This document shows positions 1-45,404 of a stretch of 45,404 nucleotides of DNA, one piece after another; within the stretch, counting starts at the first letter, position 1, and each line of letters starts with the position of its first letter. A program made the translations under genes and the position numbers. The stretch lies in contig JAGRGB010000207.1 in NCBI GenBank assembly GCA_020445745.1, positions 1 to 45,404 of the forward strand. Reading direction: 5' to 3'. The notes beneath the pieces were generated by a model, which did no database searches, was not told the origin of the DNA, and worked only from the letters and a program-made list of their open reading frames with translations. The DNA comes from Rhodocyclaceae bacterium. GTDB lineage: Bacteria > Pseudomonadota > Gammaproteobacteria > Burkholderiales > Rhodocyclaceae.

Positions 1-2637
<2,637 letters not shown>

Positions 2638-2673
2638 CGGCTCACCGCTGGTCGATGATCGGCGCGACCGCCC

Positions 2674-2695
2674 CGGCGTGCCCTCGGCCACGCCG
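2674..2695 (+). terminator. Possible weak terminator hairpin after metH
   Basis: CGGCGTG at 2674-2680 pairs with CACGCCG at 2689-2695 around an 8-nt loop. It lies 37 nt after the metH stop. There is no U tract, so it may only be a pause or a 3'-end protecting structure. Confidence 0.35.
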
Positions 2696-2735
2696 ACCCA
2701 TGTCGAGGATTCTTACACTGGTGCCGATATTTTCG

Positions 2736-2751
2736 CGGCATATTCGGCATA
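2736..2751 (+). repeat. Direct repeat CGGCATA x2 upstream of the sigma-54 promoter
   Basis: CGGCATA occurs at 2736-2742 and again at 2745-2751, 9 bp apart, inside a local AT-rich island (about 2728-2800). It lies about 35-45 bp upstream of the sigma-54 element. It could be part of a site for an enhancer-binding protein, but no factor can be named from the sequence. Confidence 0.3.
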
Positions 2752-2781
2752 ACATACTGTATATTAATAAGAAACTATTTA

Positions 2782-2797
2782 TGGTGCAATTCTTGCT
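2782..2797 (+). promoter_or_regulatory. Sigma-54 (RpoN) -24/-12 promoter of the PEP-CTERM gene
   Basis: TGGTGCAATTCTTGCT fits the RpoN consensus TGGYRCR-N4-TTGCW at every defined position. The invariant GG (2783-2784) and GC (2795-2796) are separated by exactly 10 nt. Transcription would start near 2808, leaving a leader of about 37 nt before the ATG at 2845. Exosortase/PEP-CTERM genomes often carry the PrsK/PrsR two-component pair, whose regulator is of the RpoN-activating type, so the element makes biological sense. Confidence 0.8.
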
Positions 2798-2844
2798 AAT
2801 GGCTGGGCAGCCACGTGGAAAGTTATCCGGCAAGGAGAGTCAGA

Positions 2845-4071
2845 ATGTTCACCGGCACCCATAAGAAATGCGTCCGTAGCGCGATGGCAGGCGCTGTCCT
2901 GGCGGTCTGCTGCGGAGCCGCCTCGGCCGCGCCCACCGTCGATCTCACCGGCATCGGCTACGTGCAGTATGGCGATGGCCTCTCCTACTCGATGCCGTTC
3001 GCCAACTTCCAGGCGATCGGCGACTTCACGCCGCAGCCCGGCGACCCGTTTTACATCGCGAGTGCGCCAGGCCAGATCGCGAATCTGGTGGTACCGGCGA
3101 CGGGTGTGAACGGCGGTCCGGTGACCGTCAACTTCGCCGGCATGGACGACGCGTACGAGACACCGAGCGGGGTCGGCGGCGAGAACTACTTCCAGACCGG
3201 TGGCCTGAACTTCGGCGGCAACACCTACCCGGCTCCCGATCCCGGCGGAGCAGGCGAGTTCACCAATGATTTCAACAACACCTGGGACGCCACGGTCGCT
3301 TCCCTGGCCAGCTTTCTGAGCGGCGAACAACTGGTGTTCTTCTTCAACAACAACCAGTTGAACCAGACCCAGGCGCAACAGTCCCTGGCGGCCTGGGGCC
3401 AGCTGTGGATCACCGACGCTGCCGGCAACGTCGTCGATCCCGACGGTGTCGGCGGGCCCGAGACCGGCTATTTCGAATTCACCAACAACAACAGCCCGTA
3501 CGCGCTGGTGTCGGAAGGCGGTGGCGGCGTCCCGCTCGGCGACCCCACCGGATATACCTCGACAGGCCGCACCGCTCCGACGGCGACGACCCTCGCCGAC
3601 GGCACGGTGCTGACCGACTACGTGCTGTCGGGCGGCGAACTGTGTGCCGATGCGGGGCTGAATTTCGTCGACTGCGACGACCCGTCCGCGGTGATCGGGC
3701 CGGTCAACCACAACCTCGGCGCCAACAACGCGGCCTATGCGATCGTGTTCCCGGAACTCAATGCGCTGCTCGACGCGCTGATCGCCAACGCGGCGCTGGA
3801 CCTCACCCAGTACACGCTGCACATCGACCTGCGCATGGGCTGCGACCCGACGCTGTTCGGCGTCGATCCGGACGCGCTGATCTGCGATGGCGAGCTGGCG
3901 GACGGCAGCGGCTGGGGCAAGAACCTCAACAATGGCTACGAGCAGGTGTTCATCGGCACGGCGGCCCGGGTTCAGCAGGTGCCCGAACCGGCGGTCCTGA
4001 CGCTGCTCGGCATCGGCATGCTGGGACTGGCCGCCAGTCGGCGCCAGCGCAAGGTGTCCGCGCACGGGTGA
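2845..4071 (+). CDS. PEP-CTERM sorting domain protein (exosortase substrate)
   Basis: This is a secreted protein of 408 residues, handled by the exosortase (EpsH/XrtA-type) system that recognises a C-terminal VPEP-hydrophobic-basic tripartite tail. The start is ATG 2845, 7 nt after an AAGGAGA Shine-Dalgarno; an in-frame ATG at 2815 has no ribosome site and sits too close to the promoter. Residues 1-28 form a signal peptide ending GAASAA. The last 27 residues begin VPEPAVLTLLGIG and end in a basic cluster (SRRQRKV), the classic PEP-CTERM layout. The body is Asn/Gly/Asp-rich (for example FFFNNNQLNQTQ), has two Cys pairs, and shows no enzyme motif I recognise. It is monocistronic, between a sigma-54 promoter and a strong terminator. 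Such proteins are thought to work in extracellular polymer or floc formation; the exact role is unknown. No exosortase gene is in this window. Confidence 0.92.
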   Translation: MFTGTHKKCVRSAMAGAVLAVCCGAASAAPTVDLTGIGYVQYGDGLSYSMPFANFQAIGDFTPQPGDPFYIASAPGQIANLVVPATGVNGGPVTVNFAGMDDAYETPSGVGGENYFQTGGLNFGGNTYPAPDPGGAGEFTNDFNNTWDATVASLASFLSGEQLVFFFNNNQLNQTQAQQSLAAWGQLWITDAAGNVVDPDGVGGPETGYFEFTNNNSPYALVSEGGGGVPLGDPTGYTSTGRTAPTATTLADGTVLTDYVLSGGELCADAGLNFVDCDDPSAVIGPVNHNLGANNAAYAIVFPELNALLDALIANAALDLTQYTLHIDLRMGCDPTLFGVDPDALICDGELADGSGWGKNLNNGYEQVFIGTAARVQQVPEPAVLTLLGIGMLGLAASRRQRKVSAHG

Positions 4072-4387
4072 CGCGACGGCGGGCCGTTGCCGCGGCCGCC
4101 TGCCACGCCAATGAAAGAGGGCCGCAAGGCCCTTTTTCATTGGCGTGGCAGCGGAGTCGCCGGCCGGCTCGCCCCTGTACGGGCGCAAGACCTGTGTACC
4201 TGGGCGCGGGTACTTGCCGGACCGGATCGCTTCGGGCGATCGCCCAAGAACGGATCCCCCCGCCTGCGGGCGAGCCCCTGCGGTGGCCGGGAAGCCCTGG
4301 TCGTCTATGCTCAGATGGCGAGGAGGCCGTGATCGGCAGCAGAGCCCTCGCCAGGCGACCTAACCCCGTAGCACGGGAGGAACCATC
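4072..4387. other. Intergenic stretch between two secreted-protein genes
   Basis: These 316 bp hold the 50-bp terminator hairpin (4101-4150) and then about 235 bp in which I see no convincing gene. Short open frames here lack ribosome sites and look like high-GC background. The last 15 bp carry the GGGAGG ribosome site of the next gene. Confidence 0.6.
4101..4150. terminator. Strong bidirectional intrinsic terminator
   Basis: A 23-bp stem, interrupted only by one G-U wobble, closes on a GCAA (GNRA-type) tetraloop at 4124-4127. The arms start TGCCACGCCAATGAAA and end with the mirror sequence. A run of five T follows the core stem on the plus strand and the A-rich part of the left arm gives the equivalent on the minus strand, so it can stop transcription from either side. 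It ends the PEP-CTERM transcript. Confidence 0.88.
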
Positions 4388-5056
4388 ATGAACGTCCTCA
4401 ACCTGAATACTGCCCGGTCGCTGCTGTCCGTCGGCATCGCGCTGGCGGTCACGGGTGTGGCCGGCACCGCGCAGGCAGCGGACAAGGAATGGACTTCGGC
4501 GACGATCGCCGAAGCCGTCCAGGCGGCACCGCCGTCGGTCACCGACACCGCCTCGATCTACGGCTGGACGGCGGACGGCGAGCTGGTTCTCGCCCGCTAC
4601 GGCAGCGGATCCTACACCTGCATCGGCAGCGGATCGTTCTCGCTGCGGGTCGGCAAGCCGGCGCTGCCCTATCCGGATCCGATGTGCCTGGATCACAACG
4701 CCTGGGCATTCATCCAGGCGCTGTGGTCCGGCAGCAAGCCGCTGCCGACCGAGCCCGGCCTGATCTGGATGCTGGCCGGCATGAACGTCAGCAAGAGCGC
4801 CGTGGACATCGGCGCGGCGACGGTCGCCGTAGCCAAGGACGACGCCGACGCCGCGAAGGCGGGCATCGTCCAGATGACACCTCATGTGATGGTCCTGCCG
4901 CTGCCGTTCAGCGAGAAGGCGGCGGCGATGGGCACCGCCTATTCGCTGGACGATCCGCTCAACGCCTGGATCATGGCGGCAGGCAAGCCGCACGAACATC
5001 TGATGGTCCATTTCTCGGCAGAAGACGTCGGCGCGATGATGAGCCCCGGCAAGTAG
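4388..5056 (+). CDS. Secreted protein of unknown function
   Basis: The protein has 222 residues with a clear signal peptide (about 1-30, cleavage after AQA). A GGGAGG ribosome site lies 7-13 nt before the ATG. The mature part has the pattern I associate with a widespread uncharacterised family in proteobacteria: an early segment (TASIYGW), a pair of cysteines (SYTCIGSG and PDPMCLDHNAW) that could form a disulfide, a central segment MLAGMNV, PHVMVLPLP, and a C-terminal HEHLMVHF. No catalytic motif is recognisable. It has its own transcription unit downstream of the strong terminator, with no partner gene on the same strand. Periplasmic or extracellular location is inferred from the signal peptide; function is unknown. 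Confidence 0.8.
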   Translation: MNVLNLNTARSLLSVGIALAVTGVAGTAQAADKEWTSATIAEAVQAAPPSVTDTASIYGWTADGELVLARYGSGSYTCIGSGSFSLRVGKPALPYPDPMCLDHNAWAFIQALWSGSKPLPTEPGLIWMLAGMNVSKSAVDIGAATVAVAKDDADAAKAGIVQMTPHVMVLPLPFSEKAAAMGTAYSLDDPLNAWIMAAGKPHEHLMVHFSAEDVGAMMSPGK

Positions 5057-5318
5057 CCGAGGCGATCGCCGCGGGCTGTCGACAGGCGGCCCTCTGCGCA
5101 GTACGGGTACCCTGGCCCGGCCCGGCGGTCGACCGCACCCGCCGATTCCTGCGACGTGTGCCGCAATCGACGTCGGGAAGGTTCCGGTGCGTCCGGGCGC
5201 CGCCATGGCCGCTGGCGCACCGCCATCTTCGTGCGACCCTGCATTGCAGAACCGTCCTCATCGACCAAGGCGTCGTCGGCTCCGACCGCCATGCTGGTGG
5301 CGCGCTCACCTGCCGGCA

Positions 5319-5519
5319 TCAGGTCTTGTCGTCGGCGTCGCGCAGCTCCTGCATCGTCTGATCCGAAATGCCGCTGACCTCGACGAAGCAACCGCACAGC
5401 GGACACCGGGTGCCGGGTTCGCAGCCGTGTTCGCGTGCGCACTGGGCCTGGGTCTGATCGGTCAGCACGATGGTCCGCTTCTCCTCGCAGCGTGAAATCG
5501 GAGAGTCGAGAAAGCTCAT
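5319..5519 (-). CDS. Small cysteine-rich protein, possible metal-binding
   Basis: The protein has 66 residues with cysteines at 11, 27, 33, 39, 42 and 44, the last three as CPLCGC, which looks like a zinc-ribbon or Fe-S half-site. There is no signal peptide, so it should be cytosolic. An AGGAA ribosome site lies just before the ATG on the minus strand. Upstream there is a TATAAA -10 element (5564-5569) and an FNR/Anr-like box (5610-5623), which suggests control by oxygen. The 262 bp downstream (5057-5318) hold no gene I can support. I do not recognise the family; it is called real from its motif density, ribosome site and promoter. Confidence 0.62.
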   Translation of the reverse strand: MSFLDSPISRCEEKRTIVLTDQTQAQCAREHGCEPGTRCPLCGCFVEVSGISDQTMQELRDADDKT

Positions 5520-5563
5520 GTTCGTTCCTGGAAGAGTTTGCCTTCGAGCGGGGGCCTAACCGC

Positions 5564-5569
5564 TTTATA
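5564..5569 (-). promoter_or_regulatory. -10 element (TATAAA) for the small Cys-rich gene
   Basis: Read on the minus strand this is TATAAA in an otherwise GC-rich stretch. No -35 hexamer is visible 17 bp upstream, as expected for an activator-dependent promoter. It predicts a start near 5556 and a leader of about 37 nt. Confidence 0.5.
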
Positions 5570-5609
5570 GGCGGGCGGCGAGGTTTGCGCGGGCTGGCGC
5601 GGCCGCGAC

Positions 5610-5623
5610 TTGATCCCGGTCAA
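5610..5623. promoter_or_regulatory. FNR/Anr/Dnr-type operator
   Basis: TTGATCCCGGTCAA matches the FNR consensus TTGAT-N4-ATCAA at 9 of 10 defined positions. Its centre is about 60 bp upstream of the start predicted from the minus-strand -10 element, near the class I activating position (-61.5). It is about 255 bp upstream of the rightward gene at 5873, so it more likely serves the leftward gene. Confidence 0.55.
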
Positions 5624-5872
5624 CAGCCGGCTCGTGTCGCCTCACTCGGCCGCCTGGCGCGTCGCCGCCCGCGGCTGCAGGTCGCAGGCGGGGGGCGACG
5701 GTAGCTTGCCGCCGCGGGTGAGCGCGGCGCACCGCCGTGTCCCTCGAAGGCCGCACGGCGGTCCACTGTTCACCATCGAAAATCCACGAAATCCCCAGCC
5801 TTCGTCCCAGATTCGATCCACGATCACACGTAAGGTGTCAGTCATCGAAGAGGCGAGCAACGGGGCAGCACC

Positions 5873-7295
<1,423 letters not shown>

Positions 7296-7300
7296 ACGAT

Positions 7301-7318
7301 GGCCGGACACGTCCGGCC
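7301..7318. terminator. Short GC hairpin between convergent pip and hsp20
   Basis: GGCCGGAC (7301-7308) and GTCCGGCC (7311-7318) are exact complements, 6 nt after the pip stop. There is no T tract. Confidence 0.4.
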
Positions 7319-7372
7319 CTGCCTGTCCTCGGCCCCCCGATTGCGTTCTGCGCGCCGGACTGCCCGACCACG

Positions 7373-7405
7373 GCCGGGGCCGGCGATCCAGCCGCCGGCC
7401 CCGGC
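7373..7405. terminator. 12-bp GC hairpin between convergent pip and hsp20
   Basis: Arms 7373-7384 and 7394-7405 pair perfectly over 12 bp around a 9-nt loop (GATCCAGCC). The position between two converging gene ends suggests a shared transcription stop, though no U tract follows in either direction. Confidence 0.5.
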
Positions 7406-7429
7406 TGCCCGACTTCCTCGGGCGCGTCG

Positions 7430-7843
7430 TCATTCGATGGCGATATTCTGTTTCGGCTGCACTTCCTTGCGTGGCAGCTTGAGGGTCAGTACACCGTCGG
7501 CGAAGCGGGCCAGCGTACGTTCGGCATCCAGTTCTGCGCCGAGCTGGAAGCTGCGGGCGATCTTGCCGAAATGGCGCTCGCTGCGGATCAGGCGATCACC
7601 CTCGCGCTCTTCCTTGTCCTGGCGCCGTTCGGCCGAGATCGACACCAGCGACCCCTCGACGTGCACCTGGATGTCCTCCTTGTTGACGCCCGGCATCTCG
7701 GCATGCACCTCGTAGCCTTCGGCGTTCTCGCGCACATCGACGCGCATCGGTGCGATCTGGTCGTGCTTGCCGAACTCCACCGGACGGACGAAGAAGCCGC
7801 GGAAGAAGTCCTCGACCGGATCAAATGGTTTCAGCGTGTTCAT
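7430..7843 (-). CDS. Small heat shock protein (Hsp20/alpha-crystallin family)
   Basis: This is an ATP-independent holdase chaperone that binds unfolding proteins in the cytosol. Its 137 residues hold a short N-terminal arm, the alpha-crystallin domain from about residue 35 (MRVDVREN through DGVLTLKLPR, with the family hallmark A-DGVL-L--PK/R) and a C-terminal IAI, the IxI/V motif used for oligomer assembly. An AGGAG ribosome site precedes the ATG. I searched the upstream 200 bp for a sigma-32 promoter and did not find a correctly spaced one. Confidence 0.95.
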   Translation of the reverse strand: MNTLKPFDPVEDFFRGFFVRPVEFGKHDQIAPMRVDVRENAEGYEVHAEMPGVNKEDIQVHVEGSLVSISAERRQDKEEREGDRLIRSERHFGKIARSFQLGAELDAERTLARFADGVLTLKLPRKEVQPKQNIAIE

Positions 7844-8045
7844 GAGCGTCTCCTATGCTGGTTCAGCCCGTGGGGCCACTTCGTTTCAGGCGGCCTCTCC
7901 ACTTCCAACATAGTGCGCGCCAGTGCCGCGGCAAGGGCGGCGGATGTCGCCCTTGACCTTGGGCAAACTTTGCGGCCACGACCCTGTTGGCGCACCATGT
8001 AGGTCCGTTGACGCTGCTCTCGAACACTTCGCTCAGGAGGTATCC

Positions 8046-8348
8046 ATGCCGCAAAATCTCGCCCGAATCCTGTTGGCTGGCGCTGCCTGGGCGGTGGTCG
8101 GCACGCCGGCGCTGGCGGCCGATGTCGGCATCGACGTGGACGTGCGGCTGCCCGGGGTGCGCATCCATATCGGCGAGCGCCATGCTGACGGACGCTACTG
8201 GGACGGCGAGCACTGGCGCGACCCCGCCTGGTGGCGGGACAACTGTCCGCGCTTTCGCAACCACAAGGATTTTCGCGGCCACTGCGGCGAGCCGCCGAAG
8301 GGGCCCGCGCATTGCCCGCCGGGCCAGGCCAAGAAGGGCAGATGCTGA
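8046..8348 (+). CDS. Small periplasmic protein, DUF2502-like
   Basis: The protein has 100 residues. The start is fixed at ATG 8046 by AGGAGGT 4 nt upstream; the open frame begins earlier but without a ribosome site. A signal peptide (1-23, ending ALAA) precedes a mature part that matches what I know of the DUF2502/YpeC family: VDVRLPGVRIHIGERH, DGRYWDGEHWRDPAWW, then a basic, Cys/His/Pro-rich tail with four cysteines. The family is periplasmic and of unknown function. The tail is richer in Cys and Lys than I would expect and could bind metal. It converges with the HD-GYP gene. Confidence 0.75.
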   Translation: MPQNLARILLAGAAWAVVGTPALAADVGIDVDVRLPGVRIHIGERHADGRYWDGEHWRDPAWWRDNCPRFRNHKDFRGHCGEPPKGPAHCPPGQAKKGRC

Positions 8349-8387
8349 GCCGCGGTCCGCTTCGAGCGCGATGACCTGCCGTGCCGC

Positions 8388-9473
8388 TCAGACCTCCGAG
8401 CCGACTGGCGGCCGGTTCACACTGTCGCGGATTTCCTCGATCTCGGCGAGGGACGAGACGAACAGCTCGACGAGGCGTGGATCGAACTGCTTGCCGGACT
8501 GTTCGATGAGATAGTCGATCGCGTTCTGTACCGACCACGGATCCTTGTACGGGCGAGCCGAGATCAGCGTGTCGAAGACGTCGCAGATCGCGGTGATCCG
8601 GCCTTCGATCGGGATTTCCTCGCCGCGCAGGCCATTGGGATAGCCGCTGCCGTCCCAGCGCTCGTGATGGCTCGCGGCGATTTCGGATGCCATGCGCACC
8701 AATGGCGAATCGGGTCCGTCGAGCAGCTCGCTGCCGGCGTCGGCGTGCCGTTTTACCTGCTCGAATTCCTTGGTGGTCAATGCCGCGGGCTTGAGCAGCA
8801 GCTCGACCGGCAGCATGACCTTTCCGACATCGTGCAGCGGCGCCGCCTGTTCCACCAGGTGGGCGGTCTGGGGCGGCAGATCGGCCAGCCTGGCGAGCAT
8901 CCCGGCGAGCCGGCCGACGCGACGAATGTGGTCGCCGGCGCCGGACTCGCACAGTTCGCAGATCTGCCCGAGCTTGTGCACGAAGGTGTCGGTCGCGCGC
9001 TCGAGATCCTCGGTGCGCACGCGCACCTGGCGTTCGAGATCGCGATTGACCTCCCGCTGCCGCACCACCATGTCGTGCAGGCGCAGGGTATTGCGTACCC
9101 GCAGCACCACCTCGGTGTGGTCGAAGGGCTTGCGGATGAAATCGATGGCGCCCATTCGGAGCGCCCGCAGGCAGGCGTCCTCGCCGGTCAGTCCGGTGAT
9201 CACGATGACCGGGATCTGTTCGTCCGCGTGCAGCTCGCTGCGCAGCAGCTCGAGCACCTCGAAGCCGTCCAGGTGGGGCATGTCGAGATCGAGCACCAGC
9301 AGCGCGAAATCGCCGTGGCCGGAGATGGTCGGCAGCACCCGGCGCGAATCGGTGACCACCTCGACATGGCGGACGCCCTCGCTGCGCAGCAGGCTGCGCA
9401 GCACCGACGCGTGACTCGGCGAATCGTCGCAGACGAGAATCCTCGATTCGTACAGGTGTGGGTCGATCAGCAT
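8388..9473 (-). CDS. Response regulator with HD-GYP phosphodiesterase output (RpfG-like)
   Basis: The protein has 361 residues. Residues 10-130 form a receiver domain with the acidic pocket (DD 16-17), phospho-acceptor D62, T93 and K115 all present. A coiled linker follows (about 135-165), then an HD-GYP domain at about 166-345 with HIRR 182-185, HD at 214-215, HHE at 269-271 and GYP at 277-279. HD-GYP enzymes with these residues hydrolyse cyclic-di-GMP, so phosphorylation by an unidentified kinase would lower cyclic-di-GMP. No cognate kinase is adjacent. The ATG has no strong Shine-Dalgarno, and its 255-bp upstream gap (9474-9728) shows no other gene. It may oppose the GGDEF protein encoded at 23598-27047. 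Confidence 0.93.
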   Translation of the reverse strand: MLIDPHLYESRILVCDDSPSHASVLRSLLRSEGVRHVEVVTDSRRVLPTISGHGDFALLVLDLDMPHLDGFEVLELLRSELHADEQIPVIVITGLTGEDACLRALRMGAIDFIRKPFDHTEVVLRVRNTLRLHDMVVRQREVNRDLERQVRVRTEDLERATDTFVHKLGQICELCESGAGDHIRRVGRLAGMLARLADLPPQTAHLVEQAAPLHDVGKVMLPVELLLKPAALTTKEFEQVKRHADAGSELLDGPDSPLVRMASEIAASHHERWDGSGYPNGLRGEEIPIEGRITAICDVFDTLISARPYKDPWSVQNAIDYLIEQSGKQFDPRLVELFVSSLAEIEEIRDSVNRPPVGSEV

Positions 9474-9728
9474 CGGCGATGCGGCGCAGGAAACAACGGG
9501 GCCCCCTTTCTACGGCGGCAGCGCACCGAGCTTTAGCGACCCCCGCCCCGCCTTGGCTGCTGGGCGCGGCGGCGCTGTCCGGCCCCGGTCGACGGCGATC
9601 CGCCGCACGCTCGGAAAGTGCATCGGCCGATCGCCGGGCATCGCGTCGGCCGGCGATCGAGCGCGCCGATCCGCCCGGATTGCCTGGCGCGCAGGCCTGC
9701 CTCGCCGCCGCAAAAGATATCAGGCCCC

Positions 9729-10343
9729 TCAGCGAGCGATCGGCAGGGCCGCGCCGAGCAGCATGAAGAGGCTCCCGCAGGCGCGGTTGAAGCGCCGCCC
9801 GGACTGCCTCAGCCAAGGCCTGATGCGGTCGGCGAGCCGGGCGATGTGATACTCGACCAGCGCCTCGATCACCGTGAAGGTCGCCGCCATCACGACGAAC
9901 TGGCCGACGATCGGCCGAGCCGGGTCGACGAACTGGGGCAGGAAGGCTCCGTAGAAAAGCAACACCTTGGGGTTCGTCGCGGCGGCCAGAAAGCCCTGCG
10001 CGAACAGCCGCAAGCCGGCCTCGCGAACGATGGCGCCACCGCCGCCGTCGAGTTGCAGCGGCGGCGCCCGCCAGAGTTGCACGCCGAGCAGGATCAGGTA
10101 GCCGCCGCCGATCAGTTTCATCGCCGTCAGGGCCTGGGCGCTGGCCTGCAGCAAGGCGCTGATCCCTGCCATCGACAGCGCCATCACCAGGATGAAGCCG
10201 ACGGCGCCACCGGCGATCGTCAACAGCGCGCGCCGAGGTCCGTGCAGGGCGCCGTGGCTGAGGGCCAGCAGGCTGTTCGGTCCGGGTGTCAGCGACAGGC
10301 CGGTGACCGCCAGCAGGTAGATCAGCCAGCTGTCGCCGTCCAT
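9729..10343 (-). CDS. LysE/RhtB-family amino acid or metabolite exporter
   Basis: This inner-membrane protein of 204 residues has about six hydrophobic segments. The family signature is near the N-terminus (LTPGPNSLLALSHGALHG), followed by GGAVGF and a central ATNPKVLLFYGAFLPQF, typical of RhtB-type exporters of amino acids and related metabolites. The substrate cannot be told from sequence. It begins 28 bp after the xthA stop on the same strand and is probably co-transcribed with it. Confidence 0.9.
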   Translation of the reverse strand: MDGDSWLIYLLAVTGLSLTPGPNSLLALSHGALHGPRRALLTIAGGAVGFILVMALSMAGISALLQASAQALTAMKLIGGGYLILLGVQLWRAPPLQLDGGGGAIVREAGLRLFAQGFLAAATNPKVLLFYGAFLPQFVDPARPIVGQFVVMAATFTVIEALVEYHIARLADRIRPWLRQSGRRFNRACGSLFMLLGAALPIAR

Positions 10344-10371
10344 CCCGTTCCCACCGATACCGCCCGCCGCT

Positions 10372-11154
10372 TCACAGTGCCCAATCGTAGTCGACGGTCA
10401 GCGGCGCGTGGTCGGAAAAGCGCTGTTCCTTGTAGACCGTTGCCGCCCGTGCGCGCCCGGCGATGCCCGGCGTGGCGATCTGGTAGTCCAGGCGCCAGCC
10501 GACGTTCTTCGCCCACGCCTGGCCCCGGTTCGACCACCACGTGTAGCACTCGCCGGTGGCCTCGGGATGGAGGCGGCGGTAGACATCGACGTAGCCGAGA
10601 TCGTCGAACACCCGGCTGAGCCAGGCGCGCTCCTCCGGCAGAAAGCCCGAGTTCTTCTGATTCGACTTCCAGTTCTTCAGGTCGATCTCGCGGTGGGCGA
10701 TGTTCCAGTCTCCGCAGATCACCACCTCGCGCCCGCTGTCCTTGAGTGCCGCCAGGTGGGGCAGGAAATCGTCCATGAAGCGGAACTTGGCCTGTTGGCG
10801 CTCCTCCGAACTCGAGCCCGACGGCAGGTACAGCGAGACCACCGACAGCTCGCCGAAGTCGGCCTGGATATAGCGCCCCTCGGGATCGAACTCGTCATGG
10901 CCGAGGCGGTCGACGACGCGCTGTGCGGCCTGTGCCAGGTACAGCCCGACACCGCTGTAGCCCTTCTTCTCGGCATGCGAGAAATGTCCGGACAGGCCGT
11001 CCGGCGCGCGCATGAGATCGCTCAAGTTGTCGGCTCGGGCCTTGAGTTCCTGCACGCAGGCAATGTCCGGACGCTGTGCCGGCAGCCAATCGAGGAAGCC
11101 TTTCGCGGCTGCCGAGCGGATCCCGTTGAGGTTCGCGGTTATGATGCGTAACAT
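10372..11154 (-). CDS. xthA: Exodeoxyribonuclease III (AP endonuclease)
   Basis: This enzyme repairs abasic sites and has 3'-5' exonuclease/phosphatase activity. From ATG 11154 it has 260 residues and starts [15 protein letters not shown], the normal family start; the longer open frame upstream runs into pyrE and is ignored. The Mg-binding Glu (VQELKA), the [12 protein letters not shown] motif and the C-terminal [12 protein letters not shown] with the catalytic Asp-His are all present. It is divergent from pyrE, with the start codons nearly back to back, and precedes the LysE-type gene. Confidence 0.95.
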
Positions 11155-11185
11155 GCGCCTTTCTGTCAGGTGGATTCTTTCGAGC

Positions 11186-11827
11186 TTGGAGTTTAGTCGC
11201 GAATTCATTCGCCTTGCTTGCGACAAAGGTGTCCTTCGCTTCGGTGAGTTCCGCACCAAGGCGGGCCGCCTGTCACCCTATTTTTTCAATGCCGGCCTGT
11301 TCGACGACGGCGACTCCTTCGGCCGCCTTTGCGATTTCTACGCCCGCAGCATCCTTGCCTCGAAGATCGCCTGCGACGTGCTGTTCGGCCCGGCCTACAA
11401 GGGCATTCCGCTGGTCGCCGGCACCGCCCTGAAGCTCGCCGAACGGGGCCGCAACCTGCCGTTCTGCTTCAACCGCAAGGAAGCCAAGGATCATGGCGAA
11501 GGCGGCACCCTGGTCGGTGCCGCGCTGAAGGGCCGGGTACTGGTCCTGGACGACGTCATCTCGGCGGGTACCTCGGTGCGCGAGTCGGTGCAGTTGATCG
11601 CCGCGGCCGGTGCCCGGCTGGCCGGCGTCGTGATCGCCCTCGACCGGATGGAGCGCGGCCAGGGAGACTTGTCGGCCGTGCAGGAGGTGGAACTGGCCTA
11701 CGGGGTGCCGGTGGTCGCGGTCGCCACGCTGGACGATCTGATCGGTCACCTGGCGGATTCGGGCGGCCTGCAGGAACACCTGGACGAGGTACGCCGCTAT
11801 CGGGAGAGCTATGGCATCGCGCGCTAG
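11186..11827 (+). CDS. pyrE: Orotate phosphoribosyltransferase
   Basis: PyrE makes orotidine 5'-phosphate from orotate and PRPP in pyrimidine synthesis. I chose the TTG at 11186 because it yields 213 residues, the length of the E. coli enzyme, and the family start [21 protein letters not shown]-type sequence (given here only in part). An in-frame ATG at 11153 would overlap the divergent xthA start and leave no room for either promoter; it cannot be fully excluded. The core shows [13 protein letters not shown], the [10 protein letters not shown] loop, the flexible loop [13 protein letters not shown] and the PRPP motif [13 protein letters not shown]. The next gene starts inside its last codons (17-nt overlap), so they are translationally coupled. 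Confidence 0.93.
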
Positions 11828-12452
11828 ACCCGATCTCGTCACCGCGCTGCTCGCCGGCGCCGCGATGCTTGCGTCACCGGCGGTCGAGGCCTACGTCTTC
11901 TGCTGCGACGACGACGGTGGCCGCCAGGTCTGCGCCGACGTTCTGCCGGCCCAGTGCTACGGCCGCGCCTACCGGGTGCTCAACTCGCAGGGGCTGGTGA
12001 TCCGCGAGATCGAGGCGCCCCTGACCCGCGATCAGCGCGAGGCGCGCCGGCAGGAGGAGCGCCAGAAGCGGATCGAGCAGGATCGGATCCGGTCGGTTCG
12101 CCTGAAGGAACGTGCCCTGCTCGAGACCTACCGCAGCGTCGAGGACATCGACGCGATCGAGGCGAGGGCGATCGAGGAGATCGACAAGGATCTCACCAAG
12201 GCGACGCGATTCAAGGAGCGCCTGCTCGACGAGCAGAGCCGGCTGCGCCAGGAGCGGGAGTTCTACAAGGAGGGCGACCTGCCGTCCGAACTCGCCAGGG
12301 CGCTGAACGACAATGAACTCGAGATCATTGCCCAGGAGAGCGTCATCGATTCCAAGACGCGGATGAAGGAGGCGATCCGTGAGCGCTACGCGTCCGACCG
12401 CAAGGCCTACCTGGAAATCCTCGACCGGCGCGAGGCGCTGTTCCGGCGCTGA
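11811..12452 (+). CDS. Exported coiled-coil protein of unknown function
   Basis: The protein has 213 residues. A signal peptide (about 1-27, ending VEA) is followed by a small cysteine-rich segment ([14 protein letters not shown] and [13 protein letters not shown]) and then, from about residue 70 to the end, a highly charged Arg/Glu-rich region that should form a long coiled coil. The ATG overlaps pyrE by 17 nt and uses GGGAG inside the pyrE end. I recall similar proteins next to pyrE in related betaproteobacteria, but not a named function. Periplasmic location is inferred. A 7-bp hairpin follows the stop. Confidence 0.82.
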
Positions 12453-12469
12453 GTAAGGCGGAGACGCCG

Positions 12470-12489
12470 CGCTACGGAGCTGCGTAGCG
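12470..12489 (+). terminator. Hairpin after the pyrE operon
   Basis: CGCTACG (12470-12476) pairs with CGTAGCG (12483-12489) around a 6-nt loop, 17 nt after the stop. There is no T run, so termination here is only possible. Confidence 0.4.
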
Positions 12490-12539
12490 TCGCGATCGGC
12501 CCCGCCAACCGGACCCCTCGATCGTCGCCGCCGAATCCC

Positions 12540-13304
12540 ATGACCGCCGATTCCGACCTCGACCAAGTGGCAAGCCTGTGCGAACGCGCGCAGCGCATCC
12601 TGTTCGTGACCGGCGCCGGGATTTCGGCCGATTCCGGCCTGCCCACGTATCGCGGCATCGGCGGCCTCTACCACGATGCCGATACCGAGGAAGGTTTGCC
12701 GATCGAGGTCGCGCTGTCGGGGCGAATGATGGCCGAGCGGCCAGACATCACGTGGAAATACCTGGCACAGATCGAGGCCAATTGCCGCGGCGCCGGGCCC
12801 AACCGGTCCCATTACGCGATCGCCCGGCTGGAGCGTGAAAAGGCCCGGGCAATGGTGTTCACCCAGAACGTAGATGGGCTGCACCGGGCGGCCGGCTCTA
12901 CCGAGGTGCTCGAGATCCACGGCAACCTGCACCGCCTGCGCTGTATCGACTGCGAATCCTCGCGGCAGGTCGAAGACTACCGTGGGCTGGCGATGCCGCC
13001 CGCCTGTCCGCGATGCGGCGGGCGCCTGCGGCCCGATGTCGTGCTGTTCGGCGAGGAACTGCCGATGGATGGCCTGCGACGCCTCGAGGATGCCCTCGCC
13101 AGCGGTTTCGACCTGGTGTTCACGATCGGCACCACCAGTGTCTTTCCCTACGTCGCGGGGCCCGTCTGGTGGGCCGCGCGGATGGGTTGGCCGACGGTCG
13201 AGATCAATCCCGGCGACAGCCAGGTGAGCGGCATCGTCGACGTGCGTCTGCGGATCTGCGCCGCCGACGCGTTCGCCGAACTCGGCGCGCGCCTGGGCTG
13301 GTAG
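12540..13304 (+). CDS. Sirtuin (SIR2-family NAD-dependent protein deacylase)
   Basis: Sirtuins remove acyl groups from lysines using NAD. The 254 residues contain the NAD site GAGIS (25-29) with SGLPTYRG, QNVDGLH (109-115), catalytic H127 in EIHGNL, a zinc ribbon with C135/C138 and C156/C159, and the late GTTSVFPYVAGP strand. The region after PTYRG lacks the Tyr-xx-Arg pair used by SIRT5/E. coli CobB-type desuccinylases (it reads KYLAQIE), which argues for deacetylase rather than succinyl/malonyl activity; this alignment was done by eye. The SNF2 gene starts 26 nt later and is likely co-transcribed. Confidence 0.93.
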   Translation: MTADSDLDQVASLCERAQRILFVTGAGISADSGLPTYRGIGGLYHDADTEEGLPIEVALSGRMMAERPDITWKYLAQIEANCRGAGPNRSHYAIARLEREKARAMVFTQNVDGLHRAAGSTEVLEIHGNLHRLRCIDCESSRQVEDYRGLAMPPACPRCGGRLRPDVVLFGEELPMDGLRRLEDALASGFDLVFTIGTTSVFPYVAGPVWWAARMGWPTVEINPGDSQVSGIVDVRLRICAADAFAELGARLGW

Positions 13305-13330
13305 GCGGTACACGGCACGGCGGGGGCCGC

Positions 13331-16300
13331 GTGCGCTTCGACAGCCTGATCCGACAGCTCGACGACGAGCGCCTCGGCGAGTTCTTTTCTGCCGCGGCAC
13401 TGCAGCAGGCCAGGGCCTTCGTCGACCGGGTCGCATCCCTCGAAGCCAGCGGCAGCATGCTGAGTGCGCAGGTCGCCGGCGGTGGCGGCGAGCGCTTCCA
13501 GGTGCGGGTGCGGGTAGAGACCAGGGAGTTCCTGGGCCAGCGCAGTCTCGAACTGGCCACCCGCTGCAACTGCCCGGTGGTCAACCGTTGCAAGCACGCG
13601 GCCGCGGTACTGATGGCCGCGCGCCTGCCGGATGCGATCAGTTCGCGGCCGCGCCGGGAAATCGTCGACTGGGCGGGGGGACTGGCCGCCCGGCTTGCCG
13701 AAGAGCCCGACCTGCGCCGGCGTCCGGCACGTGGCGAGGCGTTGTTCTATGTGGTGCGGCGCGCCGCCCCCGCTGCCGATCTGGAAATCGTGCTGGTGAA
13801 GGCGCGCTGCGACGGCGGCCCGCCGTCCGGTGGCCGCGCGTGGCGCAGTCTGGAGGCGGCGCTGCTGAAACCGCCCGCCTTCCTCGGCGACGACGACCTC
13901 GACGTGCTGCGCCGTTTCCGCAGCCTCGCCAGGCATCGGCAACAACCCGGCACCGCGCGCCTGGTCGGCGTCGACGGTGCCGCGCTGGCCGGCGCTGCGC
14001 TTGCTACCGGCCGCATGTGCGCAGTCGATGGCGGTGGCAGTCCTCGATGCTTGGTGGCGGGCGAGGACCGCAGCGGCAACCTGTCCTGGCATTCCCGCGA
14101 GGCGGGGATGGTGGCGGTGGTCGATTGCGAGCCCCGCTGCGAATTGATCGCCCGCACCCGGCCGATGATGTATTTCGACGCCGCGGCCGGCGTCGCAGGC
14201 CGGCTGGCGCTGCCGTCGCCGGCGCTGCTTGCGGAAGTGCTGCAACTGCCGCCGCTGGCCCGTTCCGAACTGCCTCTGGTGGCGGAGGCGATGGCGGCGG
14301 CGGGCGGCAAACTGCCGCTGCCGGTCGCCGACGATGGCGAGCCGGTGCCGGTGGCGGCCGGCTGTCGGCCGCTGCTGGCGATCTCCACGTTGAACTGCCG
14401 GCGTTGGCGTGCCCATCGCGACTATCCCCGTCGTGGCGCCGCGGGCAGCGTCGGCGGCACGCTGCCCTACGACTACGCGCTGCCGGTCTTCCAGTACGGC
14501 GGCGCCACCTTCGCACCCGGCAGCCGCGGCGATGTCGCCATCGCCGCCGACGGGCGGCGCATCCGGGTGCGACGCGAGGAGGCGGTCGAGGCGGCGGCGA
14601 TGGCCGCCTTGCACGCGGCCGGGTTCGCGCCGATTCGCAGCGGCTGGCTGGAGACGGCCGGCGAGTTGCCGGCCGGTGTGTATGGTCTGGCCGACGAGCA
14701 GGCGTGGCAGCGCCTGCTCTCCGAAGGCGCGCCTTCCCTCGCGGCTGCCGGCTGGGAGATCGCATGCCCGCGTGACTTCCGCCACCGCCTGGTGAGTCCC
14801 GCCGGCTGGCACGCCAAGCTCGTGACGGACGGCGGGCAGGGCATCGAGCTCGAACTGGGCGTCGAGGTCGACGCCCGGCGGGTGCCCCTCGCACCGCTGT
14901 TGCACATTGCCTTCCGCGATGATCGGCGCTGGCTCGATCCATCGCGGGTGGCTGCCATCGACGACGACGAAGCCATCGTCGTGGCGCTCGACGACGGCAG
15001 CCGGGTGGCCCTGCCGGCGCGCCGCCTGAAGCCGCTGGCGCTGACCGTGATCGACCTGTTCGACCGGCCGGCGGACCGCGTGCACCTCGCCGGAGCCGAC
15101 GCCCTGCGCCTCGACCAGGCCCTCGCCGGCGACTGGCAGGTGGTGGGGCGCGAGTCCCTCGACGGCTGGCGGGCGAAGCTGCGCGATGCCGGACGACCGG
15201 TCGCGATGGCGCCACCGGCCGATCTGCGGGTGGCCTTGCGCGATTACCAGCGACGGGGCCTGGGCTGGCTGCAGTGGCTGGCGCGGCAGGGCCTTGGAGG
15301 CATCCTGGCCGACGACATGGGTTTGGGCAAGACGGTGCAGGTGCTCGCCCACCTGCTCGCCGAGAAGCATGCCGGGCGGCTTCGGCGCCCGGCGCTGGTG
15401 GTGGTGCCGACTTCGCTGGCATTCAACTGGCGGCAGGAGGCCGCCCGCTTCGCGCCCGCCCTGCGCGTGCTCGAATTGCGGGGCGGCTCGCGGCTGGCGG
15501 CCTTCGCCCGCATCCCGGACCATGATCTCTGCCTGACCACCTATCCGCTGCTGTGGCGCGATCGCGAGCGCCTCGCCGGCCACGCCTATCACTGCCTGAT
15601 CCTCGACGAAGCGCACCTGGTCAAGAACGCGGCCAGCCAGGCGGCCCGGGTGCTGCGGTCGCTCGAAGCGGGCCAGCGCCTGTGCCTGACCGGCACGCCG
15701 CTGGAGAACCACCTCGGCGAGCTGTGGGCCCAGTTCGATTTCCTGATCCCCGGCCTGCTCGGCGACGCCACGGATTTCCTCGCGCGCTGGCGCGGCCCGA
15801 TCGAGAAACGCGGCGATCGCACCCGCGCCGAACTGTTGGCGCGGCGCATCGCGCCGTTCGTGCTGCGGCGGCGCAAGCAGGAGGTGGCCGACGAACTGCC
15901 GGCGAAATCGCTGGTGGTGCGCAGCGTCGAACTCGAAGGTCGTCAGCGCGACCTCTACGAGACCGTGCGGGCGACGATGGATGCCCGGGTGCGCGACCAG
16001 GTCGCCGCCCGCGGCTTCGCCCGCAGCCGCATCGTCATCCTCGACGCCCTGTTGAAGCTGCGCCAGGTGTGCTGCGACCCACGACTGCTGGCCAGCGAGG
16101 CGGCAGCCGGGGTGCGGGAGGGGGCCAAGCTGGCCCTGCTGATGACGATGTTGCCCGAACTGGTGGACGAGGGCCGCAACGTGCTGGTGTTCTCGCAATT
16201 CACGGCGATGCTCGATCTGATCGAAGCCGAGCTGTCGCAGCGGCGCATTCCCTGGGTGCGCCTGTGTGGGGCCACGGCGGATCGCGAGACGCCGGTGCGC

Positions 16301-16657
16301 CGCTTCCAGCAGGGGGAGGTTCCGGTTTTCCTGATCAGTCTCAAGGCGGGGGGCGTCGGTCTCAATCTGACGGCAGCCGACACCGTCATCCACTACGACC
16401 CGTGGTGGAATCCGGCCGTCGAGGCGCAGGCCACCGACCGCGCCCACAGGCTCGGACAGGACAAGGCGGTGTTCGTCTACAAGCTGATCGTCGCCGGCTC
16501 GATCGAGGAAAGGATTCTCGCCATGCAGCAGCGGAAGAGCGCGCTGGCTGCGGCGATCCTCGATGATCGCGGGCGGGCCGGCGGCGGATTCGGCGACCAG
16601 GATCTCGCCGCGCTGTTCGCGCCGCTGCCGGAGCTGCCGCGCCGGGCCCGGCGCTGA
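13331..16657 (+). CDS. SWIM zinc-finger SNF2-family DNA translocase/helicase-like ATPase
   Basis: The protein has 1108 residues from the GTG at 13331 (MRFDSLIRQLDDER). A SWIM zinc finger lies at 79-90 (CNC, then C88 and H90). A long middle region (about 100-610) has no motif I recognise. The SNF2 motor follows, with motif I DDMGLGKT (K667), motif II DEAH (759-762), TGTPLENHLGELW, and C-terminal motifs LVFSQFTAMLDLIE, LKAGGVGLNLTAADTVIHYDPWWNP and QATDRAHRLGQ. Bacterial SWIM-SNF2 proteins are relatives of RapA/HepA and are thought to remodel nucleic-acid complexes; targets are unknown. It ends only 9 bp from the converging small gene. Confidence 0.93.
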   Translation: MRFDSLIRQLDDERLGEFFSAAALQQARAFVDRVASLEASGSMLSAQVAGGGGERFQVRVRVETREFLGQRSLELATRCNCPVVNRCKHAAAVLMAARLPDAISSRPRREIVDWAGGLAARLAEEPDLRRRPARGEALFYVVRRAAPAADLEIVLVKARCDGGPPSGGRAWRSLEAALLKPPAFLGDDDLDVLRRFRSLARHRQQPGTARLVGVDGAALAGAALATGRMCAVDGGGSPRCLVAGEDRSGNLSWHSREAGMVAVVDCEPRCELIARTRPMMYFDAAAGVAGRLALPSPALLAEVLQLPPLARSELPLVAEAMAAAGGKLPLPVADDGEPVPVAAGCRPLLAISTLNCRRWRAHRDYPRRGAAGSVGGTLPYDYALPVFQYGGATFAPGSRGDVAIAADGRRIRVRREEAVEAAAMAALHAAGFAPIRSGWLETAGELPAGVYGLADEQAWQRLLSEGAPSLAAAGWEIACPRDFRHRLVSPAGWHAKLVTDGGQGIELELGVEVDARRVPLAPLLHIAFRDDRRWLDPSRVAAIDDDEAIVVALDDGSRVALPARRLKPLALTVIDLFDRPADRVHLAGADALRLDQALAGDWQVVGRESLDGWRAKLRDAGRPVAMAPPADLRVALRDYQRRGLGWLQWLARQGLGGILADDMGLGKTVQVLAHLLAEKHAGRLRRPALVVVPTSLAFNWRQEAARFAPALRVLELRGGSRLAAFARIPDHDLCLTTYPLLWRDRERLAGHAYHCLILDEAHLVKNAASQAARVLRSLEAGQRLCLTGTPLENHLGELWAQFDFLIPGLLGDATDFLARWRGPIEKRGDRTRAELLARRIAPFVLRRRKQEVADELPAKSLVVRSVELEGRQRDLYETVRATMDARVRDQVAARGFARSRIVILDALLKLRQVCCDPRLLASEAAAGVREGAKLALLMTMLPELVDEGRNVLVFSQFTAMLDLIEAELSQRRIPWVRLCGATADRETPVRRFQQGEVPVFLISLKAGGVGLNLTAADTVIHYDPWWNPAVEAQATDRAHRLGQDKAVFVYKLIVAGSIEERILAMQQRKSALAAAILDDRGRAGGGFGDQDLAALFAPLPELPRRARR

Positions 16658-16666
16658 CCTCGCCGC

Positions 16667-17110
16667 TCAGGATGCCGCGGCCGGCAGCAGGCGCGGCGGC
16701 CTCGATCGGCGGAATTCGATCAGCCGGTCCCCGACCCGTAGCCGCAGCCGGCCGTCGCCCAGCCGTTCGACCTCCAGCACCCGCAGCGCGGGCCCGATGC
16801 CGTCGAGGCCACGGTCGCCCAGCGGCTCGCGTTCGAGCAGTTCGATGCGGCTGCCGTCGAATGCATAGGTACCGCGCTCGACCACGCCGTCGGCGGCCGG
16901 TGCATGGCAGCGATTGAGGAACAGATAGCGCCGGACGCCGAAATAGATCGCATCCGGACAGCGCGCCTCGCCGACCGCCGTCCAGCGGCTGTGGGCCAGG
17001 GGATTTTCCGCGCCTGTGGCCGGTAGCCACCCGGCGAGGGTGAACACCAGCATCGCCGCGACGCAGCAGCGCCGGCGACCAGGTGCGCGGGGTATCGGAC
17101 GGATCGACAT
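16667..17110 (-). CDS. Small exported protein of unknown function
   Basis: From ATG 17110 the product has 147 residues: a basic n-region (MSIRPIPRAPGRRR), a hydrophobic core (VAAMLVFTLAGWL) and cleavage near TGAE. The mature part has two cysteines (EARCPDAIYFG and LFLNRCHAP) and a strand-rich C-terminus (LRVLEVERLGDGRLRLRVG), suggesting a small beta-barrel such as seen in META/HslJ-like folds, though I cannot confirm a family. The open frame extends to 17236 with an alternative start that would bury the signal peptide. It converges with the SNF2 gene and diverges from the cytochrome gene. Confidence 0.65.
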   Translation of the reverse strand: MSIRPIPRAPGRRRCCVAAMLVFTLAGWLPATGAENPLAHSRWTAVGEARCPDAIYFGVRRYLFLNRCHAPAADGVVERGTYAFDGSRIELLEREPLGDRGLDGIGPALRVLEVERLGDGRLRLRVGDRLIEFRRSRPPRLLPAAAS

Positions 17111-17376
17111 CGGCGGCAGTCCGGGCGGTCGTGGGCCGTCCGCAGGGGTGGCAAGGCTGTCCCGGATGCGGATCGAAAAGCTCACGGTCGGGGCGTCATG
17201 GTGGGCGCTGCGACGGCCGCCGTCAATCCGCGCCACGGGCTACCGGAAGCGCCGGCCGAGGGTGACCCAGGTTACATCCCGCGGCCGGCTCCGGCTGTTA
17301 GCTTGCGGTCGTCGTCCGGGGGGCTCCGCGGCGGCTCGGCAAGACTTCTCAACTTGGACATCGGCAGGAGACCGAA

Positions 17377-19119
17377 ATGATCAGAAAGGGAGCACGTCAT
17401 GCAGCGAGGCTGGTCGGACTCGTCGCGGTCGCCGGATTGGCGGCGTGCGGCGGTGGCAACGGTTCGTCCGACATCATCGAGGCCGAAGTGAGCGCCGCCG
17501 ACGGCGGCAGCTTCACCGACTCGTCCGGCACCGTCACCGTGGTGGTGCCGCAGGGTGCGCTCGCCGCCGACGCGGTGCTGCGGGTCGGAAACGCCATCGT
17601 CGCGACCGGCGCCGACGATCCGGAGTTCGCGAGCGCGGCCTTCGAAGTGTCGTTGAAGCGCGCGAACGGCGACGACGTCGCGCTGGATCGACCGATCAAG
17701 GTGGTGCTGCGGGCAGACCAGACGCCCGAGCATCCGACGCTGGGTGAGCTGTCTCGCTTCGATGCCGGCCAATGGCAGCGCGTCGATGCCAGCTTCTATC
17801 GCGCTTCGAGCCAGAGCGTGGTGGGCCTGAGCCGCCGCAACCGGGCGACCTACCGGGTGACCCTGCGCACCTTGCAGGCCACCCAGGGGGACGCGGTGGC
17901 ACGCGGCCGGACGGTGCTGATGGAAGAGACCTTCGGCAACGAAGCCTTCTTCGGCGACGTCATCGGGCTGCACACGCTGCTCGACAACGTGTCGCCCGCC
18001 GACGCGGTGGCGCTCGGCGTGCAGGTGGACATCAACCGTCTGCCCCAGTCGGTGATCGACCTGATGACCGGCAGCGACCTCGCCGCCAAGGACGCCGCGC
18101 TCGGCGACCCCGCCACCACCCGCGTGCTGCTGCAGAACGACGCGGTGATCGGCGTTCGTGCGCAGTTCGACGGCTTCGGCAACATGGTCGGCGCGGGGCT
18201 GACCTGTGCGCTGTGCCACGTCACGGTCACGCCCACCGAATTTCAGCTGTCCACCGGCGCGACGATGCTGCCGATCGGCGAACCGCGCTTCGACGGCGTG
18301 CCGAACAGCAGCATCGACGCCGGCACGATCCTCTCCCTGACCCCCTTCGTCCAGAACCTGGGCGACGGTGGCGCGACCGCTGCGGTGCTCCAGAGCTGGG
18401 GGCCCGGCAACTTCGACATCCGCGCCCTGCCGGACAACGCGCTCGACGACGGCGTCGTCAATCCGACCAACAATCCGCCGATCTGGAACTTCGTGGACCT
18501 CGCGGAACAGGGCTACCTGTTCGGCTGGGATGGCCTGTTCGAGGACGACGGCTCCAACAACGACGCACTCGCCAGTCAGGCCGAGGCGGTCTACGACCTG
18601 GTGATGCATGGCAACGGCGCGTTCGGCACGGCCGCCGCGACCCTGCCGGCCGAACTGTCGGTGACGCCGCCGCAATCCCTGCTCGACGCGCTCGCCCAGG
18701 CGGAGATCGATCAACCCGGCAACGACATCACTGCCGGCAAGCTGCTCGACCTGCAGGCCTGGATGCGCGCCATCACCAGCCCCGCGCCCGGTCCGTTCGA
18801 CGAGGCGCTGGCCGAGCGGGGATTCGAACTCTTCCACGGCGACGCGGGCTGCGCGGCATGTCATCAGAGCGCGGACCTCACCGGTCCCGGCCTGTTCACC
18901 GCGATCACCGCGCCCCAGGGCGGACTGGCCGGTGGCATCAAGGTGCCCTCGCTGCGCGGCATCTCGCACACCGCACCGTATCTCTCCGACGGCAGCGTGC
19001 CGACCCTGGATGCCGCGGTCGCTGGTGTGCTGACCGTGCTCGAAGGGCTCGATCCGGCGCGGCCGGCGTTCTCGGATGATGATCGGGCCGCTCTGGTCGA
19101 ATACCTCAAGAGTCTTTGA
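17377..19119 (+). CDS. Di-haem c-type cytochrome lipoprotein, cytochrome c peroxidase/MauG-like C-terminus
   Basis: The protein has 580 residues. A lipoprotein signal (lipobox LAAC, C24) predicts membrane anchoring after export. Residues about 35-150 look like a beta-sandwich of the ZU5 kind (TVTVVVPQGAL). Two haem-binding motifs follow, CALCH at 277-281 and CAACH at 492-496. The C-terminal part reads VPSLRGISHTAPYLSDGS, which is characteristic of bacterial cytochrome c peroxidases and MauG relatives. A GGAG ribosome site lies 7-10 nt before the ATG. It is a single gene ending at a GC hairpin. Electron transfer or peroxidase activity at the envelope is inferred; the substrate is unknown. Confidence 0.85.
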   Translation: MIRKGARHAARLVGLVAVAGLAACGGGNGSSDIIEAEVSAADGGSFTDSSGTVTVVVPQGALAADAVLRVGNAIVATGADDPEFASAAFEVSLKRANGDDVALDRPIKVVLRADQTPEHPTLGELSRFDAGQWQRVDASFYRASSQSVVGLSRRNRATYRVTLRTLQATQGDAVARGRTVLMEETFGNEAFFGDVIGLHTLLDNVSPADAVALGVQVDINRLPQSVIDLMTGSDLAAKDAALGDPATTRVLLQNDAVIGVRAQFDGFGNMVGAGLTCALCHVTVTPTEFQLSTGATMLPIGEPRFDGVPNSSIDAGTILSLTPFVQNLGDGGATAAVLQSWGPGNFDIRALPDNALDDGVVNPTNNPPIWNFVDLAEQGYLFGWDGLFEDDGSNNDALASQAEAVYDLVMHGNGAFGTAAATLPAELSVTPPQSLLDALAQAEIDQPGNDITAGKLLDLQAWMRAITSPAPGPFDEALAERGFELFHGDAGCAACHQSADLTGPGLFTAITAPQGGLAGGIKVPSLRGISHTAPYLSDGSVPTLDAAVAGVLTVLEGLDPARPAFSDDDRAALVEYLKSL

Positions 19120-19160
19120 GCGCTCCCGCGGCGACGCGACGGACCCCGGCTCGAACAGCG

Positions 19161-19187
19161 CGCCCGCTCCCGGCCGGGGGGCGGGCG
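19161..19187. terminator. GC-rich hairpin between converging cytochrome and RND genes
   Basis: Bases 19161-19171 pair with 19177-19187 over 11 bp, with one G-U wobble, around a 5-nt loop. It sits between the stop of the cytochrome gene (19119) and the stop of the leftward RND gene (19200). It lacks a T run. Confidence 0.45.
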
Positions 19188-19199
19188 GTGCCATGGCGC

Positions 19200-22100
19200 T
19201 CAGGCGCTGTCGCCGTCGTTCGCGGCAAGCGCGGCGCTGGCGGCGGGCCGCAGCCGGTACATCACCGCGTACAGCGCCGGCACGAATCCGAGCGTCAACA
19301 CGGTGCCGATCGCGAGTCCGAAGGCCATCGCGCAGGCCATCGCGTAGAACAGGGGATCCCGCGATAGGATCAGCGGCAGCAGGCCCAGGATCGTCGTCAG
19401 CGAGGTGATCATGATCGGCCGCAGGCGTGCCAGGCAGGCGTCGACGATGGCGCGATGCGGCGCCTTGCCGGCCGCCTCCTCCTCGCCGATCCGCTCGATC
19501 AGCACGATCCCGTTGTTGATGATGATGCCGGCGAGGCTGAACAGCCCCAGCATCACCATGAAGCCGAACAGCGCCTGCAGCGCCAGCAGCCCGGCCACCG
19601 CGCCGATCAGCACCAGCGGAATCGTCGACAGGATGATCAGCGGGCGACGGAACGAGTTGAACTGCCAGACCAGCAGCACCGCGATCAGCGCGACGCACAT
19701 CGGCAGGGCCGCGAACAGCTTCCGGTTGGCTTCCGCCTGGCTCTCGATTTCGCCGCCGATCTCCAGGCGGTGGCCGTGCGGCAAATCGAGCGTGTCGATC
19801 GCCTGCTGCACCAGCGGCAGCAGCTCCGCCGCGCTCAACGAGACGTGCTTGGCCGCGACCGTCAGGGTGCGCGCCTGGTCGCGGCGCCGGATCCGGGCAT
19901 CCGTCCATTCGCCGCTGATCACCGCCAGCTGCGGCAGCGGAATCCAGCTCCCATGCTCGCGCGAATACACCGACAGCGCCTGCAGATCACTGAGCGCGCC
20001 GCGGGCCTTCTGTTCGCTGCGCATGATCACCGGGATGACGTTCTCGCCCTCCCGATAGTCGGTGACGGTGGCTCCGGACAGGTACATGTTGAGGGCGTTC
20101 GCGATGTCGTGGGAGCTGACGCCGGCCGCCCGCGCGCGGCTCTGGTCCACGTCGACGCGGATCTTCGCGACCCGGTTCTCCCAGTCCTGCGACACGCTGG
20201 TGACGCCGGCGACGCGGCGCAGGGCGGCCAGCAAGGTCTCGGCACGGTCGCGCAGCAGCTCGCCGTCGGGTCCGATCAGGCGCAGTTCCAGCAGCCCCGA
20301 TTCGGCAGCGCCCATCCACATCTTCTTGACGCTGACGCGGGCCTCCGGCAGGCGCTCGAGCACGTAGGCGCGGGTCCTGGCGACCGCGGCATCGACCTGT
20401 TCGGGTGCCTGCGTGTTGACCACCAGGAAGGCCCGGTGGGGGTCGGGATCCATCGCCGCCAGCGACAGGAAGAAGCGGGGGCCGCCGCTGGCCACATAGG
20501 CGACGCTGCCGGCGACCTCGGGATTGGTGTCGCGATCGGCCAGCCAGCCACTCAGGCGTCGCACCACCTCGTCGGTCTTGTGGATCGAGCTGCCGGCCGG
20601 CAGGTCCACGTAGATCAGGTACTGGTTGCGGTCGCCGAGCGGGAAGAATTCCTTACCGACCAGCCCGAACCCGCCGATCGCGATGGCCAGCAGGCCCACC
20701 ATCGCCGCGAGGAACAGCCAGCGCAGGCGCAGGATGCCCTCCAGAATTCGCCGGTAGGCGCGATAGGGGGCCGTCTCGAAGCGCCCGGAGCCCGCCCCGC
20801 TTGCCGCGGCGACCTTCATGAACCACACGCAAAATGCCGGCGTCATGAAAAGCGACAGGAACCACGAGGCCAGCAGCACGATCGTGACGACCTGGGCCAG
20901 CGAGCGGGTGAACTCGCCGGTGCCGCCTTCGGCCAGTGCCATCGGCACGAAGAACAGTACCGTGGTGAGCGAGGAGGTCAGCAATGGAACGGCCAGGCTG
21001 CGGCCCGCTTCGACCGCCGCCGCCAGCCTTTCGGCGCCGCCCTCGAGCCGCACCCGGATGTCTTCGGCGATGACGATGCCGTTGTCGACCAGCATGCCCA
21101 GCGCAATGATCAGCGCGGCGATCGACACGCGCTGCAACTCGACATCGAACGCGCGCATCACGACGATTGCCAGCAGCATCGTCACCGGCACGAAGGCGCC
21201 GACGATCAGGCCGGTGCGGACACCGAGGAACAGCATCACCACGGCGAGCACGATGGCCAGGGTCTGCAGCAGGTTGTTGGTGGCGCCGGCGATCGTCGCC
21301 TCGATCAGCGCCGGCTGGTAGGTCGCGAACTCCAGCACGTAGCCCAGCGGCAGCGCCTGCTGCAGCTCGCCCACGCGCGCGCTGAGCTGTTCGCCGAAGG
21401 CCACCGCATTGGTGCCGTCGAGCGCCGACACGCCCAGCACCAGTGCCGGACGACCGTTGAAATAGACCTTGCTCTGGGGCGGGTCGGCAAAGTCCCGGCG
21501 CAGCGTCATGATGTCGCCGAGACGCAGCACCTGGCCGGCGCCGGGAATTGCCACGAGGGTGTCGCGGATCTGCTCGACGGATTCGAAGTTGCCGCTCGGC
21601 TCCAGCACGAACACCTGTCCCCCGGCATCCACCGAACCGCCGGGCAGGATGATGTTCTGGGCGTTCAGCGTGCTGACCACCGCGTCCGGGTCGATGCCGA
21701 GCTGGGCCAGACGTTCGCGCGAGAATTCCATATACACGCGCTCTTCCTGGACGCCGTAGAGTTCGATCTTCATGACGCCGGGCAGCGCATACAGCGCCTC
21801 GCGAACGTCGCTCGCGCGATCGAACATTTCGGCCATGTCGAAGCCGTCCGCCCACAGCGCGATGGTCGCCACCGCGGTCAGTCCGACCTGGTCATTGACC
21901 ACCGGGCCGATCGTGCCGCCCGGCAGGCTGGCGGCGACGTCGCTCATCTTGTCGCGCAGGTCCTGCCATACCGGAGCGAGTTCGACGACGTCGTCGCGCA
22001 GGGTCACGCTGATCAGCGATGCCCCGGTCTTGGAGTCGGAGACGATGTGCTTGACCTGCGGGATCTCGCGGATCTTCTCTTCGAGCTTGCGGGTGATCAA

Positions 22101-22286
22101 CTGCTCGACGCGCAAGGTCGCCATGCCCGGGAAGCGGGCGCTGACCTGAGCCTGGCGGATCACGATCGACGGATCCTCGCGGCTCGGATAGTTGAGGAAG
22201 GTCAGCGTGCCGCCGAGCATGAAGAACAGCACGGCGAGGATCGTCAGCCGCGAATTGCGCAGCGCGAACTCGGTGATCAGGGCCAT
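19200..22286 (-). CDS. RND efflux pump, inner-membrane permease
   Basis: The protein has 1028 residues, typical of HAE1-type RND permeases: TM1 (about 10-30), a large periplasmic domain, a TM2-6 block from about 337, a second periplasmic domain and a TM8-12 block ending near residue 1010. It would be proton-driven and export small molecules with the adaptor encoded 19 nt upstream. By eye, AcrB D407 aligns with D401, D408 with N402, and K940 with Asn in GIIINNGIVLIERI, so the charged relay differs from AcrB but resembles other subgroups of the superfamily. No outer-membrane channel gene is adjacent; a TolC-like partner must lie elsewhere. The substrate is unknown. Confidence 0.93.
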   Translation of the reverse strand: MALITEFALRNSRLTILAVLFFMLGGTLTFLNYPSREDPSIVIRQAQVSARFPGMATLRVEQLITRKLEEKIREIPQVKHIVSDSKTGASLISVTLRDDVVELAPVWQDLRDKMSDVAASLPGGTIGPVVNDQVGLTAVATIALWADGFDMAEMFDRASDVREALYALPGVMKIELYGVQEERVYMEFSRERLAQLGIDPDAVVSTLNAQNIILPGGSVDAGGQVFVLEPSGNFESVEQIRDTLVAIPGAGQVLRLGDIMTLRRDFADPPQSKVYFNGRPALVLGVSALDGTNAVAFGEQLSARVGELQQALPLGYVLEFATYQPALIEATIAGATNNLLQTLAIVLAVVMLFLGVRTGLIVGAFVPVTMLLAIVVMRAFDVELQRVSIAALIIALGMLVDNGIVIAEDIRVRLEGGAERLAAAVEAGRSLAVPLLTSSLTTVLFFVPMALAEGGTGEFTRSLAQVVTIVLLASWFLSLFMTPAFCVWFMKVAAASGAGSGRFETAPYRAYRRILEGILRLRWLFLAAMVGLLAIAIGGFGLVGKEFFPLGDRNQYLIYVDLPAGSSIHKTDEVVRRLSGWLADRDTNPEVAGSVAYVASGGPRFFLSLAAMDPDPHRAFLVVNTQAPEQVDAAVARTRAYVLERLPEARVSVKKMWMGAAESGLLELRLIGPDGELLRDRAETLLAALRRVAGVTSVSQDWENRVAKIRVDVDQSRARAAGVSSHDIANALNMYLSGATVTDYREGENVIPVIMRSEQKARGALSDLQALSVYSREHGSWIPLPQLAVISGEWTDARIRRRDQARTLTVAAKHVSLSAAELLPLVQQAIDTLDLPHGHRLEIGGEIESQAEANRKLFAALPMCVALIAVLLVWQFNSFRRPLIILSTIPLVLIGAVAGLLALQALFGFMVMLGLFSLAGIIINNGIVLIERIGEEEAAGKAPHRAIVDACLARLRPIMITSLTTILGLLPLILSRDPLFYAMACAMAFGLAIGTVLTLGFVPALYAVMYRLRPAASAALAANDGDSA

Positions 22287-22305
22287 CGCCGGGCGGCCTC
22301 CGCGG

Positions 22306-23454
22306 TCAGCGCGCCGGTGGTGCCATCAGCCGCACCGCCTGGCCGTCGGAGAGGAAAGCGACGCCGGCGACGATGACCCGCTGGCCGGGTTCGAGGCCGG
22401 TGACGACGGCGTCGTTGTCCCGTGCCGACAGGATCCGTACCGGCGTCACGCGGGCGACACCGGCATCGCTGTCGAACACGAACACGTCGCCCCGCCCGGG
22501 CTCGCTGCCGGGCTTCAACGCGGACACCGGAACGAGAAGGCCTTCACGCTCCGCGTCCGGACCTCCCGCCGCGATGCTGACCTCGGCGGTCATGCCGGCG
22601 CGCAGTTGCGGCGGCGCTTCGATCAGCGCGACCTTGACCGGATAGACGTTGCCGGCGCCCGCCACGCGCCCGATTTCGCGCACCGTGGCGTCGAAACTCG
22701 CATCGGACATCGCCGCGAACACGACCGTCGCCGGCGTGCCGACCGACAGCTGCGCGATCGCGACTTCGGGCACCGAGACTTCCACCTCGAAGCGATCCTC
22801 GCCGAGCAGCGACAGCACCGGCTTGCCGGCGGCGACTTCTTCGTTCGGCTGGACCAGGCGCTCGCCGATGACGCCGGCAAACGGTGCGACGATGCGCGTG
22901 TCCTGCAGCGACAGGGTCGCCCGCGCGAGCCTCGATCTGCGGTAGGCGACGTCGCTCTCGGCGGCGGCGACATCGGCCCGGCTCTGTTCGATACCGGCTT
23001 CGCCGATGAAGCCCTTGGCCAGCAGCTCCTCATTGCGCCGCAGCGTACCGCTGCGCTGCCCGAGCGCCGACTCGGCCTTGCGCAGGTCGGCGCGGGCGCC
23101 CTCGACCTCGAGTTCCAGCGGGCGCGAATCGATGGTCGCGAGCAGTTGTCCGCGGTCGACCGGGTCGCCGGCGTTGACGGCGATCCGCGACACCGTCCCG
23201 CCCACCGGAAAGCTCAGCACCGCCGTCGTGGCGGCTGCCACTCGGCCGGAGAAGCGGCGCACGCGATCGCCGGCGCGAGTCTCGACGATCATCGTCTTGA
23301 CGCTCCTGACCACGGCTTCCGCCGGTGGCGGCGGCTTGCTGCACGCACTCGTCAGGGCCAGGCACGTGACCACCGGGATCACGCGCCGCATCAGGACCGC
23401 GCCGCCGGCAAGCCGACGGCGGCGCTCGATCGGTGCTAGCGGGCGGGGCTGCAT
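22306..23454 (-). CDS. RND efflux pump periplasmic adaptor (membrane fusion lipoprotein)
   Basis: The adaptor joins the RND permease to an outer-membrane channel. From ATG 23454 it has 382 residues, chosen because GGAGGAG lies 7-13 nt upstream. A later ATG at 23391 gives a more conventional signal (MRRVIPVVTCLALTSAC) but has no ribosome site. In either case a lipobox LTSAC predicts lipidation. The order is: barrel-sandwich half (VRRFSGRVAAATTAVLSFPVGG), a coiled-coil hairpin (about 140-200), the second lipoyl half (IVAPFAGVIGERLVQPNEEV), and a beta-barrel ending in VIVAGVAFLSDGQAVRL. The permease gene starts 19 nt downstream. Confidence 0.92.
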   Translation of the reverse strand: MQPRPLAPIERRRRLAGGAVLMRRVIPVVTCLALTSACSKPPPPAEAVVRSVKTMIVETRAGDRVRRFSGRVAAATTAVLSFPVGGTVSRIAVNAGDPVDRGQLLATIDSRPLELEVEGARADLRKAESALGQRSGTLRRNEELLAKGFIGEAGIEQSRADVAAAESDVAYRRSRLARATLSLQDTRIVAPFAGVIGERLVQPNEEVAAGKPVLSLLGEDRFEVEVSVPEVAIAQLSVGTPATVVFAAMSDASFDATVREIGRVAGAGNVYPVKVALIEAPPQLRAGMTAEVSIAAGGPDAEREGLLVPVSALKPGSEPGRGDVFVFDSDAGVARVTPVRILSARDNDAVVTGLEPGQRVIVAGVAFLSDGQAVRLMAPPAR

Positions 23455-23597
23455 GGACCACTCCTCCATCATCGGGCGGTCGCGCCACGGTGTGGCGTGC
23501 CGGCACGGCGGGGCCGGTCCCACGAGCATACTCTTCGCGGCGCCGGTTGGCGTCCGGCAGCGTCGGCCGGACTGTGCGCGTGCCGCCGGCCGCTGCC

Positions 23598-26500
23598 TCA
23601 CGCGACACCGGCGGCGCGATCGCTGGCGTTCGAGTCGGCGTGGAACAGGAAGGCGCGGCCGGACTTCTTGGCGCGGTACATCGCGGCATCGGCATGACGC
23701 ATCAGGCGGCCGGCGTCGCCACCGTCGGCCGGAAACAGCGCGATACCGATGCTCGGCGACACCGAGATGTCGTGCCCTTCGATCTGATAGGGATGCGACA
23801 GCTCCTCGGCGATCTTGGTCGCCACCGCGGTGATCACCGCGCGCGACGCGGGCGCTTCCAGCACTACCGTGAACTCGTCGCCGCCGAGGCGGGCGACATT
23901 GTCGCTGCCGCGCACGCTGTGACCGAGGCGGCCCGCGACCGCCTGCAGCAGCAGGTCGCCGATGTCGTGGCCGAGGTTGTCGTTGACCGCCTTGAAACGG
24001 TTGAGATCGAGAAACATCAATGCAAGCGCACCGTTCGATCGCTGCGCCTGCGCGATCTGCTGTTCCAGTCTTTCCTGGAAATGGCGGCGGTTCGGCAGCC
24101 CGGTAAGGACGTCGCTGTAGGCCAGATTGCGAACATGGTGTTCGGCCCGGCAGGTGTCGATGGTGTGGTGCACGCGCTGCACCACCAGCGCCAGGTGCAG
24201 TGGCGTGGTCAGAAAGTCGGAGGCGCCGGCGGCGAACGCGCTGGCGATCGCGTGGCGGTCGTCGAGGGCGGTCAGCATCAGAACCGGCACGTCCTTGCAG
24301 CCGGCCAGAAGCCGCAGCCGGCGGCAGGTCTCGTAGCCGTCCGGGGCCGGCAAGCCGGCGTCCAGCAGCACCAGTTCCGGCGCCTCGGCCATCGCCTGCG
24401 CCAGCGCGGCCTTGCCCCCGTCGGCCTCGATCACGCGGAAGCCCTCCAGGGCCAACGCCAGACGCAGCGCGGTGCGCGTGCTGCGGTCGTCGTCTACCAC
24501 CAGAATGCGGGCGCCGTCGCCGGCTGGCGCGGGTGGCTGAATGGTCTGGCCGCGCACCAGTCGCGCCAGGGCGCCGGCGACGCGCTCGAACTCCGCAGCG
24601 ACGCTGTCCACCTGGGCAATGCAGTCACCACCGTTGATCGCGCGCTGTTCGAGCTGTTCGGCCGAGCGTGCCAGCAGGTAGGCGCCGAGGGTGCCGGCCG
24701 CACCGCGGATGCGTCGCGCGTTCGATCTGAGACCGTCGGTGTCGTCCTCGACGGCGCCACGCATCAGCGCCTGCAGCAGCTCCGGCATGTCCTCGAGGAA
24801 GGGTTCGATGACCTGTCCCAGGCCGTCACCGAGCACCTCCGACAGACGCTGCAGCGCGATGCCGTCGATGCCCTCGCCGGCCTGCAGCATCACGCCGGTG
24901 CTGTCGGGCGAGATCGCATCCGGCAACGGCACCACGTCGACCCACTGCTGCACGGTATCGGCCAGTGCCTCCATCGTGAATGGCTTCAGGATGCGTCCGT
25001 CCATGCCGGCGCTGCGGCCGCGCTCGATCTCTTCCGGCGCCGCTTCGCTGCCCATGCCGACGATCGGCGTGCGCCCGCCGATGATGGCCTCGCGCTCGCG
25101 GATCGCCCGGCACGCCTCGTAACCGTCCATCGTCGGCATCCGGCAATCCATCAGAATCAGGTCGAAGCGTGTGCCGCCATGGGCGGCAAGCGCTGCGACC
25201 GCGCTGTCGGCCAGCTCGACCCGCGCTCCCAGCAACTCGAGCATGCCGCGCACGATCACCTGATTGGTGCGGTGGTCGTCGACGACCAGAACCCGTGCAT
25301 TGACCCTTGGCATCGGTGGCGGCGCTGCCGGTACCGCGTCGCGGGCCGCCAAATTGCCGAGCTGGCGAAGCAGGTTCTGCAGCCGCGATCGGCGGAACGG
25401 CTTGGCCAGTTCGGCCCACCAGTCGCCGGGATCCGTTTCGCGGCCGCGGTTCAACGGCCGGCTCAGCACCCAGTTGCGCACGTCGGCACCGGCGGCGCGG
25501 CGAAGGCGGGCCAGATCGTCCGGTGCCAGCGCCGCATCCACCAGCGCCAGCGTGAACACGCGGCCCTGCTGGCGGGCCGAAGTGATCGCCTGCAGCGCTT
25601 CCGGCGCGTTCGCGCACAGCGTGGCCGTCGCTTCCTCGGTGGCCAGGTCGGCCTGCAGGTGGGCCCGCCCGACGCGGCTCAGTTCGATCACCAGCACGGC
25701 CATCCCGGGCGCCACGCCCGGGGTCACCAGCTGGGTGGTATCACGGTCCGGTATCAGCGGCAGCAGCAGCCGGAAGACCAGGCCGTCGCCGTCCTCGCGC
25801 TCCAGCCGGCCTTCCATCAGCGCCACCAATTGCTGGCACAGCAGCATGCCGAGCCCCGCGTCGCCACCGTCGTCGGCCTCCCGCTCACCGCTCGCGCGAA
25901 TGTCGATGCGCACCCGCGGTGCGCCGGCGCGCGGCTCGCTGGCGACCGACATCAGCAGCGCGATCTCGCCATGCCGCGTGGCCGCGATCGCCTGTCCGAG
26001 CAACCGCGACAGCAACTGGTGCAGGCGCGGGCCGTCGCCGATCCAGCCGGTGGGGAAGCCCGGCGCGATCAGGTGCCCCAGCTCGAGGCCACGGCCATAG
26101 GCCTGCGGACTGATCTCGTCCACCAGGTCCTCGATCAACTGCCGCAGGTCGAGCGGCTCGGGGTCGAGGGCGACGTGGCCGGTTTCGAGCTGGCAGACGT
26201 CGAGCATGTCGTCGACGCGGGCCAGCAGCGCCTGCGACGAGGCGCGGGCGACCGCCGCAGCAGGACCGGCGGTGCCCGGCAGCTTGACGCGGGCGAGGAC
26301 GTCGAGGCGTTCGATCAACTGGTGCAGGGGCTTGCGCACTTCCTCGCACAGCGTGCCGGACAACTGGTCCTTGAGTCGCGACGCGGCGGCGGCACGCCGG
26401 CGCGAATCGGCGAGTTCGTCCTCGCGGCGATCGAGCCGGGCAGCGAGGCCTTCGACCGCGGCGACGACGGCGTCGTCGCCGTCGGTGGCGGTCGGCGGTG

Positions 26501-27047
26501 GCGGTCGGCTGGCCAGCAGGGCCCGCAGGCGCTGGTCGCCGGCCTCGATCGAGGCCAGTCGCCGCAATGGTCGGCGCAGCACCGCTGCGCTGGCCAGCAT
26601 CACGGCGACCAGCCATGCCAGGGCATAGGCGATCAGCTGGCGTTCGTGCCGGCGGGCGACATGGCTGTCGACGATCAAGCGCAGTCGACGGCCATCCGCC
26701 GTTACCGCGCTGACGTCCCAGTGCGGACCGGGTGCGGCCAGCAACGCGGCGTCGCTGCCGTCGAGCAGCCGTCCGGTCGTGTCGTAAATGCCGGCCGCCA
26801 GCACCTGGGGCTGGGCGAGCGCACGTGCCAGCAAGCTCCGCTGGGCGTCACCGGCGGTCGTCGCAGCCTGCAGGTGGTCGACCAGTTGCCGGGCGCCGGC
26901 CTCGCCGGCGGCGCGCAACTGGAACACCCCCAGGGCGGAGATGCCGACGCCGAGCAAGATGGCGACGACCCCCACCGCCAGCACGATACGGAAACGCAGC
27001 CCGGCCGAATCGTGGGCTGGCGCGGGCGGACGGACGGCGTCGTGCAT
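23598..27047 (-). CDS. Membrane diguanylate cyclase with degenerate hybrid-kinase/HPt scaffold
   Basis: The product has 1149 residues from ATG 27047 (an upstream in-frame GTG at 27110 is less likely). Order: TM1 (about 21-42), periplasmic sensor segment (43-137), TM2 (138-157), a HisKA/HATPase-like region (215-430), a degenerate receiver (about 447-564), a receiver with DD 590-591, D634 and K688, an HPt-like domain (about 730-815), a third receiver with D896 and T926 but Thr948 where Lys is expected, and a GGDEF domain with GGDEF at 1055-1059 and an RxxD inhibitory site at 1046-1049. The kinase H-box reads CEEVRKP (234-240) with Glu235 replacing the phospho-His; the N-box Asn is Gln352; the HPt His is Arg778. 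It should make cyclic-di-GMP but cannot phosphorylate itself. It lies between ggpS and the RND operon on the same strand. Confidence 0.9.
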   Translation of the reverse strand: MHDAVRPPAPAHDSAGLRFRIVLAVGVVAILLGVGISALGVFQLRAAGEAGARQLVDHLQAATTAGDAQRSLLARALAQPQVLAAGIYDTTGRLLDGSDAALLAAPGPHWDVSAVTADGRRLRLIVDSHVARRHERQLIAYALAWLVAVMLASAAVLRRPLRRLASIEAGDQRLRALLASRPPPPTATDGDDAVVAAVEGLAARLDRREDELADSRRRAAAASRLKDQLSGTLCEEVRKPLHQLIERLDVLARVKLPGTAGPAAAVARASSQALLARVDDMLDVCQLETGHVALDPEPLDLRQLIEDLVDEISPQAYGRGLELGHLIAPGFPTGWIGDGPRLHQLLSRLLGQAIAATRHGEIALLMSVASEPRAGAPRVRIDIRASGEREADDGGDAGLGMLLCQQLVALMEGRLEREDGDGLVFRLLLPLIPDRDTTQLVTPGVAPGMAVLVIELSRVGRAHLQADLATEEATATLCANAPEALQAITSARQQGRVFTLALVDAALAPDDLARLRRAAGADVRNWVLSRPLNRGRETDPGDWWAELAKPFRRSRLQNLLRQLGNLAARDAVPAAPPPMPRVNARVLVVDDHRTNQVIVRGMLELLGARVELADSAVAALAAHGGTRFDLILMDCRMPTMDGYEACRAIREREAIIGGRTPIVGMGSEAAPEEIERGRSAGMDGRILKPFTMEALADTVQQWVDVVPLPDAISPDSTGVMLQAGEGIDGIALQRLSEVLGDGLGQVIEPFLEDMPELLQALMRGAVEDDTDGLRSNARRIRGAAGTLGAYLLARSAEQLEQRAINGGDCIAQVDSVAAEFERVAGALARLVRGQTIQPPAPAGDGARILVVDDDRSTRTALRLALALEGFRVIEADGGKAALAQAMAEAPELVLLDAGLPAPDGYETCRRLRLLAGCKDVPVLMLTALDDRHAIASAFAAGASDFLTTPLHLALVVQRVHHTIDTCRAEHHVRNLAYSDVLTGLPNRRHFQERLEQQIAQAQRSNGALALMFLDLNRFKAVNDNLGHDIGDLLLQAVAGRLGHSVRGSDNVARLGGDEFTVVLEAPASRAVITAVATKIAEELSHPYQIEGHDISVSPSIGIALFPADGGDAGRLMRHADAAMYRAKKSGRAFLFHADSNASDRAAGVA

Positions 27048-27134
27048 GAACTGCTGGCCTGATTGCGGCGATGACGCGAGCTTACCGCAAAATCCCGGCT
27101 GGCCAGCCACCCACCGTCGCCGCCGATGTCCCGC

Positions 27135-29426
27135 TCAGTGCTGCAGAGCTCCTTCGACAGCGTGGGCCTCGGCGTCGCGCCCGGCCTGCGCCGCCAGTCT
27201 GGCGCTGGCGACCGCCTCGAGGAAGCCCTCGGCCCAGCTCTGCAGGTCGTTGCTGCAGACGATGTCGAACTGCTCCCGCAGGCGGGCACGGGCTTCCGCG
27301 CGGTGGTGCGTAATGCCGTAGTAGCACTTGTCGCGGAGGTCGGCGGGGTCGTGCGGATTGGTCAGGATCGCGCCGTGCATCTCCGCGGCGACGCCGGTGA
27401 ACTCGGAAAGTACCAGTACCCCGCCGCCGCCGGTCAGTCCCTGGGTGGCGACGTACTCCTTGGCGACCAGATTGAGGCCGTCGCGCAGCGGAGTGATCCA
27501 CATGACATCGGCCATCGCGTAGTAGGCCACCACTTCGTCGAACGGGAAGGCACGGAAGAAGAACTGCACCGGCGTCCAGCCGACCCGCGAGTAGCGGCCG
27601 TTGATGCGGCCGACCGCCTGCTCGATCTGGGTCTGCAGGCTGCGGTAGATCGTCATCTCGCGGGCGGCCGGCACGCATACGGTGATCAATGTGACCCGGC
27701 CCTGCAGCTCCGGGTACTCGTCCAGCAGTTTCTCGAAGGCCATCAGTTTTTCGAGGGTGCCCTTGGTGTAGTCGAGGCGCTCGACCGACAGGATCACGCG
27801 GATGCCCTTCAACTGATCGCGCAACTGCTCCATCCGGCGGCCTGCTTCGGGCTGGGCGAGCACATCCCGAACCCGGCCGACATCGAGACCGACCGGATGG
27901 GCGCCGAGTCCGATGCGGCGCCCATGTACCTCGATGGCAGTGGTGTACTCCTCGAGCCCGACGGCGCAGCCGTAGGTGCGGAAGGTCGGCGCGCAGTTGG
28001 TCACCTCGACGCGCTTGATCGGCGCGACGCCGCGGGCGACGTCGACGAAGTTCTCGGCCTGGCGGGGGATGTGGAATCCGACATAGTCGCACTGCAGCAG
28101 GCTGCCGACGATCTCGCGACGCCAGGGCAACACGTTGAATACGTCGGCCGACGGAAAGTAGGTGTGATGGAAGAAGCTGATCACCAGATCCGGGCGGAAT
28201 TCGCGCAGGAAGGCCGGCACCATCCACAGGTTGTAGTCGTGGATCCACACCGTGGCACCCTCCGCCGCCTCGGCGGCGGTGCGCTCGGCGAACAGGCGAT
28301 TGACCTTCAGGAAGACGTCCCAGTCCTCCTCGCGGAACACCGCCCGCTCCCAGAAGGTGTGCAGCGTCGGCCAGAACGCCTCCTTCGAGAACCGCTTGTA
28401 GAAGATGTCCACGTCCTCCTTCGACAGGGCCACCCGCGAACAAACCAGATTGGGGAAGCTGCGCGGATCGACGCGGGTGTGGGTCTCGAAGGTCTGCTGG
28501 CGGGACGGATCGTGAATCGACCAGGCCACCCAGGCGCCTTTGCGCCCGCCCTTGAAGAACGACAGCAGGGTCGGCAGGATGCCGTTCGGCGAGCTGTGGC
28601 GGCGCCGCACCAGCTGGCCGTTCTCCCACGATTCCTCGTAGGGCAGACGGTGGTAGACCATCACCAGTTCGGATCGCCCGGCCTCAGATACCGGGCGGGT
28701 GGCCGCTTCGACCCCGCCGGGGCCGAGGAAATCGAAATGGACGATCGCATCGAGGATGCCACCGCAGCCGGTGCGCCGGGCGTGGTGGATGCGGGCGCGG
28801 TCCCGCGTGGCCTGGAGCAGGCCGGCTTCGGATTCGCCGACGCACACGCCCTTGAAGCCGGCTTCGAGCATGTCCAGGTCGTTGAGGGTGTCGCCGGCCA
28901 CCAGCACCTGGCCGCCATCGATCTCGAGCCGCTCCACCAGCCGCGCCAGGGTCGTGCCCTTGTTGACGCCCGGCGGCAGGATGTCGAGATAGCGGTCTTG
29001 GGAGTACAGCACGTCGCAGCCCAGCCGGCCTGCCACCGCCTCGACCTCGGCGGGAACGTCCTGCGGGGCACACAGGTAGGAGCAGCGACGCTGCTGCGGA
29101 ACTTCCTGGCGTTCGAGCTGCGGAAAGATCGACATCGCCTCGGCGACCTTGCTCTCGCCGGGCCACAGCACGTCGATTTCCGACTGGATCGGCTGCACCG
29201 GGGTCAGCGAGGCGCCTTCGACGACGGTCGCGCCGACGTCGCAGATCAGATAGTCGGGTGTCGGTATCGTCGGGTCGGCGAGCAGCGGCATGACCACTTC
29301 CAGGCCGCGCCCGGTGACGAACACCAGCTTGATTTCGGGATGATCGGCGATCAGCTGGTAGAGGCGATTGCGTTCCTCAGGATCGCCGGCGAGGAATGTT
29401 CCGTCGAGGTCTGTCGCTAGCAGCAT
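27135..29426 (-). CDS. ggpS: Glucosylglycerol-phosphate phosphatase-synthase fusion
   Basis: The enzyme makes the osmolyte glucosylglycerol from ADP-glucose and glycerol 3-phosphate and removes the phosphate. From ATG 29426 it has 763 residues. Residues 1-240 are a HAD-IIB phosphatase (DLDGT at 6-10, Lys156, GDTLND 178-183). The GT20 synthase starts near 255. Its sequence follows glucosylglycerol-phosphate synthase rather than trehalose OtsA: MVYHRLPYEE, SSPNGILPTLLSFF, KEAFWPTLHTF, VNRLFAE, WIHDYNLW, FNVLPWRREIV and ITPLRDGLNLVAKEYV. Fused GgpPS enzymes are known in some gammaproteobacteria. Automated annotation may label it trehalose-6-phosphate synthase. A GGAG site lies about 10 nt before the ATG. 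It is followed on the same strand by the diguanylate cyclase. Confidence 0.88.
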   Translation of the reverse strand: MLLATDLDGTFLAGDPEERNRLYQLIADHPEIKLVFVTGRGLEVVMPLLADPTIPTPDYLICDVGATVVEGASLTPVQPIQSEIDVLWPGESKVAEAMSIFPQLERQEVPQQRRCSYLCAPQDVPAEVEAVAGRLGCDVLYSQDRYLDILPPGVNKGTTLARLVERLEIDGGQVLVAGDTLNDLDMLEAGFKGVCVGESEAGLLQATRDRARIHHARRTGCGGILDAIVHFDFLGPGGVEAATRPVSEAGRSELVMVYHRLPYEESWENGQLVRRRHSSPNGILPTLLSFFKGGRKGAWVAWSIHDPSRQQTFETHTRVDPRSFPNLVCSRVALSKEDVDIFYKRFSKEAFWPTLHTFWERAVFREEDWDVFLKVNRLFAERTAAEAAEGATVWIHDYNLWMVPAFLREFRPDLVISFFHHTYFPSADVFNVLPWRREIVGSLLQCDYVGFHIPRQAENFVDVARGVAPIKRVEVTNCAPTFRTYGCAVGLEEYTTAIEVHGRRIGLGAHPVGLDVGRVRDVLAQPEAGRRMEQLRDQLKGIRVILSVERLDYTKGTLEKLMAFEKLLDEYPELQGRVTLITVCVPAAREMTIYRSLQTQIEQAVGRINGRYSRVGWTPVQFFFRAFPFDEVVAYYAMADVMWITPLRDGLNLVAKEYVATQGLTGGGGVLVLSEFTGVAAEMHGAILTNPHDPADLRDKCYYGITHHRAEARARLREQFDIVCSNDLQSWAEGFLEAVASARLAAQAGRDAEAHAVEGALQH

Positions 29427-29479
29427 GGCATTAGCTCCGTAGTTCCGATTCAGTGCCACGCGCCGCCAGCGGCGCGTGC

Positions 29480-30934
29480 TCATTCGTTCCGTCGTGACGG
29501 CCCAGCCGTCGGATTGCCGCCGTCGGCCTGCCCTGCGGCGGGCGCCTCGCCGACGCAATCGGTCGCCGCTGGGGTGCCGTCGTCCGGGCCGTCGCTCGGT
29601 GGTGGAGCGGGCCGCGTATCGACGAGCACCGGCATCGCGCTTGCCTGCCCTTCGGCGGCAAGCTCGTTGGCGCCTTCTGCGGAGGCGGCTTCGCCGGCGT
29701 GCGACGGTGGCGGAAAATCATCCGGTGTCGGCATGATCTCGAGGACCGTCGGCGTGGTTCGCACCATCGGCACGAAATGGGCCGGCTCGCTGATCTGCTC
29801 CGCGCCGCGGCGCGTCGCCAGCCATGCGATGGTCGCAAGCAACACCTGCGCCACGGCGAAATGGACTGCCAGTGCCTTGGCACCGAGCAAGGCCATCAGG
29901 CCGCCGGCCAGCATCGGCCCGATTGCCGCCCCGATGCCGTGCACCAGCAGCAGCACGCTCGAGCCGCCGACGATGTCTTCGGCCCTCAGGTGATCCACCA
30001 GGTGGGCCACCGACATCGGGTAGATCGCGAAGGCCAGGCCGCCATAAAGAGCGATCGCCGCTACCGACCATCGACCGAGCGATTCCCCGGCGACCAGCGG
30101 CAGCGCCGCCAGTGCGGCGGCGAAAGCGGTGATCGCCAGCGCGCTGCGGCGGTCGCGGCTGTCGGAGAAGGCGCCCAGTGGCCACTGCAGCAGTGCGCCG
30201 CCGACGATGCAGGCACTCATGAACAGGGCGACGCCGTCACCGGGGAGTCCGATCCGTGCGGCATAGACCGGGCCCATGGTCCAGAACGCGCCCATCGTCA
30301 ATCCGGACAACAGGCCGCCGCTGGCGGCGACCGGCGCCTCACGCCACAGCTTCTTCGGCGAGAAGCGGCCCGGCTCGGTGGTCGCGGGCTGTGCCAGGCG
30401 GGTCGCGGCGACCGGCATCGTGGCGAGACAGATGAACAGCGCGGCGACCGCGAACAAGGTGAAATCGGCCGGCGAATCGAGGCGCAGCAGCTGCTGGGCG
30501 ATGGCCAGCGCTCCCAGGTTGACGACCATGTACAGCGCGAAGACCCTGCCGCGCTGTTCCCGCCCGGCCTGACTGTTGAGCCAGCTCTCGATGATCATGT
30601 AGAGCGAAACCAGCGAGGTGCCCCCCAGCACCCGCAGCGCGACCCACGCCACCGGCGACACCAGCAGGCCGTGAAGCAGGGCGGTGGCCGCGGTGGCAGC
30701 AGCGAAGAAAGCGAACGCACGGATGTGGCCGATGCGCCGGATCAGCGGCGGCGCCAGCGCGGTCCCCACCAGAAAGCCCGCGAAATAGCCGGAGCCCATC
30801 AAACCGAGCACCGGAGCGCTGTAGCCTTCGATGCCGCCCCGCACGGCCAGCAGCGTACCGAGCAGGCCATTGCCGAGCAGCAGCAGGGCGACGCCCGCCA
30901 GCAATGCGGAAATGGGAACGATGTGACTAATCAT
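29480..30934 (-). CDS. MFS transporter with long Pro/Ala-rich cytoplasmic tail
   Basis: The protein has 484 residues and twelve predicted membrane segments up to about residue 385, with the inter-domain loop near 185-200 (TTEPGRFSPKK). The layout (MISHIVPISALLAGVALLLLGNG start, ESWLNSQ in TM4-5, PVYAARIGL) resembles the YcaD-like group of the major facilitator family. The last 95 or so residues (from VPMVRTTPT) are rich in Pro, Ala, Glu and Asp and look disordered. Its stop is 53 bp upstream of the ggpS start on the same strand, so they may share a transcript. A promoter with an overlapping inverted repeat is seen at 31032-31075. The substrate is unknown. Confidence 0.9.
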   Translation of the reverse strand: MISHIVPISALLAGVALLLLGNGLLGTLLAVRGGIEGYSAPVLGLMGSGYFAGFLVGTALAPPLIRRIGHIRAFAFFAAATAATALLHGLLVSPVAWVALRVLGGTSLVSLYMIIESWLNSQAGREQRGRVFALYMVVNLGALAIAQQLLRLDSPADFTLFAVAALFICLATMPVAATRLAQPATTEPGRFSPKKLWREAPVAASGGLLSGLTMGAFWTMGPVYAARIGLPGDGVALFMSACIVGGALLQWPLGAFSDSRDRRSALAITAFAAALAALPLVAGESLGRWSVAAIALYGGLAFAIYPMSVAHLVDHLRAEDIVGGSSVLLLVHGIGAAIGPMLAGGLMALLGAKALAVHFAVAQVLLATIAWLATRRGAEQISEPAHFVPMVRTTPTVLEIMPTPDDFPPPSHAGEAASAEGANELAAEGQASAMPVLVDTRPAPPPSDGPDDGTPAATDCVGEAPAAGQADGGNPTAGPSRRNE

Positions 30935-31031
30935 GCCTGGTCAGGACCTGTCACGGGCGATGGCAAGCGGCAGGTGTGACCGGAATGCCCGTAGCGGAAT
31001 CCGACACCCGAGGTGCGTGCCGCGGGAAGGA

Positions 31032-31062
31032 GGGAATGTTTGCACCAATATAATGCATTCCC
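31032..31062. promoter_or_regulatory. Inverted repeat operator candidate GGGAATG-N17-CATTCCC
   Basis: GGGAATG at 31032-31038 and CATTCCC at 31056-31062 are perfect reverse complements separated by 17 bp (centre to centre 24 bp). The repeat encloses the -10 hexamer of the leftward promoter, an arrangement typical of a repressor site. No regulator gene lies next to it. Confidence 0.45.
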
Positions 31063-31075
31063 TGCTGCGCTGCAA
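31047..31075 (-). promoter_or_regulatory. Sigma-70-type promoter for the MFS gene
   Basis: On the minus strand TTGCAG (31075-31070) is followed after exactly 17 bp by TATATT (31052-31047). A start near 31040 gives a leader of about 105 nt to the ATG at 30934. The plus strand shows an overlapping TATAAT (31049-31054) but without a -35 element. Confidence 0.5.
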
Positions 31076-31150
31076 AAGGCATCCTGCCTTGGCCGTCGGC
31101 CGCCGTGATCATCGTGTCGCACGATTGCTGCATTGCGGCACAATTTCACA

Positions 31151-31181
31151 CAGTATTGAAGCTGGAATTGCTGCAGTATTG
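31151..31181 (+). repeat. Direct repeat CAGTATTG x2, 23-bp period, upstream of the 75-aa gene
   Basis: CAGTATTG occurs at 31151-31158 and 31174-31181, about two helical turns apart, just before TATATT (31192-31197) and the start codon at 31208. It could be a regulator site. The spacing between TATATT and the ATG is only 10 nt, so either the transcript is almost leaderless or this TATATT is not the -10. Confidence 0.4.
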
Positions 31182-31207
31182 CCAGCAAGCGTATATTGCA
31201 CTGCATC

Positions 31208-31435
31208 ATGAGCCTGTCCACCGACCTTCTCGCCCTGCTGTCGCGCCTCGACGAGCTTGCCCGCACCCACTGCGGCATGCCGGTCGACGTGCCGCGCCTG
31301 CTGTCGAACGCGGCCTATCGGGAGAATGTCTTCCGGGTCGTCGAGACGGCACGCCATGGCGAACTGAACGGCACCGTCGCGGCGGTGCGCGAAGCCCTCT
31401 CGCGGCACCCGCAGCCCGAGGCCTTCGGCCAGTAG
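31208..31435 (+). CDS. 75-residue protein of unknown function
   Basis: The start ATG 31208 gives MSLSTDLLALLSRLDELA; an earlier in-frame ATG (31196) overlaps the putative -10. The product is small, acidic to neutral, without signal peptide or membrane segment. It looks helical (two or three amphipathic helices: LLALLSRLDELARTHC, AYRENVFRVVETAR, VAAVREALSRH). No family recognised. It converges with the giant oxidoreductase, 25 bp away. The AT-rich upstream region with repeats supports it being real. Confidence 0.6.
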   Translation: MSLSTDLLALLSRLDELARTHCGMPVDVPRLLSNAAYRENVFRVVETARHGELNGTVAAVREALSRHPQPEAFGQ

Positions 31436-31460
31436 CGCCCGCGACGCCGGCCGCTTCCGC

Positions 31461-34400
31461 CTACAGCAGCACCCGCTCGATGCCGCCCGCATTGGCCCGC
31501 TCGACGTAGTCGGCCAGCCAGCGTTCGCCCAGCAGGTGGCGGGCGAGCTCGACGACGATGTAGTCGGCGTCCAGGCCGCCGGCGTCGTTGGCGTAGCGCG
31601 ACAGGCCCTGCAGGCAGCTCGGACACGACGTCAGCACCTTGACCGGCGCGGCATCGCCGGCGCGCAGCGCCGCGGCACCGGCTTCGAGTTCCTGCTGCTT
31701 GCGGAAGCGGATCTGGGTCGAGATGTCGGGCCGGGTTGCCGCCAGCGTGCCGGATTCGCCGCAGCAGCGGTCGCTGAGATCGACCCGTGTGCCCATCAGC
31801 GCGTTGGCGACGCGGGTGCCATCGTGGATCTTCATCGGCGTATGGCAGGGCTCGTGGTAGAGGTACTTGACCCCCTTGATGCCGGACAGCGCCACACCCT
31901 TCTCCATCAGGTACTCGTGGATGTCCACCAGTCGGCAGCCGGGGAAGATCTGCTCGAACTGGTAGTTCAGCAGTTGGTCCATGCAGGTGCCGCAGGACAC
32001 CACGACGGTGCGGATGTCGAGATAGTTGAGGGTGTTGGCGACGCGGTGGAACAGCACCCGGTTGTCGGTGGTGATCTTCTGCCCCTTGTCCTCCTCGCCG
32101 GCCGAGGTCTGCGGGTAGCCGCAGCACAGGTATCCGGGCGGCAGCACCGTGGTCGCGCCGACATGGTAGAGCATCGCCTGGGTCGCCAGCCCGACCTGGC
32201 TGAACAGGCGTTCGGAACCACAGCCGGGGAAGTAGAACACCGCCTCGGATTCGTCCCGCGGGATGCCCGGATTGCGAATCACCGGGATGGTCTTGTCGTC
32301 CTCGATGTCGAGCAGCGCCCGACTGGTGCGCTTGGGCAGGCCGGCGGGCATCGGCTTGTTGATGAAATGGATCACCTGCGCCTTGAGCGGCGCCTTGCCG
32401 AGGGTCGCCGGCGGCGCTTCGAGCTGTTCGCGGATCAGCCCGAGCGCCCTGCCGAGCCGATGTCCGACGCGCTGCGCCTTGTAGCCCCACGCGATCATGA
32501 CCTTGCGGATCAGCTTGATGGTGGTCGGGTCCTTGGCGGTCAGGAAGGCCATCGCGGCGATCTTGCCCGGGTTGAGCGAGCGCTTGCCCTCGCGGCGCAG
32601 GAGGTTGCGCATCTTGATCGACACGTCGCCGAAATCGATGTCCACCGGGCACGGCTTCTCGCACTTGTGGCATACCGTGCAGTGGTCGGCGACGTCCTCG
32701 AACTCGGCCCAGTGGGCGAGCGAGACGCCGCGGCGGGTCTGCTCCTCGTAGAGGAAGGCCTCGATCAGCAGCGACGTGGACAGGATCTTGTTGCGCGGGC
32801 TGTAGAGCAGGTTGGCCCGCGGCACGTGGGTCGTGCACACCGGCTTGCACTTGCCGCAGCGCAGGCAGTCCTTGATGTCGCCGGCGATGTCGTCGATCTC
32901 GGTCTGCTCCATGATCAGCGACTCGTGGCCCAGCAGGTTGAAACTCGGCGTGTAGGCGCCGTCCAGGTTGGCCCCCGGCATCAGCTTGCCGCGGTTGAAG
33001 TGGCCGTCGGGATCGACCTTGTTCTTGTAGGCGCGAAAGCCGGACATCTCGTCGTCGGTCAGGAATTCGAGCTTGGTGATGCCGATGCCGTGTTCGCCCG
33101 AGATCACGCCGCCGAGCGAGCGCGCCAGCCCCATGATGCGTCCGACCGCGCGGTTGGCGGCCTGCAGCATCTCGTAGTTGTCGGAGTTCACCGGGATGTT
33201 GGTGTGCACGTTGCCGTCGCCGGCGTGCATGTGCAGCGCCACGAACACCCGGCCGCGCAGCACCCGGGCATGGATCTCCGCGATCGCCTCGCGGGTCGGC
33301 CGGAACAGTTCGCCGTCGAAGATCTTCATCAGCCGCGGCCGCAGCTCGCCCTTCCATGAGGTGCGCACCGAGTAGTCCTGAAGTCGATGGAACAACACCG
33401 GATCGGCGGCACGATTCGACAGATCTCCGGCGTCGATGCCGTACTCGGCGAAGCGCGCCTCCGCCTCGGCCAGCGGCAGGTCGAGGTTGTCCAGCAGCCA
33501 GGCCCAGCGGCGGCGCACCTGCTGCACATAGTCCAGTGCCGCCTGGCGCCGGTCGCCGATCAGTTCCTCCGCCGGCAGGTCCGCGTCACCGGCGGCCAGC
33601 GGCAGGGACTTCTGCAGGAATTCGGCGATCGCGTCGCACAGGGCGAGCTTGTTGCGGGTGGACAGCTCGATGTTGATGCGTTCGATGCCGTCGCAGTAGT
33701 CGCCCATGCGCGGCAGCGGGATCACCACGTCTTCGTTGATCTTGAAGGCGTTGGTGTGGCGCGAGATCGCCGCGGTGCGCGAACGGTCGAGCCAGAAGCG
33801 CCGGCGCTGCTCCGGGCTGACCGCGATGAAACCTTCCGCGCCGCGGCTGTTGGTCATGCGGATGACTTCGGACGCGGCGCGCATCACCGCATCCTCGTCG
33901 TGGCCGACGATGTCGCCGATCAATACCATCTTCGGCCGGCCGTGCCGCTTCGCCTTGGTCGCGTAGCCGACCGCCTTGACGTAGCGCTCGTCGAGGTGCT
34001 CGAGGCCGGCCAGCTGCACGCCGAGGCCGTGGCCTTCGCCGCCCGGCTTGAAACAGTCGGTGATCTCGACGATCGCCGGCACCGCCTCGCGCACCTGACC
34101 GAAGAATTCGAGGCACACCGTGCGGGTCACCGGTGGCATCCGGTGCAGCACCCAGCGTCCGGCGACGATGATGCCGTCGGTGCCTTCCTTCTGCACGCCC
34201 GGCACGCCGCCGAGGAACTTGTCGGTGACGTCCTTGCCGAGCCCCTCCTTGCGGCACGAGGCGCCCGGCATCGACAGCAGTTCCTCGGAGAGCAGCCGCC
34301 TGCCGTCGGCATCGAAGCGCCGGAGGCGGAAATGAACCGTCTGCTGCTCGTGGATCTTGCCGAAGTTGTGGTCCAGACGCTCGACCTCGAGCCAGTTGCC

Positions 34401-35348
34401 GTCCGGCGTGACCATCTTCCACCACGCCAGGTTGTCGAGCGCGGTACCCCACAGGACCGCCTTCTTGCCGCCTGCGTTCATCGCGATGTTGCCGCCGATG
34501 CACGAGGCCTCGGCCGAGGTCGGGTCCACCGCGAACACCCGCCCGGCCGCTGCCGCGGCTTCCGCGACGCGTGCGGTGACGACGCCGGCGCCGGTACGGA
34601 TGGTCGCGTACGTTCGGTCCATCGGGCCGTCCACGCCCGGCAACGCGATGTCCTCGACCGGCCCCATGGCCAGCAGCTTTTCGGTGTTGATCACCGCCGA
34701 TCGCGGATCCAGCGGCACCGCGCCGCCGGTGTAGCCGGTGCCGCCGCCGCGCGGGATGATGGTCAGTCCGAGCGCTATGCAGTCCCGCACCAGGGCTCCG
34801 ATCTCGTCCTCGCTGTCCGGATAGAGCACCACGAAGGGATACTCGACCCGCCAGTCGGTGGCGTCGGTGACATGGGAGACGCGTGCATGTCCATCGAAGC
34901 AGATGTTGTCCCTGCGGGTGTGCCGGGCCAGCACCTGGCGCACCTGACGGCGCAGCCCTTCGGTCTCCTCGAACTGGCGTTCGAAGCGGTCCACAGCCTC
35001 CTGCGCCGCGAGCACGAGACGCACCACCTTGGCGCCATGCTCCGGATCGTCCCGGCTCGAACCCTCGCGCCGCTTGTCGACCTCCCGCAGGCGGTGGCGC
35101 AGCGCGCCGACCAGCGCCGCCCGGCGCTCCTTGTTGGCGAGCAGGTCGTCCTGCAGATAGGGGTTGCGGACCACCACCCAGATGTCGCCGAGCACTTCGT
35201 AGAGCATCCGCGCCGAGCGTCCGGTGACCCGCTCGCTGCGCAACTCGTCGACGATCCGCCAGGCTTCCTCGCCGAGCAGGCGAATGACGATCTCGCGATC
35301 CGAAAACGACGTGTAGTTGTAGGGGATCTCGCGCAGGCGTTGGGTCAT
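31461..35348 (-). CDS. Giant FAD-linked oxidase with Fe-S and CCG domains (DUF3683 type)
   Basis: The product has 1295 residues from ATG 35348 (a GTG four codons earlier is possible). Order: an N-terminal DUF3683-like region (1-140, beginning [19 protein letters not shown]), an FAD-binding type 4 domain (about 165-400, with [17 protein letters not shown]), an FAD-oxidase C-terminal domain of the D-lactate dehydrogenase/glycolate oxidase kind (about 600-800, [13 protein letters not shown]), two 4Fe-4S clusters (C828/831/834/838 and C890/893/896/900) and two cysteine-rich CCG modules (about 1060-1290, with [12 protein letters not shown] and DRCCGES). It combines in one chain what GlcD and GlcF or LldE/LldF do as subunits, so it probably oxidises a 2-hydroxyacid such as D-lactate and passes electrons to the quinone pool. 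The actual substrate is not shown by sequence. The RidA-like gene lies 109 bp upstream. Confidence 0.92.
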
Positions 35349-35457
35349 TGGCGATGCCACCGGTCGAAGGAACCGGCAATTTTATCGGACTGTTCCCCGC
35401 GCCGCAGCATCGACGATGCCGCGGGTGAACCGAACCGCGCGCGCATCGCGCCATCCC

Positions 35458-35808
35458 TCAGTCGCAGGCCGCGACAAGGGCGATCTCTATGCGCCACCCT
35501 TCGCGCGGCAGCGCCGCCACCTGTACGCAACTGCGGCACGGCGCACTGCCGTCCGGCAGCCAGCGCTGCCACTCGTGGTCGAAGCGCGCGCTGTCGGCGA
35601 TGTGGACGAGATGTACCGTCGCGGTCAGGATGCGGCTCGGGTCGGAGCCGCCGCGCGCCAGCAGCCCATCGAGGGCGGCCAGCACCTCGCGCGTCTGGAT
35701 GGCGATGTCGGCGTGCTCGGTGGCCGGTACCGCGACCGTGTACAGGACGCCGTTGTGCGTGACCACGTGGGAGCTGCCGGGGGTCGTGCCGTGGCGATGA
35801 ATAGACAT
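35458..35808 (-). CDS. RidA/YjgF/YER057c-family protein
   Basis: The protein has 116 residues and carries the family core: SHVVTHNGVLYTVAVPA, DIAIQTREVLAALDGLLA, RILTATVHLVHIAD, and the C-terminal PCRSCVQVAAL followed by RIEIALVAA. The Arg (CRSC) and Glu (EIALVA) positions used by enamine/imine deaminases are present, so 2-aminoacrylate-type imine deamination is possible, but many subfamilies of this fold have other roles. It is on the same strand as, and upstream of, the giant oxidoreductase (109-bp gap). Confidence 0.88.
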   Translation of the reverse strand: MSIHRHGTTPGSSHVVTHNGVLYTVAVPATEHADIAIQTREVLAALDGLLARGGSDPSRILTATVHLVHIADSARFDHEWQRWLPDGSAPCRSCVQVAALPREGWRIEIALVAACD

Positions 35809-35889
35809 CGGTGCCTCCCTGCGGGACTGGGTCGGCGGCGCCCGCCGGGCCGCCCGTTCCGGCCACCTTGCCTGCCGCAGGCCGCCGCC

Positions 35890-36585
35890 TCAGTTCGCGT
35901 CAACGATTTCGGAAGCCGGCTGCTGGCCCGCGAAGATGCTCGGCTTGAGCCAGCGTTCGACATTGCCGGTCAGCGCCCGGTGGCCGACCAGCTTGAGTCG
36001 TCCGTCGGCTATCGCGCGCCGGTAGCTCACGTCCCCCATCCACAGTTCGCACATCAGCCGGACGGTGAGGGTGAAATAGACATCCACTTCCTTGCCGGGA
36101 TCGTGGATGCAGACATCCACCGAGTCCCCCGCCACCACCAGCCACCAGTCGGGGTATTCGCTGACGTCGGTGAAGTGGAAGCGGATCACCGTCTCCTTGC
36201 CGATCAGCTGGTCGGGCTGGATGCTGCGCTCCAGATAGACCATCAGCAGGTTCAGGTCGTAGTCGTCCTCGGTCATCTGCTGGCGAGCCCAGCGCATGCC
36301 CCAGATGCCGACCTGCTCGACCACCGGGAACAACTCCTTGCAGGCCTCTGTCGGGAAGTACTCGAAGCCGCGCTGGCCGGGGATGTGTTTCTTCAGCAGC
36401 AGGCCGCGCTCCTCCAGGGCGCTCAGGCGCTTGGTCAGCAGCGTCGGAGAAATGGCCGGCAGGCCACGCTGGATCTCGTTGAAGCGGGTCGAGCCGAGCA
36501 GCAGCTCGCGCACGATGAGCAGCGTCCATTTTTCGCCGAGGGCTTCCATCGCCTTGGCGATCGGGCAGAACTGCTTGTAGGTCAT
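35890..36585 (-). CDS. HxlR-family transcriptional regulator with SCP2-like C-terminal domain
   Basis: The regulator has 231 residues from ATG 36585 (MTYKQFCPIAKAMEALGEKW). Residues 5-100 are the HxlR winged helix, with the conserved CPIAK cysteine near the N-terminus, KWTLLIVRELLLGSTRFNEI and SPTLLTKRLSALEERGLL. Residues about 120-225 form a second domain like those related to sterol-carrier protein 2 (VIRFHFTDVSEYPDWW, EVDVYFTLTVRLMCELW, LVGHRALTGNVERWL), a combination seen in some HxlR proteins and probably a lipid- or acyl-ligand sensor. It is divergent from the flavin reductase gene and likely binds the four-half-site array at 36606-36642. Confidence 0.92.
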   Translation of the reverse strand: MTYKQFCPIAKAMEALGEKWTLLIVRELLLGSTRFNEIQRGLPAISPTLLTKRLSALEERGLLLKKHIPGQRGFEYFPTEACKELFPVVEQVGIWGMRWARQQMTEDDYDLNLLMVYLERSIQPDQLIGKETVIRFHFTDVSEYPDWWLVVAGDSVDVCIHDPGKEVDVYFTLTVRLMCELWMGDVSYRRAIADGRLKLVGHRALTGNVERWLKPSIFAGQQPASEIVDAN

Positions 36586-36605
36586 GCAGACACTCGTCGC
36601 TCTGT

Positions 36606-36642
36606 GTAGTTGCTTGCTACAGAAACTGTAGTTTAGAGCTAC
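36606..36642. promoter_or_regulatory. Four-half-site operator array GTAG/CTAC at 11-bp period
   Basis: GTAG (36606), CTAC (36617), GTAG (36628) and CTAC (36639) alternate with exactly 7 bp between each, so the half-sites repeat every 11 bp on one face of the helix. The central pair extends to the perfect dyad CTACAG-AAA-CTGTAG (36617-36631) and the right pair to TGTAG/CTACA. It lies 20 bp upstream of the HxlR start and about 100 bp upstream of the flavin reductase start. Confidence 0.72.
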
Positions 36643-36744
36643 ATCTCCTGCACTGATGGCACCAGTTGCTCCCGCGTAGGCTGAATCCCGTCCGGACGAG
36701 CAGGCCGGTCCAAGGACGAACCAGCCAACAGAGGAGAACCCACC

Positions 36745-37254
36745 ATGTGCCGCACCATCCAAGCCGATCCGCAGGCCAGGGCGCTGCGCGACGCGCTGGG
36801 CCAGTTCGCTACTGGCGTCGCCGTCGTCACCGCCAGCAATGAACACGACGCCAGCGTCGGCATCACGATCAACAGCTTTGCCTCTGTGTCGCTGACACCG
36901 GCGCTGGTGTCGTGGTGCATCGCCAGGAGCGCAGCGCGCTACCGGGTCTTCGCGCAGGCCGAGCGCTTCTGCATTTCGATTCTCGGCGATGACCAGCAGG
37001 ACATCGCGAGGCGCTTCGCAGCCAGCGCCTCGGCTCGCATCGAGGACCGCGAATCTCGCCCGAACCCGCCTGCGATCCCGCACGCCCGCGCGAGCTTTCA
37101 ATGCGAAACCACGCATCGCTTCATGCTCGGCGACCACCTGATGCTGGTCGGACGGATCGCCGAGTTCGAATGGCGGCCCGGAGCACCGCTGATCTTCGCC
37201 CAAGGCAGATTCCGCGCCACCGCACTGCCGCAGGCGCCCGCCCTGGCCGCCTGA
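36745..37254 (+). CDS. Flavin reductase-like domain protein (FMN-binding, HpaC type)
   Basis: The product has 169 residues. A GAGGAGAA ribosome site precedes the ATG. It carries the family features ALGQFATGVAVVTA, SVGITINSFASVSLTPALVSWCI (FMN phosphate and isoalloxazine loops) and a C-terminal HLMLVGRIAEFEW. Such proteins reduce FMN or FAD with NAD(P)H and hand it to a monooxygenase. The next gene begins 28 bp downstream and encodes an acyl-CoA-dehydrogenase-fold flavoenzyme, so the two may form one two-component system. Confidence 0.93.
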   Translation: MCRTIQADPQARALRDALGQFATGVAVVTASNEHDASVGITINSFASVSLTPALVSWCIARSAARYRVFAQAERFCISILGDDQQDIARRFAASASARIEDRESRPNPPAIPHARASFQCETTHRFMLGDHLMLVGRIAEFEWRPGAPLIFAQGRFRATALPQAPALAA

Positions 37255-37282
37255 ACCCCCCGTCTATGCTTGGAGAACCCTC

Positions 37283-38485
37283 ATGAACGATCGACTCGCC
37301 CACGACCCCACCCCGGAACGGGCCACCCAGAGCCCCAGGCAAGCCACGGAGGCCGTCATGGATCACCCCGACAGAATCGCGAGGGTGCTGGCCGGCATCG
37401 CCGAACGGATCCGCGACAACGGACGCGAGGCGGAGCAGCACGACCGCTTCCCGGCCGAGAACTACGCGCTGATGAAGGAGCAACGGCTGTTCTCCGCGCT
37501 GGTGCCGCAGGATTTCGGCGGCGGCGGCTGGGACTACGCGGAGATGTGCCGCCTGCTGACCGCGCTGGCGCGCAGCCACCCGTCCACCGCGCTGTCGTTC
37601 TCGATGCATCAGCACATCGTCGCCGCCAACCGCTACAACCACCAGCACGGGCGGCCCGGCAAGGCGGTGCTGGAGAAGGTGGCGGCGGCCGAGCTGGCCC
37701 TGGTCAGCACCGGCGCCGGCGACTGGCTGGCCTCCAGCGGCGAGATGCGCAGGACCGACGGCGGCTACCTGTTCAGTGCCGTCAAGCATTTCGCCAGCGG
37801 CAGCCCCGCCGCCGACCTGCTGGTCACCTCCGGCCCGTTCGAGGATCCCGAGGCCGGCTGGCAGGTGCTGCACTTCCCCGTCCCGCTGAACGCCGACGGC
37901 GTCACGGTGCTCGACAACTGGCGGCCGCTGGGCATGCGCGCCACCGGCTCGAACAGCGTGCGCCTCGACGAGGTCTTCGTGCCGGAGGCAGCCATCGCGG
38001 TCCGGCGGCCCCGCGGCGACTACCACACGATGTGGAGCGTGATCCTGCCGGTCGCGCTGCCGCTGATCATGTCGGTCTATCGCGGCATCGCCGAATCGGC
38101 GGCAGAAAAGGCGTGCACACTGTGCCGCGGCAGCAACGACCCGGTAACGCCCTACCTGCTGGGCGAGATGCAAAATGCGCTGACCACCGCCCGGGTGATG
38201 GTGGACGACATGGTCCGGCTGGTGGGCAATTTCGAGTTCGACGCGGATCTGGCGACCGTCGACGAGATCGTCAGGCGCAAGACGCTGGCGGCCGAGGCCT
38301 GCAAGCAGACCGCCGCCAAGGCACTGGAAGCCTGTGGCGGGCGGGGCTTCATGCGCGACACCGGCATCGAGTCGTTGTTCAGGGACGCCCAGGCGGCGCA
38401 CTTCCACCCGCTGCAGGAGAAGCGCCAGCTGCTGTTCAGCGGCTCGCTGGCGATGGGCAAGGAACCGCCGTCCCAGGCCTTTTGA
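37283..38485 (+). CDS. Acyl-CoA dehydrogenase-fold flavoenzyme
   Basis: The product has 400 residues from ATG 37283 (GGAG upstream; a later ATG at 37358 also reads in frame). It has the family order: N-terminal helical domain (RFPAENYALMKEQRLFSALVP, FGGGGWDYAEM), central beta domain (STGAGDWL, LDNWRPLGMRATGSN) and C-terminal four-helix bundle ending ACGGRGFMRDTG, FRDAQAAHFHPLQEKRQLLF. It could be a true acyl-CoA dehydrogenase using ETF, or a flavin-dependent monooxygenase of the DszC/HsaA type fed by the flavin reductase encoded just upstream; the sequence alone does not decide. A terminator-like stem follows at 38510-38531. Confidence 0.9.
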   Translation: MNDRLAHDPTPERATQSPRQATEAVMDHPDRIARVLAGIAERIRDNGREAEQHDRFPAENYALMKEQRLFSALVPQDFGGGGWDYAEMCRLLTALARSHPSTALSFSMHQHIVAANRYNHQHGRPGKAVLEKVAAAELALVSTGAGDWLASSGEMRRTDGGYLFSAVKHFASGSPAADLLVTSGPFEDPEAGWQVLHFPVPLNADGVTVLDNWRPLGMRATGSNSVRLDEVFVPEAAIAVRRPRGDYHTMWSVILPVALPLIMSVYRGIAESAAEKACTLCRGSNDPVTPYLLGEMQNALTTARVMVDDMVRLVGNFEFDADLATVDEIVRRKTLAAEACKQTAAKALEACGGRGFMRDTGIESLFRDAQAAHFHPLQEKRQLLFSGSLAMGKEPPSQAF

Positions 38486-38509
38486 GCGCTCGGTCCAGCG
38501 CTGCGACAG

Positions 38510-38531
38510 GCGGCGGGGTCAGCCCCGCCGC
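38510..38531 (+). terminator. Hairpin after the flavoenzyme operon
   Basis: GCGGCGGGG (38510-38518) and CCCCGCCGC (38523-38531) pair perfectly over 9 bp around TCAG. It is 24 bp after the stop and just upstream of the tetR promoter. It lacks a U tract but should insulate the two units. Confidence 0.55.
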
Positions 38532-38541
38532 AAAGAATGGC

Positions 38542-38570
38542 TTTACATCGCCGGGAGCCCCCGCTACATT
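38542..38570 (+). promoter_or_regulatory. tetR promoter (-35 TTTACA, -10 TACATT, 17-bp spacer)
   Basis: TTTACA (38542-38547; five of six consensus positions) and TACATT (38565-38570; four of six) are separated by exactly 17 bp. The predicted start near 38577 falls inside the operator that follows, so TetR would repress itself. Confidence 0.62.
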
Positions 38571-38572
38571 GA

Positions 38573-38586
38573 TTACCGATCGGTAA
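38573..38586. promoter_or_regulatory. TetR operator 1 (TTACCGATCGGTAA)
   Basis: This perfect 14-bp palindrome lies across the predicted tetR transcription start and 17 bp before the ATG. The same core is repeated in the larger palindrome at 39213-39246 in front of the transporter operon, which makes it the likely recognition sequence of the encoded TetR protein. Confidence 0.82.
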
Positions 38587-38602
38587 GAAATTGCACGGAA
38601 CG

Positions 38603-39202
38603 ATGCCCGGGAAGAGTCACAGCAGGTCGGTCGGCCGGCCACGGATCTTCGACGAACAGGTCGCGCTGAACGCGGTGCTGGAGAGCTTCTGGCGCCGCGG
38701 CTACGAGGCCACCTCGCTGGCGGACTTGTGCGAGGCCACCGGGCTGCACAAGGGCAGCCTCTACCAGGCCTTCGGCGACAAGCACCAGTTGTTCATGCGG
38801 GCGCTGACCAGCTACGCGGAGCAGCAGGCCGGGGAACTGGTGGCCGTCGCCAGCCAGGCAGATTCGCCGCTCGCCGGCCTGCGCGCCATCGTCGGGCATC
38901 TGGCAAGCCGTGCCGGCAACGAACGCGGATGCCTGCTGATCAACAGCATGGTCGAGCTGGCGCCGCACGACAGGGAGGTCAGAAACACTCTGCGCAACAT
39001 CGGCCGGAGGCAGGTGGGAATGCTGACCGGACTGATCGCCCGGGGGCAGCAGGCGGGCCAGATCCGACCGGAATTGTCGCCGGAGAAACTGGCTCGACAG
39101 CTGATGGTGACGCTCGCGGGCGGTGCTGCCACGGTGAAGGGAATACTGGAACCGCACGAGGTTCGTGAGGTGCTCGAAGAATTGATCGACGCCTGGACCT
39201 GA
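38603..39202 (+). CDS. TetR/AcrR-family transcriptional repressor
   Basis: From ATG 38603 it has 199 residues; a TTG at 38591 is an alternative but lacks a ribosome site. The N-terminal DNA-binding domain (about 12-60) reads VGRPRIFDEQVALNAV, SFWRRGYEATSLADLCEATG, LHKGSLYQAFGDKHQLF, typical of the family. The C-terminal helices carry GCLLINSMVELA, a pattern of the TetR_C_6-like ligand-binding groups. It sits between two copies of the palindrome TTACCGATCGGTAA and should repress itself and the downstream transporter operon until a ligand binds; the ligand is unknown. Confidence 0.93.
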   Translation: MPGKSHSRSVGRPRIFDEQVALNAVLESFWRRGYEATSLADLCEATGLHKGSLYQAFGDKHQLFMRALTSYAEQQAGELVAVASQADSPLAGLRAIVGHLASRAGNERGCLLINSMVELAPHDREVRNTLRNIGRRQVGMLTGLIARGQQAGQIRPELSPEKLARQLMVTLAGGAATVKGILEPHEVREVLEELIDAWT

Positions 39203-39212
39203 AATTTTTTTT

Positions 39213-39246
39213 GGCTTGTTTATTACCGATCGGTAATAAACAAGCC
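39213..39246. promoter_or_regulatory. 34-bp perfect palindrome: TetR operator 2 over the transporter promoter
   Basis: Bases 39213-39229 and 39230-39246 are exact reverse complements over 17 bp each, with the TTACCGATCGGTAA core in the centre and arms running out to GGCTTG and CAAGCC. It ends 17 bp before the ATG of the RND gene. A weak TTGGCT (39211-39216) with a 17-bp spacer to TAATAA (39234-39239) lies within it, so binding would block RNA polymerase. Eight T residues precede it (39205-39212). As RNA it could also form a hairpin. Confidence 0.85.
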
Positions 39247-39263
39247 CCAACGGGAGAACTGTC

Positions 39264-41624
39264 ATGGGCAATTATTTCAAGGCCATCGACCGCTTCGCCG
39301 CCGCGCTGACCCGCGTCGTCGTCGGCCATCGCTGGCTCGTCGTGCTGCTCGCCGTCGCGCTGGCCGGCCTGGCCGGCAGTGGCCTCGGCCGGCTGGACTT
39401 CTCGACCAACTACCGGGTGTTCTTTTCCGACGCCAACCCCGAACTGAAGGCCTTTGAGGCCTTGCAGGACACCTACACGAAGAACGACAACTTCCTGTTC
39501 GTCGTGGCACCGCGCTCCGGCGACGCCTTCGCACCGGCGACGCTGGCGGCGGTCGAGCAACTGACTGCGGCGGCCTGGAAGATCCCCTACGCGATCCGGG
39601 TCGACTCGGTCACCAATTTTCAGCACACCCATGCCGCCGGCGACGAGCTGATCGTCGAGGATCTGGTGCGCGACCCCCTCGCGCAGTCCGCCGATCTGCT
39701 CGCCGAACGCCGGCGGGTGGCGCTCGAGGAGCCGTTGCTGCGTGACCAGCTGATCGACCGCGACGGCTCGGTCACCGCCGTCAACGTCGTGCTGCAGTAT
39801 CCGCAGCGCAGCCTGTCCGAGGTGCCCGAGGCGGTCGAGGCCGCCCGCGCGCTGAAGGGCCGGATCGAGGCGGGCCATCCCGGGCTGGCGGTCCACCTGA
39901 CCGGTGTGTCGATGCTCAACAACGCCTTCGCCGAGACCGGCATCAGCGACGGCGCGACGCTGATGCCGCTGATGTTCGCGGTGATCTTCGCGCTGACCTG
40001 GCTGTTCGTCCGCTCGCTGCCAGCGACGCTGGCCACCGTGCTGGTGATCATGCTGTCCACCATCGTCGCGATGGGCGTGGCCGGATTCGCCGGCGTCAAG
40101 CTGACGCCGATCTCGATGTCGGCACCGGTGGTGATCCTGACCCTGGCGGTCGCCGATTCGGTGCACATCCTGATTGCGCTTCGCGCGCTGATGCGCGCCG
40201 GGCGGGACAAGTCGCAAGCCCTGGTCGAGGCCATGAGGGTCAATTTCCTGGCCGTGACGATCACTTCGCTGACCACCGTCGTCGGCTTCCTGGCGCTCAA
40301 TTTCTCGGACTCGCCGCCCTACTGGCACCTGGGCAACATCACCGCCACCGGCATCGCGGCCGCCTGGCTGTACTCGGTGACGCTGTTGCCGGCGCTGATC
40401 AGTCTGCTGCCCTATGGGCCACGCGGCCAGGCCGGACCGAGCTGGTCGCAGCGGGCGATGGGCCGCCTGGCCGAGCTGGTCATCCGCCACCATCGCCGGC
40501 TGTTGTTCGTCGTCGGCGGATTCGCGCTGGCGCTGGCGGCCTTCATCCCGACCTTGAAATTCAACGACCAGTGGGTCGAGTATTTCGACCGGCGCATCGA
40601 GTTCCGCACCGATTCCGACCAGGCGCAGCGGCATTTCGGCCTCTACCCGATCGAGTTCTCGGTGCCGGCGGCTAATCCGGGCGGCGTCAGCGAACCGGAA
40701 TATCTGGCACATCTCGACCGCTTCGCGGCATATCTGCGCGCCCAGCCCAGCGTCACGCACGTCTATTCGCTGTCGGACATCATGAAGCGGCTGAACCGCA
40801 ACATGCATGCGGATGACCAGGGCTACCACCGCATCCCGGACGACCGCGAGCTGTCGGCGCAATACCTGCTGCTCTACGAGTTGTCGCTGCCCTACGGCCT
40901 CGACCTCAACGACCGCATCAACATCGACAAGTCCGCGTCGCGGCTGACCGCCACCCTGAAGCGCGCGACGACGGCCGAGACGAAGGCCTTGTTCGCCGAC
41001 GTCGCGGCCTGGCAGGCACGGCACTGGCCCGCCTACATGCGCGCCGCACCGACCAGCGCGGCGGTGATGTTCACCTACATCAGCGAGCGCAACATGCGCA
41101 ACATGGTGGCCGGCACGGTGCTGGCGATCGTCGCCATCGCGGCGATCATGGTGTTGTCGCTGCAGAGCCTGCGCCTCGGCCTGCTGAGCCTGGTGCCGAA
41201 TGGCATGCCGGTGCTGACCACCTTCGGCGCCTGGGCGCTGCTGGTCGGCGAAGTCGGCTTCTCGGTGGCCACCGTGGCTTCGATCTCGCTCGGCATCATC
41301 GTCGACGACACCGTGCACTTTCTCGCCAAGTACGTGCGGGCGCGCGCCGAGCTGGCGCTGTCGGTGGCCGATTCGATCCGCTACGCATTCCACCATGTCG
41401 GCACGGCGATCCTGATCAATACCGTCATTCTCACCGCCGGCTTTCTGGTGATGACGACCTCGGCCTTCAAGCTCAACGTGGACCTCGGGCTGATGACGGT
41501 GCTGGCGATCGCCTTCGCGCTGCTGCTCGATTTCCTGTTCCTGCCGGCGCTGCTGCTCCTCGGCAGCCGCGCCGACGATCCCGCGGCCGACCGCGCCCCC
41601 GAAGCGCAGACGGCCGCCGCCTGA
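39264..41624 (+). CDS. RND-superfamily (MMPL/HpnN-type) inner-membrane transporter
   Basis: The protein has 786 residues with the MMPL/sterol-sensing-like layout: TM1 (about 22-42), periplasmic domain (45-230), TM2-6 (about 232-385) with the polar LTLAVADSVHILIAL segment, a second TM block start (about 410-430), periplasmic domain 2 and TM8-12 (about 620-765) with GIIVDDTVHFLAKY. Relatives move lipids or other hydrophobic molecules across the inner membrane by proton motive force. It starts after GGGAGA, directly under the 34-bp palindrome, and is the first of three genes (22-nt and 13-nt gaps). No adaptor of the MFP type is encoded; the LolA-like protein takes that place. Confidence 0.92.
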   Translation: MGNYFKAIDRFAAALTRVVVGHRWLVVLLAVALAGLAGSGLGRLDFSTNYRVFFSDANPELKAFEALQDTYTKNDNFLFVVAPRSGDAFAPATLAAVEQLTAAAWKIPYAIRVDSVTNFQHTHAAGDELIVEDLVRDPLAQSADLLAERRRVALEEPLLRDQLIDRDGSVTAVNVVLQYPQRSLSEVPEAVEAARALKGRIEAGHPGLAVHLTGVSMLNNAFAETGISDGATLMPLMFAVIFALTWLFVRSLPATLATVLVIMLSTIVAMGVAGFAGVKLTPISMSAPVVILTLAVADSVHILIALRALMRAGRDKSQALVEAMRVNFLAVTITSLTTVVGFLALNFSDSPPYWHLGNITATGIAAAWLYSVTLLPALISLLPYGPRGQAGPSWSQRAMGRLAELVIRHHRRLLFVVGGFALALAAFIPTLKFNDQWVEYFDRRIEFRTDSDQAQRHFGLYPIEFSVPAANPGGVSEPEYLAHLDRFAAYLRAQPSVTHVYSLSDIMKRLNRNMHADDQGYHRIPDDRELSAQYLLLYELSLPYGLDLNDRINIDKSASRLTATLKRATTAETKALFADVAAWQARHWPAYMRAAPTSAAVMFTYISERNMRNMVAGTVLAIVAIAAIMVLSLQSLRLGLLSLVPNGMPVLTTFGAWALLVGEVGFSVATVASISLGIIVDDTVHFLAKYVRARAELALSVADSIRYAFHHVGTAILINTVILTAGFLVMTTSAFKLNVDLGLMTVLAIAFALLLDFLFLPALLLLGSRADDPAADRAPEAQTAAA

Positions 41625-41646
41625 CCCCGACCACAAGGAGACTCCG

Positions 41647-42444
41647 ATGAAAAAGCCAAACCTCGCCCTGTTCGCGATGCTCCCATTGATCGCCCTGCAG
41701 CCCGCCCGCACCGCCCAGGCCGCGGCTGATCCCGGATTCGAGATCGCGGCACGCTCCGACCGCAGCGACCTCGGTTTCGGCGAGAGCGAAGTGTCCCTGA
41801 CGATGGTGCTGAAGAACGCCGCCGGACAGGAATCGACCCGCAGCCTGCACATCGCGACGCTGGAAAAGGCGGACGAGAGCGTCGGCGACAAGAGCCTGGT
41901 GCAGTTCGAGACGCCGCGCGACATCGAGGGCACGGCGTTGTTGTCGCATGCCAAGATCCTCGAGCCGGACGACCAGTGGCTCTACCTGCCGGCACTGAAG
42001 CGGGTCAAGCGCATCTCGTCGAGCAACAAGTCCGGCCCGTTCGTGGGCTCGGAGTTCGCGTTCGAGGACTTCACCGCGATCGAGCTGAACAAGTTCGACT
42101 ACCGCTACCTGCGCAGCGAACCCTGCGGCGAGCTGCAGTGCGACGTGCTGCTGCGCACGCCCCGCTACGAGAACTCCGGCTACACGCGGCAGATCGCCTG
42201 GATCGACCAGTCCGACTACCAGATCCGCCAGGTGGAGTTCTACGACCGGCGCGGCGACCTGCTCAAGGTGCTCGACCTGGGCGACTACCGGCGCTATGCC
42301 AATGGCGTGTGGCGGGCCCACCTGTTGGCGATGCGCAACCTCCAGACCGGCAAGCAGACCGAGCTGATCTACGGCGACTATCGCTTCGCGGTGGGGCTGT
42401 CGGCCGGGGACTTCGACAAGAGTCGGCTGAGCCGACTTCGCTAG
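41647..42444 (+). CDS. LolA-like periplasmic carrier (outer-membrane lipoprotein-sorting family)
   Basis: The protein has 265 residues with a signal peptide (1-25, AQAA) and no lipobox, so it is a soluble periplasmic protein. The mature part has the half-barrel pattern of LolA/LolB-like proteins in the outer membrane lipoprotein-sorting family: SEVSLTMVLKNAAGQ, KSLVQFETPRDIEGTALL, WLYLPALKRVKRISS, GPFVGSEFAFEDF, RYENSGYTRQIAWIDQ, and QTELIYGDYRFAVGL. Family members of this fold carry hydrophobic cargo in a greasy cavity. It lies between the RND permease and an outer-membrane barrel in one operon, which fits a shuttle across the periplasm. The cargo is unknown. Confidence 0.88.
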   Translation: MKKPNLALFAMLPLIALQPARTAQAAADPGFEIAARSDRSDLGFGESEVSLTMVLKNAAGQESTRSLHIATLEKADESVGDKSLVQFETPRDIEGTALLSHAKILEPDDQWLYLPALKRVKRISSSNKSGPFVGSEFAFEDFTAIELNKFDYRYLRSEPCGELQCDVLLRTPRYENSGYTRQIAWIDQSDYQIRQVEFYDRRGDLLKVLDLGDYRRYANGVWRAHLLAMRNLQTGKQTELIYGDYRFAVGLSAGDFDKSRLSRLR

Positions 42445-42457
42445 CCGGGTGGACGCC

Positions 42458-43660
42458 ATGAACGGCCTGCGAAAGCTGCTTGCGCCGCTGTTGGCCCTGG
42501 CGTCGCTGGCGTCTGCCGCCGATGGCGGCGGCTGGACGGCCGCGGGACATCTGTCGGCACGGTCCCGCCACTTCACCGAGTCGGCGCGCTGGCCCGGCCA
42601 GCGCGCGCAGCCGGGACGCTTGTCGCTGGCAGCGGTCGCCGACCTGCGCTGGAAGAGTGCCGACGGCGACCAGCGGGCGTCGATCATGCCGGTCCTGCGC
42701 CGGGACCGGGGTGACCAGGAGGGCTCCCTCACCGACCTGCGCGAGGCCTACTGGGCCCGCCGCTTCGGCGTCGCGGAACTGCTGCTGGGGATCGACACGG
42801 TGTTCTGGGGCGTCACCGAGTCGCTGCATCTGGTGGACATCATCAACCAGACCGACGCGGTGGCCGACATCGACGGCGAGACCAAACTGGGCCAGCCGAT
42901 GGCCAACCTGGCACTGCAGACCGGTTGGGGCCTGGTGAGCGTCTATCTGCTGCCGCATTTTCGCGAGCGTACCTTCGCCGGCCGCGATGGACGCCTCCGC
43001 CCGCCGCTGGCCGTGGACGGCGACCGCCCGCAATACGAGGCGGCCAACGGGCCGCGTCAGGCAGACTTCGCGATTCGCTACAGCCATTATTTCGGCGACG
43101 TCGATATCGGCCTCAGCCTGTTCCGCGGCACCAGCCGCGAGCCGCGCCTGCTGCCGGACGCTTCGGCCACGGCCCTGGTGCCGCACTACGACCGGATCAC
43201 CCAGGCCGGCCTCGACTTGCAGCTCACCCGCGAGGCCTGGCTGTGGAAGCTGGAAGCGATCGTCCGCAACGGTCACGCCGGGACCTTCGCCGCGGCGGTC
43301 GGCGGTTTCGAGTACACCTTCTACCAGGTGAAGGACTCGGACGCCGACCTCGGCCTGCTGCTGGAGTACCAGCACGACGGCCGGGGCAGGGACGAACCGG
43401 TGACGGTCGGCGACAACGACGTCTTCGCGGGCCTGCGCCTGGCGCTCAACGACGTGCAGGACACCACGCTGCTGGCAGGCATCAGCTACGATCTGGAAAC
43501 CTCCGGCAGGATCCTGAACGTCGAAGCCGAAAGGCGTATCGGCGAGGATCTGACGCTCGAATTCCGGGCGCGGCTGTTCGACGCCGGCCGCGGCGACGAA
43601 GCGCTGCGCGCCGTCGACCGGGACGACTACCTGGAACTCGGGCTCGCATGGCACTTCTGA
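42458..43660 (+). CDS. Outer-membrane beta-barrel protein, DUF1302-like
   Basis: From ATG 42458 (GGGTGGA 4 nt upstream; a GTG at 42449 is also in frame) the product has 400 residues. A signal peptide (about 1-20, LASLASAA) is followed by alternating amphipathic strands throughout and a C-terminal YLELGLAWHF ending in Phe, the signal read by the BAM complex. FWGVTESLHLVDIINQTD and FRERTF are strongly conserved-looking segments that I associate with barrels encoded next to RND/LolA-like pairs. It would be the outer-membrane end of the transport path. It is 13 nt after the carrier gene. Confidence 0.82.
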   Translation: MNGLRKLLAPLLALASLASAADGGGWTAAGHLSARSRHFTESARWPGQRAQPGRLSLAAVADLRWKSADGDQRASIMPVLRRDRGDQEGSLTDLREAYWARRFGVAELLLGIDTVFWGVTESLHLVDIINQTDAVADIDGETKLGQPMANLALQTGWGLVSVYLLPHFRERTFAGRDGRLRPPLAVDGDRPQYEAANGPRQADFAIRYSHYFGDVDIGLSLFRGTSREPRLLPDASATALVPHYDRITQAGLDLQLTREAWLWKLEAIVRNGHAGTFAAAVGGFEYTFYQVKDSDADLGLLLEYQHDGRGRDEPVTVGDNDVFAGLRLALNDVQDTTLLAGISYDLETSGRILNVEAERRIGEDLTLEFRARLFDAGRGDEALRAVDRDDYLELGLAWHF

Positions 43661-43693
43661 CGGGAGCGCCGAGCCGGTCGCGAACCGCGTCCC

Positions 43694-44218
43694 TCAGCCG
43701 ACGCGCATGCGTTCTCCGCTGCGCGCGAGTTCGGTGCTGGATTCGGCCGCGCACGGTGTGCATGGCGCAGCGCCGTCGTCGCTCCGGGTCGCCGACGGTT
43801 CGCCCCGGGCGCCTTCCCGGCGGCTCGCGATCCAGGCGCCGAGCGCGGCCAGAAAGGCGAACAGCGACGCCGTCGGCAGGACCGCGAAATCCAGCAGCCA
43901 GCTGCTGAGCAGCCCTGACGCGGCGAGGCCGAACAGGCACAAGCGCTTGCCGCGGCGGGAGATCGCCCGGTGTTCCAGCCACAGGCGCAGCGGCGGGCCG
44001 TAGCGCGGATGGTCGAGCAGACGCTGGCGCCACTCGGGGGCGCCCTTGCCCCACGCCCAGGCGCCGAGGATCAGGAACACGGTGGTCGGCAGCAACGGGA
44101 TGAACGCATTGGCGATGCCGACCGCGACACAGACGCTGCCGAAGCAGCGCCATGCGCGGCTGCGCCACGCGTCGGGGCGGGCGTTGGCACAGGTGGTCGG
44201 GACTTGCTGGACGGGCAT
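43694..44218 (-). CDS. DUF454 (YbaN-like) inner-membrane protein
   Basis: The protein has 174 residues. The conserved part (about 20-135) shows the DUF454 signature: a first membrane segment with GIANAFIPLLPTTVFLILGAWAWGKG-type sequence (given in part), HPRYGPPLRLWLEHRAISRRGK, and two further membrane segments (about 95-130). The C-terminal 40 residues are charged and cytosolic, with two cysteines. Function of the family is unknown. It converges with the barrel gene 33 bp away. The 217 bp beyond its start (44219-44435) hold no gene I can support and end at ilvA. Confidence 0.85.
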   Translation of the reverse strand: MPVQQVPTTCANARPDAWRSRAWRCFGSVCVAVGIANAFIPLLPTTVFLILGAWAWGKGAPEWRQRLLDHPRYGPPLRLWLEHRAISRRGKRLCLFGLAASGLLSSWLLDFAVLPTASLFAFLAALGAWIASRREGARGEPSATRSDDGAAPCTPCAAESSTELARSGERMRVG

Positions 44219-44435
44219 TCGGCAATCGTCGTGGCGGCGCAGGCGCTCGGCGCGCCCTCAAACTCATCCATCGGCGCGACCGCGCGCGGCTTGAACGGGA
44301 TCGCGGCTTTGGGCCGCCGGTTGCCGTGAATGATGTCATGACGGACCGGGACTGGCGACCCGGCGCGACGCATTGTTGCTGCGATGGCGGCCGCGCTGCT
44401 ACTGTCGACCGCTTCATCCAGACAGCGAACAGGCC

Positions 44436-45404
44436 ATGAGCGGGCAGCCTTCCGACTATCTCGAGCGCATCCTCAACGCCCAGGTCTACGACGTGGCCGA
44501 GGAGACCCCGCTCGACCTCGCCGAAAACCTGTCGGCGCGCATCCACAACCAGGTGTACCTGAAGCGCGAGGACATGCAGCCGGTTTTCAGCTTCAAGATC
44601 CGCGGTGCGTACAACAAGATGGTAAAGCTGTCGCCCCAGGCCCTGAAGCGCGGCGTGATCTGCGCATCGGCGGGAAACCACGCCCAGGGCGTGGCATTGT
44701 CGGCACGCCACCTGGGGGTGCGCGCGGTGATCGTGATGCCGACGACCACGCCGCAGATCAAGATCGATGCGGTCAAGGCGCGGGGCGGCGAGGTGGTGCT
44801 GGCCGGCGAGTCGTATTCCGATGCCTATGCCCACGCCAAGGAACTGGAGGCAAGCGAGAAGCTGACCTTCGTCCATCCCTACGACGATCCCGACGTGATC
44901 GCCGGCCAGGGCACGATCGCGATGGAGATCCTGCGCCAGCACCCCAAACCGCTGCACGCGGTATTCTGCTGCGTCGGTGGCGGCGGCCTGCTGTCCGGCA
45001 TTGCCGCCTACATCAAGCGGGTGCGGCCGGACGTCCGGGTGATCGGCGTCGAGGCGGTCGATGCCAACGCCATGACGCTGTCGCTGGAGCGCGGCGAGCG
45101 GGTCGAGCTCGAGCAGGTCGGCCTGTTCGCCGACGGCGCGGCGGTCAAGCTCGTCGGCGAGGAGACCTTCCGACTGTGCCGGCAGTACGTGGACGAGATG
45201 GTCCAGGTGGACAACGACGCCATCTGTGCGGCGATCAAGGATGTCTTCGAGGACACCCGCTCGATCCTCGAGCCCGCCGGTGCGCTGGCGGTGGCCGGCG
45301 CCAAGGAATGGGTGAATCGCAACAAGTGCCGCGACAAGACCCTGGTGGCGGTCGCGTCCGGCGCCAACATGAACTTCGACCGCCTGCGCTTCGTCGCCGA
45401 GCGG
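44436..45404 (+). CDS. ilvA: Threonine dehydratase (deaminase), 3' truncated by window edge
   Basis: IlvA deaminates threonine to 2-oxobutanoate, the first step to isoleucine. The frame from ATG 44436 stays open to the last base (323 codons seen; the full protein is about 500 residues). The PLP domain is intact: VYLKREDMQPVFSFKIRGA with Schiff-base K54, ASAGNHAQGVALSA and the phosphate loop VGGGGLLSGIA. The C-terminal ACT-like regulatory domain lies outside the window. The Shine-Dalgarno is weak (AGG close to the ATG). I see no leader peptide or T-box in the 217 bp upstream. Confidence 0.95.
   Translation, partial: MSGQPSDYLERILNAQVYDVAEETPLDLAENLSARIHNQVYLKREDMQPVFSFKIRGAYNKMVKLSPQALKRGVICASAGNHAQGVALSARHLGVRAVIVMPTTTPQIKIDAVKARGGEVVLAGESYSDAYAHAKELEASEKLTFVHPYDDPDVIAGQGTIAMEILRQHPKPLHAVFCCVGGGGLLSGIAAYIKRVRPDVRVIGVEAVDANAMTLSLERGERVELEQVGLFADGAAVKLVGEETFRLCRQYVDEMVQVDNDAICAAIKDVFEDTRSILEPAGALAVAGAKEWVNRNKCRDKTLVAVASGANMNFDRLRFVAER

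Follow-up and report, generated by a model that had tools for sequence, protein, structure and literature searches.

Pseudo-kinases of bacterial two-component systems are known, and few studies of them had been reported as of 2014, according to the accessible text of PMC5361649. The same text describes DivL of Caulobacter, in which the kinase fold is kept, the phospho-accepting His is replaced and a docking or sensing role has been proposed for the dead kinase, which acts in trans on another kinase, CckA. In the accessible part of PMC5992135, RetS of Pseudomonas is a hybrid kinase with a degenerate ATPase lacking G-boxes; with its three phosphorylation sites retained, it acts on GacS and relies on T428 for its phosphatase activity. 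CCNA_03265, also from Caulobacter, is a hybrid kinase that lacks the His and retains the receiver Asp, and the available excerpt of its description does not mention a diguanylate cyclase domain (PMC11481889). According to PMC12632262, receiver phosphorylation is what switches the cyclase PleD, and the switching of pseudo-receivers is a mystery. A survey in that paper found the phospho-His missing in 0.9% of HisKA domains (722/76,471) and in 0.9% of Hpt domains (90/10,312). Within the open-access literature, some of it available only in part, we found no description of a diguanylate cyclase built on a relay without both His residues, which is weak evidence of absence.

Gene and domain organization

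The gene analysed here lies at 23598..27047 on the minus strand of the window, that is, the whole 45,404-nucleotide stretch of a Rhodocyclaceae contig, and encodes a predicted membrane-anchored pseudo-hybrid-kinase/diguanylate cyclase of 1149 aa plus stop, as judged from its translation and from orthologs at 78–79% identity. The stop codon occupies 23598–23600, and the ATG start at 27047 is backed by the alignment with the two nearest orthologs (L018 and L019, together with the window copy referred to as the trio), in which M1, D3 and A4 are invariant. The program-made list of open reading frames begins the gene at a GTG at 27110 instead.

All domains are given on the minus strand. Residues 1–214 (26406..27047) carry, by hydropathy, two hydrophobic segments (~13–47 and 137–158) flanking a shortened Cache-like segment, and Pfam detected no HAMP in this region. 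They are followed by a dead HisKA/DHp domain (215–292; 26172..26405), a dead CA domain (293–440; 25728..26171) and, between CA and receiver 1, a receiver-like pseudo-domain (446–575; 25323..25712) recognized by alternating strands and helices in the structure model, which is divergent in intact relatives too, with one column conserved at 90%. Receiver 1 (583–705; 24933..25301), a dead HPt (735–832; 24552..24845), receiver 2 (846–966; 24150..24512) and a GGDEF domain (967–1137; 23637..24149) complete the protein. The pseudo-receiver and the absence of HAMP and EAL relative to other family members had gone unnoticed in the preliminary description.

HisKA (PF00512) reaches 15.9 bits, under its cut-off of 26.9, and HATPase_c (PF02518) 25.5 bits, slightly under 26.4. 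Pfam also matches two receivers (PF00072), one Hpt, whose fold scores 37.5 bits (cut-off 24.6) despite the loss of the phospho-His, and a strong GGDEF (PF00990; 166.8 bits, residues 976–1131, profile positions 1–159 of 161). The protein is neither a BarA (NF008318; 196.1 bits, 890 required) nor a PleD (248.7 bits, cut-off 474) equivalog. In the structure model the domains are predicted to be folded, with long DHp helices at 191–253 and 260–288, and the kinase region is similar to chains of RetS and GacS; given the low confidence of the model (mean pLDDT 70.6, pTM 0.34), domain arrangement and dimer geometry were left unread.

Directly upstream lies a gene for a glucosylglycerol-phosphate synthase with a HAD phosphatase domain (27135..29558, minus strand; TIGR02398, 730.6 bits against a cut-off of 569; PF00982/PF05116), whose stop is separated from the cyclase ATG by 87 bp. 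A promoter and terminator scan of 26900–27300 found nothing. Downstream, a profile match identifies an HlyD-type adaptor (22306..23601, minus strand) beside an RND pump gene.

Relay residues in the trio and its relatives

Residues were assigned from an alignment of the window protein with 45 homologs, namely the two nearest orthologs and 43 others, among them a Nocardioides match without GGDEF (L020). Left out were the self match (L001), two matches from the same genomes as the orthologs (L009 with L019, L010 with L018), partial matches within the window's own genome (L002–L008; these cover GGDEF, and in L005 also a receiver) and L021–L028, which fell short of E 1e-30. The genomes compared are drafts in many contigs, and two named records are metagenome-assembled genomes.

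The phospho-acceptor His required of a HisKA-type histidine kinase is replaced by E235 (26343–26345) in the window protein. This site reads E, D and E across the trio, always acidic and not strictly conserved, and is His in 39 of the 39 other homologs that cover it (four of the 43 rows do not reach the H-box). The HPt site, R778 (24714–24716), reads R, Q and Q, against His in 43/43 others. The N-box Asn is Q352 (25992–25994) in the window copy and Q/H/H across the trio, the G1 Asp is Ala in all three (A385), and about 19 residues of the G1/ATP lid are missing after residue 387 of the window protein, the lid being gone in all three. E235, Q352 and R778 had been proposed from the window alone, as had the loss of the G-box glycine pattern; the latter proved partly right, given that G1 DxGxG and the lid are gone and the G2 'GLG' remains. 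At H+4, K239 stands in place of Thr and is Lys in 3/3 copies; we take H+4 to be the position of T428 in RetS, the phosphatase Thr, and a RetS-type transmitter phosphatase is thus unlikely.

The statement that only isolated receiver Asp residues survive was too strong. D634 and D896 are indeed present, together with the acidic pair D590/D591 and K688 in receiver 1, and with the acidic pair D852/D853 and T926 in receiver 2. The Lys of receiver 2 is Thr948 in all three copies, as described before for the window copy. The acidic pockets had been overlooked, as had a further loss in receiver 1: the Thr/Ser position 666 is G, G and D in the trio and T or S in 43/43 relatives. The full set of acidic pair, Asp, Thr/Ser and Lys is complete in neither receiver. 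The output domain presents a different picture, with the GGDEF motif (1055–1059) and the RxxD I-site (1046–1049) intact in 3/3 copies, as previously noted for the window copy, and 53/55 family-conserved GGDEF columns kept, against 15/28 for HisKA and 18/31 for CA.

No His is invariant across the trio within HisKA (215–292) or HPt (735–832), which rules out a displaced phospho-His; H242 of the window copy, present in two of the three, is Gln in L018. Nor is this a single mutated or mis-assembled copy, since two orthologs that differ by 21–22% in protein carry every loss. The possibility that these genomes also carry an intact paralog is rejected too: at E ≤ 1e-60, no more than one match turned up in any of the six genomes of the genus, and none in G003. 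Relay losses thus occur in 3/3 near orthologs, against 0/39 (H-box) and 0/43 (HPt) covered distant homologs, and they are not present in four further homologs subjected to a motif check only (L085–L088). Orthologs of the same genus with GGDEF-EAL keep both phospho-His residues. On these alignments, relay loss, which only three species of a single genus show, is lineage-specific and not a property of the architecture. The 0.9% rates of the survey (PMC12632262), with both losses found in three diverged orthologs, disfavour chance as the source of the double loss. The earlier view that phosphotransfer has been given up is supported by the lack of an invariant His in either domain of the trio and by the sharing of both losses.

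The intact relatives (e.g. G004/L011 and G088/L029; 31–52% identity) have the same domain order from the Cache-like segment to GGDEF. In L011 and L029 Pfam found HAMP and EAL, and their sCache_4 matches fall under the family cut-off. An EAL motif was found by pattern 3' of GGDEF in 41/43 non-trio rows (the pattern failed on L063 and L020) and in 0/3 of the trio. Pfam found no EAL in the window open reading frame, and searches with the EAL domains of two relatives revealed no remnant in the window, L018 (whose contig ends 42 bp past the match) or L019, returning 14 chance-level matches only (E 1.2–9.6).

The gene's 3' end faces the same, convergently oriented RNA methyltransferase gene in L019, L064 and L065, which indicates that dead and intact copies are same-locus orthologs. 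Intact kinase genes of the genus come after TonB-receptor and binding-protein genes, each of which occurs in two of the six genomes of the genus, and these are precisely the two whose relays are intact. The neighbour survey covered 54 loci (L018, L019, six longer copies, L064–L069, of loci already included, and 46 distinct others). A binding-protein gene adjoins the kinase gene in 22 of these 46; the other 24 showed none, in many cases because the fetched stretch stops short of the kinase gene start.

Selection on the dead modules

The dead domains are under purifying selection. Among dead copies, at a dS of ~0.65–0.76, dN/dS was 0.074–0.098 for HisKA (upper 95% bootstrap limits 0.17–0.20), similar to GGDEF (0.10–0.16), and 0.07–0.09 for receiver 1, which is among the most conserved parts; the sensor region (aa 1–214) gave 0.36–0.56. 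The dead HisKA of the window copy is 91% identical to both orthologs and its GGDEF 88%. Synonymous divergence in HisKA is ordinary (pS 0.40–0.50), so the constraint acts at the protein level and an overlapping gene or RNA is ruled out as its cause. The intact pair is more constrained in HisKA (0.024), receiver 1 (0.048) and GGDEF (0.058), and some relaxation has thus occurred in the dead copies. The N-terminal 140 residues (0.34–0.59) hardly exceed the intact pair's 0.35, and only segment 141–214 is clearly relaxed (0.37–0.51 versus 0.14).

The stem branch of the trio is long for HisKA (1.86, based on 78 sites, versus a crown of 0.18) compared with GGDEF (0.52 versus 0.26), and is also long for CA (1.06) and receiver 2 (0.90). 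Of the 78 HisKA columns, 29 were fixed on the stem, including H+4, H+8, H+11 and H+12, and 13 varied afterwards. The HisKA–GGDEF contrast between stem and crown has P = 0.007 as one of six comparisons (~0.04 after correction), and those for CA and the pseudo-receiver lean the opposite way (P 0.04 and 0.03, uncorrected). A burst followed by a freeze therefore holds for HisKA and not for the whole dead relay.

Possible functions and comparison with known systems

We consider the protein, at roughly even odds (about 0.5), to be a dedicated membrane-anchored diguanylate cyclase whose pseudo-kinase has been kept as a dimerization or docking scaffold, comparable to DivL or RetS but acting in cis. 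The ancestor would have been a GGDEF-EAL enzyme switched by a phosphorelay. In the line leading to the three species, the gene would have parted from its TonB-receptor and binding-protein neighbours, and the protein would have been stripped of HAMP, of EAL and of conserved relay residues, namely the DHp His, those of the ATP site, the Thr of receiver 1, the HPt His and the Lys of receiver 2. Heavy remodelling of the dead DHp probably came first, and the domain then stayed fairly constant. It may now provide a preformed dimer and a docking platform, from which docking of a partner (a response regulator or the DHp of another kinase) or a conformational change, in place of the protein's own phosphoryl flow, would set the receiver 2–GGDEF geometry and hence the level of cyclic-di-GMP synthesis, with presumed feedback on the cyclase via the RxxD site. 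The sequence data suggest that the conserved dead relay parts now control the cyclase by shape or partner binding; signalling by conformation, proposed in the preliminary description, is favoured rather than demonstrated by selection. A more specific version, less likely than not, makes the dead DHp a receptor, in which a response regulator or foreign kinase docked on the remodelled helices would switch same-chain cyclic-di-GMP synthesis without phosphotransfer.

The strong conservation of receiver 1 (dN/dS 0.07–0.09), which retains D590, D591, D634 and K688, could also reflect phosphorylation of D634 in trans by a separate hybrid kinase, by analogy with the action of GacS on RetS REC2, with the protein serving as a phosphate sink or slave and phospho-receiver 1 driving GGDEF through receiver 2. 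The window's own genome does contain further matches that extend across both a kinase and a receiver part (e.g. C88:12938–14908). This option, raised in the preliminary description, is possible but rather doubtful, weakened by the loss of the receiver 1 Thr/Ser in 3/3 copies, where 43/43 relatives have it, and by that of the receiver 2 Lys. If the dead relay were instead a mere linker, with GGDEF constitutively active or controlled through expression level, possibly together with that of the upstream synthase gene, three observations would fit: the gene starts 87 bp past the stop of the synthase and no terminator-like site was found in between, segment 141–214 is relaxed at the place of HAMP in relatives, and HisKA is mildly relaxed compared with the intact pair. 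A linker should, however, have drifted at the dS observed, and the dead HisKA, at dN/dS 0.07–0.10 and with an identity above that of GGDEF, has not, which makes this explanation improbable.

The loss of EAL and the intact I-site in 3/3 copies would also suit a receptor with cyclic-di-GMP as its I-site ligand and DHp as its outward signalling route. Degenerate GGDEF receptors normally lack the motif, though, and the retention of that motif and of 53/55 conserved columns renders such a receptor quite improbable. Residual kinase activity through H242, found in two of three copies, or with E235 as acceptor, is hardly credible, given Gln at 242 in L018 and the loss of the N-box Asn, the G1 Asp and the ATP lid in all three.

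The locus offers a natural before-and-after pair within one genus: before, an intact relay with EAL and neighbouring receptor and binding-protein genes; after, relay residues, neighbour genes and EAL gone, with the dead modules still held by selection. It makes testable the re-use of a phosphorelay scaffold to gate cyclic-di-GMP synthesis without phosphate.

Of the systems compared, the intact HK-REC-HPt-REC-GGDEF-EAL relatives are closest and, within the genus, share the locus with the window gene; they differ in keeping the phospho-His wherever covered, in the HAMP and EAL of L011 and L029, and in the binding-protein gene beside 22/46 loci. For the C-terminal part, PleD comes out best in sequence comparisons with both NCBIfam and PDB, and it likewise has a receiver beside GGDEF, but both receivers of the window protein lack a key residue. 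CCNA_03265 shares the missing His and retained receiver Asp. RetS shares the degenerate ATPase, whereas the window protein has lost both His residues and has Lys for the H+4 Thr. The protein may be a DivL-like pseudo-histidine kinase that would act by binding: the kinase fold without the His is supported by the model, and continued selection by the dN/dS values. Unlike in DivL, cyclase and dead kinase form one chain here, and the protein is additionally altered in the ATP site, HPt and receivers. If the DHp does act as a receptor, two-component signalling would run in reverse here, as with DivL, and the reversed signal would be passed in cis to an enzyme that makes a second messenger.

Loss of relay residues and an intact cyclase motif

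The cyclase gene (27047 to 23598, minus strand) translates into 1149 aa, in which Pfam places HisKA, HATPase_c, two receivers, Hpt and GGDEF in this order, scoring 37.5 for Hpt and 166.8 for a full GGDEF domain; HisKA (15.9 bits, cut-off 26.9) and, narrowly, HATPase_c (25.5, cut-off 26.4) are sub-threshold. The N-terminus carries a short segment between two hydrophobic segments, and a divergent receiver-like domain lies between the CA domain (HATPase_c) and receiver 1.

Relatives were searched for in overlapping genome sets, the larger groups being samples. Matches at E ≤ 1e-120 were present in 10 of 61 relatives' genomes (including the window's own), at 1e-115 in 31 of 395 from the family and 12 of 369 from the class, at 1e-110 in 7 of 399 from the order, and at 1e-60 in 5 of the six from the genus. 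Contigs of named genomes, scanned once, gave 11 loci. The two nearest orthologs, from the Rhodocyclaceae MAGs G001 (L010, the same match as L018) and G005 (L009, as L019), share 79% and 78% identity with the window protein, and the two remaining same-genus orthologs, from G004 and G002, 50–52%. Stop-to-stop frames span mostly 1338–1863 aa in distant homologs versus 1175–1254 in the shorter trio formed by the window protein, L018 and L019.

An alignment with 45 homologs, in which the trio was compared with the other 43 rows, bears out every substitution named in the preliminary description, which had both phospho-acceptor histidines replaced beneath an intact GGDEF. The H-box position reads E/D/E in the trio (H in 39/39 covered rows), the N-box Q/H/H (N in 42/42), the G1 Asp A/A/A (D in 42/42) and the HPt phospho-acceptor R/Q/Q (H in 43/43), and all three copies lack around 19 residues of the G1/ATP-lid region. 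Receiver 1 has G/G/D at its Thr/Ser position (T or S in 43/43) and receiver 2 T/T/T in place of Lys (K in 41/42, R in 1/42), with D590, D591, D634, K688, D852, D853, D896 and T926 kept throughout the trio. Judged by aligned residues, phosphoryl flow has thus lost its positions at the ATP site, the DHp His and the HPt His, and one key residue is missing from each receiver. The same comparison shows an intact cyclase motif, R1046, D1049 and the GGDEF at 1055–1059 being kept in all three. Four further homologs from the order-genome search keep both His and an EAL motif. Among the sequences compared, the loss therefore falls on a single branch within one genus.

Constraint and tempo in the dead domains

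Pairwise dN/dS (NG86, 1000 codon bootstraps) among the three dead copies was 0.089, 0.074 and 0.098 for HisKA (upper limits 0.20, 0.17 and 0.19), 0.20–0.23 for CA, 0.10–0.15 for HPt, 0.07–0.09 for receiver 1, 0.13–0.19 for receiver 2, 0.10–0.16 for GGDEF and 0.36–0.56 for the sensor region. These codon comparisons show strong purifying selection on the dead DHp and receiver 1. In the intact pair (G004/G002), the values were 0.024 for HisKA, 0.25 for CA, 0.15 for HPt, 0.048 for receiver 1 and 0.058 for GGDEF, with 0.35 for residues 1–140 and 0.14 for 141–214. Compared with this pair, HisKA, receiver 1 and GGDEF are therefore mildly relaxed in the dead copies, yet without decay; constraint on CA and HPt is equal, and relaxation is clear at residues 141–214, the place of HAMP in relatives.

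Branch lengths on a fixed topology, in which the trio stem has support 100, were (stem/crown) 1.86/0.18 for HisKA, 1.06/0.60 for CA, 0.90/0.29 for receiver 2 and 0.52/0.26 for GGDEF; the HisKA stem of the sister pair was 0.008. By simple counting, 29 of 78 HisKA columns are stem-fixed and 13 variable within the trio, versus 22 and 33 of 171 GGDEF columns; Fisher's test for this contrast, one out of six made, gives P = 0.007. CA (P 0.04) and the pseudo-receiver (P 0.03) show the opposite tendency. Were a dead DHp re-used, a burst of change with constraint afterwards would be expected; HisKA follows this pattern, the relay as a whole does not.

Gene neighbourhood

Pfam finds HAMP and EAL in L011 (from G004) and L029 (from G088), and neither in L019 nor in the window protein. 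By pattern, an EAL motif follows GGDEF in 41/43 non-trio rows and 0/3 trio rows; no EAL remnant was found in the window, L019 or L018, whose contig stops just past the gene. The same convergent RNA methyltransferase gene (PRK14464/RlmN-like, 71% identity) is the 3' neighbour of the dead copy in L019 and of the intact copies in L064 and L065, which places both forms at one locus. In L019 this RlmN-like gene (PRK14464 equivalog, 11406–12470) stands between the cyclase and an RND adaptor; it is absent from that place in the window (23598–23601).

Upstream of the intact HK-REC-HPt-REC-GGDEF-EAL gene runs a conserved set of genes for a 266–378 aa uncharacterised protein, a TonB-dependent receptor and an ABC_sub_bind-like binding protein (L064 1–4364; L065 14776–18915; L066 11661–15653), of which we recognised no description in the literature searched. 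The binding protein is assigned to ABC_sub_bind by Pfam in L066; its L064 homolog, 54% identical, is itself unrecognised by Pfam. The receptor and binding-protein genes follow one order in G004, G002 and G088. Outside the trio, 22 of 46 distinct loci have the binding-protein gene next to that of the kinase. Within the genus (compared genomes 80–100% complete), matches to the binding protein at E ≤ 1e-10 and to the TonB receptor at E ≤ 1e-60 each occur in 2/6 genomes, exactly those with the intact kinase. The trio gene lies behind MFS and glucosylglycerol-phosphate synthase genes, which adjoin each other without a kinase gene in stretches of G003, G002 and G004; the synthase is present in 6/6 genus genomes. 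A rearrangement has probably parted the gene from the neighbours presumed to supply its input. In the draft L018, the synthase gene falls in two frames at about 6803–6809 (G001:C70 about 4669–4675), an assembly error or a real break.

Just upstream of the cyclase gene, all three orthologs carry a conserved TTGCGGTAAGCT that continues into CCGCAA in the window and L019 and into CCGCAG in L018, at 27063–27090 of the window (minus strand), 7958–7985 of L019 and 7957–7984 of L018; it is an inverted repeat that may serve as promoter or operator.

Predicted function and known pseudo-kinases

We predict that the window protein is an active, dedicated cyclase, with the pseudo-kinase serving as a putative dimer and docking scaffold. 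An AlphaFold2 model built from 11 sequences (mean pLDDT 70.6, pTM 0.34, relative domain placement unreliable) has domain-like secondary structure throughout, including long DHp helices at 191–253 and 260–288. Foldseek against the PDB, with TM by target, gave values reaching 0.96 for GGDEF structures and 0.72–0.85 for the kinase chains of RetS/GacS; PleD and ShkA were matched across multi-domain stretches with poor superposition. The main rival to the scaffold reading is that D634, one of the receiver residues kept throughout the trio, is phosphorylated in trans. A conceivable partner kinase is a HAMP-HisKA-HATPase-REC-HPt hybrid beside RND genes in G005 (L019 16938–19262, minus strand), 35–38% identical to intact relatives across part of its length; its place in the window holds a gene with two CxxCH motifs (17377–19119). 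The window's own genome is signalling-rich, with 152 places genome-wide that match kinase, receiver or GGDEF domains of the query (E ≤ 0.001).

The interest of the case comes from the intact same-genus orthologs together with the conserved dead domain. According to PMC12632262, the phospho-His is missing from 0.9% of HisKA domains and from 0.9% of Hpt domains, and PMC11481889 mentions a hybrid kinase of Caulobacter that lacks the His. In the literature searched, we recognised no description of a diguanylate cyclase on a relay without both His. A pseudo-kinase joined to a diguanylate cyclase is known as a kind; the window protein is new as a variant. Precedents for a pseudo-kinase as scaffold are DivL, for which PMC5361649 reports binding of phosphorylated DivK via the dead kinase and proposes onward signalling, and RetS, described in PMC5992135 as having a degenerate ATPase and a retained REC2 acceptor.
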